64,000 nt of DNA from Caproicibacterium lactatifermentans (GTDB taxonomy: Bacteria > Bacillota > Clostridia > Oscillospirales > Acutalibacteraceae): assembly GCF_013315815.1 (NCBI RefSeq), contig NZ_CP046051.1:1673501-1737500 (forward strand). Reading direction: 5' to 3'. A program made the position numbers and the translations under genes. This document shows positions 1 to 64,000 of this stretch, piece by piece. The notes under the pieces are model-generated. The model ran no database searches. It had not been told where the DNA came from and was given only the letters and a program-made list of their open reading frames with translations. The first letter of the stretch is position 1, and every line of letters starts with the position of its first letter.

Positions 1-125
1 TAATGGCACCTGCCGGCGTACTCGTCTTTCTCTTAGGTTTCATCTATTTCATTTTGATTAGATTTATCATAGAACAGTCCGGCATATTTGTCAAGCATCA
101 ATTTCAACACAGCAGCGCTTTTTAG
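1..125 (+). CDS. possible 3' end of a membrane protein gene
   Basis: A plus-strand frame is open from the window edge to a TAG at 123-125. It encodes about 40 residues with one strongly hydrophobic stretch (roughly VLVFLLGFIYFILIRFI) and then a short polar tail, as in the last helix of a membrane protein. The upstream part lies outside the window, so the family cannot be recognised. It could be chance reading of AT-rich sequence; I see no terminator behind it. Confidence 0.3.
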   Translation, partial: MAPAGVLVFLLGFIYFILIRFIIEQSGIFVKHQFQHSSAF

Positions 126-154
126 TGGAAAATCCTTTGTGTTCCGCTTGAAAT

Positions 155-183
155 TTGACATTTTGCACGATATGGTATATAAT
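155..183 (+). promoter_or_regulatory. sigma-A promoter for the cytidylate-kinase-like gene
   Basis: TTGACA at 155-160, a 17-base spacer and TATAAT at 178-183. Both hexamers match consensus. The predicted start site lies about 40 bases before the ATG at 230. Confidence 0.8.
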
Positions 184-229
184 ATATAAAATATTTTTGT
201 ATTATTTTATAGAGGAGAGGTGTGTCTTT

Positions 230-844
230 ATGCAAAACATCATTACCATTTCTCGCCAATACGGCAGCGGTGGCCGGCAAATCGGCCAGGAACTCGCCAA
301 ACGGCTGCAGGTTCCCTATTATGACAAGCAGCTGGTGGCACTTGCCGCCAAACGAAGCGGTATCAGCGAAACATTTTTTCATTCCGCGGACGAACGGCAC
401 GCCAGCAGTCTGCTGTATTCGCTGGTCATGGGCAATTACTGTTTCGGAATGCCCAGTGTAACCACCAACCTGCCGCTTAACGACCAGCTCTTCCTTTTGC
501 AGGAACAAATTATCAAAGAGGCTGCACAAAAAGGTCCCTGTGTCATTGTCGGCCGCTGTGCGGATTACATTCTGCGTAGTCACCCGCATGTGTTCCGCGT
601 ATTTTTGCACGCTGACCGTGATTTCCGTATTCAGCACGCAATTAATGACTATGGAATCAGCCCCCAAAAAGCGCCGGAAACCATTGATAAAATAGACAAA
701 GAGCGCGCCGCCTACTGTAATTTTTACACAAGCCAGCGCTGGGGCAATGCCGCGAACTATGACCTATGCCTCAATACCACCCATATTGGTTTGGAAGGTG
801 CGGTACAGCTGATTATCGACGCCAGCAATATGAATCAGGACTAA
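230..844 (+). CDS. cytidylate kinase-like family protein
   Basis: A 204-residue P-loop nucleotide kinase of the cytidylate-kinase-like group. The N-terminus has the glycine-rich phosphate-binding stretch ISRQYGSGGRQIG, and a middle segment (VIVGRCADYILR) resembles the second conserved block of this family. Members are common in Firmicutes; their substrate is not settled, so CMP kinase activity should not be assumed. The ATG at 230 is preceded by AGAGGAGAGG (211-220) and a consensus promoter; the frame continues upstream but without a better start. The stop codon overlaps the stop of the convergent AlkD-like gene, with no terminator between them. Confidence 0.85.
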   Translation: MQNIITISRQYGSGGRQIGQELAKRLQVPYYDKQLVALAAKRSGISETFFHSADERHASSLLYSLVMGNYCFGMPSVTTNLPLNDQLFLLQEQIIKEAAQKGPCVIVGRCADYILRSHPHVFRVFLHADRDFRIQHAINDYGISPQKAPETIDKIDKERAAYCNFYTSQRWGNAANYDLCLNTTHIGLEGAVQLIIDASNMNQD

Positions 845-1539
845 CGAGGCTTTCGCTTCATGGCCCGCACCGCGGTTTTCTGCTCCGGCGTTGCCCGACG
901 GGACTCGATTATTTTTTGTAATGCCTGATTATAAACCGCATCGCTTAAATGACTGTGCCGCAGATATTCTCCAGTTATCTCCGGACAGTGTACATAAAAA
1001 ACCGACACCGCCCACGCTGCCGCCATACCAGCATAATATGCTGTGCTGCGCATGTTGTCCAACAGCTGAAGCGCCTTTCCGGCGTATTCCGGTGCGGCAA
1101 AATGGTCCAGCAGCATGACGGCACCAAAGCGGGCAAAATATTCCCGCTCACTCCGTACATAAGGTGTTACGAACCGCCACATCTGCTGCGGGTACCGGTT
1201 CGCAACTTTCAGCCCAACACAGAAGCTGTCGCATATTGACCAGTTGTCGATTTTTGGAAGGAACTGCTGAATCCACGGTATGGCCTCCTCCGGCGTTTTC
1301 GCCGCACGGCCAATGACCATTCCCTGCAGCATGATTTCTTCAAACCACCGGTCCGGGCAGGTTTGCAGGAACGCCTGCCAATCCCCTTTCGATATTTTTC
1401 CGGCCATCTGCCGCAGCTTTGGAAGGCGGACACCCAGCATCCCTTCGGCCGCAGCCTGCGGCAGCAGCCGGCTGGAAAAGTCTCGATACTTTGGCTCCGC
1501 CATACACTGCAGTTCCTCTTCTATTTCCGGTATGGTCAT
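841..1539 (-). CDS. AlkD-like DNA alkylation repair protein
   Basis: A 232-residue alpha-helical HEAT-like repeat protein of the DNA alkylation repair family (AlkC/AlkD type), whose members remove alkylated bases. Typical segments are LPKLRQMAGKI near residue 40, the WFEEIMLQGM helix, KIDNWSICDSF near residue 97, and AAWAVSVFYVHCPE near residue 174. Length matches the family (about 220-240). The start ATG overlaps the stop of the upstream methyltransferase gene as ATGA, so the two are translationally coupled and form an alkylation-damage operon. Confidence 0.88.
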   Translation of the reverse strand: MTIPEIEEELQCMAEPKYRDFSSRLLPQAAAEGMLGVRLPKLRQMAGKISKGDWQAFLQTCPDRWFEEIMLQGMVIGRAAKTPEEAIPWIQQFLPKIDNWSICDSFCVGLKVANRYPQQMWRFVTPYVRSEREYFARFGAVMLLDHFAAPEYAGKALQLLDNMRSTAYYAGMAAAWAVSVFYVHCPEITGEYLRHSHLSDAVYNQALQKIIESRRATPEQKTAVRAMKRKPR

Positions 1540-2009
1540 AAGGACTGCGCCTCTTTCTTTTCCATTTGCAGCAAGAAGGCCTTCGCGTCAAGGCCGGCAC
1601 CAAAACCGGTCAGGCTGCCGTTCTGCCCAATCACACGGTGACACGGCACCACAATCAGCAACGGGTTGCGGTGACAGGCCATTCCCACCGCCCGACAAGC
1701 ACGTGGTTGGCCGACCGCCTGTGCCACCTGTCCATAAGTCCGTGTTTCACCATATGGAATTTTCCGCAGAGCTTCCCACACGTCCCGCTGGAACGCCGTT
1801 CCCTCGGGGGAAAGAGGCAAAGAAAACATCTTTCGTCTGCCCGCGAAGTAGTCCGCTATCTGCCCCGCTGCCGTTTGCAGCAGGGGCGTTTCTTTTTGTG
1901 TGCAGCCATTCGGAAGTATATTCGTTAGGGATACCCCGCACAGACCCGCATCATTTGCCGTCAGCAGCAGTGGGCCAATGGGACTTTTACAAAAAGCAGA
2001 CGTATACAA
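1536..2009 (-). CDS. ogt: methylated-DNA-protein cysteine methyltransferase
   Basis: A 157-residue suicide repair protein that transfers alkyl groups from O6-alkylguanine to its own cysteine. The active-site motif VPCHRVIG is intact (Cys at about 123), preceded by the Arg-finger helix region PRACRAVGMACHRNP, and followed by GFGAGLDAK. The frame runs on upstream without homology. I chose the TTG at 2009 because AGAAGGGGG lies about 9 bases before it and because it gives the usual family length. It overlaps the AlkD-like gene by 4 bases. Confidence 0.88.
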   Translation of the reverse strand: MYTSAFCKSPIGPLLLTANDAGLCGVSLTNILPNGCTQKETPLLQTAAGQIADYFAGRRKMFSLPLSPEGTAFQRDVWEALRKIPYGETRTYGQVAQAVGQPRACRAVGMACHRNPLLIVVPCHRVIGQNGSLTGFGAGLDAKAFLLQMEKKEAQSL

Positions 2010-2030
2010 AATGCGCTTCCCCCTTCTTTT

Positions 2031-2070
2031 AAAAAGCAAAAAGCCGCAGCCCGACAGTACCGGCCACGGC
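2031..2070 (-). terminator. probable terminator after the ABC permease gene
   Basis: Read on the minus strand, an imperfect GC-rich hairpin (GCCG...CGGC arms, 2043-2070) is followed by TTTTTGCTTTTT (2031-2042). It separates the ABC operon from the ogt operon. The stem is imperfect. Confidence 0.5.
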
Positions 2071-2089
2071 AGCAAAACCGATTGCTTGT

Positions 2090-2704
2090 TTAATCTTTTT
2101 TGTGCTGATAGCAATGTATGGAAATAACAATGGAAATGACATTTGCGAGGATAGTCGCCGCAAAAATAATCCCAAAAACGAGATTTGTCAAAGACGGCTT
2201 CGCGAGGGACTGTTTTTCCGCCATATAGAAAAAGAAACCCAAAGCGCCAAAGATAACAAAGAAAATAATCATAAAGAGCATCCGGCCTTTTTCCACACCC
2301 ATAGAAATCAGCATGGGTGTCTGGATTGCCAGCAGGACCAGTGCCATACAAATACTGGCCAATACGGTTATTCCAAAATCTTCAAACGCATTGCTGTGGG
2401 TAACGATGCTTTTAACAGCAGTGACAGTCGCTGAAAACGCCGCGGCAATGCCGACACCGCAGTATCCCATAACATACTTGCTTAAAACAACATCTCTGGG
2501 TGAATAGGGCATCATACGCACCAATGTGTCCCATTTGGAACGTTCATCATAAGCCATGGCACTAATCGGCAGCATGGCCGCATACAGAATGGCAAAAACC
2601 GTCATGGTGACATTGGGAATCAGCGAGAAAAACAAAATGAGTATCAGAAAAACTTTCATCTGTTTTGTAATAACATACCAATCTTTCAGCATTAGCGCGC
2701 TCAT
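2090..2704 (-). CDS. ABC-2 type transporter permease
   Basis: A 204-residue integral membrane protein with about six hydrophobic segments, matching the small ABC-2 permeases found beside YtrB-like ATPases. After a short cytoplasmic N-terminus (MLKDWYVITKQMK) come paired helices (ILILFFSLIPNV, AILYAAMLPISAM), a loop with YDERSKWDTLVRMMPYS, and further helices to the C-terminus. Its ATG overlaps the TGA of the ATPase gene (ATGA), so both are made together. Substrate unknown; such systems in Firmicutes are often linked to cell-envelope stress. Confidence 0.85.
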   Translation of the reverse strand: MSALMLKDWYVITKQMKVFLILILFFSLIPNVTMTVFAILYAAMLPISAMAYDERSKWDTLVRMMPYSPRDVVLSKYVMGYCGVGIAAAFSATVTAVKSIVTHSNAFEDFGITVLASICMALVLLAIQTPMLISMGVEKGRMLFMIIFFVIFGALGFFFYMAEKQSLAKPSLTNLVFGIIFAATILANVISIVISIHCYQHKKD

Positions 2705-3555
2705 ATCCGGTGCTCCTTTCTTCCCAGAAAAACAATAATGTCTTCGATACTGATGTGCTCTGCCTTGACACCGGCGGGCAAACGGTCCCGCAGGACCATT
2801 GCTTCCACACCGTAGTCACTGATGCGCACACCGCCCTGAACCGCACCTGCCGGAAGGTGCTCCAGCTCTTCCCGCGTACCATTTACCAAACCGTAGGTTT
2901 CCAGCAGACGGTCCTTCTCCTCGCAGAACAGCAGCTTTCCCTGATGCAAAAAAGCAATGTAATCACATAGTTTTTCCAAGTCACTGACAATGTGGGAGGA
3001 CATCAGAATCGAATGATCCTTGCTGCGGGTAAAGTCATTAAAAATATCCAGAATTTCATCACGGGCAATCGGGTCCAGTCCGCCGGTCGCCTCATCCAGC
3101 ACCAGCAGCTTTGGGTGATGGGACAGCGCCACGGCAATGGCGAGCTTCATCTTCATGCCGCGCGAAAAATCCTTAAACTGCTTTTTGTCTGGCAAATTGA
3201 ATTTTTTTAGGTATGTGCTGTACTGCGCTTCGTCCCAATGGGCAAACGTGCGCTTCATCACCTGATTCACCTGCCGTGCGTTCAGCACTTCCGGAAAATT
3301 CGCTTCATCCATCACCACACCAATATCCTGCTTAACCGCATAAAACTGAGGTGTACGGTTGTCTACGCCCAGCACGGTTACCTCTCCGCTATCCCGCGGT
3401 ATCGTATTCATCAATAGGCGAATGGTGGTACTTTTTCCGGCGCCGTTTTCACCAATCAGTCCCAGAATGCTGCCGGACGGCAGACTGAAGCTGACATTGT
3501 CCAGCGCAAAGTCCGCATAGTTTTTGGTAAGGCCATGTAGTTTCAAAGCGTCCAT
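2701..3555 (-). CDS. ABC transporter ATP-binding protein (YtrB-like)
   Basis: A 284-residue ATPase. Walker A is GENGAGKST near residue 38, the signature is a degenerate SRGMKMKL near residue 137, Walker B is LLVLDEATGGLDP, and the switch His lies in SSHIVSDLEKLCDY. The C-terminal 70 residues form the extra domain typical of bacitracin/Ytr-type exporters. It sits between a GntR regulator (7-base gap) and the permease (4-base overlap), the usual ytr arrangement. Confidence 0.9.
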   Translation of the reverse strand: MDALKLHGLTKNYADFALDNVSFSLPSGSILGLIGENGAGKSTTIRLLMNTIPRDSGEVTVLGVDNRTPQFYAVKQDIGVVMDEANFPEVLNARQVNQVMKRTFAHWDEAQYSTYLKKFNLPDKKQFKDFSRGMKMKLAIAVALSHHPKLLVLDEATGGLDPIARDEILDIFNDFTRSKDHSILMSSHIVSDLEKLCDYIAFLHQGKLLFCEEKDRLLETYGLVNGTREELEHLPAGAVQGGVRISDYGVEAMVLRDRLPAGVKAEHISIEDIIVFLGRKEHRI

Positions 3556-3562
3556 TGTCTGT

Positions 3563-3937
3563 TTACTCCTTTTTCAGTGTCTGATAAATTTCCAGCAGTT
3601 CGCTGTCGCTCAGTCCGCATTCCCGGGCAAGCGCTTGTGTCCGCAGCAGCAGCGCGTAAAGCTGCTCCAGCTTTTCCTTTGGCGGCGGCTGCGGCAGCGT
3701 TTTTTTTGCGACGAAGCAGCCTTTTCCCGCCACTGTGTATAGGAACCCCTCCCGCTCCAGCTCCTCATAGGCATGCTTGGTGGTAATTACACTAATGCGC
3801 AGGTCCTTTGCCAGCGAACGAATAGAGGGCAGCATTTCATTGGGGTGCAGGCTGCCGGAACGTATCTGTCTCTTGATTTGAATACATATCTGACTGTAAA
3901 TAGGCCGATTTCCTGTGCGATCCACCCATAGTTTCAA
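3563..3937 (-). CDS. GntR-family regulator, YtrA type
   Basis: A 124-residue repressor with an N-terminal winged helix (PIYSQICIQIKRQIRSG, then LPSIRSLAKDLRIS) and only a short C-terminal tail, which defines the YtrA subfamily. Such proteins autoregulate the ABC operon that follows. The start is a TTG at 3937 preceded by AGGGGGGG at five bases. A consensus promoter overlapped by an inverted repeat lies directly upstream. Confidence 0.88.
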   Translation of the reverse strand: MKLWVDRTGNRPIYSQICIQIKRQIRSGSLHPNEMLPSIRSLAKDLRISVITTKHAYEELEREGFLYTVAGKGCFVAKKTLPQPPPKEKLEQLYALLLRTQALARECGLSDSELLEIYQTLKKE

Positions 3938-3959
3938 GTGCGCCCCCCCTGTTCATATC

Positions 3960-3999
3960 TGTATATGCACAGTATACACAGTCCAGCATTAGCTGTCAA
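3960..3999 (-). promoter_or_regulatory. promoter and probable operator of the YtrA-type operon
   Basis: On the minus strand TTGACA (3994-3999), 17 bases and TATACT (3971-3976). The inverted repeat TGTATA-7-TATACA (3960-3978) covers the -10 element, a position suited to autorepression by the GntR protein. The promoter is seen directly; the operator role is inferred. Confidence 0.75.
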
Positions 4000-4085
4000 G
4001 CGAACTTCACAGAAAAGTACCATTTTCTTTTCTGCCCTTCTATGCTATACTGTGAAAGCAAAACAATGCAGAAGGAGTGAAAAGC

Positions 4086-4976
4086 ATGAAATGGGGCAAA
4101 AAAAGTCAAGAGGACCCCTCTATGAATGATACACAATACATTCCCACCCATTCCCGCGGCACTAGAAGTCAACACAGCGATGGAAACGGGCAGAACTATC
4201 CGCCCTATCCGGAAGACGACCGAAACTACGATGACCGCACTTATCCGGACGACCGAAGCTACGATGACCATGCTTATCCGGACGACCGAAGCTACGACGA
4301 CCGTGCTTATCCGGACGACCGAAGCTACGACGACCGCGCTTATCCGGACGACCGAAGCTACGATGACCGCGCTTATCCGCAGGACAGCGATGATGGTTAC
4401 GATAACTATTATGAGGACCAGCGTCAGCCAGTCGCCGATCCCGGCAGAGGAAACCGGCCTATGTGGCTGATTGGTGTGATTGTCGCTGTGATTGTGGTTG
4501 CATTGCTGTTCGCTGTTCTGGGACATTCCTGCGGTGCGTCCGGTACAGCATCTTCCGAAACGTCCTCTGCCAGTGTATCTTCCGCTGTCAGCGATAACGC
4601 AGACAGCATCGCTGACCAGGACAACGGTGGTCAGCAGGCCGACAACAATACCGGCACTGCCAGCCGCCGCCGAGCCAGCGAAGACAAAACGAACGGCGGT
4701 CAAAATAATACCGGAAATACTCAAAATAACAACGGCGGCACCTCAGCCAGCCGCTCCTCTCGCCACAGCAGCACCACACAGGGCGGTTCTTCCTCTAAAA
4801 AACAGCCTTCGGTGGAAAGCAGCAAAGCACCAGAAAGCACTGTTTCGGAAAAACCTGAAAGTCAAACATCTGAAGCTCCCGCTTCCAGCACAGAACCGGA
4901 GCAGCCTTCCCAAACTGCTTCCGCTACAGGCGGGAATACACAGAATGCCAATCATGCAGACAACGATACCAACTGA
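4086..4976 (+). CDS. single-pass membrane protein with acidic 11-residue repeats
   Basis: I do not recognise a family. The 296-residue protein has a charged cytoplasmic N-terminus with five tandem copies of DDRSYDDRAYP-like units, one transmembrane helix (WLIGVIVAVIVVALLFAVLG, near residue 128), then about 150 extracellular residues very rich in Ser, Thr, Asn, Gln, Glu and Pro, including SSKKQPSVESSK and PEQPSQ. There is no signal peptide, so an N-in topology is likely. GAAGGAG at 4071-4077 favours the ATG at 4086 over the GTG at 4077. The extended -10 TGCTATACT lies at 4044-4051. The low-complexity tail resembles linkers of cell-wall proteins, but no binding domain follows. Confidence 0.75.
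   Translation: MKWGKKSQEDPSMNDTQYIPTHSRGTRSQHSDGNGQNYPPYPEDDRNYDDRTYPDDRSYDDHAYPDDRSYDDRAYPDDRSYDDRAYPDDRSYDDRAYPQDSDDGYDNYYEDQRQPVADPGRGNRPMWLIGVIVAVIVVALLFAVLGHSCGASGTASSETSSASVSSAVSDNADSIADQDNGGQQADNNTGTASRRRASEDKTNGGQNNTGNTQNNNGGTSASRSSRHSSTTQGGSSSKKQPSVESSKAPESTVSEKPESQTSEAPASSTEPEQPSQTASATGGNTQNANHADNDTN
4215..4379 (+). repeat. five tandem 33-base coding repeats
   Basis: Five in-frame copies of a 33-base unit encoding DDR(S/N)YDD(R/H)(A/T)YP. Copies differ at a few third positions and at two amino acids, so the array is recent or homogenised. It is a minisatellite within a gene and not a CRISPR array, as there are no spacers. Confidence 0.9.
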
Positions 4977-5013
4977 GCAGGAAAATCCGAAACAAAGAAA
5001 CGAAACCGTATGA

Positions 5014-5046
5014 AAAAACGCGCTGCCAAAAAGCAGCGCGTTTTCT
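5014..5046. terminator. bidirectional terminator
   Basis: AAAAAACGCGCTGC, a short loop and GCAGCGCGTTTTCTTT. The stem is perfect and has an A tract on one side and a T tract on the other. It serves the plus-strand repeat protein and the minus-strand thiamine-precursor operon ending at 5047. Confidence 0.85.
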
Positions 5047-5790
5047 TTATATCTTGAGGTAATCAATAATTTTACGTTTGTAGTCAAGAAAGGTATTGCT
5101 CAGCAGGAACTCCCGTGTGCGTGGGCGCGGAACCGTAATTGGCATTTCCGCGATAATATGCCCCGGCCTTCCAGACAGAATATAGACACGGTCAGAAAGC
5201 AAAATGGCCTCATCTATATCGTGCGTAATGAACAGCGTGGAAAGCTCTATCTTCTGCATGACATTCAAGTACCATGTGTGCATGGCATCCTTTGTGATGG
5301 TATCCAACGCTGAAAAGGGCTCGTCCAGCAAAGCGACGCCTTCACTGCCCAGATAGGTGCGCAGCAGGGCGGCACGCTGACGCATACCACCAGAAAGCTG
5401 TGCCGGCCACTTTTTTTGTGTGCCCTCCAGCCCAAATTCCGCAAAATACGCACCTGCCTTTTGGCGGGCTTCTTTTTTAGGCATTCCGTGCAGGATAAGT
5501 GGCAGCGCCGTATTGTCCACCACTGTATGGTACGGCAGCAGCAGATCTTTCTGCAGCATATAAGAAACATGGCCGGCGTAACCGGTGATTTCCTTTCCTT
5601 TCAGGAATACATGGCCGCAGTCGGGCAGCATCAGTCCGGAAATGATATTAAACAGTGTCGTTTTCCCGGCACCGCTAACACCCAGCAGGCTGACAATTTC
5701 CTGGTCCCGCAGCTCGATACTTACGTCTTCCAAAATTTTAGTGCCGTCATAGCTTTTGGAAATGCCTTTTGCGGTCAGTTTTGTTTCCAT
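5047..5790 (-). CDS. thiZ: thiamine-precursor ABC transporter ATPase
   Basis: A 247-residue ATPase of the nitrate/taurine/HMP class. Walker A GVSGAGKTT near residue 38, Q-loop QKDLLLPYHT, signature LSGGMRQRAALLR, Walker B ALLDEPFSALD, and switch TLFITHDIDEA are all intact. It is the last gene of an operon headed by a TPP riboswitch, so the cargo is most likely a thiamine precursor (HMP or formylaminopyrimidine) rather than nitrate or sulfonate. Confidence 0.85.
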   Translation of the reverse strand: METKLTAKGISKSYDGTKILEDVSIELRDQEIVSLLGVSGAGKTTLFNIISGLMLPDCGHVFLKGKEITGYAGHVSYMLQKDLLLPYHTVVDNTALPLILHGMPKKEARQKAGAYFAEFGLEGTQKKWPAQLSGGMRQRAALLRTYLGSEGVALLDEPFSALDTITKDAMHTWYLNVMQKIELSTLFITHDIDEAILLSDRVYILSGRPGHIIAEMPITVPRPRTREFLLSNTFLDYKRKIIDYLKI

Positions 5791-5801
5791 AAGGCCGCTC
5801 C

Positions 5802-6857
5802 TTACTTACCGAGGTAATCATTTGAGAAACCGGTATTTGCCGGAATTTCCTTACTGATAAGTTTGTTCTGATACAGCCACTTATAGAAAGCATTCCAGCG
5901 GGAAGGTGTAATATAGCCCCACTGGCTGGCATCTGCCTGGTACTGATTTTTCAGCCATTCCTGGCTCTTATAAATCAGCTTTTCATTGCTCTTTAGGTCC
6001 GGCACCTGCTGAATAAGAATCTTTGCGGCGGCATCCGGGTCTTTAATGGCGTATTCATAGCCTTTCTTGCAGGCGGCCATAAACTTTTTGGCGGTTTCCG
6101 GCTCTTTTTTCAGGAAAGCGTTGTTGGCAATAATGACTGGTGTGTAGCAGTCTAATACGGGGTCAATATCTTTGAAGGCAAAGAAGTTCAGCTTAACGCC
6201 TTTTACTTCACCGGCAATGCCATCCCAGCCATAATAAATCCACGCTGTGTCGGCATTGGTCTGAATCTGCACGATAGAGTTGTCACCGGAAGGAACCATT
6301 TTCACTTTGGAATAATCGCCACCGTCTTTGTTGACGATGTACTTAACCATGCCTTTTTCCACCGGTGTATCCCACGTTGCGTAGGAATGGTTTGTCATAT
6401 CTTTCGGGCGGGTGATATTTTTGCTCTTGACGGACGCAATACCGGAAGTATTATGCTGAATAATCGCCGCTACGGCGGTAATCGGCAGTGGGGTTGCAGA
6501 GGTCAGTGCGGAAGCCATATCCGTGTCCTGGAAACCAACACCAAACTGTGCGTTACCGGAACCAACCAATGCTGCGGTGCCGGACTCCGGCGGCTGTTCA
6601 ATTTCCACGTCTAGGCCCGCATCTTTAAAATAACCCAGAGCCTGCGCCACATAAATGCCTGTATGGTCTGTATTCGGGGTATAGTCCAAAACGAATTTGA
6701 TTTTCTCCAGCTTGCCGTCGGCCGCGGAAGAGGCAGCCGTACCGGAAGCTGTACCGGATGCAGCCGAGGATGCCGCACCGCCCGCGCAGGCAGTCATCGA
6801 AACAGCCATGGCGGCTGCCAATACACCGGCAATCAGGGATTTTCCAAACTTTTTCAT
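5802..6857 (-). CDS. thiY: thiamine-precursor ABC transporter substrate-binding lipoprotein
   Basis: A 351-residue NMT1/THI5-like binding protein. It opens with a lipoprotein signal peptide ending in the lipobox MTAC, then a Ser/Ala-rich linker, then the binding fold starting at KIKFVLDYTPNTDHTGIYVA, a stretch characteristic of pyrimidine-binding ThiY/THI5-like proteins. I chose the ATG at 6857 (AAAAGGAG nine bases upstream); the frame extends further but would bury the signal peptide. ABC partners flank it. Confidence 0.87.
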   Translation of the reverse strand: MKKFGKSLIAGVLAAAMAVSMTACAGGAASSAASGTASGTAASSAADGKLEKIKFVLDYTPNTDHTGIYVAQALGYFKDAGLDVEIEQPPESGTAALVGSGNAQFGVGFQDTDMASALTSATPLPITAVAAIIQHNTSGIASVKSKNITRPKDMTNHSYATWDTPVEKGMVKYIVNKDGGDYSKVKMVPSGDNSIVQIQTNADTAWIYYGWDGIAGEVKGVKLNFFAFKDIDPVLDCYTPVIIANNAFLKKEPETAKKFMAACKKGYEYAIKDPDAAAKILIQQVPDLKSNEKLIYKSQEWLKNQYQADASQWGYITPSRWNAFYKWLYQNKLISKEIPANTGFSNDYLGK

Positions 6858-6910
6858 ATTTTCAGGAACTCCTTTTAGAACTCTATTGATGGAACGAATC
6901 GGAATCTGCT

Positions 6911-7693
6911 TCAGGCAGACTTTTCTTTCCGGCGTTTGCGGTCCCACGGCATGCACAGCCGCTGTACCACATCTACCAGTTTCATTAAAATTAGACTGAT
7001 AATGGATACGAGGAAGATAACCGCAAACATGCGGTCGTAGGCATAGCTCTTTCGTACGCGCGTCATATATACGCCAAGGCCGGAGTTGCCGCCCAGCCAC
7101 TCTGCCACAACCGCACCAATCACCGAATAGGAAACGCTGATGCGCAGGCCAGAAAAGAAGTTGTTAAGGGAACTTGGAATTTTTACATGGCAGAAAATCT
7201 GCCATCGGCTGCTGCCCATGGTACGCATCAGGTTAATCACGTCTGGGTCGGCACTGTCAAATCCATTGAGCAGACCAACCGCAATGGGAAAGTAACAGGA
7301 AATGACAACCAGAACAATTTTCGGCGTCATATCATAACCGAGCCACAGCACCAGCAGCGGTGCAATAGCCACCGTCGGCACCGTTTGGGTTAAAATCAAA
7401 ATTGGGTACAGGCTTTTCTTCACCAAGCGAAAACGGTCCATTAAAAAAGCTGAAAGAAATGCCAAAATTACCGCAATCAGCATGCCCCAAAATGTTTCCT
7501 GCAAAGACGTGGAGGCATTGTACATCAAAGACGAAAAGTCATCAATGAATGCCTGCACAACCTGCACCGGACTTGGCAGCATAAAGTTCGGCACAACATT
7601 AAAGGAAACAACCGACTGCCATACAATCAAAATGATAACGATGAGAAAAATTGGGGAGAGCTTATCTGTGATACTTTGTAACTTTCTGCGCAA
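6911..7693 (-). CDS. thiX: thiamine-precursor ABC transporter permease
   Basis: A 260-residue inner-membrane permease with six hydrophobic segments and the BPD_transp_1 coupling loop near residues 165-185 (RTMGSSRWQIFCHVKIPSSL). A TTG at 7693 is preceded by GGAGGGG and overlaps the end of the thiamine-binding protein gene by 32 bases, a compact arrangement suggesting coupled translation. Confidence 0.85.
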   Translation of the reverse strand: MRRKLQSITDKLSPIFLIVIILIVWQSVVSFNVVPNFMLPSPVQVVQAFIDDFSSLMYNASTSLQETFWGMLIAVILAFLSAFLMDRFRLVKKSLYPILILTQTVPTVAIAPLLVLWLGYDMTPKIVLVVISCYFPIAVGLLNGFDSADPDVINLMRTMGSSRWQIFCHVKIPSSLNNFFSGLRISVSYSVIGAVVAEWLGGNSGLGVYMTRVRKSYAYDRMFAVIFLVSIISLILMKLVDVVQRLCMPWDRKRRKEKSA

Positions 7694-7970
7694 TCGTCAG
7701 GACCCCTCCCTGCGGCTTGTAGCTGATTTTTACGTAGGAAGCAACCTGCGGACAGCCCGCCTTAACGGCAATGTACTGGCACTGTTTCACAATCTCCATC
7801 AGCTGCTCATAGTCGCCTTCCATTGTGGTTTCAAACGGGCCAACATAATAATTAACGCCGGTGCTCTTAATATAAGCAATCACTTCGTCAACAATGCGGA
7901 CAACCTCTTCGTCGGTACCGACCTGTGGCAGCACCTGAATGGCAACACTTGCGGGGAATTCTTCTTTCAT
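7662..7970 (-). CDS. thiamine-binding small protein (MTH1187/YkoF type)
   Basis: A 102-residue ferredoxin-like protein of the thiamine-binding/DUF77 family. The motif GVNYYVGPFETTMEG lies near residue 38 and QVASYVKISYK near the C-terminus. Members bind thiamine or its precursors as oligomers in the cytoplasm. As first gene behind the TPP riboswitch, it is likely a soluble partner of the transporter. No signal peptide is present. Confidence 0.85.
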   Translation of the reverse strand: MKEEFPASVAIQVLPQVGTDEEVVRIVDEVIAYIKSTGVNYYVGPFETTMEGDYEQLMEIVKQCQYIAVKAGCPQVASYVKISYKPQGGVLTIAQKVTKYHR

Positions 7971-8044
7971 TTTACAATCTCCTTCGTTTTTTGCAGAAAT
8001 CTGCTGTAAAGAATAATAGGAAAAGTGATACCGGCCGAATAGGC

Positions 8045-8087
8045 AGCAAAAAGCCGCCTGTACCCGGAAAAGGTACAGGCGGCGGCT
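8045..8087 (-). terminator. intrinsic terminator of the TPP riboswitch
   Basis: On the minus strand GCCGCCTGTACC, loop, GGTACAGGCGGC and a CTTTTT run. It lies just 3' of the aptamer and before the first gene, so it is the expression platform for TPP-dependent termination. Confidence 0.85.
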
Positions 8088-8101
8088 AAAAACCCGATTG
8101 T

Positions 8102-8195
8102 ATGTTACCTCCGCCGGTATTATCCGGATCAGGCCAAAGGGTCCGGAATTTCTCCCGTCTCAGCCAAGCCCCGTAAGGCCAAGCGCCCCATTTAT
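8102..8195 (-). promoter_or_regulatory. TPP (thi-box) riboswitch
   Basis: Reading the minus strand, the conserved thi-box blocks appear in order: GGGGCTTGGCTGAGA, then ACCCTTTGGCCTGATC, then CGGATAATACCGGCGGAGG. The aptamer follows a consensus promoter and precedes a terminator hairpin. High TPP should cause termination and turn off the four-gene uptake operon. Confidence 0.95.
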
Positions 8196-8207
8196 AAGAA
8201 CGGTTTT

Positions 8208-8236
8208 ATTGTACAGCAGGAAAGCCATTTTGTCAA
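8208..8236 (-). promoter_or_regulatory. promoter of the TPP-riboswitch operon
   Basis: Minus-strand TTGACA (8231-8236), 17 bases, TACAAT (8208-8213), about 12 bases before the aptamer. Confidence 0.85.
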
Positions 8237-8259
8237 ATCTTGTAGAAAAGGGACACCCG

Positions 8260-9648
8260 TTACTCCTTGTACTTTGCCGCTGCCGCCAGCAGGTCCCGCA
8301 GGATTGGTCCGGCAGAGTTAATGCCGAAAGAATCCGTGTGTTCCACAACCACTGCCGCAGCGTAAGGTGTGCTTTCATTGGATGAAAAAGCGACCATCCA
8401 GCCGTTATTCCCGCGGCCGCTGCCCAGTTCCGCTGTACCGGTCTTTGCGCACACGCTGTCGATGCCGTCAAAGGAATCATCACCGTAGGCAATCTTCACG
8501 TTGCCGCGCATATAGTTTTTCAACCGGCTGGCTACATCCGAGCTCATCAGCTGCTTGCCAGTCTTCACACTGCCAAACTTGTTTTTATCGGTCAGGTCAC
8601 CGCTGACGCCTTTAATCACGCGCAGTTCCTGCGGGGAACCACCGTTGGCGATTGCCCCTAATAGACGCACCATATAGCCGGGGCTGACCTGGTCCGTATA
8701 CTGTCCAGTGCCGGACCAGCCCAGCTGGTTTTTGCTTGCTTTACTCACATCATAGCTGCCCTTTGCTGCATTCAGTGTATCCACCGTATAACCAGAATTC
8801 ACACCGAGCGCATTGGCTGCAGCGGTCATTTTATCTTTGCCCATTTCCATGGCAAGCGTTGCAAACGTGACATTACAGGAATTTGCGAACGCGTGCTGGA
8901 AGTTTTGCGTACCATGCTGCTCGCGGTTTGTACAGGTAATATCGTTGCCCTCTACCTTAATGGCACCGTGGCAGGTAAACATGCGGCTGTCCAAATCCGG
9001 AATGTTTTGTATAGCAGCAGCTGCCGTTACAATCTTAAAAATAGAGCCAGGCGTCAGCTGGCCGGAAAGGACCTTATTGACATAAACACCGCTGTACTTG
9101 GAATTAGTTTGCAAATTACTGGGTGGGTCGGATGGGTCAAATGTAGGCGTACTGACCATGCACAAAATTTCACCGGTGCGCCAGTTGGTCAAAACCGCGG
9201 CACCCTTTCGTCCCGCAAGTGCATTGTATGCCAACTTGTTTAAACGGCTGTCCACAGTAAGGGAAATGGTGCCGCCCGTTTTGGAGGGGTGCACGTCCGT
9301 CAATCCAGTAACAATGTTATAACCAGTTAGTTCCGTTTTAAAGGCATTTTGTACACCGGTGGAGATGTTGCCGGCAGAGTCGCCTACCAAATGCAGCGTT
9401 GCCTTCCGCACTGTTTCACTGTCCGCATAGGTGCGCTTCCCGTTTTTGGTAGACACCAGTTTTACACCGTTGCGGTCCGCTACAGTGCCGTCCGCCACAG
9501 TAGAAGTGCCATTCAGATGCGCATTGTAAGGCTGCATGGCCCATTTGCTTCCCTGTGTGACATACTGGTACAAAAAGGTACACAGCCCCGCAGTAAACAA
9601 AAGCAGAAAAAAGAACAGAAACAAAGAACGCTTGCCGGTTGTTTTCAT
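8260..9648 (-). CDS. penicillin-binding protein, class B transpeptidase (PbpA/FtsI type)
   Basis: A 462-residue peptidoglycan transpeptidase. One N-terminal membrane anchor (LFLFFFLLLFTAGLCTFLY) precedes a short dimerisation region and the transpeptidase domain. All three active-site motifs are visible: S202xxK in GSIFK, S257-C-N, and K402-T-G in CAKTGTAELG. It follows the SEDS gene by two bases and has AGGAGG before the ATG at 9648, so the two form the usual SEDS-bPBP polymerase/crosslinker pair. The protein is shorter than a full FtsI, as in PbpA-type Clostridial and Actinobacterial forms. Confidence 0.9.
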   Translation of the reverse strand: MKTTGKRSLFLFFFLLLFTAGLCTFLYQYVTQGSKWAMQPYNAHLNGTSTVADGTVADRNGVKLVSTKNGKRTYADSETVRKATLHLVGDSAGNISTGVQNAFKTELTGYNIVTGLTDVHPSKTGGTISLTVDSRLNKLAYNALAGRKGAAVLTNWRTGEILCMVSTPTFDPSDPPSNLQTNSKYSGVYVNKVLSGQLTPGSIFKIVTAAAAIQNIPDLDSRMFTCHGAIKVEGNDITCTNREQHGTQNFQHAFANSCNVTFATLAMEMGKDKMTAAANALGVNSGYTVDTLNAAKGSYDVSKASKNQLGWSGTGQYTDQVSPGYMVRLLGAIANGGSPQELRVIKGVSGDLTDKNKFGSVKTGKQLMSSDVASRLKNYMRGNVKIAYGDDSFDGIDSVCAKTGTAELGSGRGNNGWMVAFSSNESTPYAAAVVVEHTDSFGINSAGPILRDLLAAAAKYKE

Positions 9649-9649
9649 G

Positions 9650-11413
9650 CTATCTTCGCCTCCTGACTGCATAGGTCCGCTCGTCGCTGGACTTAATAAA
9701 GGCCAGCGCACCCCATGTGGCCATCATGCTGCTGCCGCCTGCACTGATAAACGGAAGTGTCACACCGGTAAGCGGAATGATATCCGTGCTGCCGAAAATA
9801 TTCAGGCATGCCTGAAACAGCAGCATTCCGGCAGCAGCGCAGGCAGTAATGGAATAGAACGTGGAGCGGGAACGCGTCACGTCACTGCGCGCAAACAAAA
9901 TAAACAGCGCAATCACGCCCACAATAACAACGGACATCAACAGGCCCAATTCCTCATTGAGCATTCCGAAAACGAGGTCACTGGTGTTGGCCGCAATCGT
10001 GGTATAGCCTTTCAGCGGGCTGATGCCGCCGCCGAGACCGCCGTTGCCAATACCCACGCCGAACAGACCGCCGCTGGCGGAATAGGTCAGCACACGCGTC
10101 TGCTGCAAGCCCTTGTCATACAGATACGCCGGCTCCCAAATGTGGTGCCACACGGCAAACCGTTCTTTGACATGGCTAAACATTCCCAGCACGGTAATAA
10201 TGCCGACACCGGCCGCCGCAATACTCAGCACGATGGTGCGCACCGAACCGGAACGCATAAAAGCGATAATCAGAAACGTTGCAAAAAAGACAGCCGCGCC
10301 GCCGATATCTTTCTCCAGAACCAGGATACCCATGACACACACCAACAAGCCAATGAAACCAATCAGGTTTCGTTTGGTCTGCAAACGGTCCAGTGTAGCG
10401 GCACCAGAAAAGATAAATGCCAGTTTGACAAATTCACTGGGCTGCAGAGATATGCCCGCAAAGTAAATCCAGTTTTTTGAGCCGTTAACACTTCTGCCGA
10501 TAACCAGCGGCGCCGCCAACAACAATACGCCAAAAATGGCAATAGGAATCCGCCAGCGGTTCACGCGGTCCAAATCCTTCATAAACCAAATTAGAAAGGA
10601 AAACAGGAAAATGCCCGCTATCATCATTAGGACCTGCATATAAGCGGCATTCATGGTCGGATGAAACAGGGTAAGCTGTGTCGGTGCTGTCTGGGTCTTT
10701 GTCAATTTTTGACGCGTACCGCACAGCAGTGCAGTACCAATCCCGCACAAGGTAAACGCCAGCGTTTCCAACTCAAAGTTGACACGACCCAGTACATACC
10801 GGGAAACCATATAATAAATCCACTCGGTCATCAGGACCATAACCATAGGCAACAGCGGCAGCAGCGAAAACTGCTTGTCCGCAAAAAATGCCTGTACAAA
10901 ACACAGAAGCTGTATGACCACTCCCAGCGCCAACAGACCCGCCGGATGCGGCTTGTGCCGGGAAACGCGCCGCGGCGGTGCCACATTGGCATCCGTTACA
11001 CGGCGAAAAATCAGATTTGTGCGGCCAATGCCAATTAAATCGCCCGGTATCACCTTCACTGTGCCGCGGATACGCTGTCCATTTAAATAGGTTCCGCCTT
11101 TGGAGCCGGTATCCGTCAGCAGCCAGCCGCTTTCCCGCCGCATAAGGACCGCGTGGTCACGGCTAACTGCACTGTCTGTCAGCACAATGTCGCAGCTGGG
11201 GCTGCGGCCAAGGCTGTTTTCCCAGTACAGCACAGGAATATTCTTTCGGTTTTTCTGGTTTTCCAGAAAAACCACCGGCTCCTCACGGCGGCGTCCCGCC
11301 CGCATAGATGTGTAACAGCAAATTGCCAGAAACACCATCAGTATGGCTGCTACGCCGCGCAGCGCAAAGAAGACCGGTGTCAGTGTAGAAAGCAGCGCCG
11401 AAATATTCGACAC
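9650..11413 (-). CDS. FHA-domain SEDS-family protein (FtsW/RodA/SpoVE)
   Basis: A 587-residue fusion. An N-terminal transmembrane helix (about 17-37) leads to a cytoplasmic FHA domain (about 60-120; motifs LGRSPSCDIVL, SRDHAVL, GTYLNG), followed by a SEDS glycosyltransferase of about ten helices starting near residue 145. The SEDS signature SLQPSEFVKLAF is present near residue 330. FHA domains bind phosphothreonine, so polymerase activity is probably controlled by a Ser/Thr kinase. The start is GTG at 11413 with GGGAGG eight bases upstream. It pairs with the downstream PBP. Confidence 0.9.
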   Translation of the reverse strand: MSNISALLSTLTPVFFALRGVAAILMVFLAICCYTSMRAGRRREEPVVFLENQKNRKNIPVLYWENSLGRSPSCDIVLTDSAVSRDHAVLMRRESGWLLTDTGSKGGTYLNGQRIRGTVKVIPGDLIGIGRTNLIFRRVTDANVAPPRRVSRHKPHPAGLLALGVVIQLLCFVQAFFADKQFSLLPLLPMVMVLMTEWIYYMVSRYVLGRVNFELETLAFTLCGIGTALLCGTRQKLTKTQTAPTQLTLFHPTMNAAYMQVLMMIAGIFLFSFLIWFMKDLDRVNRWRIPIAIFGVLLLAAPLVIGRSVNGSKNWIYFAGISLQPSEFVKLAFIFSGAATLDRLQTKRNLIGFIGLLVCVMGILVLEKDIGGAAVFFATFLIIAFMRSGSVRTIVLSIAAAGVGIITVLGMFSHVKERFAVWHHIWEPAYLYDKGLQQTRVLTYSASGGLFGVGIGNGGLGGGISPLKGYTTIAANTSDLVFGMLNEELGLLMSVVIVGVIALFILFARSDVTRSRSTFYSITACAAAGMLLFQACLNIFGSTDIIPLTGVTLPFISAGGSSMMATWGALAFIKSSDERTYAVRRRR

Positions 11414-11461
11414 ATGCGCACCTCCCTGTATCGTTCGTTTTCATTTGTTCTTTAGGTTCCT

Positions 11462-11530
11462 TGTGAAAAAAGAAAAGACAGCAAAAAATCAAGAAGCGGT
11501 GCCTCTTGATTTTCATGATGCTGTCTTTTC
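11462..11530 (-). terminator. terminator after the pyridoxal kinase gene
   Basis: Nested inverted repeats: outer AAAAGACAGC/GCTGTCTTTT and inner AATCAAGAAGC/GCCTCTTGATT. On the minus strand they are followed by TTTTCTTTTTT. Confidence 0.75.
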
Positions 11531-11581
11531 AGTATACCCTTTTTCACTTGGTTTGTAAAGAAAAAGCACGGGCTGTAAACG

Positions 11582-12433
11582 CTACAATTCCAGCTCCTGC
11601 ATCAGTGTCGGCAGACACGGTTCAAAGCGCACACCCCACAGCGGATTTGTGCCCGCCTCATGTGTGCGCCGGACAGCGGCAGCCGTAAAGTCCACTGCCA
11701 GCTGCAGTGCACTGCGCAGATGCTTCTGGTGCAGCAGTGCCCCCAGCAAAACCGCGGCGAACAGGTCGCCTGTTCCCTGATAGCTGCCCGCGATACGCGG
11801 CCGAAACGCATAGCTGACTTCCCCCGAAGTGCGGTCATATCCCGCCGCACCTATTAGTTCCGGCGAAAACCACACGCCGGTCAACACTGCCACGCGCGGA
11901 CCCAGTCCTGTCAAGCGGTGCAAAACAGATTCCACATACTGACGCGTACAGGGACCCTCCCGATACGGCTCTCCCAACAGCATCGCCGCCTCTGTACGGT
12001 TCGGCACCACCACATCCGCCTGCCGGCATAGTTTTTCGGTACCAGCCGCCATTTTCTGCGTATATGTATCATATAAGCGTCCATCGTCAGCCATTGCCGG
12101 GTCCACCAAAACCAGTGTATCCTTCTGACGAAACTGCTGCAGGAACTCCTGTACCACTGCAATTTGTTCCGCACTGCCTAAAAATCCTGTATAGATACTG
12201 TCAAACGGAATATGCAGCTCTTTCCACTGACGCAAAAAGCCGTGCATCTCCGGCGTAAGGTCACGCATCGTTACGTCCGGCAATCCACCCGTATGGGAGG
12301 ACAGCACTGCTGTGGGCAAACAACAGACTTCATGCCCCATGCAGCTGAGCACCGGCAGAATAACACTGAGGGAACATTTGCCGAAACCGGACAGATCGTG
12401 AATAGCCGCTACTCTTTTTTGTTCTGAAAACAT
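11582..12433 (-). CDS. pdxK: pyridoxal/pyridoxamine kinase
   Basis: A 283-residue ribokinase-fold kinase that phosphorylates B6 vitamers for PLP salvage. Recognisable parts are the N-terminal AAIHDLSGFGKCSL, LPTAVLSSHTGG near residue 40, VDPAMADDG near residue 110, VVPNRTEA near residue 138, and the anion-hole motif GTGDLFAA near residue 220. The ATG at 12433 has GAGGTGAG upstream. It stands alone with its own terminator. Confidence 0.9.
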   Translation of the reverse strand: MFSEQKRVAAIHDLSGFGKCSLSVILPVLSCMGHEVCCLPTAVLSSHTGGLPDVTMRDLTPEMHGFLRQWKELHIPFDSIYTGFLGSAEQIAVVQEFLQQFRQKDTLVLVDPAMADDGRLYDTYTQKMAAGTEKLCRQADVVVPNRTEAAMLLGEPYREGPCTRQYVESVLHRLTGLGPRVAVLTGVWFSPELIGAAGYDRTSGEVSYAFRPRIAGSYQGTGDLFAAVLLGALLHQKHLRSALQLAVDFTAAAVRRTHEAGTNPLWGVRFEPCLPTLMQELEL

Positions 12434-12537
12434 TTTCTCACCTCAAACCGTTTTTACAGAACATAGTACCACCCTGTTACAGCGAAATGAAGAAAAACCT
12501 GTCGCAGAAACTGCCTTTTTCTCACAGCCAGCAGATT

Positions 12538-12966
12538 TTATGCCTTGGGCGGCATTTGGCGCAGATGGTCCAAATAGCCCTGCAAAATAATGGTTGCCGC
12601 GACCGCATCCACAACGGATTTCCGTTTTTTCCCGCGGACGTTGCTCTCATTCAAATACCCATGTGCCGTAATGGTTGTGCCGCGCTCGTCCCACAAAGTG
12701 ACCGGCACACCTGCCGCCGTCTGCAGCTTTTCGGCAAATTCGCGGGCACCCTGCGCGCTGGCACCCTCGGTTCCGTCCATATTGCGCGGCAGGCCAACAA
12801 CCACCTGCTGCACACGGTTTTCCTGGATTCTGCTGACAATGCGCAGCAGCAGTTTATCCCAGTTATAGGAAGGCTCCACCCCCAGCGGAGAAGCCAAGAA
12901 ACAGCTTTCATCACTCAGGGCAAGCCCCGTGCGGGCATGACCGAGGTCGACGCCGAGAATTCTCAT
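12538..12966 (-). CDS. ruvX: Holliday junction resolvase-like RuvX (YqgF)
   Basis: A 142-residue RNase H-fold protein linked to pre-16S rRNA maturation and junction resolution. Catalytic Asp7 lies in RILGVDLGHARTG, VVVGLPRNMDG is near residue 60, and LWDERGTTI carries the later acidic residue. Length fits the family. It overlaps the upstream phosphatase gene by 4 bases (ATGA). Confidence 0.92.
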   Translation of the reverse strand: MRILGVDLGHARTGLALSDESCFLASPLGVEPSYNWDKLLLRIVSRIQENRVQQVVVGLPRNMDGTEGASAQGAREFAEKLQTAAGVPVTLWDERGTTITAHGYLNESNVRGKKRKSVVDAVAATIILQGYLDHLRQMPPKA

Positions 12967-13634
12967 GCTCGTTTCTGCCCCCAGCCCATTTTTTTCATAA
13001 CAGACATATCCTGCCCCAAATGTGCCGCGTCACCCATGCGCAGGACTTTGCAGCTGCCGTCATCGGCAAAAGTTACTTCCGAAATGGAGGTGTTGTCACA
13101 CAGCGGCACCATGTCAATTTTAGAAAGCGGCAAACCCAGTGCCCTGCAGAAAAAGCACCGCAGCGCACAGCCGTGTGTGGCGATACATACCGTCACTTTC
13201 TGATTTGGTACATTTCCTTTTTTTATGATTCTCTGAACGCCGTTCCAGACACGGTCCTGTACCTGTTGGATATTCTCGCCGCCGGGCGCCTGAAAGTCGG
13301 CCAGATGATTCTGCCATGCGTCCGCTTCTTTCGGAAATCGAACGGGCAGTTCGCTCCACTTCAGGCCTTCCATACCGCCCACATCAATCTCCAGCAGGCT
13401 GCTGTCCGTATACAGCGGTACATGATGGTACTGATTGATAGCTTCAGCCGTTAGGCATGCACGTTTCAGCGGGCTTGTGTACATGGTCTGAAATGGCACA
13501 TTACGCAGCCGAACCGAAACCGCCTCCAACTGGCGGCGGCCGAGGTCCGTAATGTCACTGTCTCCACGGCCCTGGTAAACGCCGTCCACATTTCCGCGGG
13601 CCGCACAGTGACGCACCAGATAAAGGTCTACCAA
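12963..13634 (-). CDS. histidine phosphatase family protein
   Basis: A 223-residue member of the phosphoglycerate mutase-like superfamily. The N-terminal phosphate-binding motif is LVRHCAARGN, where the usual RHG is RHC but the catalytic His is kept. GRGDSDITDLGRRQL, TSPLKRACLTAEAI and CIATHGCALRC (second His) follow. The substrate cannot be told from sequence. The TTG start at 13634 overlaps pyrD by seven bases. Confidence 0.85.
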   Translation of the reverse strand: MVDLYLVRHCAARGNVDGVYQGRGDSDITDLGRRQLEAVSVRLRNVPFQTMYTSPLKRACLTAEAINQYHHVPLYTDSSLLEIDVGGMEGLKWSELPVRFPKEADAWQNHLADFQAPGGENIQQVQDRVWNGVQRIIKKGNVPNQKVTVCIATHGCALRCFFCRALGLPLSKIDMVPLCDNTSISEVTFADDGSCKVLRMGDAAHLGQDMSVMKKMGWGQKRA

Positions 13635-14539
13635 GGGCGCACACCCCCCGTCAGTTCTGTTACATTTGCAATGGAATGATTATTCAAATACTCTTCAAGA
13701 CCTTTCAGGATTTTAACCGGCGCATAGGGGTCCGTGAAGAAAGCGGTACCGACCTGAAACGCCGACGCACCCGCCAGCATCATCTCCACAGCATCCTGCC
13801 AGCAGGAAATTCCACCCAATCCAACGACTGGTATCTTTACACGGCGGGCTGTCTGCCAAACCATTCGCACTGCCACCGGAAATACCGCCGGGCCGGAAAG
13901 GCCGCCGGTGTTATTGTGCAGGACTGGACGCCGTGTACGAATATCAATGCGCATACCCGTCAGTGTGTTAATCAGTGAAACAGCATCGGCACCAGCCGCC
14001 TCTGCCGCCGCCGCATTTTCGGAAATGTCCGCTACATTGGGAGAAAGTTTCACCATCAGTGGCTTTTTGCAGTGCTTTCTTACCTGCGCCGTAATGTTTT
14101 CCACCCCTTCACAGGTAACGCCAAACTGTACGCCCCCTGCCTTTACATTCGGGCAGGAAATATTCAGTTCTATCATATCAACGATAGAGTCGCTCAGCCG
14201 CTCCGCCATGTCGCAGTAATCTTCAGGTGTTCTGCCGGCAATATTGGCAATCACCACGGTTCCCTGCTGTTTCAGCCACGGCAGGTCCTCCCGCAGGAAA
14301 TGTTCCACGCCGGGATTCTGCAGGCCAACCGAGTTAAGAATGCCCGATGGTGTTTCCGCAATGCGCGGCGGTGGATTGCCCGGCCGCTCCTCCAGTGTAA
14401 TGCCTTTGCAGGAAATGCCGCCCAACACAGAAAGCGGGTAAAACTGTGCATATTCCCGACCGAATCCGACGGTGCCGCTGGCGCCAATCAGTGGATTGGC
14501 AAACGGAACGCCGGCAATGTTCACTCGCATATCCGCCAT
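13628..14539 (-). CDS. pyrD: dihydroorotate dehydrogenase, catalytic subunit (class 1B)
   Basis: A 303-residue FMN TIM-barrel enzyme oxidising dihydroorotate to orotate. ANPLIGASGTVGFG opens the barrel, ELNISCPNVKAGG carries the active-site Cys loop, and VVGLGGIS plus AFQVGTAFF form the FMN phosphate site. Its neighbour PyrK makes it the NAD-linked class 1B heterotetramer. I start at the ATG at 14539 (TAATG overlap with pyrK, GGGGGTG upstream) rather than further upstream. Confidence 0.92.
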   Translation of the reverse strand: MADMRVNIAGVPFANPLIGASGTVGFGREYAQFYPLSVLGGISCKGITLEERPGNPPPRIAETPSGILNSVGLQNPGVEHFLREDLPWLKQQGTVVIANIAGRTPEDYCDMAERLSDSIVDMIELNISCPNVKAGGVQFGVTCEGVENITAQVRKHCKKPLMVKLSPNVADISENAAAAEAAGADAVSLINTLTGMRIDIRTRRPVLHNNTGGLSGPAVFPVAVRMVWQTARRVKIPVVGLGGISCWQDAVEMMLAGASAFQVGTAFFTDPYAPVKILKGLEEYLNNHSIANVTELTGGVRPW

Positions 14540-15309
14540 TACTGCACCCCCTGTTCCCAAGCAATCCGGCTTGCTGGAAAGACCGGCCCATCCTTACAGA
14601 CATGGCCGTAATACTGGCTGCCGTCCGGCCTGTACAGCGCCGTGGCACAGCCCAAACACGCGCCGACGCCGCACGCCATGCGCTGTTCCATAGAAACCCA
14701 GCACGGCACTTTTCGCTCGGCACACAGTGCCGCCACGGCCCGCAGCATGGGCAGCGGCCCGCAGGCACAGCACACATCAAAGGAAAGTGTCTGCAGTACG
14801 CCCGTTACCAGGCCGTGAAAGCCGGCGCTGCCGTCATCGGTAGCAAGGTGCACTCGGCACCCGGCCGCTGTGAAATCGTCCGCCAGAATAACCGCCTCTC
14901 GGCTGCGGAAACCCAGCACCGCTGTTTTCTCACCGGAAAAGGCTGTTGCCGCGCCCAGCAGCGGCGGCACCCCAATGCCTCCGCCGACAAAGACTGCACG
15001 CTTTTCGGCCATCTGCTGCGGGAAGCCATTCCCCAGTGGCGCCAAAATATCCAAACTGTCCCCCGGCCGTACTTCAGAAAGCTGCTGCGTTCCTTCCCCG
15101 CGTACCTGCACAACAAAGCGAAGGGTATCCGGCCCAATGCCGCAGATAGAAATAGGACGGCGCAGAACTTTTCCGGGAATACGAATTTGTGCGAACTGCC
15201 CCGCTTTTGCAAGCGGCGCCAGCTTTGGTGCCGACACTGTCAGGCTGAAAATATCCGCTGTCAGCTGCTGCCGTGCCAAAACCGGACAAATTTCAATATC
15301 GTATTTCAT
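14539..15309 (-). CDS. pyrK: dihydroorotate dehydrogenase electron transfer subunit
   Basis: A 256-residue ferredoxin-reductase-like subunit passing electrons from PyrD to NAD. RRPISICGI marks FAD binding, FVGGGIGVPPLL the nucleotide site, and the C-terminal cysteines in ACGVGACLGCA plus HVCKDGPVF ligate the 2Fe-2S cluster. It overlaps pyrF by 4 bases and pyrD by one. Confidence 0.93.
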   Translation of the reverse strand: MKYDIEICPVLARQQLTADIFSLTVSAPKLAPLAKAGQFAQIRIPGKVLRRPISICGIGPDTLRFVVQVRGEGTQQLSEVRPGDSLDILAPLGNGFPQQMAEKRAVFVGGGIGVPPLLGAATAFSGEKTAVLGFRSREAVILADDFTAAGCRVHLATDDGSAGFHGLVTGVLQTLSFDVCCACGPLPMLRAVAALCAERKVPCWVSMEQRMACGVGACLGCATALYRPDGSQYYGHVCKDGPVFPASRIAWEQGVQ

Positions 15310-16229
15310 CGGATTCCTCCAATTTCCGAAACGATGTCGTCACGCATGCGCACCGCTTCTTTCGCCGCGGCTGCAGCATAGTCGCGTTCGTCCGCACCGG
15401 TTTTCTGCCATGCCGTTAAAATACTGCGGGAGGCGTTGACAACTGCGCCCAATCCGCGTTCATCAAAGGCAGGCGCCACATCTTTGGCACCGCCGCCTTG
15501 CGCTCCGTAGCCCGGCACTAAGAAAAAGGTATGCGGCAGTGCCCGGCGCAATTCCGCCAACTGCGCTGGATAGGTAGCACCGACTACGGCGCCAACGCGG
15601 CTGTAGCCGTATTCACCTCGGGTATCTGCCCCCCACTGCTCACACAAACCGCCAACCGTCGCGTAAAGCGTCTTTCCGTCCGCAAACGTGCGGTCCTGTA
15701 GTTCGCCGGACGAGGGGTTACTGGTTTTGACTAACACAAATGCAGAACGGTCATACCGTTTGCATACCGGCAGCAGCGGCTCAATGCCGTCCGCTCCCAA
15801 ATAAGGGTTAACGGTCAGCGCGTCCCCCGCAAATGCCGGCAATGCCTGCCCGGCTACTTCGGTTGTACCCAAATGTGCCTGTGCATAGGCCTGCATGGTG
15901 GTGCCGATGTCATTGCGTTTGCCGTCCAGAATGACATACAGGCCTTTCTCCTGTGCGTAGCGGATGGTGGCCTCCAATGTGCGCATTCCCTGCCAGCCGA
16001 ACTGCTCATAATAGGCACACTGCGGCTTGACCGCCGGCACAATGGATGCCAGTGCGTCAATGATGCCTTTATTAAATTGCAGAACCGCGGCCGCGGCACC
16101 TTCCAGAGTCTTGCCGTACTGGCTGTAGGCCGCATTCAGCATGGATTGCGGGATATAGGACAGCTTCGGGTCCAGCCCAGCAACTGTCGGGTTCTTTTTT
16201 GCACGGATTGCTTCAATGAGTCTGTCCAT
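15306..16229 (-). CDS. pyrF: orotidine 5'-phosphate decarboxylase (type 2)
   Basis: A 307-residue TIM-barrel enzyme making UMP from OMP. The longer length and motifs such as GLDPKLSYIP, VILDGKRNDIGTT (catalytic Lys/Asp) and TVNPYLGADGIEPLL identify the type 2 family. ATG at 16229 has AAGGAGC upstream. It sits between pyrC and pyrK. Confidence 0.93.
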   Translation of the reverse strand: MDRLIEAIRAKKNPTVAGLDPKLSYIPQSMLNAAYSQYGKTLEGAAAAVLQFNKGIIDALASIVPAVKPQCAYYEQFGWQGMRTLEATIRYAQEKGLYVILDGKRNDIGTTMQAYAQAHLGTTEVAGQALPAFAGDALTVNPYLGADGIEPLLPVCKRYDRSAFVLVKTSNPSSGELQDRTFADGKTLYATVGGLCEQWGADTRGEYGYSRVGAVVGATYPAQLAELRRALPHTFFLVPGYGAQGGGAKDVAPAFDERGLGAVVNASRSILTAWQKTGADERDYAAAAAKEAVRMRDDIVSEIGGIR

Positions 16230-16276
16230 GAGTAGCTCCTTATAATTTGTATTTGAATGATATCAAAATCGTTTCA

Positions 16277-17557
16277 TTATGGATTTTTCCCGTCCTGATA
16301 CACCAATTTTCCTGCACAGTAGGTACGCTTGACACGGCCGCACAGATTTCTACCCTTGAAAACGGCATTTTTGCTTTTGCCGTGCATCTTTTCGGGGTCC
16401 ACTATCCAGTGCTCTTTTGGGTCAAATAGTACAATATCCGCCGCCGAACCGGAAAGCAGCCCTCCGTATGGCAGCCGCAGCAGTTTTGCCGGCGCAGCGC
16501 TCATTTTGTACAAAAGCTGATTCAAAGTAAGATGTCCGGGCTTTACTAAATAGGTAATGCCCGCCGCCAAACTGGTTTCCATGCCGATAACGCCGTTGGG
16601 CGCCATAAAGAAGTCCCCCTTGTCATACGGCGTATGCGGTGCGTGGTCCGTTGCAATGACGTCAATGGTGCCGTCCTTTAGCCCCGCAATAACGGCGCGG
16701 CGGTCCTTTTCCGTACGGAGCGGCGGACTCATGCGCAGGTCGGCATCCTTGCCGCGCAGGGCTTCCTCTGTTAGCGCGAAATAGTGCGGCGCCGTTTCAC
16801 AGGTAACTTTTACGCCGCGCTTTTTCGCGGCACGGATAAGTTCCACACTGTGCTGGCTGCTGACATGGCAGATATGCACAGGTACCCCTAATGCCTCCGC
16901 CAGCGCCAGTTCCCGTGCAATGCCGCATTCCTCTGCGGCCGCAGGAGCACCCGGCACATCCAGTTCCCGGCTGACTTTTCCCTCATTCATAATACCGTCC
17001 GCTGTCAGTTCCGGCACTTCACAGTGGGAAACGACTGGCAGCCCAAGGTCGGCCGCCTCTTTCATGGCTTCTGCCATCAGGTGAGAATTTTCCACCGGAC
17101 GGCCGTCGTCCGACAGCGCCGTTACGCCGGCCTCTTTCAGCGCCTTTAAGTCAGTGCGTTCTTTCCCGTGCAAACCAACTGTCAAGGCACCTGCCACGCG
17201 CACACGGGCACTGGCATTGCGGGCTTTTCGCAAAATATAGGCCACCGTATCCGGCTCATCTACTGCCGGACTGGTATTCGGCATACACAAAAGAGTGGTG
17301 ACACCACCGGCCGCCGCGGCACGGCAGCCGGTAACAATGTCCTCCTTTTCTGTATAGCCCGGGTCCCGCAGGTGAACATGCATATCCACCAGTCCCGGCG
17401 CAGCAACCAGACCGGTGCAGTCCACCGTTTCAGCATCTGTCACGTCAATATGCCCGCCGGCACCGATAATGCACCCATGCTCCAGCAGCAGGTCACCTGT
17501 CTGCGGAGATGGGCGTTCCGGGTCAGCAAGGCTCGCGTTTTTCAGCAAGATCTTCAT
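16277..17557 (-). CDS. pyrC: dihydroorotase
   Basis: A 426-residue amidohydrolase. Metal ligands lie in DMHVHLRDPGYTEKED, VVSHCEVPEL, HICHVSSQHS and ATDHAPHTPYDKG. It closes carbamoyl-aspartate to dihydroorotate. It is first in the pyrCFKD operon; AAGGAGGA lies before the ATG. A -10 TATAAT is visible at 17587-17592 with a poor -35. I see no PyrR-type leader in the 137 bases upstream, so how the operon senses pyrimidines is unclear. Confidence 0.93.
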   Translation of the reverse strand: MKILLKNASLADPERPSPQTGDLLLEHGCIIGAGGHIDVTDAETVDCTGLVAAPGLVDMHVHLRDPGYTEKEDIVTGCRAAAAGGVTTLLCMPNTSPAVDEPDTVAYILRKARNASARVRVAGALTVGLHGKERTDLKALKEAGVTALSDDGRPVENSHLMAEAMKEAADLGLPVVSHCEVPELTADGIMNEGKVSRELDVPGAPAAAEECGIARELALAEALGVPVHICHVSSQHSVELIRAAKKRGVKVTCETAPHYFALTEEALRGKDADLRMSPPLRTEKDRRAVIAGLKDGTIDVIATDHAPHTPYDKGDFFMAPNGVIGMETSLAAGITYLVKPGHLTLNQLLYKMSAAPAKLLRLPYGGLLSGSAADIVLFDPKEHWIVDPEKMHGKSKNAVFKGRNLCGRVKRTYCAGKLVYQDGKNP

Positions 17558-17631
17558 GCCAGGTCCTCCTTCATTTTCTGTTCAGTATTATACAATATTT
17601 TGCGGGAAATGGACAGACCTTTCCCAGAAAG

Positions 17632-17676
17632 AAAGGAACGGGCTGCGGCAGGGTATTTCCTGCGCAGCCCGTTCCT
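17632..17676 (-). terminator. terminator after serA
   Basis: Strong hairpin AGGAACGGGCTGCG...CGCAGCCCGTTCCT. On the minus strand it is followed by TTCTTTCT. It separates serCA from the pyr operon. Confidence 0.8.
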
Positions 17677-17694
17677 GATTTTTGCTTGTGTTTT

Positions 17695-18849
17695 TTACCG
17701 AATAACGCGTACACGGATAACTTCTTCGGAAGCGTTCAGCTGTTCCGCCACTTCCGGCTTAATCTCACCGGTGACGTCCAAAATAGTATAGGCGTAATCT
17801 TTGCGGGACTTCGACTGCATATTCTCAATGTTAATGCCCATGTCCGCCAGCTTTCCGGAAAAGCGGCTGATGGTATTGGGAATATTGCGGTGCAGAATGC
17901 AGATACGCTCGCCGTCGCGTGCCATGGAAACTGCCGGCATATTGACGCTGTGGCGAATGTTGCCGTTTTCCAGGTATTCTTTCAGCTCATCTGCTGCCAT
18001 ACGGGCACAGTTTTCTTCGCTTTCCGGAGTGGAAGCACCCAAATGCGGCAGTGCAATAATATTCGGATTGCTAATCATTTCCGGTGCCGGGAAGTCCGTT
18101 GCATAGGCCGCTACCTTGCCATTTTCCACGGCCTGCAGCATGGCCTTGGTATCCACCAGACCGCCGCGCGCAAAGTTCAGCACGCGTACGCCCTTTTTCA
18201 TTTTAGAAAGGGCGTCTTCACCAATCATGCCCTTGGTGTCCGGCGTCTGCGGAACATGAATGGTAATATAATCGCAGTCCTGCCAAATCGTGTCCAGCGT
18301 ACGGGCATGGTGAACCGAGCGGGACAGTCCCCAAGCGGAATCTACCGACAGGAACGGGTCATAGCCATACACTTCCATGCCCAAGCTTTTGGCTGCGTTG
18401 GCAACCAGTACGCCGATGGCACCCAGACCGATAACACCTAGCTTTTTGCCGCTGATTTCCGGTCCGGCAAACTGACTCTTTCCCTTTTCAATCTGTTTGG
18501 GAATATCGCTGCCAGTCAATGTTTTGCACCATTCAATGCCGGGAACAATTTTGCGGGAAGTGAGAAACAAGCCGCACAGCACCAGCTCTTTTACAGCATT
18601 GGCGTTGGCACCGGGTGTGTTGAAAACGACAATACCCTGTTTACTGCATTTATCCAGTGGAATATTGTTGACGCCGGCACCGGCACGGGCAATCGCCAAA
18701 ATTTTATCAGAGAACGTCATATCCAGCATAGAAGCGGAACGCACCATAATGGCGTCCGGGTCCTGTACATCCTGACCGGCTTCATATTCTTTGCCAAAGC
18801 GGGCCGTGCCCGCTGGGGAAATCTTATTCAGGTACTGAATTTTATACAT
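17695..18849 (-). CDS. serA: D-3-phosphoglycerate dehydrogenase
   Basis: A 384-residue NAD-dependent dehydrogenase, first step of serine synthesis. The Rossmann motif LGVIGLGAIG lies near residue 145, NFARGGLVD near 230, the catalytic LPHLGASTPES near 270, and an ACT-like C-terminal domain ends the protein (NIENMQSKS, ILDVTGEIKPE). The ATG at 18849 has AGGAGGC upstream. It follows serC by 19 bases. Confidence 0.93.
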   Translation of the reverse strand: MYKIQYLNKISPAGTARFGKEYEAGQDVQDPDAIMVRSASMLDMTFSDKILAIARAGAGVNNIPLDKCSKQGIVVFNTPGANANAVKELVLCGLFLTSRKIVPGIEWCKTLTGSDIPKQIEKGKSQFAGPEISGKKLGVIGLGAIGVLVANAAKSLGMEVYGYDPFLSVDSAWGLSRSVHHARTLDTIWQDCDYITIHVPQTPDTKGMIGEDALSKMKKGVRVLNFARGGLVDTKAMLQAVENGKVAAYATDFPAPEMISNPNIIALPHLGASTPESEENCARMAADELKEYLENGNIRHSVNMPAVSMARDGERICILHRNIPNTISRFSGKLADMGINIENMQSKSRKDYAYTILDVTGEIKPEVAEQLNASEEVIRVRVIR

Positions 18850-18868
18850 GCTAAGATCTGCCTCCTGT

Positions 18869-19954
18869 TCAGCGGTTTTCTTTCTCAAATTTCTCCATGA
18901 AACTGACCAGCTTCTCTACGCCCTCGTAAGGCATAGCGTTGTAAATAGAAGCACGCATACCACCGACGGTGCGGTGGCCTTTCAGGTTCACCATGCCTTC
19001 ATCCTCGGCTTTTTTGATAAACTTTTTGTTCAGTTCATCGCTGTCCGTGACAAACGGCACATTCATCAGGGAGCGGTCCTCCGGCACAACGGTGCCATGG
19101 AACAGCTTGCTGTTGTCCAGGAAACTATACAACAAGTCCGCCTTCTTGTGGTTTCGCTTTCCCATTTCTTCCAGACCACCAATTGTATTCTGAATCCATT
19201 CAAGTACCAGCATACAAATATAAATTGTCCAGCACGGCGGGGTGTTAAACATACTGCCGTGGTCTGTATGTGTTTTGTAGTTCATCATGGTTGGCGTCAT
19301 TTCCTGTGCATGGCCAATCAAATCGTCCCGCACCACAACGATTGTCAGACCGGCCGGAGCCAGGTTTTTCTGTGCACCGGCAAATACCAAACCGAACTTG
19401 CTGATATCCAGCGGCTCGCTGCAGATGCAGGAAGAAATATCCGCTACCAGCGGCACCTTTCCAGTCTGCGGCAGGTCATGATAAACCGTGCCGTAAATGG
19501 TGTTGTTCATGCAGATATAAAAATAATCCGCGTCCGGTGTAAAGGCAGCAGGGTCCAGCTTCGGGATATATGTAAATGTTTTATCCTTGCTGCTTGCCAC
19601 AACATGAGTCTGTCCATAGCGGGAAGCTTCTTTCCACGCTTTGGTGGCCCACTGGCCGGTCAGCACATAGTCCGATTTATGGGAACCATTCATCAAGTTA
19701 AACGGCACCATGGCAAACTGGCTGGAAGCGCCGCCCTGCAGGAACAGGACCTTGTAGTTATCTGGAATTTTCATAACGCTGCGCAGGAGGGACTCTGCAC
19801 GGTCGATGATGCCCTGGAACAGACTAGATCGATGTGACATTTCCATGACAGACTGGCCGCTGCCCTGGTAATCCAGAATTTCTTCACCAGCACGGCGAAG
19901 AACTTCTTCTGGCAGCATGGAAGGACCTGCAGAAAAGTTGTACACACGTTTCAT
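18869..19954 (-). CDS. serC: phosphoserine aminotransferase
   Basis: A 361-residue PLP class V aminotransferase. NFSAGPSMLPEEVL opens the protein, LFLQGGASSQFAMVP binds the cofactor, and GLVFAGAQKNLAPAG carries the PLP lysine. I chose the ATG at 19954 with GGAGG upstream; the long frame ahead of it crosses the promoter. It is first gene of a serC-serA operon; no serB is present in the window. Confidence 0.94.
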   Translation of the reverse strand: MKRVYNFSAGPSMLPEEVLRRAGEEILDYQGSGQSVMEMSHRSSLFQGIIDRAESLLRSVMKIPDNYKVLFLQGGASSQFAMVPFNLMNGSHKSDYVLTGQWATKAWKEASRYGQTHVVASSKDKTFTYIPKLDPAAFTPDADYFYICMNNTIYGTVYHDLPQTGKVPLVADISSCICSEPLDISKFGLVFAGAQKNLAPAGLTIVVVRDDLIGHAQEMTPTMMNYKTHTDHGSMFNTPPCWTIYICMLVLEWIQNTIGGLEEMGKRNHKKADLLYSFLDNSKLFHGTVVPEDRSLMNVPFVTDSDELNKKFIKKAEDEGMVNLKGHRTVGGMRASIYNAMPYEGVEKLVSFMEKFEKENR

Positions 19955-20023
19955 ACGACTAAACCTCCAATTTTTATAAGCAGCGGCGGCGCCTTTCGGC
20001 ACCGCACTTTCAAGATTGTTAAA

Positions 20024-20052
20024 ATTATATCGCTTTAAAATAATAAAGTCAA
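20024..20052 (-). promoter_or_regulatory. promoter of serC-serA
   Basis: Minus-strand TTGACT (20047-20052), 17 bases, TATAAT (20024-20029), about 70 bases before the ATG. Confidence 0.8.
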
Positions 20053-20382
20053 CAAAGAAAATGATAAAATATGCAATTTTGGCTTTCTTCCTGTGCAAAA
20101 AGCGCCGCTGAAGCATCTTTTTGTCTGTAAATTCCGCTTTTCAGTAAAATGGAGAAAAACCAGTTTGAGAAAGCAATTTTTTGAAAAAAACGAAGTCTGC
20201 CTCCCGTTTCACGCGTGTTTTGTCGGAGAACGGCCTGTAAAAAATAGGTTGTGCACAAAGAAGCGGACAAAAATTCCGCTGCATTTTTCTCAGCCGCTAT
20301 CCTTCAGTATATGCGGGTATACAGTCAGCTGAACCATGTATAGAAAGGAAGCCCCGGTTTCCCGGCTCTTTCAAATGCTTTT
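20053..20382. other. intergenic stretch without a gene
   Basis: No convincing coding frame. A small hairpin AGCGGA...TCCGCT is seen at 20261-20279. At 20342-20371 an imperfect AGCC(C)CGG/CCGGGCT stem with TTCCTTTCT on the minus strand could end the downstream 20383 gene. Confidence 0.4.
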
Positions 20383-20631
20383 TTATTTTGGCGCTGTCAT
20401 TTCGAGCGTATTTCCTTCGCTGTCCAAAAATTTCACAACCCAATTTTCACCGATTTGGGTAATCGGAAAAGTCACTTTCTTTCCGGCACATTTGCACCTA
20501 AGCGTGTCAAGGTTCGGTATGGAAAAACTGGGCAGGCAGCTGTTTCCATAGGTATGCGCTTCTCCCCTCTTTTGATACGCAAACAAGCCCTGCCGAAAGC
20601 CTTGCAGGTCAAACACGCTGTAAATCTCCAC
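20383..20631 (-). pseudogene. VOC (glyoxalase-like) C-terminal half, probably a remnant
   Basis: An 82-residue frame starting at GTG. The last 45 residues read like the second beta-alpha-beta-beta-beta unit of a VOC domain, ending in the characteristic WVVKFLDSEGNTLEM. The first half with its metal and dimer contacts is missing, and a TGA lies two codons before the GTG, so it looks truncated. No clear ribosome binding site. It could be a real short protein. Confidence 0.45.
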
Positions 20632-20676
20632 GGTTCATTTGTTTGACACACAGATAAAGCGAATTGATTTTACAGT

Positions 20677-21870
20677 TCATTTTGCAGAAAGGCTCTCTGG
20701 ACAGCGGGCAGCGCCGCTGTCACAGGCAGCCTGTGCTACTGCTTTTGCCACTGCCGGCACAACCCGCGGGTCAAAGGCTTTCGGCAAAATGCACTGCGCC
20801 GACAGTTCTTTTTCCGCCAAGATACCCGCCAGCGCATAGGAAGCCGCCGTCTGCATCTCATCGTTAATGTCATTTGCCCGCACATCCAGCGCACCGCGAA
20901 AAATGCCGGGGAATGCCAGCACATTGTTAATCTGGTTTGGAAAATCAGAGCGGCCGGTTCCTACCACAGCCGCACCGGCCTTCAATGCTTCTTCCGGCAT
21001 AATTTCCGGTACTGGATTGGCCATAGGAAACACAATGGGGTCCTTCGCCATGCTGTGAATCATTTCCGGCTTCAAAATGCCCGGTGCAGAAACACCGATA
21101 AAAACATCCGCGCCCTGCAAAGCGTCTGCCAAACTCCCCTGTTTATGTTCCTGATTGGTCAAATGGCCCATTTCCTCGTGGGCAGGATTCAGGCCCTCCA
21201 TTCCTTCGCACAAAATACCAAAGCGGTCGCATAAAATCAGGTTTTTTAGACCCAGACGCATCAGGTGCTTCGCAATAGCGATACCCGCACTGCCCGCGCC
21301 ATTGATGACACAGTGTACGTCCTGTATTTTGCGGCCGGTCACCTTCAAGGCGTTCATCAGTGCGGCACCGACAATAATCGCTGTGCCGTGCTGGTCATCG
21401 TGAAAAACCGGAATATCGCACATCTCTTTCAGCCGTTTTTCCACTGTAAAGCAGCGCGGTGCGGAAATGTCCTCCAGATTGATGCCGCCGAAGGAACCGG
21501 ACAGCAGATAAATCGTGCGCACCAGTTCATCTACATCTTTTGTTTTCAGGCAGATAGGGACCGCATCAATATCCGCGAATTCCTTAAAGAGCACGCATTT
21601 GCCTTCCATAACCGGCATACCGGCTTCCGGCCCAATGTCGCCCAGCCCCAGAATTGCCGTGCCGTCCGTGATAACTGCCACGGTGTTCCACCGGCGCGTC
21701 AGGGTGTAGCTTAAAGATGGGTCCTTCTGGATGGCAAGGCATGGCTGTGCAACGCCGGGGGTATAGGCCAGCGAAAGGTCATGGCTGTTTTTCACCGGCA
21801 CACGGGAGTGGACCTCCAGCTTTCCCGCCCATTTGCGGTGCATCTGCATGGCTTCTTCTTTAATGTCCAT
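20677..21870 (-). CDS. NAD(P)-dependent malic enzyme
   Basis: A 397-residue short-type malic enzyme converting malate to pyruvate and CO2. It has [12 protein letters not shown] near residue 33, the Lys/Asp region [31 protein letters not shown] near residue 155, the Rossmann motif [11 protein letters not shown], and [13 protein letters not shown]. The NAD versus NADP preference cannot be decided. ATG at 21870 has AGGAGGA upstream. Confidence 0.93.
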
Positions 21871-21924
21871 TTTATCCTCCTGATAGTTTTAATTTTGACG
21901 CAAAAACAGGAATTGTCTACAAAT

Positions 21925-21954
21925 AATGTACCACACAGCTGGCTGTGTTTGCAA
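21925..21954 (-). promoter_or_regulatory. malic enzyme promoter with palindrome in the spacer
   Basis: Minus-strand TTGCAA (21949-21954), 18 bases, TACATT (21925-21930). The spacer holds the perfect inverted repeat ACACAGC-TG-GCTGTGT (21933-21948), a good operator position. A second imperfect repeat GCGAAC...GTTCGC lies at 21966-21988. Confidence 0.55.
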
Positions 21955-22079
21955 CCGCATCCAGCGAACAAACCTGTTTGGTTCGCAAAACCAATGAAAG
22001 CTATTTAAAAAAATTTTTTCTGCATATTCCAGCTGCCGCCGCCATAAAATAGTACCATTATCCCAGTGAAAAGCTACAC

Positions 22080-22138
22080 AAAAAGAGAGCGGCCCCGGCG
22101 GCCGCATGGCGGCCTAACCGGAACCGTTCTCTTTTCGT
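22080..22138 (-). terminator. terminator of the large minus-strand RNA
   Basis: On the minus strand AAAAGAGAACGG...CCGCTCTCTTTTTGTG: a long GC-rich hairpin with inner GGCCGCC/GGCGGCC pairing and a T run. Confidence 0.75.
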
Positions 22139-22999
22139 TCCCTAACTTTGCAGAGCCAACGCTCTTTCGGTATTTTTACATCTACTGCATTGGTTTCACC
22201 CGGATGTTCTGTGTCCTTCGAGTACTCCAGGTGTTTTCTACTGCTTTATTGGAGACATCTCATCTTCTTATGCCCCGCAGGGCTGCCTGCTGAATCAGGC
22301 TTTATGTTGAGGCTGCCAATTCCAGTTCACTCTGAAGTGCTCGACCTTTTTGTACCGCTCGTAACAAGTATCCTTCCTTTCCAAGAAGATAAGGCTCTCA
22401 TCCTGTCTTTGGGAATCAAATCCTTTCTACTGGTCTGGTCACTTTCGGTTACCTTACGGGCTTCCAAAACATCTAAACACTGTACATTGGACTACATTCC
22501 CTCCGCTTATACGGTGCTGACGCATTTTGGCTGTCGGCGGTTACTTTTCAGATGACAGGCATTTACCGGATACCTGCTCCCGATTTCATCCGTCCGTATC
22601 GCTTTGTGCAGTCCGCACCAGCTTTTTTGCCGTTGCCCTTCGCCCGCCTACTTTGCCGTTTGCCGGTTTTGCGGCTGTCCGACTTTCTGCTGCGGCGTTA
22701 AACTTTATCGGCTCGGCCGCTGCACCCTGCAGCTGGCCGGAGGCCCTTACAGGGGACTCCTTGTGTCAGTTTTCAGCAGCGCAGCCGCACACAGACTGCA
22801 CTGCAAAACTGCCGATCGGTTCTTCGTCCATGGGACTCGCTCCTTTCCTCACTGGCACTACTCACAGTACCCGCTTTTTATACTTTCACAAGGAACCGGC
22901 TGACATTTCCGTTTTTCCGCCTCCCGTACTGCAGGTACCTTTTTTGGTGCCCACCTGCGGTCGGCTGTTGTGGTTCTGTCTGCCTGTTTCCTTGTTTCT
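22080..22999 (-). ncRNA. candidate large structured non-coding RNA (about 0.9 kb)
   Basis: Between malic enzyme and the DUF1292 gene lies a 0.9 kb stretch with its own near-consensus promoter (TTGACA-17-TATACT) and its own terminator on the minus strand, but no minus-strand frame of even 60 codons. The transcript is rich in hairpins and GAAA-type purine runs: GCAGGT...ACCTGC (22930-22960 region), CAGTTTT paired with AAAACTG, GCTGCA-GGG-TGCAGC, GCCTG-ATTCAG-CAGGC, GGTAACCGAAAGTGACC, and a long-range TTCCTTGTG/CACAAGGAG pair. These suggest a large ornate RNA such as the OLE, GOLLD or ROOL classes, or a new one. I could not match a named class. Confidence 0.6.
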
Positions 23000-23005
23000 G
23001 TCTAT

Positions 23006-23034
23006 AGTATAGTGGATTATGTGTAGATTGTCAA
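23006..23034 (-). promoter_or_regulatory. promoter of the large RNA
   Basis: Minus-strand TTGACA (23029-23034), 17 bases, TATACT (23006-23011). Near consensus and not followed by any ORF. Confidence 0.8.
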
Positions 23035-23107
23035 TACTTATTTTATACATTTTGAAATTTTTCTATAGAAAATGCCATTTTTCGCTCTCCTGTCAAAAAA
23101 TTGCATC

Positions 23108-23136
23108 TTGACTTCTTTCCTAGCGCTGTGTACAAT
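23108..23136 (+). promoter_or_regulatory. promoter of the DUF1292 gene
   Basis: TTGACT (23108-23113), 17 bases, TACAAT (23131-23136), giving a leader of about 105 bases. Confidence 0.8.
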
Positions 23137-23250
23137 AGGACTTGTGAAAAGCACCGGCGTACGTCCTGCTTTTCCATGGTCCGTTTTTACAGCAGCATAA
23201 AGAAATCTGCCGGGTGCCATAGCCCCGGCTGTGTGGAGGCAACTTCTGTA

Positions 23251-23568
23251 ATGAGCAACGAATTTGGCCCCGACCTGTTCACACTGGTCGATGAAGAAGG
23301 ACACGAGCATGAATTCGAGGTCCTGGATGTCATTGACAACGACGACGGCACGTTTTATGCGCTGCTGCCTACCTTTGAAAATGCCCAGGACAAGGTAAAC
23401 GACGAGGGAACTTACTACATCTTTCAAAGTTACGACCATGACGGTGAGCAGGAGCTGGCCGAAGTGGAAGATGATGCTCTGCTCAACAGTCTGGCTGCAC
23501 AGTTTGAAGAACACTTTGCAGATTTATACCCCGATGACGGGGCAGCTTTTGAGGATGAAAAAGACTAA
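23251..23568 (+). CDS. DUF1292 domain-containing protein
   Basis: A 105-residue very acidic protein of the DUF1292 family (YrzB-like), widespread in Firmicutes and of unknown function. The core reads DLFTLVDEEGHEHEFEVLDV, then YALLPT and YYIFQ. It is often encoded near ruvX in other Firmicutes, but here it stands apart, ahead of a 6S-like RNA. GTGGAGG before the ATG at 23251 decides the start over the longer upstream frame. Confidence 0.88.
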   Translation: MSNEFGPDLFTLVDEEGHEHEFEVLDVIDNDDGTFYALLPTFENAQDKVNDEGTYYIFQSYDHDGEQELAEVEDDALLNSLAAQFEEHFADLYPDDGAAFEDEKD

Positions 23569-23581
23569 TATTATGGGACGC

Positions 23582-23768
23582 TTCCTGCCCGGTACGCGGA
23601 CCTGTGCATAGAATAACCCTACAATTTTAAATCGGGAGTTTTGTTCCGGCGGTGGAACGCAGACCTCCCGGCCCTCGGGCCGGAAGCTGGGAGTACGAAG
23701 CCGCCGGGCGGACACCCACCTGTCTTTCGTAGGCAGGTTATTTCTGCACTTTACGGCCGGGCGGGCCT
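23582..23768 (+). ncRNA. ssrS: 6S-like RNA (SsrS)
   Basis: About 187 bases with no ORF. The ends pair as CCTGCCCGG (23584-23592) with CCGGGCGGG (23757-23765), closing a long rod. The 3' half has the ACACCCACCTG...CAGGT hairpin typical of 6S RNA, the 5' half a run of strong hairpins (CCGGCCC-TC-GGGCCGG). Size and shape fit 6S RNA, which binds RNA polymerase holoenzyme in stationary phase. A terminator follows at 23781. Identification is by eye. Confidence 0.58.
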
Positions 23769-23780
23769 TTGAAAATGATA

Positions 23781-23826
23781 TGAGCCGTTGCAGCACAGTT
23801 TTCTGTGTCTGCAGCGGCTCTTTTTG
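23781..23826 (+). terminator. terminator after the 6S-like RNA
   Basis: GAGCCGTTGCAG...CTGCAGCGGCTC followed by TTTTT. Confidence 0.85.
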
Positions 23827-23832
23827 ATAGAC

Positions 23833-23881
23833 GGAAAAAAGAAAAGCATATCCGGCTCGCTTATCCCGGATATGCTTTTCT
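23833..23881 (-). terminator. terminator of the glycerol-phosphate oxidation operon
   Basis: Perfect 15-base stem GAAAAGCATATCCGG/CCGGATATGCTTTTC; on the minus strand it runs into TTTTTT. Confidence 0.85.
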
Positions 23882-23911
23882 TCTATCCTTTCTATCACAG
23901 AATTGAAGGTT

Positions 23912-24283
23912 TTATTCTACGTTCTTCGTGGCAATCATGTCAACACCCGTGCCAGCCACATTTACTTTAACCACATCACCAATTTTGACTGGTGCTGGAA
24001 CAGAAATGCCAACCAAGTCATGTACACAATTGAAAATTTTACTTTTGGGGACATCTGTGCGTGTTTTGCAGGAAACCGTCACGGCACCAGTTCTGCTGCC
24101 GGACACACGTACAGAACTGGTGACAATGCGTGTCGGATTGGTCACTTCTTTGCGGGCATACGCGTCACCGCGTGGGCAGGTATTTCCAGTGACAGAGGTC
24201 ACTTTGCCGCCCGCCATGGCAACAGTTATCTGGCAGCCAAGTGGGCAGCCAATACATGTAAGATGTTTTGTATCCATCTTCAT
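23912..24283 (-). CDS. DUF1667 domain-containing protein
   Basis: A 123-residue cysteine-bearing protein of the DUF1667 family. The N-terminus has CIGCPLGC and then NTCPRG, resembling a metal or Fe-S site; the C-terminus is a small beta domain (VPAPVKIGDVVKVNVAG). It is regularly encoded behind the GlpA/GlpB-like flavoproteins in Clostridia and may serve electron transfer there. Its ATG overlaps the upstream stop (TAATG). Confidence 0.85.
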   Translation of the reverse strand: MKMDTKHLTCIGCPLGCQITVAMAGGKVTSVTGNTCPRGDAYARKEVTNPTRIVTSSVRVSGSRTGAVTVSCKTRTDVPKSKIFNCVHDLVGISVPAPVKIGDVVKVNVAGTGVDMIATKNVE

Positions 24284-25548
24284 TATGCCTCCTCTACTTT
24301 GATGCTGATATCAGAAAGGTCCGGATGTGCGTCAAACATACTGCGTGTAAGAACGACTTCTTCCATCTCGCCAGGTGCCATGACAGGACGTTTGCGGTGA
24401 ATCACACGTTCGCCGTCAAGGTAGACATTGACAAAGTGATTCTTCATAACGCTGCCTACACGGAAGCGAACGGTTTCTTTATTACCCGCATATTTCGGGT
24501 CAATCGTGCATGGAACCGTGTAGCGGGGACCGCCCGCAACGTGGATCGGAATTTCTCTGCGTCCGCTTTCGTTTCCATCTGCAGCAACATACGCAGCCGC
24601 CGCACGGCCGGCGGCACCCGCTTCTTCGCTGACATAGTCGACAAGGTCATGTACATGCAGGACATTGCCAGCCGCAAATACGCCCGGAATGGAAGTTTCA
24701 AGGCTTTCATTGACTTTAGGCCCGTTGGTAATGCGGTTCAGTTCCACACCCATTCCCCTGGAAAGCTCATTTTCGGGAATTAGGCCACAGGAAAGAAGAA
24801 GGGTATCACAATCGTAGCGCTCTTCGGTTCCCGGAATCGGCCGTCTGTTTTCATCTACTGCTGCAATGGTCAGGCCTGTCAGTCTTTCCTTGCCCTCAAC
24901 GTCAATGACTGTATGGCTTAGTTTCAACGGAATATGGAAGTCATCCAGGCACTGCACAATATTGCGTTTCAGGCCGCCGGAGAACGGCATCAGCTCCGCC
25001 ACGACCAAGACCTTTGCCCCTTCCAGCGTCATACGGCGTGCCATAATCAGGCCAATATCTCCGGAGCCGAGAATAACGACACGGCGTCCCGGCATATAAC
25101 CTTCGATATTAACCAGCCGCTGTGCCGTACCGGCTGTGTAAATGCCCGCCGGACGAAATCCCGGAATATTCAGGGCACCGCGCGGACGTTCACGGCAGCC
25201 CATGGTCAGAATAACCGCTTTCGCCTTTATCTGAAAGAGGCCGTCGGTACGATTCATTGCCGTAACAACCTTATCTTTGGAAATATCCATAACCATGGTA
25301 TTCAGCTTGTACGGAATTTTTCTTTCTTTCACTTGGTCGATAAAGCGCTGTGCATATTCCGGTCCGGTCAATTCTTCTTTAAATGTATGAAGGCCAAAGC
25401 CGTTATGAATACACTGGTTAAGAATACCACCCAGACGGTTGTCCCTTTCCAGAATCAAAATGTTTTCCGCACCGGCATCGTGGGCAGACACGGCCGCCGC
25501 CAATCCGGCCGGACCGCCGCCAATAATGATAATATCATAATTTTCCAT
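24283..25548 (-). CDS. FAD/NAD(P)-dependent oxidoreductase, partner of glycerol-3-phosphate dehydrogenase
   Basis: A 421-residue pyridine nucleotide-disulfide reductase fold. It has two dinucleotide motifs, IIIIGGGPAGLAAA at the N-terminus and VVILGSGDIGLIMA near residue 155, and an FAD-closing motif near 290 (PGVFAAGNVLHVHDLVD). No redox CxxxxC disulfide is visible at the usual place. Position between the GlpA-like enzyme and DUF1667 indicates an electron-acceptor subunit that could link glycerol-3-phosphate oxidation to NAD. Confidence 0.85.
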   Translation of the reverse strand: MENYDIIIIGGGPAGLAAAVSAHDAGAENILILERDNRLGGILNQCIHNGFGLHTFKEELTGPEYAQRFIDQVKERKIPYKLNTMVMDISKDKVVTAMNRTDGLFQIKAKAVILTMGCRERPRGALNIPGFRPAGIYTAGTAQRLVNIEGYMPGRRVVILGSGDIGLIMARRMTLEGAKVLVVAELMPFSGGLKRNIVQCLDDFHIPLKLSHTVIDVEGKERLTGLTIAAVDENRRPIPGTEERYDCDTLLLSCGLIPENELSRGMGVELNRITNGPKVNESLETSIPGVFAAGNVLHVHDLVDYVSEEAGAAGRAAAAYVAADGNESGRREIPIHVAGGPRYTVPCTIDPKYAGNKETVRFRVGSVMKNHFVNVYLDGERVIHRKRPVMAPGEMEEVVLTRSMFDAHPDLSDISIKVEEA

Positions 25549-25560
25549 ATTCTTTTCCCC

Positions 25561-26997
25561 CTATGCCCTGTCTTTTGTATTGCCGACAATTAGTTTGGAG
25601 GCGCCGCCGTTTTTCGTGATTTCATTCTGTCCAACGCCCAGTTCACGGGCAAGAATTTCAATCACACGCGGTGTACAGAAACCTGCCTGACAGCGTCCCA
25701 TGCCTGCACGGGTACGGAATTTAACACCATCAATGCTTTTTGCTCCAAGCGGACGGTGAATGGCATCCAGTATCTGCCCTTCTGTAACACTTTCACAGCG
25801 GCAGACAATCTGACCGTAAGCTGGATCTTTTTGAATGAGCTCTGCCCGCTCCTGAAGGGAAAGCGTTTTCGGGTCTATAATACCTTTGCGAACTCCATTG
25901 AACTTCGGGTTCGGCTGCAGGTGCATTTTGTCCCGCAGAAGGTCCGCTACGGTCATGCCAATAGCTGGTGAGGAAGAAAGCCCCGGTGACTCAATGCCCG
26001 CACAGTCAATGAAATGTGGTGCGTCCTCTGCCTCGCCGATAATAAACTCGTGGTGGTCCTCGTGTGCACGCAGTCCGGCAAAGCTGGTAATGGTCTGACG
26101 GAGCGGAATGTTTTGAATGGCAATGTCTGCCTTGGCCGTCACTTCATCCAGTCCAGCAAGGGTTGTGTTCGTTCCTTCTTTATCTTCAATGTCAACTGCG
26201 GTTGGTCCAACGATTGTATTTCCGTGGACAGTGGGCGCAACCAAAACACCTTTTCCGTATTTTCCGGGAAGCTGAAACACAGTATGCTTTACAAAACCGT
26301 CCGTCGCATGGTCAAGAATAAAATAATCTCCGCGGCGGGGTGTAATGTGAATTTTTTTCGCGGATACCATGTTGTGAAAAACATCGGCGTAAAGTCCTGC
26401 TGCATTGACAACATAGTTTGTGTCCAGCGCACCCTGATTTGTCTGTACTGTCCAGTGGTCGCCGTTTCTGACGACCGCCGTCACTTCTGTATTAAACTTG
26501 AAGTCCACACCATTTGTATTTGCATTTTCAGCGAGCGCAATCGTAAGGGTGAACGGACACACAATACCGGCGGTCGGTGCCCACAAGGCCGCCACCGCGT
26601 CATCGCTTACATTTGGTTCCAGTTCCCGCATACGCTCTTTCCCTACGATTTCCAAACCTTTAACGCCGTTTTTAATGCCGTTCTCATACAGCTCTTTTAA
26701 ATACAGCATATCGTCTTCATGCATACAAACCACAAGACTGCCATTCTGCTGAAACGGAAAATCCAGTTCTTTTGCCAGTGCGGGCATCATCTGGCTTCCC
26801 TTTACATTCATTTTCGCCATCAGGCTGCCGTGTGCAGCGTCATAGCCAGCATGAACAATGGCACTGTTGGCCTTTGAGGTCCCACAGCAGACATCATCCG
26901 CCCGCTCTACCACACACACTTTTGCCTGGTATCTGGAAAGATACCGCGCAACGGAACATCCTGTGACACCGGCTCCAATAATGATAATATCATACAT
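25561..26997 (-). CDS. anaerobic glycerol-3-phosphate dehydrogenase-like flavoprotein (GlpA type)
   Basis: A 478-residue DAO-family flavoprotein. IIIIGAGVTGCSVARYLS binds FAD, the substrate domain follows, and the C-terminus carries a BFD-like [2Fe-2S] domain with IVCRCESVTEGQI and GRCQAGFC. That layout is typical of GlpA-type glycerol-3-phosphate dehydrogenases in Clostridia. I start at the ATG at 26997 with AGGAGTG upstream; the longer frame runs through the terminator hairpin. Genes for uptake and phosphorylation of glycerol precede it. Confidence 0.87.
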   Translation of the reverse strand: MYDIIIIGAGVTGCSVARYLSRYQAKVCVVERADDVCCGTSKANSAIVHAGYDAAHGSLMAKMNVKGSQMMPALAKELDFPFQQNGSLVVCMHEDDMLYLKELYENGIKNGVKGLEIVGKERMRELEPNVSDDAVAALWAPTAGIVCPFTLTIALAENANTNGVDFKFNTEVTAVVRNGDHWTVQTNQGALDTNYVVNAAGLYADVFHNMVSAKKIHITPRRGDYFILDHATDGFVKHTVFQLPGKYGKGVLVAPTVHGNTIVGPTAVDIEDKEGTNTTLAGLDEVTAKADIAIQNIPLRQTITSFAGLRAHEDHHEFIIGEAEDAPHFIDCAGIESPGLSSSPAIGMTVADLLRDKMHLQPNPKFNGVRKGIIDPKTLSLQERAELIQKDPAYGQIVCRCESVTEGQILDAIHRPLGAKSIDGVKFRTRAGMGRCQAGFCTPRVIEILARELGVGQNEITKNGGASKLIVGNTKDRA

Positions 26998-27038
26998 GGT
27001 GCTGTCACTCCTTTTTATTGTTTTTCTGTATTTTTTGA

Positions 27039-27104
27039 TAAAAAACGGGCAGTTCTGTTCCCTTGTCCCAAAACGCATTCGTCTGGGACGGCCAGAACTA
27101 CCCG
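27039..27104 (-). terminator. terminator or attenuator between glpF and the dehydrogenase
   Basis: Long stem CGGGTAGTTCTGG...CAGAACTGCCCG with an inner GTCCCA/TGGGAC, then TTTTTTAT on the minus strand. No strong promoter is seen behind it, so partial read-through may set the downstream level. Confidence 0.75.
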
Positions 27105-27144
27105 ATTCTCTACTCTCTACGGGAACTTATAAAATTGATGTATC

Positions 27145-27882
27145 TTATGGAGCGAGCGTTACGGTAGCTGCCCACGGAATCAGTTTATAAACACCAACAG
27201 CTGCAAGTGCACCGAGGATTGGCCCAAGAATCGGAACAATCAGTCCATATTTCCAATTGCTGCTGCCCTTGCCCTTAATCGGCAGAATTGCATGTGCAAT
27301 CCGGGGACCAAGGTCACGAGCCGGGTTAATCGCATATCCGGTCAGCCCGCCAAGGCTCATGCCGATGGAAACGATGATGGCGTTAACGAGGATTTTGCCA
27401 ACGCCTGCATTCAGCTGCGGAACCTGTCCCAAACCAAGGATGATAAAGACAAGGACAAAGGTACCGACAAATTCTGAGAAGATATTGCGCGGAATGTCTT
27501 CAATCGCAGGGGCGGTCGAGAACACGCCGAGCTTTGTGGCCGGGCTGTCCGTCGCATCAAACTGGTCCTTGAAGAGCAGATATACAATGATGCCGCCAAG
27601 CAAAGCACCAGCAATCTGCGCAATGATATATCCCAGCACAAGGTCCCAGCGGAAAGTTCCGTTGACCGCCAGTGCAAGCGTCAGGGCCGGGTTAAAGCTG
27701 GCTCCTGATGCAGCGCCGAAACAAATACCCGGCAGCATAACGGCAAGGCCCCAGCCAAGCGTTATTTGAATAGAACCGGCTCCCTTCATTCCTGACTTAT
27801 TCAGAGTAACGTTTGCAACAACGCCGTCGCCCAGAATAATCAGGATACACGTACCAACAAATTCACTTATGTATGCTAACAT
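27145..27882 (-). CDS. glpF: glycerol uptake facilitator (aquaglyceroporin)
   Basis: A 245-residue MIP-family channel with six helices and two half-helices carrying NPA boxes (SFNPALT near residue 63, AINPARDLGPR near 190). The Asp after the second NPA box is the glycerol-channel signature. It lies 38 bases behind glpK. Confidence 0.93.
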   Translation of the reverse strand: MLAYISEFVGTCILIILGDGVVANVTLNKSGMKGAGSIQITLGWGLAVMLPGICFGAASGASFNPALTLALAVNGTFRWDLVLGYIIAQIAGALLGGIIVYLLFKDQFDATDSPATKLGVFSTAPAIEDIPRNIFSEFVGTFVLVFIILGLGQVPQLNAGVGKILVNAIIVSIGMSLGGLTGYAINPARDLGPRIAHAILPIKGKGSSNWKYGLIVPILGPILGALAAVGVYKLIPWAATVTLAP

Positions 27883-27920
27883 GGTTCCTGTTCCTCCTTA
27901 CTTTTCTCTGCTCCCTTGAA

Positions 27921-29638
<1,718 letters not shown>

Positions 29639-30223
29639 TTATGCCGTGGTTGTGCAGTACGGGAAACATACAATGGGATTTTGTTCAAACATTCTGCGGC
29701 CCTGCAGGATACTGCAGAGGATATGAATTCTTTCTCGGCCGGTTTTGTAGTCAAACGTTTTACGGTCTATCAGCGAATCCATCAAATTGTTAATGGCTGC
29801 CCGTGCAAAAAACTCAAGTGCAAACCTGTCATTGTCTGAAAGTTCTTCCACCCGCTGCAGTTTGTCCGGGTACAGCGTCAGCAGTTTATCTGAAAAAACG
29901 GGAAGCCATTTCTGCATAGTCAGCGTCCGGCCGACCTCCACCAGCGTTTTTCTGTAAAACACACGATTGCTGTCGATAAGAACCATCATATGATACAGCC
30001 ATATTTCACAGTCCGCGTTTTCGGGACCTGACAGCGGCGCAATCAAGTTTGTGTTTATTTCCCAATCCAGCACATCATAAATGTCCTGAAAATGATAATA
30101 AAAGCTTTGGCGCTTCATGTTGGCCCGGTCCATTATGTTCTGAACCGTAATTTTGTTGAGTGGCCTTTCCTTCATTAGGTCCCGAAGCGTTTCTACAATC
30201 CGCTCTTTTGTCATACAGCGCAT
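29639..30223 (-). CDS. TetR-family regulator (DhaS-like)
   Basis: A 194-residue regulator. The HTH reads KITVQNIMDRANMKRQSFYY followed by HFQDIYDVLDW, and the C-terminal domain is of the type found in DhaS-like activators of dihydroxyacetone kinase operons. The ATG at 30223 follows AAAGGAAG; an earlier ATG at 30265 lies inside glpP. It sits in the glycerol locus with dhaKLM divergent, so a role in dha control is plausible. Confidence 0.82.
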   Translation of the reverse strand: MRCMTKERIVETLRDLMKERPLNKITVQNIMDRANMKRQSFYYHFQDIYDVLDWEINTNLIAPLSGPENADCEIWLYHMMVLIDSNRVFYRKTLVEVGRTLTMQKWLPVFSDKLLTLYPDKLQRVEELSDNDRFALEFFARAAINNLMDSLIDRKTFDYKTGRERIHILCSILQGRRMFEQNPIVCFPYCTTTA

Positions 30224-30252
30224 AATCCGGCACTTCCTTTTCCCAATCCGGC

Positions 30253-30819
30253 TTACATATCCCACACTTTTTCGTTTGTCGCTGAAATGGCCATCGCGCC
30301 GGCCTGCAGGGCATTGATAACGTCCTGCTTTTTCCGAATCAAACCGCCGGTAAGCAGCGGCACGTTGGTCATGCAGCGAATATCCCGAATGATGTCCGGC
30401 ATGACGCCCGGCAGAATTTCCAAAAAATCAGGACGGATATCCGACACATTTCTCGTTTCCGCAAGGGCCATAGAATCAATGACAAAAATACGAAAGACCG
30501 TGTACATGTGCAGTTCCTTTGCCCGCTGAATTAAGTTTTTGCGGGTCGAAATAATGCCGTCCGCTTTGGTATTCCTATGAATATAGTCAACCGCTATTTC
30601 TTTGGCGGAAAGGCCTCCAATCAGGTCCACATGCACCATCGCAATTTTTCTGGCAGACACGATTTTGTCAACAATTCGGGGAATATTGCAGATGTCTCCA
30701 TATAAAATAAAGACAACCTTTATTTCTTCGTGCTTAAGGCATTCCTCCAGTCCCTCGTTGTTTTTGACTGCCGCTATGACCGGATTCTGTCGAACGGCAT
30801 CATAGAATTTTTGTTCCAT
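30253..30819 (-). CDS. glpP: glycerol uptake operon antiterminator
   Basis: A 188-residue glycerol-3-phosphate-responsive RNA-binding antiterminator. The TIM-barrel motifs VIAAVKNNEGLEE, VHVDLIGGLSAKEIAVDY, and VPLLTGGLIRKKQDV with ALQAGAMAISAT (phosphate site) are intact. The ATG at 30819 has GGAGGT upstream. It should act on glpK leader RNA. Confidence 0.92.
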   Translation of the reverse strand: MEQKFYDAVRQNPVIAAVKNNEGLEECLKHEEIKVVFILYGDICNIPRIVDKIVSARKIAMVHVDLIGGLSAKEIAVDYIHRNTKADGIISTRKNLIQRAKELHMYTVFRIFVIDSMALAETRNVSDIRPDFLEILPGVMPDIIRDIRCMTNVPLLTGGLIRKKQDVINALQAGAMAISATNEKVWDM

Positions 30820-30991
30820 CCGTGACCTCCAGATGTATTTTATCGAAAAAAGAAGAGTATAGAAAAGCACCGCCATATTTCAGGCAGAAATTTTCCATAC
30901 TCTATTTCTCAGGGTAATTCTTATTGAATTGTCTGCTGTGGATTTCTTTTGTTCCTTGTATAACGTCCACCAGCATTTCTTTTCAGTTCAT

Positions 30992-31020
30992 ATTATAGTC
31001 ATTGTATAAAATAATGTCAA
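30992..31020 (-). promoter_or_regulatory. glpP promoter
   Basis: Minus-strand TTGACA (31015-31020), 17 bases, TATAAT (30992-30997): full consensus. Confidence 0.85.
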
Positions 31021-31200
31021 GATTTATTTTAAATTTTCATACAGTTTTTAATTTTTGCCTTTTGTACACCTTCTATCTCTTTTTCAGCATGCCGGTTAGT
31101 TCCTAAATCGTCACGCCGTCAATAGCCGCCCTCTCGCTTATTTTCCGCCCGGAACGCCGTGGAAAAAGGCCGCCCATATCCGTTATTTTTCACAATAAAA

Positions 31201-31226
31201 TTTGACATATCGCATATAATGTCAAA
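31201..31226. promoter_or_regulatory. inverted repeat in the glp-dha divergent region
   Basis: Perfect arms TTTGACAT and ATGTCAAA separated by 10 bases, about 20 bases upstream of the plus-strand -35. A regulator site, perhaps for the TetR protein; the protein is inferred. Confidence 0.5.
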
Positions 31227-31244
31227 ACATTTAACAATATGTTC

Positions 31245-31272
31245 TTGATTTTTCACCCATTTACGATATAAT
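31245..31272 (+). promoter_or_regulatory. promoter of the Cys-repeat gene and dhaKLM
   Basis: TTGATT (31245-31250), 16 bases, TATAAT (31267-31272). Confidence 0.7.
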
Positions 31273-31318
31273 GCAAAGGTAACAGCTATATGCGAAAAAA
31301 CAAAAGGAGGATTTATCC

Positions 31319-31570
31319 ATGAGCAAGAAAAAAGAACTCGGCCTGCACAACATGAATGGCGCAACTTCAGATGATGACAAAAGATGCGGCCTAAACGATA
31401 TGAATTGTCTGGGAAAAGACAATGCCGACGAGTGCAGCTTGAACGACATGAACTGTCTGGGAAAAGACGATGACACGTCCTGCAGCCTCAGCAATATGAA
31501 CTGTGACGAGGATACTGAAGAGGATAAAGAGTCCGCCGCAAAAAAAGCAAAAACCAAACAAACAAAATAA
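31319..31570 (+). CDS. small Cys/Met/Asn-repeat protein, unrecognised
   Basis: An 83-residue protein of no family I know. It has a Lys-rich start, four 16-residue units (residues 7-70) and a Lys-rich tail. Three units carry the pattern C-x-L-x-x-M-N-C (Cys 23/30, 39/46, 55/62), separated by acidic LGKD-type linkers; the first unit lacks the cysteines. No signal peptide or membrane segment. AAAGGAGG at 31303-31310 and a good promoter show it is expressed. It precedes dhaK by 52 bases with no terminator, so it is the first gene of the dihydroxyacetone kinase operon. Metal binding or peptide modification are possible; neither is shown. Confidence 0.75.
   Translation: MSKKKELGLHNMNGATSDDDKRCGLNDMNCLGKDNADECSLNDMNCLGKDDDTSCSLSNMNCDEDTEEDKESAAKKAKTKQTK
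31337..31528 (+). repeat. four 48-base coding repeats
   Basis: In-frame units of 48 bases. Units two and three are nearly identical at the start (encoding NDMNCLGKD); one and four are more diverged. Confidence 0.75.
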
Positions 31571-31622
31571 TATGATGAGGTCCAGCGTCTGCGATTTTTT
31601 ATGATAAAGTGAGGGCTTGTCC

Positions 31623-32618
31623 ATGAAAAAGTTCATCAATGACGTGAACAATGTAGAAGAAGAAATGATTGAGGGTATGGTCAAAGCTTATCCTCAGTAT
31701 CTCAAAAGAGTAGAAGGCACAAACGTGCTTGTCCGTGCAGAAAAAAAGACCAATAAAGTTGCCCTTATCTCGGGCGGCGGCAGCGGCCATGAACCGGCGC
31801 ACGCAGGCTACGTTGGGCGCGGAATGCTAGACGCGGCTGTCCCTGGTCCGGTATTCACTTCCCCTACCCCCGACCAAATTTTGGCCGGCATTCATGAAGT
31901 TGCAACAGAGCAGGGCGTTCTGATGGTTGTTAAAAACTACACCGGCGACGTCATGAATTTTGAGATGGCGGAAGAAATGGCCCAAAGTGAGGGCATTTCT
32001 GTAAAGCATGTGGTCACCAATGATGACGTGGCCGTTAAGAACTCCTCGTTTACCGTGGGGCGCCGCGGCGTGGCGGGTACGGTATTCGTACACAAAATTG
32101 CCGGTGCAAAGGCGGAGGCAGGCGGCTCCCTCGATGAAGTGCAGACGATTGCCCAAAAGGTTATCGACAACGTCCGCACCATGGGTGTTGCCATCAATCC
32201 GTGCACAGTGCCTGCTTCCGGCAAGCCGGGCTTTACTCTCGATGAAAACGAAATGGAAGTTGGTATTGGAATTCATGGGGAACCCGGCACACACCGTGAA
32301 GGAATCAAACCTGCGAACGAGATTGTGGACATCGTGCTGGATAAAATTCTGGCTGATATCGACTACTCTGGCACAGACGTGGCTGTCATGGTCAATGGTT
32401 CCGGTGGAACGCCACTTATGGAACTGTTCGTTCTCAACAATCATGTGCAGGACGTCCTGCAAAAGAAGGGCATTCATGTATACCGGGCTTTTGTCGGGAA
32501 CTATATGACCTCTATTGAAATGCAGGGATTCTCGCTTTCTCTCTTGCGTCTGGATGATGAAATGAAGAAACTGCTGGACGCTCCGGCAGACACCCCTTCG
32601 TTTAAAGTGCTTGGGTAG
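31623..32618 (+). CDS. dhaK: dihydroxyacetone kinase, substrate-binding subunit
   Basis: A 331-residue DhaK. SGGGSGHEPAHAGYVG (about 50-65) and GIGIHGEPG carrying His218 are intact; that His forms the covalent hemiaminal with dihydroxyacetone. The ATG at 31623 has AGTGAGGG upstream. With DhaL and DhaM behind it, the kinase uses phosphate from the PTS instead of ATP. Confidence 0.95.
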   Translation: MKKFINDVNNVEEEMIEGMVKAYPQYLKRVEGTNVLVRAEKKTNKVALISGGGSGHEPAHAGYVGRGMLDAAVPGPVFTSPTPDQILAGIHEVATEQGVLMVVKNYTGDVMNFEMAEEMAQSEGISVKHVVTNDDVAVKNSSFTVGRRGVAGTVFVHKIAGAKAEAGGSLDEVQTIAQKVIDNVRTMGVAINPCTVPASGKPGFTLDENEMEVGIGIHGEPGTHREGIKPANEIVDIVLDKILADIDYSGTDVAVMVNGSGGTPLMELFVLNNHVQDVLQKKGIHVYRAFVGNYMTSIEMQGFSLSLLRLDDEMKKLLDAPADTPSFKVLG

Positions 32619-32649
32619 AGGCTTACGTAAATACGGAAAGGAACTGGCA

Positions 32650-33276
32650 ATGACAGATTCAAAAACAGTCTTAAAAGTTATCAGTGCTGTCAGCACAAAA
32701 ATAAAAGAAAAAGAAGATTACCTGACAGAACTGGACAAGCCCATCGGTGACAGTGACCACGGCATTAATATGGCACGCGGGTTCACAGCCGTCGACGCCA
32801 AGCTGCCCTTGCTGGAGGACAAAGATATTGGAACAATCTTGAAAACAGTGGGCATGACACTGGTTTCAACTGTCGGCGGGGCCTCTGGTCCCCTTTACGG
32901 CACCGCATTCATGCGCGCCGGTATGGCTGTTGGCAGCAAAACGGAAATCAGTACGGATGATTTTTTAAATCTCATGGACGCTGCAGCAGCCGGTGTCAAA
33001 CAGCGCGGCCATGCAGAACCGGAAGATGCCACGATGCTGGACGCCATAATTCCCGCACTGGATGCCATGAAAAAAGCTGCCGAAGCGGGAAAAACGCCTA
33101 AAGAAATGCTCACGCTCGGCACAGCAGCAGCCAAAAAAGGCGCTGCACACACTGCCGGCCTAGTTGCAAAAAAGGGACGCGCCAGCTACCTGGGGGAGCG
33201 CGGCATTGGTCACATAGACCCCGGTGCAGCCTCCTTTGCCCTGATGGTGGAAGCAGCAACAGAAACGATTGTGTAA
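32650..33276 (+). CDS. dhaL: dihydroxyacetone kinase, ADP-binding subunit
   Basis: A 208-residue all-helical DhaL holding a bound ADP that is rephosphorylated by DhaM. The metal motif GDSDHGINMARG lies near residue 32, VGGASGPLYG near 75, and the end GRASYLGERGIGHIDPGA is typical. The ATG at 32650 is 31 bases behind dhaK; the upstream frame overlaps the dhaK end. Confidence 0.95.
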   Translation: MTDSKTVLKVISAVSTKIKEKEDYLTELDKPIGDSDHGINMARGFTAVDAKLPLLEDKDIGTILKTVGMTLVSTVGGASGPLYGTAFMRAGMAVGSKTEISTDDFLNLMDAAAAGVKQRGHAEPEDATMLDAIIPALDAMKKAAEAGKTPKEMLTLGTAAAKKGAAHTAGLVAKKGRASYLGERGIGHIDPGAASFALMVEAATETIV

Positions 33277-33289
33277 GGAGGACTCCCGA

Positions 33290-33670
33290 TTGATAGGAAT
33301 TGTAATTGTATCCCACAGCAGCAATCTGGCAAAAAGTGTAATAGAGCTTGCTTCTATGATGGCACCGGACGCCAAAATGGCGCCGGCCGGCGGTTTGGAA
33401 AACGGTGCACTGGGCACCAGTTTTGAAAAAATTCAGCATGCAATCGAATCAGTTTACTCGGACGATGGCGTTCTTGTCCTGGTGGATATGGGAAGCGCCG
33501 TTATGACAACACAAATGGTGCTTGAAATGATGCCGGACAAAAAGGTTGAAATGGCTGACTGTCCGCTGGTAGAAGGCGCCGTGCTCGCCGCAATGGACGC
33601 TGTCGGCAATATGCCCATGGAAGAAATTCAAAAAGACCTTACCTCAGTCAGAACCGCAAAAAAGTTCTAA
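33290..33670 (+). CDS. dhaM: dihydroxyacetone kinase phosphotransfer subunit (EIIA-Man-like)
   Basis: A 126-residue single-domain DhaM. The phosphorylated His9 lies in IGIVIVSHSSNLA, and VLVLVDMGSAVMTTQM near residue 60 is typical. The HPr and EI-like domains of enterobacterial DhaM are absent, so general HPr must supply phosphate. The start is TTG at 33290 with AAGGAGG seven bases before it. Confidence 0.92.
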   Translation: MIGIVIVSHSSNLAKSVIELASMMAPDAKMAPAGGLENGALGTSFEKIQHAIESVYSDDGVLVLVDMGSAVMTTQMVLEMMPDKKVEMADCPLVEGAVLAAMDAVGNMPMEEIQKDLTSVRTAKKF

Positions 33671-33707
33671 TTTTTGCGTTCTTCTTAAAAACAACACACC
33701 TAACAAA

Positions 33708-33772
33708 CGCCCCTCACAGGCGCCAAACGGTCGGCCCCAGCAAGCGACTTTCTTTGGCCCTGCGAGGGGCGT
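33708..33772. other. long imperfect hairpin after dhaM
   Basis: Arms AACGCCCCTC-CAGG and CCTG-GAGGGGCGTT around a 30-base loop. No T run follows on either strand, so it may be a poor terminator or a relic of a small repeat element. Confidence 0.4.
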
Positions 33773-33847
33773 TGCTGTGCGGCAAAGTTTCATATGTGAG
33801 CAGCAGTTTCCTACAGCATTCTGCATAGACCTTTCTGTCTGCTTTTG

Positions 33848-33876
33848 TAGACAATCTTCCCGTTTTGTGCTATGAT
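33848..33876 (+). promoter_or_regulatory. degV promoter
   Basis: TAGACA (33848-33853), 17 bases, TATGAT (33871-33876). Confidence 0.6.
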
Positions 33877-33940
33877 GATGTATGCTTCATGTATGATTTT
33901 TATATGGAAATGTATCCCGTTAAAGGAGGCCGTCCTCCCT

Positions 33941-34825
33941 ATGGACAGTTCTTATCAGATTATTACCGACGCAACCTGCGACCTGCCTGTCGACTTGGTC
34001 AAGAAGCTGGGGTTGGCCGTTATTCCCATGCCTTTTATGATGGACGGCAAAGAATATTACCAGTATTCGGATAACCATGATTTTCCCTCGCATGACTTCT
34101 ACGATGCCCTGCGCGCCGGAAAATGGGTGACTACTTCACAGATTACCGCAGCCGATTATGTGGACGCGTTTCGCCCCTATCTGGAAGCGGGAAAGGATAT
34201 TTTATACATTGCTTTTTCCAGCGGTCTGTCCGGCACGTGGCAGCGCGCCTATGAGGCAATGGAGGCGCTACGCAAAGAGTACCCCCAGCGCTGTATAGAA
34301 GGTGTGGACAGCCTAACCGCCACACTGGGAGAAGGTTTGCTGGTATATCTTGCCTGCTGCAAACAGCAGCAGGAGAACTTGAGCCTGCATGAACTGAAAG
34401 CATGGACAGAGGTGTACCGTTTCTGTGTTTCCGGATGGTTCATGGTAGATGATTTGAACCATTTGAAACGCGGCGGGCGCGTAAATGCCGCTGCGGCACT
34501 GGTCGGCTCTATGCTCGGCATTAAACCGATTCTGCAAATCAACCAGGAAGGCAAACTGATTGTTCGGGAAAAAGCCCGCGGCCGCCGCAATGCCATTTTG
34601 AACCTGCTGAACAAAATGGAAACTCGCTTTACAAAAGACACTTCTCTGCAAACCGTTTTCATCGTTCATGCGGACTGTGCGGCAGATGCAAAGGCAGTTG
34701 AAAAAGAAGTACATGCCCGCTTTAAGCCGTCTCATATTTTTGTCAATTCACTGGGACCTGTCATCGGCGCACATACCGGCCCTGATGCCATGGCGATTTT
34801 TTACATGGCAAAAGACCGCGAATAA
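33941..34825 (+). CDS. DegV family fatty-acid-binding protein
   Basis: A 294-residue DegV protein, the FakB-type carrier that presents a fatty acid to a kinase. ITDATCDLP opens it, TTSQITAADYVDAF and IAFSSGLSGTW line the acyl site, VDDLNHLKRGGRV and GIKPILQINQEG follow, and LGPVIGAHTGPDA holds the conserved His. The ATG at 33941 follows AAAGGAGG by 12 bases; that GGAGG can pair with CCTCC just before the ATG, so the site may be partly masked. Confidence 0.9.
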   Translation: MDSSYQIITDATCDLPVDLVKKLGLAVIPMPFMMDGKEYYQYSDNHDFPSHDFYDALRAGKWVTTSQITAADYVDAFRPYLEAGKDILYIAFSSGLSGTWQRAYEAMEALRKEYPQRCIEGVDSLTATLGEGLLVYLACCKQQQENLSLHELKAWTEVYRFCVSGWFMVDDLNHLKRGGRVNAAAALVGSMLGIKPILQINQEGKLIVREKARGRRNAILNLLNKMETRFTKDTSLQTVFIVHADCAADAKAVEKEVHARFKPSHIFVNSLGPVIGAHTGPDAMAIFYMAKDRE

Positions 34826-34887
34826 AACAAAAAAGTCCCGCAGGCATGTGTATGAATTGACCCCAAAAAGTTAGACAATATTTTAAA

Positions 34888-35784
34888 TCAAGCAACCGAA
34901 AGGGCTTGTTGCCTATGTAAAGCGGGCGGCAAACCCTTAAGTTTTGCTTTGATACGGCGGTTGTTGTAGTAATCCAGATAGTTTACGAGTTCGTCCTTGA
35001 ACTGGTCGATTGAGTCGAATTCCTGCAAATACAGCAGTTCACTTTTAAGCAAGCCAAAGAAATTTTCCATTACAGCGTTATCAAGGCAGTTCCCTTTGCG
35101 GCTCATGCTTTGTTGAATTCCTTTCTCGGCAAGCACTTTTCGATACCGCTTGTGTTGGTACTGCCAGCCTTGATCGGAGTGGAGAATAAGTTGTGTACCA
35201 TCGGGAATTTTCTCAAATGCTTTGTCCAGCATTTCCGTTACCATCGACAAAACCGGCCTGTCCGAAATGGTGTAGCTGACAATATCCCTGCTGCACAAAT
35301 CCAGAATCGGTGACAAATACACTTTCTGCCCGAACAGGCTAAATTCGGTCACATCGGTTACCCATTTCTGATTTGGTGTCGTTGCTTCAAAGTCCCGTTT
35401 CAGCAGATTTGGAGCAATTTTACCCACCTCACCCTTGTAAGAACGATATTTCTTTATTCTCACTCGGCATACGAGTCCAAGCTGCTTCATTAACCTCTGG
35501 ACGGTTTTGTGATTGATGCAGTATCCTCTACTGTGCAGAACATCTGTGATACGGCGATAACCATAGCGCCCCTTGTTTTCATGGTAGATTTCAGTGATCT
35601 GTTCTTTGATTTCGCTGTATTTATCCGGTTGCATTCTACGCTTGGCATAGTAGTAATAGGTTGATCGCGGCAAACCGGATACTTCAATTAGTAGTGAAAT
35701 CTTGTGTTTATGCCTTAGTTCCCAGATCACTTGCGCCTTTTGTCGCGGCGTTCCTCTTCCAAAACCAAGGCATTCAATTTTTTT
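34888..35784 (-). CDS. IS3-family transposase OrfB (made as OrfAB by -1 frameshift)
   Basis: The rve/DDE integrase part. It has a HTH_21 segment (RYGYRRITDVLHSRGYCINH), then the catalytic residues D in WVTDVTEF, D in LHSDQGWQY and E in DNAVMENFFG, with YNNRRIKAKLKGLPP at the end. The frame is open upstream to 35955 but without a credible start; it is expected to be reached from OrfA by slippage on the A7 run (35778-35784). No internal stops, so intact. Confidence 0.9.
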   Translation of the reverse strand, partial: KKIECLGFGRGTPRQKAQVIWELRHKHKISLLIEVSGLPRSTYYYYAKRRMQPDKYSEIKEQITEIYHENKGRYGYRRITDVLHSRGYCINHKTVQRLMKQLGLVCRVRIKKYRSYKGEVGKIAPNLLKRDFEATTPNQKWVTDVTEFSLFGQKVYLSPILDLCSRDIVSYTISDRPVLSMVTEMLDKAFEKIPDGTQLILHSDQGWQYQHKRYRKVLAEKGIQQSMSRKGNCLDNAVMENFFGLLKSELLYLQEFDSIDQFKDELVNYLDYYNNRRIKAKLKGLPPALHRQQALSVA

Positions 35785-36092
35785 AAGTAATCTACCTCTG
35801 CACGCAACCGTTGGTTTTCTGCAATCAAATCTTCTTCTACCTTTTTGTTCAGCTTTGGGTTGCGTTCTTTCTGAGTGCCGCTTGCAGCACTGGCTCGACC
35901 ACGGCGTTCCACATATAGCCCTTCTGGTCCTTCTTCCAGATAAATTCGTTCCCATTGAGCAACGCTTTTATGGTCAGACACGTGAAACTGCCGCGCTGCT
36001 TCACTGTAACTGAGTTTCTCTGTTTGCATAGCTTCTACAACCTGCTGTTTGAATTCTCCTGTGTATCGTTTCTTTGCTTTACCTTTTGGCAT
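35727..36092 (-). CDS. IS3-family transposase OrfA
   Basis: A 121-residue DNA-binding protein. RYTGEFKQQVVEAM and SYSEAARQFHVSDHKSVAQW form the helix-turn-helix, and a Leu-zipper-like coiled coil (VEEDLIAENQRLRAEVDYLK) follows. The C-terminus LVLEEERRDKRRK is typical of the IS150 group. It overlaps orfB by about 60 bases. Confidence 0.92.
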   Translation of the reverse strand: MPKGKAKKRYTGEFKQQVVEAMQTEKLSYSEAARQFHVSDHKSVAQWERIYLEEGPEGLYVERRGRASAASGTQKERNPKLNKKVEEDLIAENQRLRAEVDYLKKLNALVLEEERRDKRRK

Positions 36093-36186
36093 AAAAACAC
36101 CCCATTTGTTTTCAGTATATCATACTGTCTAACAAATGGGGTGCAGTTCATGTAAGATGTCTGCGGGACTTTTTTATACTGTTTTT

Positions 36187-37437
36187 TTAACCGGCATTGT
36201 CTGTATCTCCGCTGTCATCCGTGGAGCCAGAATTACTTTCCGGCGAGACCGCGGCGTCTTTGGAAAACATTTTCGTCAGCGTCTTGCTGTCGGCTATTCC
36301 GGTTGTATCCAGATTGTTGTACAGCTGAAAATCCTGTACGCTCTGTACGGTACCGTCACCATAAAGGCCAGTCGGGTTGACAAACAAATAGCCAAGTTCC
36401 TTCAGCCGGTTCTGCATGGCCTTGACATTGTCGCCTTGGTCACCTGACTGCAGTGTCGTTCCAGCGGGAATTGTACTGTTGGGAATGACCGAATCACTGG
36501 AAGCGGAGGAAGCGGCACCGTCCGCGGCTGAGTTTGTTTTCAGCAGAGACGGATAAGCAATACCAGCCATATATGTAACCGCTGTAATCATGTTCTCACC
36601 CTCTGTTTTCATCAGCAGCGGGTCCATCTCATAGACTTTTCCACTTTGTACTGCCTGCAGATCCTTGTAGCCTTCTGTTTTGCTCAGCGTGCTTTTCAGG
36701 CCTTTCGGGCAGAAAATCAAACTGGGATTCACGGTTTTCAGCGCGGTAATATCCATCTTGCTGTTTTTGCTTCCGCCGGCCACGTTGGTAATTCCGGCAG
36801 CCGTTAGCAGTGAACCGGCCATTGTATCTCCTGTTGCCGCACCGCCGGCCGCATCATACAAATAAACACCGGTCGTCACGGTCTTAGATTTTGGCACCAG
36901 CCGTGTAACCGAATCAATGGTCATCAAGGCACTCTGCGCTGCCTTTTTGCCGCACTGGGCACCGGTTTCAGCGCCCTTCATCGCAGTACCGACAGTTGTG
37001 TATAATGTCTGCAGTTTAGCTCGGCTCTGTACCGCCGGAATCGCGATGACCTGTACACCGGCATTATCCAGCGCACTCTGCTGTGCCTCTGTCGGCTTGG
37101 CATCCGTCAGGACCAAAGAAACGCCTTTGCTTTTGATTGTCTGTACATCATTCACTGTGACATTGGTCAGTGTAGCGAGGGCCTGCTGGGTGCAGTCCTT
37201 GCTTTTCGCCTTCAGTTTTACATCATAGCCTAGGGATAAAACGACATCCGCAAGGTTCGGCGAAACGACCGCTACCCCTGTCGGTTCACTCTTCAGCGTA
37301 ACCCCATTTACAGTGGCGGGCCAATCTTTTACGCTGGACTCCTGTGAAGTGACCGTGGCCGGTGAAAGGCTGCAGCCCGCAAAAGCCGTCAGCGTCAGGG
37401 CCGCACAAAGCAGCGCGCCTGTTATTCGTTTAAACAT
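36187..37437 (-). CDS. substrate-binding lipoprotein with C-terminal peptidoglycan-binding domain
   Basis: A 416-residue secreted protein. A lipoprotein signal peptide ends in FAGC. Residues 50-305 resemble a TroA/BtuF-type periplasmic binding fold (GVAVVSPNLADVVLSLGYD, GVSLVLTDAKPTEAQ, VYEMDPLLMKTEGENM). A Ser/Ala linker leads to a PG_binding_1 domain (GDNVKAMQNRLKELGYL, then GLYGDGTVQSVQDFQ) and an acidic tail. No transporter genes adjoin it, so it may bind a ligand at the wall without import. The DUF815 gene lies upstream. Confidence 0.8.
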   Translation of the reverse strand: MFKRITGALLCAALTLTAFAGCSLSPATVTSQESSVKDWPATVNGVTLKSEPTGVAVVSPNLADVVLSLGYDVKLKAKSKDCTQQALATLTNVTVNDVQTIKSKGVSLVLTDAKPTEAQQSALDNAGVQVIAIPAVQSRAKLQTLYTTVGTAMKGAETGAQCGKKAAQSALMTIDSVTRLVPKSKTVTTGVYLYDAAGGAATGDTMAGSLLTAAGITNVAGGSKNSKMDITALKTVNPSLIFCPKGLKSTLSKTEGYKDLQAVQSGKVYEMDPLLMKTEGENMITAVTYMAGIAYPSLLKTNSAADGAASSASSDSVIPNSTIPAGTTLQSGDQGDNVKAMQNRLKELGYLFVNPTGLYGDGTVQSVQDFQLYNNLDTTGIADSKTLTKMFSKDAAVSPESNSGSTDDSGDTDNAG

Positions 37438-37483
37438 CTTGCATTACTCTCCTTCCAAAAAGAAAGCACGGCATACGGAAAAA

Positions 37484-38725
37484 TCACAAATCCTGCAGAG
37501 ACTCTCCCAGATTCACTTTTGCCTCTGCGGCGCGCAGATACTGCTGTGCCACACGGGGGGAACGTCCGCCATGGACCGTGGCCCAGCGTTCGGCACCCGC
37601 CTCCAGCTGCTCCATGCAGCTATCCAGCCCGCGCTGATGGGCAAGCTTGTCCACAATTTCCAGAAAACGTGCTTTGTCCGGATTGGTAAAATTGATGGTC
37701 AGACCGAAACGGTCTGCAAGGGACAGCGACTCCTGCACTGTATCGTTGCGGTGAACGTCATCGCCTTCCCTTTCTGAAAAGCTCTCTCTCAGCAGATGGC
37801 GGCGGTTAGAAGTCGCATAAATCAGGGAATTGGACGGATTGGCCGCCAGACCGCCCTGCAAAACAGATTTCAGCGCCGCATAGGTGCCGTCCTGCCGGGA
37901 AAAAGAAAGGTCATCGATGAAAATGATGAAATGCATGGGTACTGTGGCAATCTGGTCCACCAAATACGGAAAATCCATCAGGTATTCTTTGGGCATTTCA
38001 ATGACACGCAGGCCGTCTTTATAAAATGTATTTAGCAGTGCCTTCACTGTGGAGGATTTTCCGGTGCCGCGGTCGCCATATAGCAGGCAGTTGTTTGCCG
38101 GCAGGTTTTTCAAAAAGGCCACTGTGTTTTCAATGGCCATGCCCCGCTGTACCTCATACCCTTTCAGGTCTTCCATACGCTGCGGGTCCGGATGCGCGAC
38201 CGGCAGAATTTTTTTGTCCCGCCAGATAAACGCGCGGTAACGGGCGTAAATACCGCACCCATTCCGGCGATAATATTCCGCCATACGCGGAAGATATTCG
38301 CTCGGTGTACCGGAAAGCAGTTTCACCGGTTCGCCGCATTTCCAGCGCGGCAGCGGCGGCAGGTCTGCAAAGCCGCAGCTGCCAAGCAGGTCATCCGGCG
38401 TCATCTGGGACAGGCGCAGGATAATCTGCAGGTCACGCTGTACCGCAGCTATCATAGAGGGGGCGAAGCTGGTCTTGCCTGCAGCCGCATCCAAAGAAAA
38501 GCCGTTTTCATCATATAGTGCGGTACTGGTCAGATGTTCGGCAAAATGTTCGCTGCTTTCCCGTTCGCACAGGGCTGCAAAGAAGTCGCCCCATGCACGC
38601 AGAAAAGTTTCCCGGTCATCTGCCCACAGCAGACGATAAAGAGCTGATGGTACGGTACGATTTAGGATACTGCGGTATATGGAAAGGGAAGCCATTGCCT
38701 CTGCAGCACGTTTCATTAAATTCAT
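37484..38725 (-). CDS. DUF815 family AAA ATPase
   Basis: A 413-residue ATPase of the DUF815 family, of unknown role. Walker A YGDRGTGKSSTVKAL lies near residue 218, Walker B HFIIFIDDLSF near residue 265, and the sensor region NSLIYATSNRRHLL near 300. The N-terminal 200 residues are family-specific and helical. It has its own consensus promoter, divergent from tRNA-Ser. Confidence 0.88.
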   Translation of the reverse strand: MNLMKRAAEAMASLSIYRSILNRTVPSALYRLLWADDRETFLRAWGDFFAALCERESSEHFAEHLTSTALYDENGFSLDAAAGKTSFAPSMIAAVQRDLQIILRLSQMTPDDLLGSCGFADLPPLPRWKCGEPVKLLSGTPSEYLPRMAEYYRRNGCGIYARYRAFIWRDKKILPVAHPDPQRMEDLKGYEVQRGMAIENTVAFLKNLPANNCLLYGDRGTGKSSTVKALLNTFYKDGLRVIEMPKEYLMDFPYLVDQIATVPMHFIIFIDDLSFSRQDGTYAALKSVLQGGLAANPSNSLIYATSNRRHLLRESFSEREGDDVHRNDTVQESLSLADRFGLTINFTNPDKARFLEIVDKLAHQRGLDSCMEQLEAGAERWATVHGGRSPRVAQQYLRAAEAKVNLGESLQDL

Positions 38726-38757
38726 TCTTTGTCTCCCACAACATTCTCATTTTTATC

Positions 38758-38786
38758 ATTGTACCTAAATCATTTCCCGTCGTCAA
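38758..38786 (-). promoter_or_regulatory. promoter of the DUF815 gene
   Basis: Minus-strand TTGACG (38781-38786), 17 bases, TACAAT (38758-38763). Confidence 0.75.
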
Positions 38787-38807
38787 GCACTCGACGTGTT
38801 TTTCCAC

Positions 38808-38836
38808 TTGACATTCTGTTCCTTTTTCTATAAAAT
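38808..38836 (+). promoter_or_regulatory. tRNA-Ser promoter
   Basis: TTGACA (38808-38813), 17 bases, TAAAAT (38831-38836). Confidence 0.8.
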
Positions 38837-38855
38837 GTACAGGTATAGAAAATAA

Positions 38856-38944
38856 GGAGACGTATCGAAGTGGTCATAACGGGACTGACTCGAAATCAGT
38901 TGGACCTCCGGGTCCCGTGGGTTCGAATCCCACCGTCTCCGCCA
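38856..38944 (+). tRNA. tRNA-Ser(CGA)
   Basis: An 89-base class II tRNA. The acceptor stem is GGAGACG/CGTCTCC, the anticodon loop CTCGAAA sits between ACTGA and TCAGT and gives anticodon CGA, the long variable arm is GGACCTCCGGGTCC, and the T arm is GTGGGTTCGAATCCCAC. CCA is encoded. Its 3' end adjoins an integrase remnant. Confidence 0.97.
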
Positions 38945-38946
38945 AA

Positions 38947-39190
38947 TCAAAAATCGCTGTCTGCTCTTTGAGTAGACAGCGATTTTTCTATGTATAATAG
39001 AATATTTTCCATTGCATCAGCAGATTGCACTTTGCTTTTATAGGCTAAGTGCACATAAATGCCCGCCGTGGTAGAAAAAATGTTGTGTTCCAGCCATTCC
39101 TGAATGGCTTTCATCGGAACGCCCGCGTCCAGCAAAAGGCTCTCGCAACTGCGCCATTCTGTATGTCGTAAGAAGCGGATGCTCCCCGCT
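38947..39190 (-). pseudogene. truncated tyrosine integrase
   Basis: Only the C-terminal catalytic part of a phage-type integrase is left. It keeps the Arg-His box as RFLRHTEWRSCESLLLDAG, the second His box as IQEWLEH, and the catalytic Tyr in GIYVHL, then ends near 38947, two bases from the tRNA. The N-terminal core-binding and arm domains are gone; upstream is unrelated sequence. It marks an old integration at tRNA-Ser. Confidence 0.8.
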
Positions 39191-39234
39191 GATTTTCCAA
39201 AAAAGCAAATTATTTGTATTTCCTTGCTAACTCA

Positions 39235-39885
39235 TTACTGTTTCCGGCTAACAATACCAACTAATTCGTCAAATTGAATTAGTTGGTATTTGGCTAATGA
39301 GGATACCCGGGCATCGCCCAGGCCGGCAGCATCAAAACCACCACGAACTGCCGCGTCAATTCCTGCTTCCGCGTCTTCCACCACAAGGCAGGTACTTGGA
39401 ACAAGTCCCAACCGTTGCGCCGCAAGCAGAAAAACCTCCGGATCCGGTTTTGAGTGTTGAATTTCATTGCCGTCCACAACAGCGTCAAAGTAATAACCGA
39501 GGCCAATTCGTTCCAATATGTACTTGGCGTTTTTACTGGATGAACCGATTGCAAGTTTACAGCCAATTTTCCGTAGGACATCCAGCGTGTTCTTTACATC
39601 CGCAGAAAGGTCAACAGGTGACATCTGCATCAGTAACTGACGGTAATATTCATTCTTTTCCTTTGCAAATTCGTATTTCTCAGCATCGGTATAAACGTTT
39701 TTACTGTTTTCCAGTATAATATCCAGACTTTCCATGCGGCTTATTCCGCGCAGACGGTTATTGATCTGTTTGTCAAAATAAATGCCCAGATGATCCGCAA
39801 GCTTTTTCCAAGCTAAATAGTGATAAGCGTCCGTATGGCAAATGACACCGTCCAAATCAAAAATAATACCCTGATACTGTTTCAA
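39235..39885 (-). CDS. pgmB: beta-phosphoglucomutase
   Basis: A 216-residue HAD phosphatase-fold mutase converting beta-glucose-1-phosphate to glucose-6-phosphate. The nucleophile/acid pair is in IIFDLDGVICHTD, the cap has AWKKLADHLG and RLRGISRMESLD, then IGSSSKNA and PDPEVFLLAAQRLG with VVEDAEAGIDAA. I start at the TTG at 39885 with GGTGGGG upstream. It processes the product of the GH65 enzyme in this locus. Confidence 0.9.
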   Translation of the reverse strand: MKQYQGIIFDLDGVICHTDAYHYLAWKKLADHLGIYFDKQINNRLRGISRMESLDIILENSKNVYTDAEKYEFAKEKNEYYRQLLMQMSPVDLSADVKNTLDVLRKIGCKLAIGSSSKNAKYILERIGLGYYFDAVVDGNEIQHSKPDPEVFLLAAQRLGLVPSTCLVVEDAEAGIDAAVRGGFDAAGLGDARVSSLAKYQLIQFDELVGIVSRKQ

Positions 39886-39996
39886 GCTTACCCCACCATT
39901 TCTGAGATTGCCGATTACAGGTCTGTACCACATTAGCAATCTAATAAATTTTATATTCGAATCGGATGCAGCCCGCAATGCATATGCCAAGAGCTG

Positions 39997-41985
39997 TTAA
40001 TCAATCATCCGAACGGTAAATGGGCAAATGCTGCGCCCGGATTTCTTCCAGCCTGATGCGTTCCATGTAAGCGTGAAATCATTGCCAAGGTCGTCATGAA
40101 AGCGAAGGGTACCCGTTTCACCCGCAAGGAGAAAATTTAGATTGTGATAAGAATCCACTCCATTCCCAACGCTGCTTCCTAACTTCTGTGAATCATCCAG
40201 ATTTAACGCGATGCCATGTCCTGCGCGTAAATATACTGGCAACGAGTGCGTGGGACAAATAGCATTGACTGTTTGTCCCCCTAATTTTTTTTCATTCGTA
40301 AACAAGTTATACCATACACCGTTCGGCAGATATACAGAGCGGCATTGTGCGTTTTCTTCCAATAGAGGTGCCACTAAAAGACTTTCTCCAAGAAGAAATT
40401 CATCTTCGATTCCCGATGCTGCCTGTTCGTCGGGAAAAACATAGGCCAGCGGACGAATCATCGGGCGGTTCTGCTGTACACAGTCAAGTGCCGTGCTGAA
40501 TAGGTATGGCAGCAGATTCATCCGCAAGTTATGCCAAAACCGCATTTCATCTATAAAATCCGGTGATTTGTATACAACTGCCAAGTTCCATGGACTGCGC
40601 TCATTATTTCCAGATGCCGACGGCATCAGTTCCCGGAACTGTCCGCCGTCCGGTTCGGAATGCCACTGCATCACCGGGCAGAAACAGGCGAGCTGTGTAG
40701 CACGGCGGTAAAGATCAAGTGTGGGCATCGGTCCCGAAAAGCCTGCAATGTCAAAACCCCAAAATGGGACTCCCGTCATGGCCGCAGATAGCCCTGCGCG
40801 CAAAACACTTTTCAGTTCATTGTTTTCGCTTTGCTGGTCGCCTGCCCAAAGTATGGGCGTGGTATGCTGCCCCGTATATCCGGCACGACTAAATAGCACA
40901 TGATTTTCTCCAAGGAATTCTGTATATGCAGTTGTATAGCTTTGGGAATACCGGTTTTTCATTTGTGCACCGGTGGACCCATCTTTGAAATGCAGATCTG
41001 TGCGGTATATAAATTCGCCGCCATCTGTTTTAAATCCATCCACGCCGATATCAAGCAGATACTGGCGCTTTGAAAACCAGACGCGCCTTGTCTCAGAATT
41101 TGTAAAGTCGGGAATCATGGAACCCGAGAACCAGTGGCCTTTGGGAATCTCATAAGGCAGTCCCCTGTCTGTCTGTACACATAACCGATCTTCCACTGCA
41201 AAGGCACGGTCGTTCTCGTTTTGCGCATTGATCGGTTCATCCAATCCCTGTTTTTTATAGACCGGAATTTGCCATAGGACAAGATGAAACCCGCTGTTAT
41301 GAAGATTCTCAATCATGCTGCGGGGATTGGACCATGGACTGTCAGAAAAATCAAAATCAAAATAATCGAGCGCTTCGCTTCCATGGACAGGAGTATATTT
41401 TGCGCCATTAAAAATATAAAAAGTGGCTTCATCGCTCCAAGCTTCCAGCACCAGCGTGGTGGCGGGAAAATGATAACGGTTTAGTTTTGAAATCTGTTCT
41501 TCCACTTTTTCCTGCGTATCCCAGTGATTGGCGGAAATCCAAGGCCCAAAAGCCCATTTCGGCGGTAATTTGGCCGGACCGAAAAGAGACATATACTCTG
41601 AAATTATAGTTTCCGGCGTACCATCGAAAAGTACGACAACAGCATCAATAGGCATGGAAATAACAATTTTCTCACCAAAATCGAATATTGTTTTACAATT
41701 TGTTTCGACATACAGGCCAAACCCTGTGTTCGTCAAGAAAAACGGAGCAGAACAGTATGTTTTATCTTCTTGGTGGCAGAACTGCTCTTCTACACAGTTA
41801 GCCACATAGTGTCCTTTTTGATTGAAAGAGTTGTATTTTTCCCCCATTCCGTAGGCGGCATCATAGGGAAGAGAAACGATTAGAATGCCCACGTCGTTTT
41901 CTGTACCCCACTGGAGCTGAGCTCTGTGGCCACAAAATGAAAAATCCAGAAAGGTCTTTTCTTTAGAAAATGTGATTCTTTTCAT
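39997..41985 (-). CDS. GH31 family alpha-glycosidase
   Basis: A 662-residue GH31 enzyme, cytoplasmic (no signal peptide). The N-terminal beta-sandwich has AAYGMGEKYNSFNQKG, the nucleophile Asp321 lies in GVDGFKTDGGEFIY, the acid-base region is FSRAGYTGQHT with WAGDQ following, and PFWGFDIAGFSG is near residue 415. Alpha-glucosidase or alpha-xylosidase activity are both possible. It acts on imported oligosaccharides; the permease genes lie directly upstream. Confidence 0.9.
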   Translation of the reverse strand: MKRITFSKEKTFLDFSFCGHRAQLQWGTENDVGILIVSLPYDAAYGMGEKYNSFNQKGHYVANCVEEQFCHQEDKTYCSAPFFLTNTGFGLYVETNCKTIFDFGEKIVISMPIDAVVVLFDGTPETIISEYMSLFGPAKLPPKWAFGPWISANHWDTQEKVEEQISKLNRYHFPATTLVLEAWSDEATFYIFNGAKYTPVHGSEALDYFDFDFSDSPWSNPRSMIENLHNSGFHLVLWQIPVYKKQGLDEPINAQNENDRAFAVEDRLCVQTDRGLPYEIPKGHWFSGSMIPDFTNSETRRVWFSKRQYLLDIGVDGFKTDGGEFIYRTDLHFKDGSTGAQMKNRYSQSYTTAYTEFLGENHVLFSRAGYTGQHTTPILWAGDQQSENNELKSVLRAGLSAAMTGVPFWGFDIAGFSGPMPTLDLYRRATQLACFCPVMQWHSEPDGGQFRELMPSASGNNERSPWNLAVVYKSPDFIDEMRFWHNLRMNLLPYLFSTALDCVQQNRPMIRPLAYVFPDEQAASGIEDEFLLGESLLVAPLLEENAQCRSVYLPNGVWYNLFTNEKKLGGQTVNAICPTHSLPVYLRAGHGIALNLDDSQKLGSSVGNGVDSYHNLNFLLAGETGTLRFHDDLGNDFTLTWNASGWKKSGRSICPFTVRMID

Positions 41986-42000
41986 TACAGGTTTTCCAGG

Positions 42001-42843
42001 TCAGCCTTTTACACCGCCGACCGTCAATCCTTCCTTAAAGTATTTTTGCGCGCAGATATACACAATCAGAATCGGAATAATTGAAACAAGGCTTCCTGCC
42101 ATCATCAGATTATACTGATTACTGTACTGACCCTGCATGGAATTTAAAATAAGAGGAAGTGTATAATTTGCACGGTCGGTGAGAAGGACCAGAGGCAGTA
42201 AATAATCATTCCATAAATCCATAAACGACAGAATTGTAAGTGTGGCCAGGGTACCGGAACACAAAGGAAGAATTACTTGGAAAAATACGCGCCACATACT
42301 GGCACCGTCAATCGTTGCCGCTTCGATATAAGCATCGTTGATAGTCAACATCTTTTGACGCAACATGAAAATCGCAAATGCGTTAAATAGCTGTAAAAAT
42401 ATAAACGCATTGAGATTATTCAACAGATTCAGTTTATTCATTACAATAAACAACGGAATAAACGTAGTTTGCGCAGGAATCATCAAGGCGGTAATATACA
42501 GGCCAAAAATCACTCCTCTTCCATGAAATTTGATTTTTGTCAGAGCAAAAGCCGCCATAGCTGCGCACAGCACACGAAATACAGTGCCAAATATCGCGAT
42601 ATAAAAGCTGTTCTTAATTGAAGCCCCGAAATTCGGAATAGTAAATAATTTACGGTATGCATCAAGTGTGGGGTTTTGAGGGATCCATTCCACTGGTAAA
42701 AGCATCAGATCCCCTCTGCTTTTTAAAGAAGTCACGATCATCCAGAAAAATGGAATGCATACCACAACAGCAACCAATAACGCACATACATAGTACAATA
42801 ATTTAAAGGCTATCCGTTTTTTTCTTATTAAATCAGTCATCAT
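42001..42843 (-). CDS. carbohydrate ABC transporter permease (MalG type)
   Basis: A 280-residue permease with six helices and the EAA loop near 175-195 (EAATIDGASMWRVFFQVILP). The N-terminus (YYVCALLVAVVVCIPFFWMI) and the end KEGLTVGGVKG are family-typical. It overlaps the partner permease gene by 11 bases. Confidence 0.92.
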   Translation of the reverse strand: MMTDLIRKKRIAFKLLYYVCALLVAVVVCIPFFWMIVTSLKSRGDLMLLPVEWIPQNPTLDAYRKLFTIPNFGASIKNSFYIAIFGTVFRVLCAAMAAFALTKIKFHGRGVIFGLYITALMIPAQTTFIPLFIVMNKLNLLNNLNAFIFLQLFNAFAIFMLRQKMLTINDAYIEAATIDGASMWRVFFQVILPLCSGTLATLTILSFMDLWNDYLLPLVLLTDRANYTLPLILNSMQGQYSNQYNLMMAGSLVSIIPILIVYICAQKYFKEGLTVGGVKG

Positions 42844-43753
42844 AGTTCACCCACTTACTCTGCAATTTCATTTGTACGAAAGTCAAGGCCATAATGATAA
42901 TAAACAAAATCCAACTTAGGGCGGATGCAGTACCCATCTCGTAATATGTAAAACCATGTTTATAAATGCGTTCTACCATAACCATTGTAGAACCACCTGG
43001 TCCTCCGTCCGGTGTCATGATCATCACCTGGGGGAAAATCTGAAAAGAATTAATCAAGCTAATGATAAGCACAAAGAAAATTGTCGGCGTTAAAAGCGGC
43101 AGTGTAATTTTGAAGAAACGCTGAACATTATTGGCGCCATCAATAGCCGCCGCTTCATAGTACTCACGATTGATTCCCTGTAAACCGGACAGCAACATTA
43201 AACCAAAATAGCCCATATCTTTCCACACGGAAGCCAATACAATTGCTGGCATCGCCCATTGTGGGCTTTGTAACCATTGAGGCCCTTGTATGCCAATCGC
43301 CGATAATATGGAATTTAAAATTCCGTATTGAGGGTTCAATACCCATTTCCAGATTAAAGAGCCTGCTACCCACGAAGTAATCACGGGGATATAATAAACC
43401 ACACGGAAAATGCCTACCCCATGCGCCTTACTGTTCAAAATACCGGCGACACAGAGCGATACGATAAGCATGAGCGGAATATAAAGTACCACAAACTTTA
43501 GAGTGTTTGACAACACCTGATAAAACTCAGCGTTACTGAAAATTTCCTGATAATTTTGCAAACCAACGAAATGTTGTTTCATGAAACCCTGAAAATCACT
43601 TGCTAAGGTCAACTGGCTTAGACCGTCCCAGTTTGTCATACTGATAAACAAAGTGGCGATTATCGGTAAAATGCTGAAAATCAAAAATCCTACGAGGCTG
43701 GGAAGCAGGAACGGCAGTGCCACGCGAAATCCTGATGTATGCGAATGTTTCAT
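42833..43753 (-). CDS. carbohydrate ABC transporter permease (MalF type)
   Basis: A 306-residue permease with six helices. Its EAA loop reads YEAAAIDGANNVQRFFKITL near residue 205, and the N-terminus LPFLLPSLVGFLIFSILP is typical. The ATG at 43753 has GGGAGG upstream; the longer frame is within the intergenic gap. No ATPase gene is in the locus. Confidence 0.92.
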   Translation of the reverse strand: MKHSHTSGFRVALPFLLPSLVGFLIFSILPIIATLFISMTNWDGLSQLTLASDFQGFMKQHFVGLQNYQEIFSNAEFYQVLSNTLKFVVLYIPLMLIVSLCVAGILNSKAHGVGIFRVVYYIPVITSWVAGSLIWKWVLNPQYGILNSILSAIGIQGPQWLQSPQWAMPAIVLASVWKDMGYFGLMLLSGLQGINREYYEAAAIDGANNVQRFFKITLPLLTPTIFFVLIISLINSFQIFPQVMIMTPDGGPGGSTMVMVERIYKHGFTYYEMGTASALSWILFIIIMALTFVQMKLQSKWVNYDD

Positions 43754-43778
43754 ATCAATTCCTCCCAATTCTTTTGTA

Positions 43779-45953
43779 TTATGTAGTACTTTCCTCATTG
43801 CACTGAACTTCCCGAAGCAAATTGTGATCCTGCCTAAGATCAGCTTCATACTGCTTACCACGATAAAAGAAGCGGAAATGCATGCTTTCCCAGTTTGGCG
43901 GCAAGTGCGGCTTCAATTCGGGAACCCCGTTTCGAAAAGATAAACCGCCAAATCCAATGACCGCTGCCTGCCAGGTTTCTCCAAGACAGGCAAGATGCAA
44001 TCCCTCTGTTCCTGTATTCCCCATTACATTACGAAGGTCCAGAAAAGCGGCTTTCCCGAAGTAAGACTGTGCTGCGTCCATAAGACCGTTCTGCGCCGCA
44101 AACAGCGCATGCGAGGCAAAGCTCAGGGTAGAGTCATGTAGGCACAGCGGTTCAAAGTCTTTCCATGCAGCCAGTTTTTCCTTAGATGTGAACATGTTTG
44201 GCAGGCGGCTCATCAACAGCAACACATCCGCCTGCTTGATGACCCGATATCGTTGTAGGCGATCAAAGCAAACACATTTGTAACTGGCTGCATCCCCCTG
44301 TTTTAAATTGGAAAGCTGAATTGGCTCCAGCAGATGGAAGGTGTCGTCCTGCCGCCAATGTCCTGAAACTGGGTCTTTGGGTAACTTGATGGAATGTTCC
44401 AGCTTGTTCCAACATTCCACTTCTTCTGCCGTGATTCCAAGGCGAAGATAGACAGGCCTGTCATGTTGGTACAGATAGTCCGCTGCATCCTTAGCAAGTT
44501 TCAAATTTTCTTTTACCAGCACATTGGTATACAGATTGTTGCTGGTGATGCCGCAGTACTCGTCTGGCCCTTTGCAGAACAGTAAGTTGACTTTTCCGGT
44601 TCCGGGTTCCGGCGTATAGCGGCTCTGCCAGAATCGCGCCGTCTCAATATAAACCTCTGCCGCTTCATGTATGTAAAATTCCTCATCGCCTGTCGTCTGC
44701 ACATATTGGTTGAGCGCATGCACGACATCCGCTGTCACATGAAGTTCCGAAGCGCCAATATCCCAACTTTCGCATTGTTCGCTTCCATCATAAGCAGCCA
44801 TCCAAGGATAACGTGCCCCGAGGCAGTTCATCTCTTGAGCGTGCTTTTTTGCCTGCGGCAACGCATCCGTGCGGTACTGCATTAGATTTCGAGCCGCTTC
44901 CGGAGCCGTATAAAGGTAGAACGGCATCATAAACATATCAGTGTCCCAAAAATAGCATCCTTTGTACCGGGTATGGGTCAGGCCGCGGGCACCGATATTT
45001 ACCGAAGAGTCTTTTGCTGAATTGTTGGCAATCAACTCAAAGATCACATAACGCAGGGCGGCATCAGCCTGCCTGTCGCCCTCGACTTCAATGTTTGCTG
45101 ATTGCCAACGCTGCGACCACGCCGATTCACTCTCCCACAAAAGCGTATCAAAATTCCAATCTGAGCCCACTTTATGTATGCGAGGGTCTTTGTCACGACT
45201 GGTAGATAGAAATACACACTGCTCTATCACAAAAGGTACTTTTGCGGATACCGAGCCGGCAAAAACGAATCCTGTGCCTTTGTCATTTTCAAAAGTACTG
45301 CGGCACTGTAGATTTTCCATATGATACGTCATGTTTTCGCTGATTTTAATTTTGGTACCTTTGGTAAGCAAATGCAGCGAAAAGCCATTATCAGAAAATT
45401 CTTTTTGTCTTACTTCAGTTAACTGTACGGTTTGCGTGTTTTCCTGCGTCTGATCATCTGGAATTGGAAGGTTGCAGCAATTGGTATGAACTCCGCTGAA
45501 AAGTTCCAAATCCATTTTTTCACAGGGCGTCAATGTGACCCTTTGTACCAGCAATCCTGTATTGGATAGCGAAAAAAAACGTTCTTCGCGGACCTGAAGA
45601 GATTTTCCGGCACAATGGAGAACGTATTCCGCCGTAAACAGTCCATTGTGTAAATCGAGTGTGCGATAGACATGCACATCATCCTCGCATATTGTGTGGC
45701 CATCTATGTTTACCCATGCGTAAAGCGGAGTGGGCAAATTCACAAAATCAGTAATTCCTGATTTCAATTCACCAAATATTCCGGCAATAAACAACCCTGT
45801 TTTCTCAGGCCGCGCATGAGGCTCAAAGGTAAGATGGCCGCGCGCACCCATTCGGCCGTTTCCAGTAAAAAAAACGCTTTCCAGAAAATCATCGGTCCAG
45901 CCTTTGCTTTCCGCTGATATACTCCATTTGTCAAGTTTCACATCATTCCTCAT
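43779..45953 (-). CDS. GH65 family glycoside phosphorylase (kojibiose-phosphorylase-like)
   Basis: A 724-residue GH65 enzyme. The N-terminal sandwich shows FFTGNGRMGARGH, the (alpha/alpha)6 barrel has KGCYFWDTDMFMMPFYLY near residue 335 and YPWMAAYDGSEQ near 382, and the acid catalyst is Glu465 in KGPDEYCGITSNN. GH65 phosphorylases usually have His after DEY; here it is Cys. The phosphorylase role fits the pgmB in the operon, since inverting GH65 enzymes release beta-glucose-1-phosphate. The disaccharide cannot be fixed (kojibiose, nigerose, trehalose or maltose). It overlaps its upstream gene by 11 bases. Confidence 0.88.
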   Translation of the reverse strand: MRNDVKLDKWSISAESKGWTDDFLESVFFTGNGRMGARGHLTFEPHARPEKTGLFIAGIFGELKSGITDFVNLPTPLYAWVNIDGHTICEDDVHVYRTLDLHNGLFTAEYVLHCAGKSLQVREERFFSLSNTGLLVQRVTLTPCEKMDLELFSGVHTNCCNLPIPDDQTQENTQTVQLTEVRQKEFSDNGFSLHLLTKGTKIKISENMTYHMENLQCRSTFENDKGTGFVFAGSVSAKVPFVIEQCVFLSTSRDKDPRIHKVGSDWNFDTLLWESESAWSQRWQSANIEVEGDRQADAALRYVIFELIANNSAKDSSVNIGARGLTHTRYKGCYFWDTDMFMMPFYLYTAPEAARNLMQYRTDALPQAKKHAQEMNCLGARYPWMAAYDGSEQCESWDIGASELHVTADVVHALNQYVQTTGDEEFYIHEAAEVYIETARFWQSRYTPEPGTGKVNLLFCKGPDEYCGITSNNLYTNVLVKENLKLAKDAADYLYQHDRPVYLRLGITAEEVECWNKLEHSIKLPKDPVSGHWRQDDTFHLLEPIQLSNLKQGDAASYKCVCFDRLQRYRVIKQADVLLLMSRLPNMFTSKEKLAAWKDFEPLCLHDSTLSFASHALFAAQNGLMDAAQSYFGKAAFLDLRNVMGNTGTEGLHLACLGETWQAAVIGFGGLSFRNGVPELKPHLPPNWESMHFRFFYRGKQYEADLRQDHNLLREVQCNEESTT

Positions 45954-47748
45954 AGACCTGATCCAATCCTTCCTTACTTTCCTTCATCGCATGGCATAAA
46001 AATCCCGCGCATGTTGCAAACGCTGCGCCAGTAGTGCATTCCCCGGTATTCTCATCCACACTCTCGCAAGCAATCAAATCGTCCATTTTGACATCGTGCA
46101 AAAATTTCGCACAGTGTGCTGCACGCCCACACAGAAGACTGTTCGCGACGCTGAGAATCCACGGGTGTGGTGCGTGAGGACATCCGATTTCCGCAAACCG
46201 GCTTTCAGAAAAGCTATACTGATATCGGGGAGAGCGTATCATGTTGACGGTATTCTGATATACTTCATCGTCTACCGTACAGAATCCGATATACGGAAGG
46301 AGCTGTAAACTGCCGGGCGGTTCATCATAGATGTCATAATTACCGTTTAAATCTACCGACCACGCATAAAAGCGTTTTCCGTTTTCCTCTTTGACACAGT
46401 ACATCTCAATTGCCGATTTGATTTTCTGGGCAGTTTGTTCCAGTTCTCTATAATCGGGATACAAGTGTGCCAACGCGCGCATTCCTTTCCATACCAAAAC
46501 ATTGTCATATGTGAGATATGGATAGACATGTTCGTCATCCGTAGGCTGCAGAAACGTATTGTACAAAGCTACTGCTGCATGCCGGTGCTTTTTCAGACAA
46601 TCCAGAATTCTACTGACTCCATCTCTTACATCAGGTTTTTTCAATATGCTCCTGTCACCTGTCGAGTCCACATACCGTTCGAGCGCAAGCACCGGCGCCA
46701 TCAGCTCATCGAGTTCAAAACCTGGCTCCAGCACAGTGCCGTCTATGTATCGTGAATGAATCCCAAAATTTCTTTGCTGGCGGCCAAAAACATATAACAG
46801 CATGTCATATGCCAGGTTATGGTCGGCATCCAAAACTGCGGGAAAACTCCATAATAGGCTGTCGCGATCCCAATAGGCCGCACTTACGTAATAGCGTGGG
46901 CTACGGCTAGTAACAAGCACCAATTCTTCCGTATCTAACGTAATGCCTGTAGAAAAGAAAATGCAAAAAAACAAGTTTGTATTGTATAGTCTGGTAAGTT
47001 TTTCGTCTTTAAACTTCAATGCGCGTTCATCAAGCCACTTTAGAGTCCGGCTTAATTCGTAATCATAGCCCTGCCGCAACATTTCTTTCGCGCTGGTTAC
47101 AGCGGCCACTTCCTCAAAACCAATTCCCCAATACACTGTCAACGAACAATTTTGCCCCGTCGCCAATGATTCCGATCGAGCCAAACGGTAATCGACCATA
47201 TCTTTAGTTGTTTCAAAGGTTGATTTGCACTCTTGATCTGCCATAGGCGCAAAGGCAAACATTGGTGTACCACAGCGCATATCAAATACAATGCCATGAT
47301 TCCACTTGCTTTGATAACAATGTTTTTCTCCGCTAAGCATTTTGTCCTCATTAACGCAGTGCCAGCTTGACGCCCAGCGCCCGCATAAACCATAAGTAAA
47401 ATTTACTGGTTTTGATGAGCGATTGGTAATTTCAAGCTTCACTAAAAACCCGCGTTCTTCTACGGGCGTGAGAATAATTCCGCGCAAAGTCAGCTCCTCT
47501 GTCTGGAAAGAAAAACAGGGAATCCAATTTCCCAACCGGTTCCACACAAGGGATTTAAATGGAATTTGCGTATCGCCTATCTGTAAAAAAGGATGGATAA
47601 GCGGCTCATTTTCATCCCCTCGAATATCAATCAATCCTTTGTATCCCATGTGTAAAAAGGTCAAATCCTGTATTCCAGCTGTTGTTTCCTGAATCTGTGG
47701 CAGGGAAACCACTTGATTCCCAACTGGCATATTCCTTGCATGTATCAA
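45943..47748 (-). CDS. (alpha/alpha)6-barrel glycoside hydrolase, family uncertain
   Basis: A 601-residue protein with a beta-rich N-terminal half (to about 260) and a helical barrel. The barrel has YYVSAAYWDRDSLLWSFPAV, the GFELDELMAPVLALERY helix followed by DSTGD, and DIYDEPPGSLQLLPYIGF. These resemble amylo-alpha-1,6-glucosidase, GH63 or GH125-like enzymes, but I cannot place it. It is first gene of the minus-strand sugar operon, starts at TTG 47748 with AAGGAGGA upstream, and overlaps GH65. Confidence 0.7.
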   Translation of the reverse strand: MIHARNMPVGNQVVSLPQIQETTAGIQDLTFLHMGYKGLIDIRGDENEPLIHPFLQIGDTQIPFKSLVWNRLGNWIPCFSFQTEELTLRGIILTPVEERGFLVKLEITNRSSKPVNFTYGLCGRWASSWHCVNEDKMLSGEKHCYQSKWNHGIVFDMRCGTPMFAFAPMADQECKSTFETTKDMVDYRLARSESLATGQNCSLTVYWGIGFEEVAAVTSAKEMLRQGYDYELSRTLKWLDERALKFKDEKLTRLYNTNLFFCIFFSTGITLDTEELVLVTSRSPRYYVSAAYWDRDSLLWSFPAVLDADHNLAYDMLLYVFGRQQRNFGIHSRYIDGTVLEPGFELDELMAPVLALERYVDSTGDRSILKKPDVRDGVSRILDCLKKHRHAAVALYNTFLQPTDDEHVYPYLTYDNVLVWKGMRALAHLYPDYRELEQTAQKIKSAIEMYCVKEENGKRFYAWSVDLNGNYDIYDEPPGSLQLLPYIGFCTVDDEVYQNTVNMIRSPRYQYSFSESRFAEIGCPHAPHPWILSVANSLLCGRAAHCAKFLHDVKMDDLIACESVDENTGECTTGAAFATCAGFLCHAMKESKEGLDQVYEE

Positions 47749-47765
47749 ATATAATCCTCCTTTAA

Positions 47766-47783
47766 TTGTTTAATCGTTTCAAT
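47766..47783. promoter_or_regulatory. LacI-type operator of the sugar operon
   Basis: Near-palindrome TTGTTTAATC|GTTTCAAT centred on CG, between promoter and first gene of the minus-strand operon. Confidence 0.6.
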
Positions 47784-47796
47784 AGATTTCAAGTAA

Positions 47797-47825
47797 AATA
47801 TATCTCAAAAATCATAATATGTCAA
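47797..47825 (-). promoter_or_regulatory. promoter of the sugar operon
   Basis: Minus-strand TTGACA (47820-47825), 17 bases, TATATT (47797-47802). Confidence 0.8.
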
Positions 47826-47864
47826 TAGTTTTTATTGTATATGAATATTTTTGTACTAAATTAC

Positions 47865-47893
47865 TTGACTTTATCTATAGCAGCCGCTATTAT
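47865..47893 (+). promoter_or_regulatory. promoter of the LacI regulator
   Basis: TTGACT (47865-47870), 17 bases, TATTAT (47888-47893), divergent from the sugar operon. Confidence 0.75.
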
Positions 47894-47905
47894 AGAGCTG
47901 TTGAA

Positions 47906-47923
47906 TGTTTAACCGATTAAATG
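47906..47923. promoter_or_regulatory. second LacI-type operator
   Basis: TGTTTAACC|GATTAAATG, a palindrome sharing TTTAAYCG with the 47766 site. It lies just after the regulator's start site, fitting autorepression. Confidence 0.6.
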
Positions 47924-47935
47924 AGGCGAATGAAT

Positions 47936-48982
47936 ATGAAAAACAAAGTTACAATTAAAGAAGTGGCCCAAAAAGCAGGGGTCTCTCCTGCCACGGTATC
48001 CTATGTACTTAACAAGAAAAAATCTATTTCCGAGAACACCAAACAACGTGTTTGGAATACAGTCTCGGAACTTGACTACGTGCCCGATTTATCCGCTCGC
48101 AGCTTGATTGCCGGTAATTCGAAACTGATTGGTGTAGTAGTGCCACAGACGGAAAAAGGCAACCGTCTGATGTTTGAAAATAATTTTTACAGTGAAATTG
48201 TAAGCAGTATCGAGTACCGTGCGCGATTGCGGGGCTACCATGTTTTGATTTCAGCGTCAGATACCAATGAAAATTATTTGACACTTGCCAAAGAACGCAA
48301 CCTCGATGGTATCATCGTTATTGGAATATATCCCAACAGTTTTTATCAGGAAATGAAAGAGTCCCAAATTCCAATTGTGTTGGTGGATAGTTACTGCAAT
48401 GACCATTACTACCATAGTATCCGCATTGACGATGCCTATGGCAGTTACCTCGCCACAAAATATATGATTGACCATGGCCACCGCAATATTGCATTCTTTT
48501 GCGGTGAGATAAAAGAAAACGGTGTTATGAAACAGCGCTTGCAGGGTTATCGTGAGGCAATGGAAGAGCAAGGGCTTACCTTTAACACAAAAAATGTATT
48601 TGAAGGAAAAATTGATTATGAAGATGGTATTAAACTTGCGGAAGCATTATGTAAATCGGATATAAAAGCCACAGCTGTGGTAACGACAGCTGACATTCTC
48701 GCAATCAGTGCCATGAAAGCCTTTTATAAACATGGGATTCATGTACCCGACGATATTTCTATTATAGGTTTCGATGATCTGCAAATTACAAAGTATTTGA
48801 CGCCCGGATTAACCACCGTGCATCAAGATATATCCCGTAAGGGTGAGCGGGCCATGGATTTACTGTTCAACAGTATTCAAAATCCAAAACTTACAAAGCA
48901 AGAGGAAATCATGCCCGTGAACATCATAGAACGTGGCTCCGTAAAGGATTTGAACGATTCTGCGGAAAAGGAGGTGATATAA
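47936..48982 (+). CDS. LacI-family transcriptional regulator
   Basis: A 348-residue repressor. The HTH VTIKEVAQKAGVSPATVSYV is followed by the hinge LDYVPDLSARSLI and a periplasmic-binding-like sensor domain (IVSSIEYRARLRGYHVLI, then IIGFDDLQITKYLTPGLTTV near 270). GAGGCG before the third ATG selects 47936. It sits between two matching operators and likely controls both directions. Confidence 0.92.
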   Translation: MKNKVTIKEVAQKAGVSPATVSYVLNKKKSISENTKQRVWNTVSELDYVPDLSARSLIAGNSKLIGVVVPQTEKGNRLMFENNFYSEIVSSIEYRARLRGYHVLISASDTNENYLTLAKERNLDGIIVIGIYPNSFYQEMKESQIPIVLVDSYCNDHYYHSIRIDDAYGSYLATKYMIDHGHRNIAFFCGEIKENGVMKQRLQGYREAMEEQGLTFNTKNVFEGKIDYEDGIKLAEALCKSDIKATAVVTTADILAISAMKAFYKHGIHVPDDISIIGFDDLQITKYLTPGLTTVHQDISRKGERAMDLLFNSIQNPKLTKQEEIMPVNIIERGSVKDLNDSAEKEVI

Positions 48983-48983
48983 A

Positions 48984-49018
48984 AAAGGTCGCACGCTGGC
49001 AAAGCATGTGCAACCTTT
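48984..49018 (+). other. hairpin between the LacI and binding-protein genes
   Basis: AAAGGT-GCAC, loop, GTGC-ACCTTT. No T run follows, so it may adjust mRNA stability or partial termination, raising the binding protein over the regulator. Confidence 0.4.
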
Positions 49019-49124
49019 GTAAAAGGGTAAACAATGACTGCTGCCCTTTTCATTTATATTGTTGTAATTGTTGTAAATGAAAAGCGCCCAAAAATTAGCA
49101 TAAATCAGATTGGGAGGAATTACC

Positions 49125-50426
49125 TTGAAAAAACGACTATCCATTGTTAGCCTTGTTTTGGCCTCGATGCTTACTATCAGTGCCTGCTCTACCGCACCCG
49201 CCTCAAGTACGGCATCTAACAGCGCAGATTCCGCATCCACCAAACCAGTCGTCATTACCTTTGACCAATTTTCTGGATCTGGTGACAATGAAAAGTATCT
49301 GCAAAAAATGATTGACGCCTACAAAAAGAAACATCCGAATGTTACCATTCGGATGCAGTCTTATGGTTATAACGATTATTTCACTCAACTGACAACCAAG
49401 GTCGCAGGTGGCCAAGCTGCGGATGTGTTTGAGCTAAACTATGAAAATTTTGTTTCCTACGCTAAAAAAGGCGCTCTTATGCCGCTGAACGATATCATTA
49501 AGTCACAGGGTATTGACACCTCCATATATAATCAGACAGCTCTGAAATCTTTCAATACCGATGGAAAGCAATATGGCGTCCCGGACAGCTTTTCCACCGC
49601 GTTGCTGATTTATAATAAGGATTTGTTTGACAAAGCAAAAATCGCCTATCCAACCGATGATTGGAAATGGGAAGATGCCATGAATGCCGCCAAAAAAATA
49701 CGCGCACTTGGAAAAGATATTTATGGTTATTATCATCCACTTTCCTACAACGAATTTTACAAAGTTTCCAAGCAAAATGGCGGGAGTCTGATCAGCGCTG
49801 ACGGAAAATCTTTCACAATGGATACCCCGACTAATGTGGAAGCTTTGCAGTATATGGTAGATATGCAGAACAAAAGTAACGTAATGCCTACTCCTACACA
49901 ACTTGAGCGCGTATCTAACGCTGATTGGGATCTGTTCAAATCCGGACGTCTCGGTATGATTGTTACCGGTTGTTGGGCTTTCCCGGATTTCGCACATGAC
50001 TGCAAATTTAAATGGGATGTTACCGTAGAACCAGGCCATAAACAAAAAGCCACACACTTTTTCTCTAACGGTTATGTTATCAATAAAAACAGCAAAGTGG
50101 CTGATGAGGCAGCAAAATTTATTGCCTTTATTTCATCAAACAAAGAGGCTACTCAGATACGTCTGGATGCAGGTTGGGAATTGCCACCCGTCAATGATAA
50201 ATCCATCATTGCACAATACACAGCCAAAACACCTCCGGCAAATCGTCAGGCTGTTTTTAAAAGCCTTGATTATTCTGTAGCTCCTCCAGTTATTTCGCAG
50301 TATGCTGAACTTCAGGATATTGTCGGAAAACATTTAAATGCCGCCGCAGCGGGTACCGTAACACCAGCACAGGCACTGAAAGATATGCAGGCCGAGTGCC
50401 AGAATATGATTCATTTGTCTAAATAA
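49125..50426 (+). CDS. sugar ABC transporter substrate-binding lipoprotein
   Basis: A 433-residue family 1 binding protein. The signal peptide ends in the lipobox ISAC. VVITFDQFSGSGDNEKYLQK begins the fold, ADVFELNYENF is near 110, and DWKWEDAMNAAKKI and FKSGRLGMIVTGCWAFPD follow. The start is TTG at 49125 with GGGAGG seven bases upstream. It must serve the two permeases encoded on the other strand, from which it is separated by the regulator; this split is unusual. Confidence 0.9.
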   Translation: MKKRLSIVSLVLASMLTISACSTAPASSTASNSADSASTKPVVITFDQFSGSGDNEKYLQKMIDAYKKKHPNVTIRMQSYGYNDYFTQLTTKVAGGQAADVFELNYENFVSYAKKGALMPLNDIIKSQGIDTSIYNQTALKSFNTDGKQYGVPDSFSTALLIYNKDLFDKAKIAYPTDDWKWEDAMNAAKKIRALGKDIYGYYHPLSYNEFYKVSKQNGGSLISADGKSFTMDTPTNVEALQYMVDMQNKSNVMPTPTQLERVSNADWDLFKSGRLGMIVTGCWAFPDFAHDCKFKWDVTVEPGHKQKATHFFSNGYVINKNSKVADEAAKFIAFISSNKEATQIRLDAGWELPPVNDKSIIAQYTAKTPPANRQAVFKSLDYSVAPPVISQYAELQDIVGKHLNAAAAGTVTPAQALKDMQAECQNMIHLSK

Positions 50427-50507
50427 GCTTCCGTCCACTTTTCAGAATAAAATGATAGCGCATTCCACCACTTGAATCTGCTGTTATATTTCTTTAATCA
50501 GAAAAAG

Positions 50508-50650
50508 TTAAAGCGAATCCTTCAGCACATTCTCGAAAATTTTCATAGCGTATTCTTCCGGTGTCAAATTATCCAGAGAATTGTAAGGCCGAAGGTCGTT
50601 ATATTCATTTCGCCAGTCTTCAATCGAGGAACACATAATCGGCGCACCGC
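50508..50650 (-). pseudogene. IS3-type transposase OrfB fragment
   Basis: A minus-strand frame of about 45 codons encodes SIEDWRNEYNDLRPYNSLDN followed by LTPEEYAMKIFENVL and a stop. This is the C-terminal tail of an rve transposase (W..EYN..RP...L..LTP). It is a different element from the IS at 34.9 kb, and the rest is missing. It lies at the right edge of the AT-rich sugar island. Confidence 0.8.
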
Positions 50651-50709
50651 TGCAGATTATCTTGACTTTTTTTGCATTTATGTTACTCTTGATATTGGAG
50701 GCAGTTTTT

Positions 50710-51099
50710 ATGAAAATTCATGAATCGGCAGAAGATTATCTGGAATCTATCCTAATGCTGAAAGAGAAGCAGGGCATGGTGCGGTCGATTGACGTTGTCA
50801 ATAAAACCGGCTACTCCAAGCCTAGCATCAGTGTGGCTATGAAACACCTAAGGGAAAATGGATACATTACAATGGACCGGGAAGGGTTCATCAGCCTGAC
50901 CGACGCAGGGCTGGCCATTGCGCAGCGTATTTATACCCGACATAAGGTGCTGACCAGACTTCTGGTTTACCTAGGTGTTGACGACGAGACCGCGGCCGCA
51001 GATGCCTGCCGGATAGAGCATGACCTAAGCGACACCACCTTTCAAAAAATTCAGGAGCATACCGAAAAATACCTGAAAGACGAAAAAAGTAAACAATAA
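50710..51099 (+). CDS. DtxR/MntR-family metal-dependent regulator
   Basis: A 129-residue regulator with an N-terminal winged helix (VVNKTGYSKPSISVAMKHLR) and the metal-binding dimer domain, without an SH3 domain. Asp9 and Glu12 in AEDYLES match MntR, His78 lies in TRHKVL, but the later motif is C100-R-I-E-H, where MntR has Glu and DtxR has Cys. Metal preference (Mn or Fe) is therefore unclear. GGAGG precedes the ATG; a TTGACT at 50662 may be its -35. Confidence 0.87.
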   Translation: MKIHESAEDYLESILMLKEKQGMVRSIDVVNKTGYSKPSISVAMKHLRENGYITMDREGFISLTDAGLAIAQRIYTRHKVLTRLLVYLGVDDETAAADACRIEHDLSDTTFQKIQEHTEKYLKDEKSKQ

Positions 51100-51105
51100 T
51101 CCAAT

Positions 51106-51139
51106 GGCTTCTGCAGAAAAACCTGCAGAAGCCTTTTTT
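51106..51139 (+). terminator. terminator after the DtxR-type gene
   Basis: GGCTTCTGCAG, 6-base loop, CTGCAGAAGCC, TTTTTT. Confidence 0.9.
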
Positions 51140-51152
51140 CGGTTAACTTTGT

Positions 51153-51181
51153 TTGTAACACACGGCTGTGAATGCTATAAT
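51153..51181 (+). promoter_or_regulatory. promoter of the GH13 gene
   Basis: TTGTAA (51153-51158), 17 bases, TATAAT (51176-51181). Confidence 0.7.
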
Positions 51182-51244
51182 GCAGACAATACCGCCTGTC
51201 TTTATCTGCGGCAGCATCATTACTATAAATTGGAGGGAATTTCT

Positions 51245-52552
51245 ATGTGGGCATACGACTCTGTTTTTTACCAAATCTATCCGCTGGGTTTCTGCGGCGC
51301 TCCTCTGAAAAACGACGGCATTACAAAGCCTCGTATCCGGAAAGTTCTCAACTGGATTCCTCATATCCAAAAGCTCGGGTGCAATGCGGTTTATTTTGGC
51401 CCGGTCTTTGACAGTGATGCACACGGCTACGATACACGCGACTACCGCAAGATTGACTGCCGGCTCGGCACAAATGAGGACTTTGCTGCAGTCTGCACGG
51501 CACTGCACAAGGCCGGCATCCGCGTGGTTCTTGATGGTGTCTTCAATCATGTGGGCCGTGGTTTCTGGGCCTTTCAGGATGTCCTGCAAAATCGGGAATG
51601 CTCCGCTTATAGGGACTGGTTCTATATTCAGTTTGGCGGAAACAACGGCTATAATGATGGACTATGGTACGAGGGCTGGGAAGGCCACTATGAATTGGTA
51701 AAGCTGAACCTGCAGAATCCGGCGGTCGTGCAGTATCTGCTTTCGTGTGCGCGGGAATGGATAGACGCGTTCGACATTGATGGCCTGCGTCTGGATGTAG
51801 CCTATCTGCTGGACCGTGACTTTTTAAAGCAGCTGCACAGCTTTACTTTCGGCTGTAAACCGGACTTTTTCCTGTTGGGAGAAGTTTTGGGCGGCAACTA
51901 CCGCCAGACAATGAACGAGCAAATGTGCCACAGCGTGACAAATTATGAATGCTACAAGGGTCTGTACTCCAGTTTCAACAGTCTCAATCTGTTTGAAATT
52001 GTTCACTCTCTGTTACGGCAGTTTGGTCCGGAAGACTGGGCACTTTACCGCGGCACCCACCCGCTTTCCTTTGTTGATAACCACGATGTAACACGGATTG
52101 CATCTATTCTAACCAATCCAAAACATTTGCCGCTTATTTATGCTGTCCTGTTCGGTATGCCGGGTATTCCGTGCATTTATTATGGCAGTGAGTGGGGTGC
52201 CAAGGGACGCAAAGAGGACGGTGACCCCGCCCTGCGTGTCTGCTTTGACTCCCCGCAGGAAAACGAGCTGACCAATTGGATTGCCGCCTGCGCCCACGCA
52301 CATCGTGAAAGTGACGCTCTCCGCTATGGCAGCTTCCGCAGTTTGGTGCTGCAGAACCAATACTGCATTTTTGAACGCAAAACAGAAACGGACCGCGTAC
52401 TGGTCGCCGTCAATGCCGGCGACACGCCTGTACATGTTGACTTTGATGCTGGTGCAGGCCGTGCGCGTGATTTGATTACCGGAAGCGTGCATGACTTTGG
52501 GGGCGGCACAGACCTTCCGCCCTACTTTGCTGCACTGTGGCAGATTTTCTAA
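51245..52552 (+). CDS. GH13 alpha-amylase family protein
   Basis: A 435-residue cytoplasmic GH13 enzyme. The four conserved regions are present: DGVFNHVG near 97, GLRLDVAYLL with nucleophile Asp184, LLGEVLGG with Glu213, and FVDNHDV with Asp281. The barrel starts at once (VFYQIYPLGFCG) with no N-terminal starch-binding domain, as in small cyclomaltodextrinase or oligoglucosidase-like members. GGAGG before the ATG at 51245 sets the start. Flanking terminators make it monocistronic. Confidence 0.9.
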   Translation: MWAYDSVFYQIYPLGFCGAPLKNDGITKPRIRKVLNWIPHIQKLGCNAVYFGPVFDSDAHGYDTRDYRKIDCRLGTNEDFAAVCTALHKAGIRVVLDGVFNHVGRGFWAFQDVLQNRECSAYRDWFYIQFGGNNGYNDGLWYEGWEGHYELVKLNLQNPAVVQYLLSCAREWIDAFDIDGLRLDVAYLLDRDFLKQLHSFTFGCKPDFFLLGEVLGGNYRQTMNEQMCHSVTNYECYKGLYSSFNSLNLFEIVHSLLRQFGPEDWALYRGTHPLSFVDNHDVTRIASILTNPKHLPLIYAVLFGMPGIPCIYYGSEWGAKGRKEDGDPALRVCFDSPQENELTNWIAACAHAHRESDALRYGSFRSLVLQNQYCIFERKTETDRVLVAVNAGDTPVHVDFDAGAGRARDLITGSVHDFGGGTDLPPYFAALWQIF

Positions 52553-52600
52553 TATAAAAGAGGGACAGCTGGTACGGACAGCTGTCCCTCTTTTATATTT
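52551..52600 (+). terminator. terminator after the GH13 gene
   Basis: AATATAAAAGAGGGACAGCTG, 7-base loop, CAGCTGTCCCTCTTTTATATTT. Confidence 0.88.
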
Positions 52601-53269
52601 GCCGGGCCAAGTGAAAATCAGCGACTGTGCATACATGCGATTGACATATCCTGCAGGGGCTATCTGCAAAATACTGCACGCAATGTAAAAAGAAAGGAAG
52701 AAAAAGACGGGTAATCTTTTATATTTTTGACTGCACAATCCATTTGAAACCAGTAGATGACCTTATCATATTTCCCGGCGTCAACACCGTACAGCCCCTA
52801 ATTTGTCTATAGGAGTTCTATACAGCTTTTTGTAAACAAACAACTGAGATGGAATAACAAATACTAGTGTAATGGATAATGATACCGCTTTCAAGGGTAA
52901 ATCGATAAGTGATGAAAAAGCAGCAATTAACGATAAGGTTTTTCCATAAATTTGCACTTTTAGTATGCATCTTTTGTACACCTTTTGCCAACGGATAAGA
53001 GATATGATATGTACCAAACTGCGTTATCAGGACTTTTTTCTTTTTCCACATAGATACACACAATTTCCCGCACAAACAGCGGCCACTGGCAGCCGTCTAA
53101 TCTGCAGCCAAGACGTTTCAGTGTTTCCTATGGACAAATGATGAAAAATGATAAATCGGCATACGCACGAATTCCTCTTCTTAAAGGTTAGTCCGGTAAA
53201 GTAACTTTTCTATTATTTAAGCACGTTCATACGTGTTCATCCAGCTGAATTTTCATCTGCACGCCAAAA
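52601..53269. other. gene-free AT-rich stretch
   Basis: No convincing gene. A minus-strand frame at 52781-53017 (78 residues) has two hydrophobic runs around FSSLIDLPLKAVSLS that vaguely recall the C-terminal end of a GtrB-type glycosyltransferase, so this may be a decayed gene. Nothing else is recognised. Confidence 0.35.
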
Positions 53270-53298
53270 TTGCGAACCGACCAACAAAATGATATAAT
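53270..53298 (+). promoter_or_regulatory. promoter of the hexose-phosphate operon
   Basis: TTGCGA (53270-53275), 17 bases, TATAAT (53293-53298) with an extended TG. Confidence 0.6.
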
Positions 53299-53388
53299 TA
53301 TCAAGATTGTGTGATTGACAGCCTTTTCCAACATCGTCACCATACATTAAGTAAATATCTATTATTTTGGCTAAATGGAGGGATTACT

Positions 53389-55080
53389 TTGGATATTCAG
53401 GACAAGTACCGGCAGTGGGCAGAAAAAGCCGCTGAGGACCCGGACATTCCGGCAGAACTGGCCGCCGTGAAAACAAAGCCCGACGAAATAGAGGACCGCT
53501 TTTACCGTGACCTCGCCTTTGGCACCGGCGGTTTGCGCGGCGTGATTGGCGCTGGCACCAACCGAATGAACATCTATACTGTGCGCCGTGCCACTCGCGG
53601 CATTGCCAAATGGCTGCAGACACAGGAAAAACCAAGTGCCGCCATTTCCTATGACAGCCGTATTAAGTCCCGCCGCTTTGCCGAAGAGGCCGCACGCACC
53701 TTTGCCGCCTGCGGTGTGAAAGTTTACCTGTACCCGCAGCTAATGCCGACGCCGGCGCTGTCCTTCGCGGTACGCCGGCTGTACTGTTCCGCTGGTATCA
53801 TGATTACCGCGAGCCACAATCCCGCCAAATACAACGGCTATAAAGTATACGGCCCGGACGGCTGCCAGATTACCACCCGTGCGGCCGAAGAAATCACCGC
53901 CTGCATTCAGTCCATCGGTTACTTTGATGCACTGCCGAACGGCAGCAGCACAACTGTACAGGAAGTCCCTCAGAGTGTTTTTGAGGACTTTTATCAGGCA
54001 GTGCTGGCACAGCGGCTGGAAAGCCGTGTACCGGCGCCGCTGAAACTCATCTACTCTCCGCTGAACGGCACTGGTCTGGTTCCGGTTACCACTGTATTGA
54101 AGCGTGCCGGCTATCAGGACATTACCGTCGTACCCGCACAGGAAAAACCGGACGGCAACTTCCCCACCTGTCCGTACCCGAATCCGGAAATTCCCGAGGC
54201 AATGGCGGAGGGCATCAAACTGTGCTGCACACAAAAAGCTGACCTGCTACTGGCAACGGACCCCGACTGCGACCGAATGGGCATTGCGGTGCGTCATGGA
54301 GATACCTGCCAGCTTTTATCCGGCAATGAAGTGGGTGTCCTCCTGCTGGATTATGTGTGCCGCCGCCGTTTGGCACTCAACCAAATGCCAAAAAATCCGG
54401 TTGCTGTCAAAACCATCGTCACCACGGAAATGGCCACGAAAGTTGCGGAGCATTACGGCGTAGAGCTGCGTGATGTTCTGACCGGATTCAAATATATCGG
54501 CGAACAGATTGGTTTTCTTGAAAAAGCCGGTGAAGCGGACCGCTACATCTTTGGCTTTGAGGAAAGCTACGGCTATCTTTCCGGTACCCACGTGCGGGAC
54601 AAAGATGCGGTAAATGCCTGCCTGCTGCTGTGCGATATGGCCGCGGACTACAAGGCAAAAGGAATGTCCCTGCTGGATGCCATGAACGCACTGTATCAAA
54701 CCTACGGCTGCTATAAGAACAGTTTGGACTCCTTCGCGTTTGAGGGAGAAACCGGCTTCCATATCATGCAGGACTTTATGACTTATCTGCGGAAAAATCC
54801 GCCAAAAGAACTGTGCGGCCATGCGGTCGCACTGGTTAAAGATTACCTGCAGGCGCCTGGAAAACCGGCGCAGTTCCCGAACCTGCCCAGCAGCGATGTA
54901 CTGCAGTATGTGCTGGACGATGGCACCTGCCTGACAGTGCGCCCCTCCGGCACGGAACCCAAGCTGAAACTGTACTGTGCCGCTGTGGCACCGACCATGC
55001 AGGCCGCAGACGCTTCCTGTAAATCCTACCGCAAAGCCATGTCCCAGATAATTGAAAACTTTGGAAAAGAGAAGGCATAA
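53389..55080 (+). CDS. phospho-sugar mutase (phosphoglucomutase/phosphomannomutase)
   Basis: A 563-residue alpha-D-phosphohexomutase. LAFGTGGLRGVIGAGTNRMN lies near residue 43, the phosphoserine Ser142 in MITASHNPAKYNGYK, the Mg loop in LLATDPDCDRMG, the sugar loop in FGFEESYG, and the phosphate-binding RPSGTEPK near the C-terminus. It links glucose-1-phosphate and glucose-6-phosphate. TTG at 53389 follows TGGAGGG. It is first gene of a four-gene unit. Confidence 0.92.
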   Translation: MDIQDKYRQWAEKAAEDPDIPAELAAVKTKPDEIEDRFYRDLAFGTGGLRGVIGAGTNRMNIYTVRRATRGIAKWLQTQEKPSAAISYDSRIKSRRFAEEAARTFAACGVKVYLYPQLMPTPALSFAVRRLYCSAGIMITASHNPAKYNGYKVYGPDGCQITTRAAEEITACIQSIGYFDALPNGSSTTVQEVPQSVFEDFYQAVLAQRLESRVPAPLKLIYSPLNGTGLVPVTTVLKRAGYQDITVVPAQEKPDGNFPTCPYPNPEIPEAMAEGIKLCCTQKADLLLATDPDCDRMGIAVRHGDTCQLLSGNEVGVLLLDYVCRRRLALNQMPKNPVAVKTIVTTEMATKVAEHYGVELRDVLTGFKYIGEQIGFLEKAGEADRYIFGFEESYGYLSGTHVRDKDAVNACLLLCDMAADYKAKGMSLLDAMNALYQTYGCYKNSLDSFAFEGETGFHIMQDFMTYLRKNPPKELCGHAVALVKDYLQAPGKPAQFPNLPSSDVLQYVLDDGTCLTVRPSGTEPKLKLYCAAVAPTMQAADASCKSYRKAMSQIIENFGKEKA

Positions 55081-55083
55081 GAA

Positions 55084-56028
55084 GTGTCTATTATAAAACT
55101 GAACCCTGCCTGTAAATCTTACCTGTGGGGCGGCCAAAAGCTGAAAGCTGACTACCATAAGCATTTTGATGGAGACATTTTGGCTGAAACGTGGGAACTT
55201 TCCTGCCATCCGGACGGCCCCAGCACCGTTGCAGATGGGCCGTATGCGGGAAAAACGCTGCCGGAATATTTGCAGGCTGTGCCTGCCGCTGCCGGTATCA
55301 ACTGTGCCCGCTTCCGTGACTTTCCAGTTCTGATTAAGCTGATTGATGCCAAGCGGGACCTGTCGATTCAGGTTCACCCCGACAACGCCTACGCGCTGAA
55401 AAACGAGGGACAGTTTGGCAAAACTGAGATGTGGTATGTTGTGGACTGCGATCCCGGCGCATTTTTGTACTACGGTTTCCAGAAGGAAATCACCAAAGAG
55501 GAATTCCGCACCCGTATCCAAAACGGTACACTGACCGAAGTATTGAACGCCGCGTCGGTAAAGCCAGGCAGCGTGTTCTTCATTGAGTCCGGCACCATTC
55601 ACGCCATTGGCAAGGGCATTGTCATTGCTGAAATCCAGCAGAATTCCAACATAACTTACCGCGTGTTCGACTACAACCGTCTGGGCACCGACGGCAAGCC
55701 GCGTCAGCTGCACGTTCAAAAGGCACTGGATGTCACCCGGCTGACGCCACCACGTACAGACTATGACTTTGGCGGTCATCTCGGCTGCTGTGACTCCTTT
55801 GTAACGGACCTGCTGAAACTAAACGGTTCCACCCTAACAGCCCGCACGGACGGCAGTACGTTCCACTCCCTGCTGGTAACAAAAGGAGAAGGCAGTGTGA
55901 CCTGCGGAAACGAAACTGTCACCTTCCAGCAGGGTGACAGCCTGTTCCTGCCCGCAGACAGCGGCGTGTACAGCGTAACCGGCCACTGTGAAATCATCCG
56001 CACCACCGTACCTCCGGCCACAGAATAA
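55084..56028 (+). CDS. manA: mannose-6-phosphate isomerase, class I
   Basis: A 314-residue cupin metalloenzyme converting mannose-6-phosphate and fructose-6-phosphate. YLWGGQKLKADY starts the fold, LSIQVHPDNAYAL and KTEMWYVVDC carry zinc ligands, IHAIGKGIVIAEIQQNSNIT and TYRVFDYNR follow. The GTG start lies three bases after the mutase stop. Confidence 0.9.
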   Translation: MSIIKLNPACKSYLWGGQKLKADYHKHFDGDILAETWELSCHPDGPSTVADGPYAGKTLPEYLQAVPAAAGINCARFRDFPVLIKLIDAKRDLSIQVHPDNAYALKNEGQFGKTEMWYVVDCDPGAFLYYGFQKEITKEEFRTRIQNGTLTEVLNAASVKPGSVFFIESGTIHAIGKGIVIAEIQQNSNITYRVFDYNRLGTDGKPRQLHVQKALDVTRLTPPRTDYDFGGHLGCCDSFVTDLLKLNGSTLTARTDGSTFHSLLVTKGEGSVTCGNETVTFQQGDSLFLPADSGVYSVTGHCEIIRTTVPPATE

Positions 56029-56047
56029 CAAACAGGGAGGCTGCAAA

Positions 56048-57019
56048 ATGTCCAATCACTCTACATCACCGGCTGCCAGCCGCCGGCTGGGTATCGATAT
56101 CGGCGGCACCAGTATTAAAGCTGGCACCGTAAATCAGGAAAATGAAATCATCGGCCGCGCCGCCGTGCCAACCGATGCCGGCCGTCCCTGGCAGACTGTT
56201 GCGCAGGACATTGTCAAAGCAGCACAGCTGGCCCTGCAGGACGCGGGGCACACCGAAAAAGAATGTCTTTCCTTGGGTGTCGGCTGTCCGGGAACGATAG
56301 ATGCCCAAAGCGGTACAGTCGTCTACTCCAACAATCTGCACTGGAAAGATGTTCCCCTCGCGCAAGCCTTGCAGAAAGCTTTTTCCCTTCCAGTACACAT
56401 CAGCAACGATGCCAACTGTGCCACGCTGGGGGAAGTGCGTGCCGGCGCGGCAAAGAACTGTAAAAATGTTGTTCTCTTAACCCTTGGCACCGGTGTCGGC
56501 AGCGGCATTGTTTTGGACGGCAGGCTGTTTGAAGGCAGCGGCCCCGGCGGTGCCGAATTCGGCCACACCCTGCTGGTCATGGACGGAGAGCGCTGCACCT
56601 GCGGACGGCGCGGCTGCCTGGAAAGCTACGCTTCTGCGACCGCACTGATTCGGCAGGCGAAAAAAGCGGCGGAAACCCAGCCGAATTCCCTGCTGGCAAA
56701 GCTGTGCGAAGGTGACCTTTCCCGCATGGACGGGCGCATTCCGTTCACTGCCGCCCGCAGCGGGGATGCTGCTGGACAGCGTGTGGTAAAACAGTATATT
56801 GCCTATTTGGCTGCGGGCATTACAAATGCCGTCAACATTTTCCGGCCGGAAATGGTTCTGCTGTCGGGCGGCATCAGCAAAGAAGGCGCCTATCTGACGG
56901 ACCCGCTGGAAAAGCTGGTTCGGCAGAACGCCTTTGGCGGGGCAGCGTCTTTCCTGCCGCAGATTCGCACCGCCGCACTTGGAAATGACGCCGGCATCAT
57001 CGGCGCGGCAAATCTTTAA
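56048..57019 (+). CDS. ROK-family glucokinase
   Basis: A 323-residue ROK kinase. LGIDIGGTSIKAGTV binds ATP phosphate, HISNDANCATLGEVRAG holds the catalytic Asp, LTLGTGVGSGIVLDG and the glucose motif EFGHTLL follow, and the zinc motif CTCGRRGCLESYAS is intact. Glucokinase is the likeliest role given ManA and the mutase beside it. GGGAGG precedes the ATG at 56048. Confidence 0.9.
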   Translation: MSNHSTSPAASRRLGIDIGGTSIKAGTVNQENEIIGRAAVPTDAGRPWQTVAQDIVKAAQLALQDAGHTEKECLSLGVGCPGTIDAQSGTVVYSNNLHWKDVPLAQALQKAFSLPVHISNDANCATLGEVRAGAAKNCKNVVLLTLGTGVGSGIVLDGRLFEGSGPGGAEFGHTLLVMDGERCTCGRRGCLESYASATALIRQAKKAAETQPNSLLAKLCEGDLSRMDGRIPFTAARSGDAAGQRVVKQYIAYLAAGITNAVNIFRPEMVLLSGGISKEGAYLTDPLEKLVRQNAFGGAASFLPQIRTAALGNDAGIIGAANL

Positions 57020-57036
57020 GAGAAGGAATGGAACGT

Positions 57037-57390
57037 ATGAAAACAGATGCTGACTTTTGGAATGCGGTGAACACGCTGCTGGCAGAATCAGAAATTGTAG
57101 TTGACCGGCCAAAAGGCAGTGTTCACCCGCATTGGCCCGACTTTGTTTATCCCGCCGACTATGGCTATTTAAAGGGCACTGCTTCCATGGATGGCAGCGG
57201 CATCGATGTCTGGATCGGCAGCGAACTGCACCGCCAGGCAGACGCTATCTTGTGTACCATTGACCTTCTGAAGCGCGACTCGGAAATAAAAATTTTGATT
57301 GGCTGCACAGAAGCAGAAAAATCACTGATTGTCAACGCACAAAATCAGTCTTCCAACATGAAAGCCATTCTTGTGCGCCGAACGGTATAA
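57037..57390 (+). CDS. small inorganic pyrophosphatase-like protein
   Basis: A 117-residue protein related to family I pyrophosphatases by [20 protein letters not shown] and [20 protein letters not shown], which resemble the entry and metal site of PPase. It is shorter than catalytic PPases (about 175) and ends with [19 protein letters not shown], so hydrolase activity is uncertain. GAAGGA favours the ATG at 57037 over 57028. Confidence 0.75.
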
Positions 57391-57397
57391 AACCAAT

Positions 57398-57448
57398 AAC
57401 AAACAGCGGCCCTACTCTCCGGTTTGGAAAGCAGGGCCGCTGTTTGTT
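57398..57448 (+). terminator. terminator of the hexose-phosphate operon
   Basis: AACAAACAGCGGCCCT...AGGGCCGCTGTTTGTT, a 16-base stem; the T content lies within the stem's 3' arm. Confidence 0.75.
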
Positions 57449-57568
57449 AAGGTTTGCACCGTTTTCGGTAATCATCAGCGGCGTATGATAACGTTTATAC
57501 AAAAATTTGGGTGTCCAGTATAGAACCCGCGGTGTGACGGGCCAGTCACTGGAGGTGTGCGGATTATT
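57449..57568 (-). pseudogene. GH1 beta-glucosidase fragment
   Basis: A minus-strand frame of about 40 codons reads [20 protein letters not shown] and then [15 protein letters not shown]. This is the part of a GH1 enzyme around the nucleophile motif ITENG. Both ends are missing, cut at the udk stop on one side and the terminator stem on the other. It is a relic of a lost beta-glucosidase gene. Confidence 0.8.
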
Positions 57569-57570
57569 TT

Positions 57571-58200
57571 TTACACGGCGGAGCGGTGCAGTTCGGCTTC
57601 CAGCCGGTCGGTCAGCATCTGCAGGGCCACCTGATTTTCTCCGCCGTCTGGAATAATAATGTCTGCCTTTTTCTTGCTGGGCTCTACAAACTGCTCATGC
57701 ATAGGCTTGACTGTATTTATATACTGACTGATAACGGAATCAAGGCTGCGGCCGCGCTCTTTCACGTCACGCTCCAATCGGCGAATCAGCCGAATGTCCG
57801 CGTCGGTGTCCACATACACTTTCATGTCCATCAGGTCCAGCAGTGCCTGGTTTTCAAACAGCAAAATGCCCTCCAGGATAATCAGCGGCTTTGGCTCCAC
57901 GTGCACGGTTTGCGGCAGCCGGGTATGCGTAACAAACGAGTAAACCGGCCGGTCAATAGGACAGTACGCACGCAACTTCTGCACATCACGAATCATCAGG
58001 TCCGTTTCAAATGCATTTGGGTGGTCATAGTTCAGTTTTTTGCGCTCTTCCAACGGCATCTCATCGTGCGGAAGATAATAATAGTCATACGAGAGAATCA
58101 GTGCCTCTTCCGGGAATGCCTCCAACAGATGATTGGCCAATGTTGTCTTTCCAGAGCCTGTCCCTCCCGCTACGCCGAGCACATACGGGGTTTGTTTCAT
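57571..58200 (-). CDS. udk: uridine kinase
   Basis: A 209-residue P-loop kinase of uridine/cytidine salvage. Walker A is [14 protein letters not shown] near residue 8, [14 protein letters not shown] follows, [12 protein letters not shown] is near 75, and [11 protein letters not shown] and [16 protein letters not shown] (lid) come later. The ATG at 58200 is preceded by GGAGGAAAAAC; the longer frame is unsupported. Confidence 0.92.
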
Positions 58201-58256
58201 GTTTTTCCTCCTACCTATTTCTGCAATATAAAAAAGTATAGCATATTTTAAAGACA

Positions 58257-58291
58257 AACAAAAGCCGGCACAGGGAACTTCCCCGCACCGG
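58257..58291 (-). terminator. terminator of the suf operon
   Basis: CCGGTGCGGGGAA/TTCCCTGTGCCGG stem and TTTTGTTTG on the minus strand. A second perfect hairpin AGCAAAAAGCA/TGCTTTTTGCT lies at 58297-58322. Confidence 0.75.
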
Positions 58292-58336
58292 TGGTAGCAA
58301 AAAGCAGCCGTGCTTTTTGCTGTTTTTATAAAAAAT

Positions 58337-58792
58337 TTATTTGGCAGCAGCTTTTGTGGATTTATCTGCCTTGGCAACAGCGTCCTGAAGCGTGTGCCAG
58401 CCCAGCACCGCGCACTTTACGCGTGCTGGCATATGAGAAATATCCTTAAAGGCCTGTGCATCTTCCAGCTGGTCCAGCTGGTCTTCATCTTTCACGGTTC
58501 CTTTAATCATACCGAGGAATACTTCGGATAAATGCTGTGCCTCTTCCAGCGTTTTCCCTTTGATAAGGTCAATCATAATGGACGCGGAAGCCTGTGAAAT
58601 AGCACAGCCGTCACCCAAAAACGCTGCATCCTCAATGACGCCGTCCTTCACCCGCAGCTGCAGGGTTATGTCGTCCCCGCAGGAAGGGTTCACACCCTCT
58701 ACAACCTGGGTAGGGCCCTGCACCTGATACTTATGCTCGGTGGAGCGGCTGTTCTCTGTTATAATCTGTGTATAAATTTGTTCAAGACCCAT
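58337..58792 (-). CDS. sufU: SUF system Fe-S scaffold/sulfur relay protein SufU
   Basis: A 151-residue IscU-like SufU. Zinc and relay cysteines lie in NPSCGDD (Cys38), GDGCAISQASAS (Cys63) and RVKCAVLGW (Cys127), with the SufU-type insert between the last two. It accepts sulfur from SufS. Its start overlaps the end of sufS by 11 bases. Confidence 0.93.
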   Translation of the reverse strand: MGLEQIYTQIITENSRSTEHKYQVQGPTQVVEGVNPSCGDDITLQLRVKDGVIEDAAFLGDGCAISQASASIMIDLIKGKTLEEAQHLSEVFLGMIKGTVKDEDQLDQLEDAQAFKDISHMPARVKCAVLGWHTLQDAVAKADKSTKAAAK

Positions 58793-60002
58793 AGCCTAAC
58801 CATTTCCTCACTTTTTGTAAACTTGCTGCCAGTGCGTCCACATCCTCACGGGTGTTGTATACGGCGAAGCTTGCCCGGCAGCAGGAATTCAGCCCCAAAT
58901 GATGCAGCAGCGGCTGTGCGCAGTGATGTCCCGCGCGCACACAAACCGCGTCCGCGTCCAGAATTGTCGCAACATCATGTGGATGGACATCCTCCACATT
59001 AAAGGAGATAGCTCCGCAGTGCTGCCCCTGTGCTGTGCCGTACAATGTAACGTGCGGCAGCTGGGACAGTACCTGCCATGCATACTGATACACGTCGTTT
59101 TCCCTACGTGCAATGGTGTCATAGCCAACACCCTGCATCCAGTGAATGGCCGCCGCCAAACCGACCGCGCCGCCGGCATTTTGGGTACCGGCTTCAAACT
59201 TCTGCGGCAGTTCGGCCCATGTGGCGTCCTGTTCCCGCACAGACTCAATCATGTCGCCGCCGGTTAAGAACGGCGGCATATCGTCCAGCAGTTCTTTCCG
59301 TCCCCACAGTACGCCGATTCCAAGCGGGGCATACAGCTTATGACCGGAAAAAGCCAGAAAATCAACACCCAGCTTTGTGACGTCCAGCTGCAGATGCGGC
59401 GCACTCTGTGCAGCGTCCAGTACACAGACAGCATTCACTGCGTGTGCCCGGTCAACCACTTTCTGTACCGGTGAAACCAGCCCCAGCACGTTGGAAACGT
59501 GTGTAATGGCCACTAATTTTACACCTTTGGTGATTTTTTTTTCGATTTCTTCATCTGAAATAACGCCCCGCTGGTCAGTATACAGGAAAGTCAGCTCAGC
59601 ACCGGTCGCGCGGCAGACCTGCTGCCACGGAATTAAGTTGCTGTGGTGTTCCAGGATGGAGACAACTACGCGGTCCCCTGCTTTCAGGTTATGCAGACCC
59701 CAGCTGTATGCGACCAGGTTCAGCGCTTCTGTCGCGTTGCGGGTGAAAATGACTTCTTCCCGCTTGGCATGCAGAAATTCCGCTACGGTGTCACGAGCGG
59801 ATTCGTATGCCGCAGTGGCCCGTTCCCCCAGTGCATAAACGCCGCGGTGGGGATTGGCGTTGTCTTCCTTGTAAAAGCGACTGACCGCATCCAGCACGGC
59901 CTGCGGACGCTGGGAAGTTGCGCCGCTATCCAAATAGACCATCCGTTTGCCGTCCTGCTGTTTCTGCAGAAGTGGGAACTGTGCAATGATTTCGTCAGTC
60001 AA
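58782..60002 (-). CDS. sufS: cysteine desulfurase SufS
   Basis: A 406-residue PLP class V enzyme of group II. VYLDSGATSQRP opens it, FTRNATEALNLVAYS follows, DAAQSAPHLQLDV and FSGHKLYAPLGIGVLWG hold the cofactor Asp and Lys, and the catalytic Cys is in VRAGHHCAQPL. The TTG start at 60002 has GGAGAA upstream and overlaps sufD by eight bases. Confidence 0.94.
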   Translation of the reverse strand: MTDEIIAQFPLLQKQQDGKRMVYLDSGATSQRPQAVLDAVSRFYKEDNANPHRGVYALGERATAAYESARDTVAEFLHAKREEVIFTRNATEALNLVAYSWGLHNLKAGDRVVVSILEHHSNLIPWQQVCRATGAELTFLYTDQRGVISDEEIEKKITKGVKLVAITHVSNVLGLVSPVQKVVDRAHAVNAVCVLDAAQSAPHLQLDVTKLGVDFLAFSGHKLYAPLGIGVLWGRKELLDDMPPFLTGGDMIESVREQDATWAELPQKFEAGTQNAGGAVGLAAAIHWMQGVGYDTIARRENDVYQYAWQVLSQLPHVTLYGTAQGQHCGAISFNVEDVHPHDVATILDADAVCVRAGHHCAQPLLHHLGLNSCCRASFAVYNTREDVDALAASLQKVRKWLGYGS

Positions 60003-61029
60003 GTTGCATTCTCCTTCCCAAGTATTCCCTTACCGCTTCCTGTAGAGCCGCGTCCGGCACCTTGCTGATAACTGGCGCAAACTGTGCTTCTATAATCAGC
60101 TGTTTGGCTTGTGCCTCTGTCAGGCCGCGGGATTTGAGGTAAAAAAGCCGTGCCGCATTGATGCGGCCAATGGTTGCGGCGTGCTGGCCATCCACATCTT
60201 CCTCACTGCACAGAATCAGCGGCACTGTGCGGTTGCGTGCCTGTGGGCTGAAGAGCAGTGTTTCTTCGGCCTCGTGGCCGACAGAACCGGAAGCACCGTG
60301 GATAAAGTCAATGGTGCCGCGGTAAATTTTGTCACTCTGCCCCAGCAGAGCACCTGCCGCATGCATTTCACTGGTCGTTTTGCGGCCGGTGTGACGGGCA
60401 ATGTAGTTGAAATCAAGCTTGCGCTTTTCATCGCCGAAATAGACGGTGTTCGCATTAAAGTTGCTGCGGTAGCCCTGCAGCAGTGCCAGGCAGCCGGAGA
60501 AAGCGCGCGCACCGCCCAGCTCAGCCTGTATCACTTCTACATGGGCGTTGTCCCCCAGCCGTATACCTACATCATTAAAGTGGCGGCTGGTGTCGCTTAA
60601 AAGCTGCACCTGCACCAGGCGCACTTCGGCACCCTCATCGGCCAAAATCTTCGTCAGGCCACCGTGAAAACAGGCTGTGTTATCGCCCGCTGTATAGGAC
60701 TCCAGCACGGTTACTCGGCTGCCCTTGCGGGCATGAATCAAGTTAACATCAACCACCGGCTTTTCAGCAGACAGTACATACTGAAAAGTCTCGGCATCTT
60801 TTTCTTCTGCATTTTCCGGTACATCCACGGTGTGATAATCCGTGCAGTACTGCGCGGCAAAGTCTGCTGCTTCTTTTCCCATACCGGTTTCTATTTCTGC
60901 AAACGCCGGCGGCATTTCAGCCGGAGCGGCTTTTTCCGGACGCTGTGCCAGAAAGGCAGAGCGGTTGACCTTCAGCCAGTTCCATGTCAGCGCCGGAAGT
61001 GTATTGATATGATTAAGCTGCTGTTCCAT
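59995..61029 (-). CDS. sufD: Fe-S assembly protein SufD
   Basis: A 344-residue beta-helix protein, partner of SufB in the SufBC2D scaffold. It shows LTWNWLKVNR at the start, then FNYIARHTGRKTTSEMHAAG, GTIDFIHGASGSVGHEAEET, and SEEDVDGQHAATIGRINA with the C-terminal SRGLTEAQAKQLI. It is shorter than SufB. It lies 57 bases behind sufB. Confidence 0.92.
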   Translation of the reverse strand: MEQQLNHINTLPALTWNWLKVNRSAFLAQRPEKAAPAEMPPAFAEIETGMGKEAADFAAQYCTDYHTVDVPENAEEKDAETFQYVLSAEKPVVDVNLIHARKGSRVTVLESYTAGDNTACFHGGLTKILADEGAEVRLVQVQLLSDTSRHFNDVGIRLGDNAHVEVIQAELGGARAFSGCLALLQGYRSNFNANTVYFGDEKRKLDFNYIARHTGRKTTSEMHAAGALLGQSDKIYRGTIDFIHGASGSVGHEAEETLLFSPQARNRTVPLILCSEEDVDGQHAATIGRINAARLFYLKSRGLTEAQAKQLIIEAQFAPVISKVPDAALQEAVREYLGRRMQLD

Positions 61030-61086
61030 TGTGTTCCTCCAAAGTTCCGCTGTACCGCAGTTCAGCCAGAAAATTCACGTGCGTTT

Positions 61087-62502
61087 TCAGCCGATGCTGC
61101 CATCCATTTCCAGCTTGATAAGGTTGTTCATTTCCACCGCGTACTCCACCGGCAGTTCCTTTGCAATTGGTTCCGCAAAGCCGCTGACAATCATGGAGCG
61201 TGCGTCTTCCTCGCTGATGCCGCGGCTCATCAGGTAAAACACCGCGTCGTCGCTGATGCGGCCGATTTTTGCCTCATGCCCCACATCGGAGTCATCATTT
61301 TGTATATCCATAGCCGGAATGGTATCGGAGCGGGAACGGCTGTCCAGCATAAGGGACTCGCAGGAAACGGAGGATTTACTGCTCACTGCGTTTTTCTGAA
61401 TGGTAACGGCGCTGCGGTAAGTGCACTCGCCACCGTCCTTGGAAATGGACTTGGTCGTAATATGAGAACTGGTGTGCGGTGCGGCATGAACGACCTTTGC
61501 GCCGGTATCCAGCTGCTGGCCCTTGCCGGCAAAGGTGATGCCCGTAAACTCCATGCGAGAATTTTCACCCTTTAAGACGGTCATGGGGTACAGGTAGGAA
61601 GTGTGGGAGCCAAAGGAACCGGAAACCCACTCCATGGTGCCGCCCTTTTCGACCAGCGCACGCTTGGTGTTGAGGTTGTACATATTTTTAGACCAGTTTT
61701 CAATCGTGGAGTAACGCAGGCGTGCGCCCTCGGCGACATACAGTTCCACACAGCCGGCGTGCAGGTTTGCCACGTTGTACTTCGGTGCGGAGCAGCCTTC
61801 GATAAAGTGCAGATAAGCGCCCTTATCCACAATAATCAGTGTATGCTCAAACTGGCCCGCGCCTGGTGCGTTCAGCCGGAAGTAGGACTGCAGCGGAATT
61901 TCAACTGAAACCTTCGGCGGTACATAAACAAAGGAACCGCCGGACCAAACGGCACCGTGCAGGGCTGCAAACTTGTGGTCGGTTGGCGGAACAAGCTTCA
62001 TAAAGTGCTCCCGCACCATATCCGCATACTCGCCCTTCAGGGCACTTTCCATATCGGTGTAAACAACGCCCTGCGCGGCAACTTCTTTGCGGACATTGTG
62101 GTAAACCACTTCGGAATCGTACTGTGCACCGACACCAGCCAGCGACTTGCGTTCTGCTTCCGGAATACCCAGACGCTCAAACGTATTTTTAATGTCTTTC
62201 GGCACTTCGCTCCATTTGCCGCGCATAGGGGTATCGGGGCGCACATAAGTGACAATGTTTTTCATGTCCAATCCGTCAATAGGCGGTCCCCAGTCCGGCA
62301 CGGACATCTGATTATAAATTCCCAGTGATTTTAGGCGGAAGTCCCGCATCCAGTCGGGGTCGCCCTTTTCACGGCTGATTTGTTCCACAATCTCGGGTGT
62401 CAGGCCGGCATCCGCCTCATAGGACGGATGGACTGCATCTTTAAAATCGTACAGGCTGCGGTCTACCTCCTGCACCTGTGTCTTTTTGACCGGACTGCTC
62501 AT
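61087..62502 (-). CDS. sufB: Fe-S assembly scaffold SufB
   Basis: A 471-residue scaffold. GDPDWMRDFRLKSLGIY is near 50, GVGAQYDSEVVYHN near 155, VWSGGSFVYVPP near 205, then GCSAPKYN with its conserved Cys near 265, and QNDDSDVGHEAKIGRI near the end. Its start overlaps the sufC stop by four bases. Confidence 0.95.
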   Translation of the reverse strand: MSSPVKKTQVQEVDRSLYDFKDAVHPSYEADAGLTPEIVEQISREKGDPDWMRDFRLKSLGIYNQMSVPDWGPPIDGLDMKNIVTYVRPDTPMRGKWSEVPKDIKNTFERLGIPEAERKSLAGVGAQYDSEVVYHNVRKEVAAQGVVYTDMESALKGEYADMVREHFMKLVPPTDHKFAALHGAVWSGGSFVYVPPKVSVEIPLQSYFRLNAPGAGQFEHTLIIVDKGAYLHFIEGCSAPKYNVANLHAGCVELYVAEGARLRYSTIENWSKNMYNLNTKRALVEKGGTMEWVSGSFGSHTSYLYPMTVLKGENSRMEFTGITFAGKGQQLDTGAKVVHAAPHTSSHITTKSISKDGGECTYRSAVTIQKNAVSSKSSVSCESLMLDSRSRSDTIPAMDIQNDDSDVGHEAKIGRISDDAVFYLMSRGISEEDARSMIVSGFAEPIAKELPVEYAVEMNNLIKLEMDGSIG

Positions 62503-63251
62503 TCGGCGACACCTTCTTCCATATGGCGAAAGCCCTCATTCTCAATCTCGTCCACCAGTTCCGAACCACCGGTGCGGACAATGCGTCCGTCAACCAGCAC
62601 ATGGGCATAGTCAACGGTCAGGTTCTCCAAAATCTTGGCATTATGCGTAATGATAAGCAACGCGTTGTCTTTATTCTTATAGCGGCGGATACCCTCCGAA
62701 ACAATGCGGACGGCGTCCACATCCAGGCCGGAATCCGTTTCGTCCAAAATGGCCAGCTTCGGCTGCAGCATCAGCATCTGCAAAATTTCAGCTTTCTTCT
62801 TTTCGCCGCCGGAAAAGCCCACATTTAGGTCGCGGCGTGCATAGGAAGCGTCCATGTTCAGCGCCTCCATGGTCTTTTTCAGTTCTTTCTGAAAAGCAAA
62901 TACTTTCAGCGGTTTTCCGGTAACGGCCGACTTGCTGACACGCAAAAAATCTTCCAGAGTAACGCCGGGAACTTCTTCCGGACTCTGAAAAGAAAGGAAA
63001 ATACCGCGGCGGGCACGCGCATCGGTCGGCTCATGTGTAATGTCCGCCCCATTAAAGGTAATCGAACCGGAATCCACATGATATTCCGGGTTGCCAAGAA
63101 TCACATTGCCCAAAGTCGACTTGCCGGCACCGTTTGGCCCCATAATAACGTGTGTTTCGCCGGGAGCAACAGAAAGATTGAGCCCGTTCAATATATTTTT
63201 TCCATCCACACTTGCGTGCAGGTCGTATACTTCCAGTAATTTCTGTGCCAT
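62499..63251 (-). CDS. sufC: Fe-S assembly ATPase SufC
   Basis: A 250-residue ABC-type ATPase of the SUF scaffold. Walker A IMGPNGAGKSTLG is near residue 36, the signature NVGFSGGEKKKAEI near 145, Walker B LAILDETDSGLDVDA, and the switch LLIITHNAKIL. The ATG at 63251 has AGGGGTG upstream. First gene of sufCBDSU. Confidence 0.95.
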   Translation of the reverse strand: MAQKLLEVYDLHASVDGKNILNGLNLSVAPGETHVIMGPNGAGKSTLGNVILGNPEYHVDSGSITFNGADITHEPTDARARRGIFLSFQSPEEVPGVTLEDFLRVSKSAVTGKPLKVFAFQKELKKTMEALNMDASYARRDLNVGFSGGEKKKAEILQMLMLQPKLAILDETDSGLDVDAVRIVSEGIRRYKNKDNALLIITHNAKILENLTVDYAHVLVDGRIVRTGGSELVDEIENEGFRHMEEGVAE

Positions 63252-63318
63252 GTTCCTGAACACCCCTCATGTTTTGCAAAAATGCAAGATAATCATCATA
63301 TCTAATAACTTAATATGT

Positions 63319-63366
63319 ACTAAATTAGTGTATAATATATTGTACCCGTTTTCCTTAAAAAATCAA
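63319..63366 (-). promoter_or_regulatory. suf promoter with IscR-like palindrome
   Basis: Minus-strand TTGATT (63361-63366), 16 bases, TACAAT (63339-63344). The perfect palindrome ACTAAATTAGT (63319-63329) sits about ten bases past the -10, at the transcription start. It fits the core of type 1 IscR sites. No iscR gene is in the window. Confidence 0.6.
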
Positions 63367-63581
63367 GACTTTTTCTCCTATTTGTCAAAATCTTTTGTTG
63401 CAGAACAGGAGGAACGGTTTCGGCTGCCGTTCCGGCATTTTTTCTCTTCGCCGCGCTACTCCCCTAAACCCCTCCAAAGGCTTTTGCAGAAAAGCAAGAA
63501 ATGGACTGTACGAAAGACAATGTTTGTGCTAAAATGTGGTGATTAGCATATTTATAGTGGAGTCTGGAGGTACGTTATGTC

Positions 63582-64000
63582 ATGCTGGCAAATTTAAAAA
63601 TGTGGTTACATAAGGAACCACCGGGACGTATCATTGTCGTCAGTTTTGCAATTATTATCCTGACCGGTTCTTTGCTACTGTGCCTGCCGGCCTGCACCCG
63701 CCCGGGAAAAAGCACTTCTTACCTGGACGCCCTGTTTACCGCTGGTTCGGCAACCTGTGTAACTGGCCTGACGCTGTTTGATACTTACCGTCACTGGACC
63801 ACCCTCGGGCAGGTCTTTATCTTGATGCTGATTCAAGTCGGCGGTTTAGGGCTGGTGACATTCACCACCGGTTTTACCCTGCTGATGCGTAAAAAGCTTG
63901 GCCTGCGCAACATGGAGCTGGCGGTAGAGAACACCAACGGCGACAGCGGAGACATCGGCAGCCTGGTCCGTATGATTTTGAAGTTCACCTTCTCCTGTGA
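63582..64000 (+). CDS. TrkH/KtrB potassium uptake protein, 5' part
   Basis: The first 139 codons of a potassium channel-like transporter, open to the window edge. It starts MLANLKMWLHKEP, a first helix IIVVSFAIIILTGSLLLCLP follows, then the pore loop with DALFTAGSATCVTGLT (first selectivity filter), and a third helix around LIQVGGLGLVTF. These match KtrB/TrkG/H subunits. The ATG at 63582 has GGAGG eleven bases upstream. A KtrA-type partner, if any, lies beyond the window. Confidence 0.88.
   Translation, partial: MLANLKMWLHKEPPGRIIVVSFAIIILTGSLLLCLPACTRPGKSTSYLDALFTAGSATCVTGLTLFDTYRHWTTLGQVFILMLIQVGGLGLVTFTTGFTLLMRKKLGLRNMELAVENTNGDSGDIGSLVRMILKFTFSC

What the first reader, a model, noticed from the sequence alone, without database searches (positions are those of the whole stretch)
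22080..22999. Large orphan non-coding RNA candidate
A 0.9 kb minus-strand unit has a near-consensus promoter, a strong terminator, no minus-strand ORF of 60 codons, and many local plus at least one long-range helix (TTCCTTGTG with CACAAGGAG). Unannotated intergenic space of this size between core genes is unusual. The purine-rich GAAA joints suggest a folded RNA of the OLE/GOLLD/ROOL size class, which I could not match to a named class by eye.
Basis: partly seen in the sequence, partly recalled or inferred. Interest (0 to 1): 0.85.

Follow-up and report, generated by a model that had tools for sequence, protein, structure and literature searches.

The report
Large RNA with two tiny ORFs
Relatives of one group of anaerobic clostridia carry, next to the same gene, an unnamed large folded RNA (about 0.5 to 1.4 kb) that also holds very short reading frames with ribosome-start signals, so it may be a regulatory RNA that ribosomes touch rather than a purely non-coding one.

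Summary
Relatives exist across one family: I accepted 46 distinct loci (one is the window) by a match to the RNA's 5' core plus a DUF1292 gene divergent upstream. 6S RNA lies beside DUF1292 in the window and in 12 of 14 loci scanned. Length runs from about 500 to 1430 nt; the downstream gene varies and can face the other way, so it is unlikely to be a gene leader. One hairpin (P2) covaries strongly. 'Non-coding' is doubtful: 45 of the 46 have a strong ribosome site plus AUG/GUG, and that frame is open for at least 16 codons in 45 of 45, against 24 and 19 in the other frames. It runs through P2 and mostly stops soon after. A second site downstream, found in 22 of 46 RNAs, meets a stop by the fourth codon in 20 of 24 cases (2 and 4 in other frames). 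Best reading: a large RNA whose fold is coupled to translation of a short ORF. Transcription, translation and function are untested.

The parts
23006..23034 (-). Promoter of the RNA (TTGACA, 17 nt, TATACT); start expected near 22999
   Evidence: loose match near DUF1292 in 38 of 38 loci
22080..23000 (-). Whole RNA, about 920 nt (CAGAAACA start to terminator)
   Evidence: homologues
22977..22996 (-). P1, 5' strand (5' end of the RNA)
   Evidence: z -5.3; pairs with 22887-22906
22887..22906 (-).
22832..22847 (-). Extended ribosome-binding motif GAAAGGAGCGAGTCCC; pairs with the 16S 3' tail at -17.1 kcal/mol
22766..22831 (-). ORF1, 21 codons plus stop: MDEEPIGSFAVQSVCGCAAEN
   Evidence: open frame kept in 45 of 45 accepted RNAs that have the motif
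22776..22804 (-). P2 hairpin, inside ORF1, covarying
22400..22427 (-). Middle motif GAAAGGATTTGATTCCC..., related by eye to the recurring GAAAGGAnUGAGUCC element
22182..22190 (-). 3' mini-ORF ATG CAG TAG
22196..22200 (-). GGTGA ribosome-site core of the 3' mini-ORF
22081..22135 (-). Intrinsic terminator hairpin with T tail
23251..23568 (+). Divergent DUF1292 gene, the neighbour by which relatives were accepted
   Evidence: PF06949, E 5e-14
23579..23771 (+). 6S RNA after DUF1292
   Evidence: 12 of 14 loci

Best explanation
A large structured RNA of one bacterial family, made from its own promoter and terminator, that is also engaged by ribosomes. Near the 5' end a very strong ribosome site drives a short ORF (16-34 codons) that runs through the conserved hairpin P2 and in most RNAs ends soon after it. 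So a translating ribosome must melt P2, and P2 can form only when translation of ORF1 is low or stalled. Farther downstream a second ribosome site is followed almost at once by a stop (AUG-NNN-stop or one codon more). Most likely the RNA is a translation-coupled switch: ribosome traffic on ORF1, with a parked or terminating ribosome at the second site, sets its fold and stability and so its activity in trans. Shown by sequence: conservation, covariation of P2, the open ORF1 frame, the 16S-tail match, the downstream minimal ORF in about half of the RNAs. Inferred: that it is transcribed, that the ORFs are translated, that translation controls folding, and that it acts in trans.
For: Conserved gene: 46 distinct loci accepted. 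P2: 37 aligned matches (one is a second copy in L074), 10 of 15 pairs changed on both sides, covariation 0.480 against 0.196 shuffled and at most 0.059 when slid. ORF1: at least 16 sense codons open in 45 of 45, other frames 24 and 19; all members open in 17 of 17 groups (16 genus labels plus L018) against 5 and 2. Starts 49 AUG and 2 GUG of 51, a set that includes one duplicate and five loci without DUF1292 in view. 16S-tail pairing mean -19.0 against background -5.8, sd 3.1; the tail string occurs 3 times in the genome (its surroundings were not checked); the window's site, -17.1, is stronger than 36 of 37 long open stretches of the window, each given its best start, though some of these may not be genes. 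Stop relative to P2 end: median +7 nt; 25 of 35 rows between -2 and +13, 11 of them at +1 or +2. Downstream site: stop by the 4th codon in 20 of 24 against 2 and 4 in other frames; 14 of 24 are AUG-NNN-stop against 0 and 0; background 13.7% and 5.2%; all three stop codons are used.
Against: No transcript or ribosome data. The peptide is weakly conserved: the P2 loop GGUCUGUUGGGC is read in different frames in different species, and the synonymous share in ORF1 is only 0.291 against 0.177 and 0.187. The downstream motif was found in only 22 of 46 RNAs; its pattern was drawn up after seeing the sequences and tightened once (looser: 26 of 31 against 5 and 4; 20 of 24), the scan ran a fixed 1500 nt and so can pass the terminator, and in only 6 of 9 groups are all its instances short. 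Middle copies of the UGAGUCC motif lack an AUG, and UGAGUCC is more constant than a normal ribosome-site spacer, so part of it may be an RNA or protein contact. Accepted locus L138 lacks the start codon at its model hit. In 10 of 35 rows the ORF1 stop is not close to the P2 end, though some of these are misaligned. P2 was counted on an alignment fitted to its own structure. The species are related, so counts are not independent.
Confidence: 0.45

Rival explanations
1. A purely structural orphan RNA (in the style of OLE, ROOL or GOLLD). The GGUGAGUCCAAUGG motifs are RNA or protein contacts that merely resemble ribosome sites.
For: Strong fold, covariation, motif pieces repeated outside the 5' core, in part without AUG (31 RNAs: GAGTCC 36 seen against 4.0 expected, CCRATG 42 against 9.4), peptide hardly conserved.
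Against: ORF1 frame bias (45 of 45), start codons only AUG or GUG, early stops of the downstream site mainly in frame 0 and spelled with different stop codons.
Confidence: 0.22
2. A messenger for a functional micro-peptide (ORF1) with a long structured 3' region.
For: Strong ribosome site and open frame; some excess of synonymous change (0.291 against 0.177 and 0.187); recurring M-[GD]-x-E start of the peptide, by eye.
Against: Second half of the peptide shifts frame between species; much of the RNA, and the downstream mini-ORF, lie outside it.
Confidence: 0.15
3. A cis-acting leader or attenuator of the next gene (malic enzyme in the window).
For: Malic enzyme or thioredoxin reductase follows on the same strand in many loci; ORF1 plus hairpin resembles an attenuator.
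Against: The next gene changes (malic enzyme, trxB, MatE) and is on the other strand in L060 (MotB) and in L084 and L087 (a shared ORF without Pfam match); a terminator-like site follows the core in most loci scanned.
Confidence: 0.08
4. A CsrA-titrating RNA (GGA-rich).
For: Purine-rich AAAGG elements (103 seen against 61.8).
Against: No CsrA in 17 of 27 RNA-bearing genomes searched, the window's complete genome among them; GGA only z 2.4, AGGA z 1.1.
Confidence: 0.01

Closest known systems
OLE, ROOL and GOLLD large ornate RNAs
   Same: Large structured bacterial RNAs; PMC12286853 (passages) says their functions remain poorly understood and that OLE could sequester ribosomal protein RpsU.
   Different: No Rfam match at gathering level, nor in the window region at E up to 10; DUF1292 and 6S neighbours; embedded short ORFs.
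Two-codon minigenes (LEE1 leader, axe-txe)
   Same: AUG-NNN-stop behind a ribosome site; ribosome binding at a strong site before a mini-ORF can protect a transcript (PMC8708949, start of abstract in a listing and passages).
   Different: There they precede a gene; here the mini-ORF lies inside a terminated RNA, in the window about 50 nt before the terminator.
Leader peptides / uORFs with extended Shine-Dalgarno sites
   Same: Short ORF with an extended ribosome site whose translation regulates (PMC13009471, abstract and section list only).
   Different: No constant downstream gene.
Dual-function RNAs (RNAIII, SgrS; recalled)
   Same: Regulatory RNA plus short ORF (recalled, not tested).
   Different: Much larger than SgrS, and two ORFs; compared only through Rfam.
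6S RNA
   Same: Neighbour gene; a global regulator of transcription (recalled).
   Different: A separate RNA; 6S itself is found at 23579-23771.

Membership tests
OLE / ROOL / GOLLD (Rfam) | Covariance-model match | tested here: not met
   (window); only 6S reported in 14 relatives at gathering level
OLE / ROOL / GOLLD (Rfam) | RNA-only multimer | not testable with these tools
   needs cryo-EM or native gels
tmRNA | tmRNA model match at this locus, or tmRNA missing elsewhere | tested here: not met
   no match here; tmRNA elsewhere in the genome, 146.9 bits
RNase P RNA | Model match at this locus, or RNase P RNA missing elsewhere | tested here: not met
   no match here; found elsewhere, 251.7 bits
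CsrA-titrating RNA | CsrA in the genome | tested here: not met
   none in own genome; present in 10 of 27
Two-codon minigene | Ribosome site, AUG, one codon, stop | tested here: met
   window ATG CAG TAG; 14 of 24 motif instances
Two-codon minigene | Shown to be translated | not testable with these tools
   needs ribosome profiling or toeprinting
Dual-function RNA | Structured RNA with covariation | tested here: met
   (P2 only)
Dual-function RNA | Conserved ORF in the same RNA | tested here: met
   (open frame and start; peptide sequence only weakly kept)
Dual-function RNA | RNA acts on targets in trans | not testable with these tools
   needs deletion and pull-down
Cis leader | Constant co-directional downstream gene | tested here: not met

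The most novel reading that the evidence does not exclude
A ribosome-binding counterpart of its neighbour 6S RNA: a large RNA that captures 30S subunits or initiating ribosomes through an extended 16S-tail match at its 5' end and a start-stop minigene downstream, and so tunes translation capacity, or senses it, when ribosomes become idle.
Probability: 0.15. Interest if true: 0.92.

Novelty: new variant of a known kind. Interest (0 to 1): 0.72.

Why it matters
Large structured bacterial RNAs are few and mostly unexplained. This one has a recurring genomic address beside DUF1292 and 6S, variants with three-fold differences in length, and sequence signatures that point to the ribosome, so a function can be tested directly. 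If translation of a short ORF sets the fold of a large trans-acting RNA, that would be an unusual kind of translation sensor.

Tried and rejected
CsrA sponge: rejected. Housekeeping RNA (tmRNA, RNase P): found elsewhere in the genome. Cis leader: downstream gene not constant. Plus-strand (antisense) ORF of 161 aa at 22527-23012: synonymous share not consistently higher than in the other frames against five relatives, so no sign of a protein. Exact-motif search of the order: 3 of 394 genomes, too strict. Genome-collection scan with a looser pattern: 5 contigs, one new, L018.

Model R2 over the order: 56 of 394 genomes at E<=0.001. Of the loci returned I inspected 17 from outside the family; 0 of 17 had DUF1292 within about 1.5 kb. 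Six of them (L100, L104, L109, L111, L112, L115) look, by eye, like starts of one protein gene, so hits outside the family are not counted; this also shows that the 5' motif alone resembles an ordinary strong gene start.

Model R1 over the family: 112 of 398 at E<=0.1, many surely chance. Of 40 loci fetched 32 had DUF1292 and 8 (L073, L075, L076, L081, L083, L089, L090, L092) did not and were dropped. In one search I left out L056 and L079 (contig ends) and L021 and L058 (near duplicates) and added 18 loci. One search found DUF1292 at 47 of 52; one (L137) repeats L091, leaving 46; L034, L130, L136, L103 and L142 (no DUF1292 in the stretch held) were set aside. R2 on 40 further family genomes, chosen mostly for weak R1 hits, matched 17 of 40. 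I did not search for genomes that have DUF1292 and lack the RNA, so how constant the pairing is within the family is unknown.

One search includes a second, downstream copy in L074, and one search lists it too (stop 41 nt before the P2 end); L091 is misaligned there (-10). RNA ends were set by hand for some loci. Not used: tree building, peptide structure prediction, and the large protein database (the peptide is too short and variable).

Full report
What is there. The unit at 22080-23000 (minus) has a near-consensus promoter (TTGACA-17-TATACT), a strong intrinsic terminator, no inner minus ORF of 60 codons, and a fold well below shuffled sequences: -327.3 kcal/mol, z -7.6 against 20 shuffles, plus strand z -3.2. 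Rfam gives no match in it at gathering level, and only four weak matches at E up to 10, which I take as chance. The plus-strand ORF over it shows no clear coding signal.

Relatives. A DNA search matched 6 of 300 genomes of the family, the window's own included; one of these, G099, matched only the upstream area, and coding-like sequence follows there. A pattern scan of named genomes gave five contigs: UW_MP_ACUT4_1, UBA4871, Clostridium sp. D33t1, Anaeromassilibacillus senegalensis and UC5.1-1E11. The genome searches give family labels without names (f1); NCBI places A. senegalensis in Acutalibacteraceae and UBA4871 in Oscillospiraceae, so the family name is my inference. Measured from the CAGAAACA start to the terminator, lengths are 921 (window), 744, 770, 1427, 1424 and 1424 nt; the shortest relatives are near 500 nt. 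A covariance model of the 5' core (R1, four sequences) then found more. I accepted those with a DUF1292 gene divergent upstream: 38, 47 of 52 in the final set, of which one is a duplicate. The link to DUF1292 is thus a criterion of acceptance; it was first seen in relatives found by DNA alone. The 45 accepted RNAs with the 5' motif fall in 17 groups: 16 genus labels plus L018, whose label is unknown. This is a lower bound, from one short model and a part of its hits.

Setting. 6S RNA lies on the other side of DUF1292 in the window and in 12 of 14 loci scanned; the two without are L020, which holds too little sequence on that side, and L070. The gene after the RNA changes: malic enzyme, thioredoxin reductase, MatE, and on the opposite strand MotB in L060. 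I therefore treat it as a free-standing transcription unit and not as a leader.

Structure. P2 is supported by covariation: over 37 matches 96.2% of cells pair, 10 of 15 pairs have changes on both sides, score 0.480 against 0.196 shuffled (0 of 500 as high) and at most 0.059 when slid by 1-3 columns; 32 sequences without L074 give 0.506. The alignment was fitted to the model, which favours the structure. The small hairpin GUCC-NAU-GGNC around the start codon has no pair with a change on both sides, so it is weakly supported. At the 5' end, the first nucleotides pair with a stretch beginning 40-58 nt before the ribosome site in six of six window-type RNAs (z -2.0 to -5.3), but over all 36 RNAs tested the mean z is -1.3 and 15 are below -1.64 (mononucleotide shuffles).

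Translation signals. A very constant part of the RNA reads GAAAGGGGUGAGUCCAAUGG in many relatives (window: GAAAGGAGCGAGUCCCAUGG). The 22 nt before the start pair with the 16S 3' tail at -19.0 kcal/mol on average against -5.8 (sd 3.1) for other stretches of the same RNAs; the tail string occurs three times in the window's genome. For the window the value is -17.1; 36 of 37 long open stretches of the window, each given its best start, are weaker. The start is AUG in 49 and GUG in 2 of 51. The frame that follows is open for at least 16 sense codons in 45 of 45 accepted RNAs, against 24 and 19 of 45 in the other two frames, and all members are open in 17 of 17 groups against 5 and 2. ORF1 runs through P2: over 35 rows its stop begins a median of 7 nt after the end of P2, 25 rows between -2 and +13, 11 of them at +1 or +2; three rows stop before the end (by 2 nt, one misaligned, and the downstream copy of L074), and eight stop 19-43 nt after it. 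The peptide is only weakly kept (synonymous share 0.291 against 0.177 and 0.187), and the P2 loop is read in different frames in different species.

The downstream minimal ORF. A related motif recurs downstream. With the pattern GG[UA][GA][AG]NNCC[ACG][AG]UG, which does not look at what follows, I found 24 instances in 22 of 46 RNAs (9 groups: 8 genus labels plus L018). In frame, counting the start as codon 1, 20 of 24 meet a stop by codon 4, against 2 and 4 in the other frames; 14 of 24 are AUG-NNN-stop against 0 and 0; other AUG/GUG in these stretches give 13.7% and 5.2% of 1054. A looser pattern on the unfiltered set gave 26 of 31 against 5 and 4. In 6 of 9 groups all instances stop early, in 9 of 9 at least one does. 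The second codon of the 14 varies (CAG, UAC, UAU, UUU, UUC, AGA) and UAA, UGA and UAG all occur, which is hard to explain by RNA structure alone. Many lie some 50-130 nt before the RNA end used, others mid-RNA. The window has ATG CAG TAG. The pattern was made after looking at the sequences, and 24 of 46 RNAs lack a match; variants outside it exist but are not counted.

Reading. I conclude that this is a large structured RNA with embedded translation signals. My mechanism is inference: a ribosome on ORF1 and P2 exclude each other, so translation traffic could set the fold. The nearest precedents are leader peptides with extended Shine-Dalgarno sites (PMC13009471, abstract and section list) and two-codon minigenes (PMC8708949, passages). 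OLE, ROOL and GOLLD are like it in size and in lacking a well-understood function (PMC12286853, passages), but no membership was found.

Literature. Seven searches showed, as far as the listed titles and abstract starts go, no paper on this RNA. The main text of PMC8040213 (passages by term) does not contain Acutalibacter or Ruminococcaceae; its supplements could not be read here. So an unnamed entry there, or a paper outside the held library, cannot be excluded.

Noticed in passing
L116-L120, L126, L127, L129: In another family of the order (label f13) units share the GAAAGGnnGUGAGUCC-AUG start. In the five read (L099, L110, L101, L106, L113) it lies behind a promoter-like site and opens an ORF of 17-18 codons (for example MGTEESCFQQQTRCMYW, MVSEIEQQFRTARLAGAH). 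They lie divergent from an asparaginase-like or an alcohol-dehydrogenase-like gene (names by eye). They may be a second RNA class or distant kin.
   Followed up: partly
window 23251-23771 and relatives: DUF1292 gene followed by 6S RNA recurs in this family (12 of 14 loci; also L125).
   Followed up: partly
L074, about 320 and 1242 nt from the DUF1292 start: The 5' core model matches a second time about 900 nt downstream (22.4 bits). Much weaker matches, each near chance (E 0.07-0.6), lie downstream in L018, L020, L021, L022, L053 and L067, as if the RNA had two related parts.
   Followed up: partly
L020, L021, L022, middle part of the RNA: The long form (1.42 kb) seems, by eye, to contain several similar blocks (around GCCUGUAA.GCUGGAU), which may be internal duplications that lengthened the RNA.
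   Followed up: no
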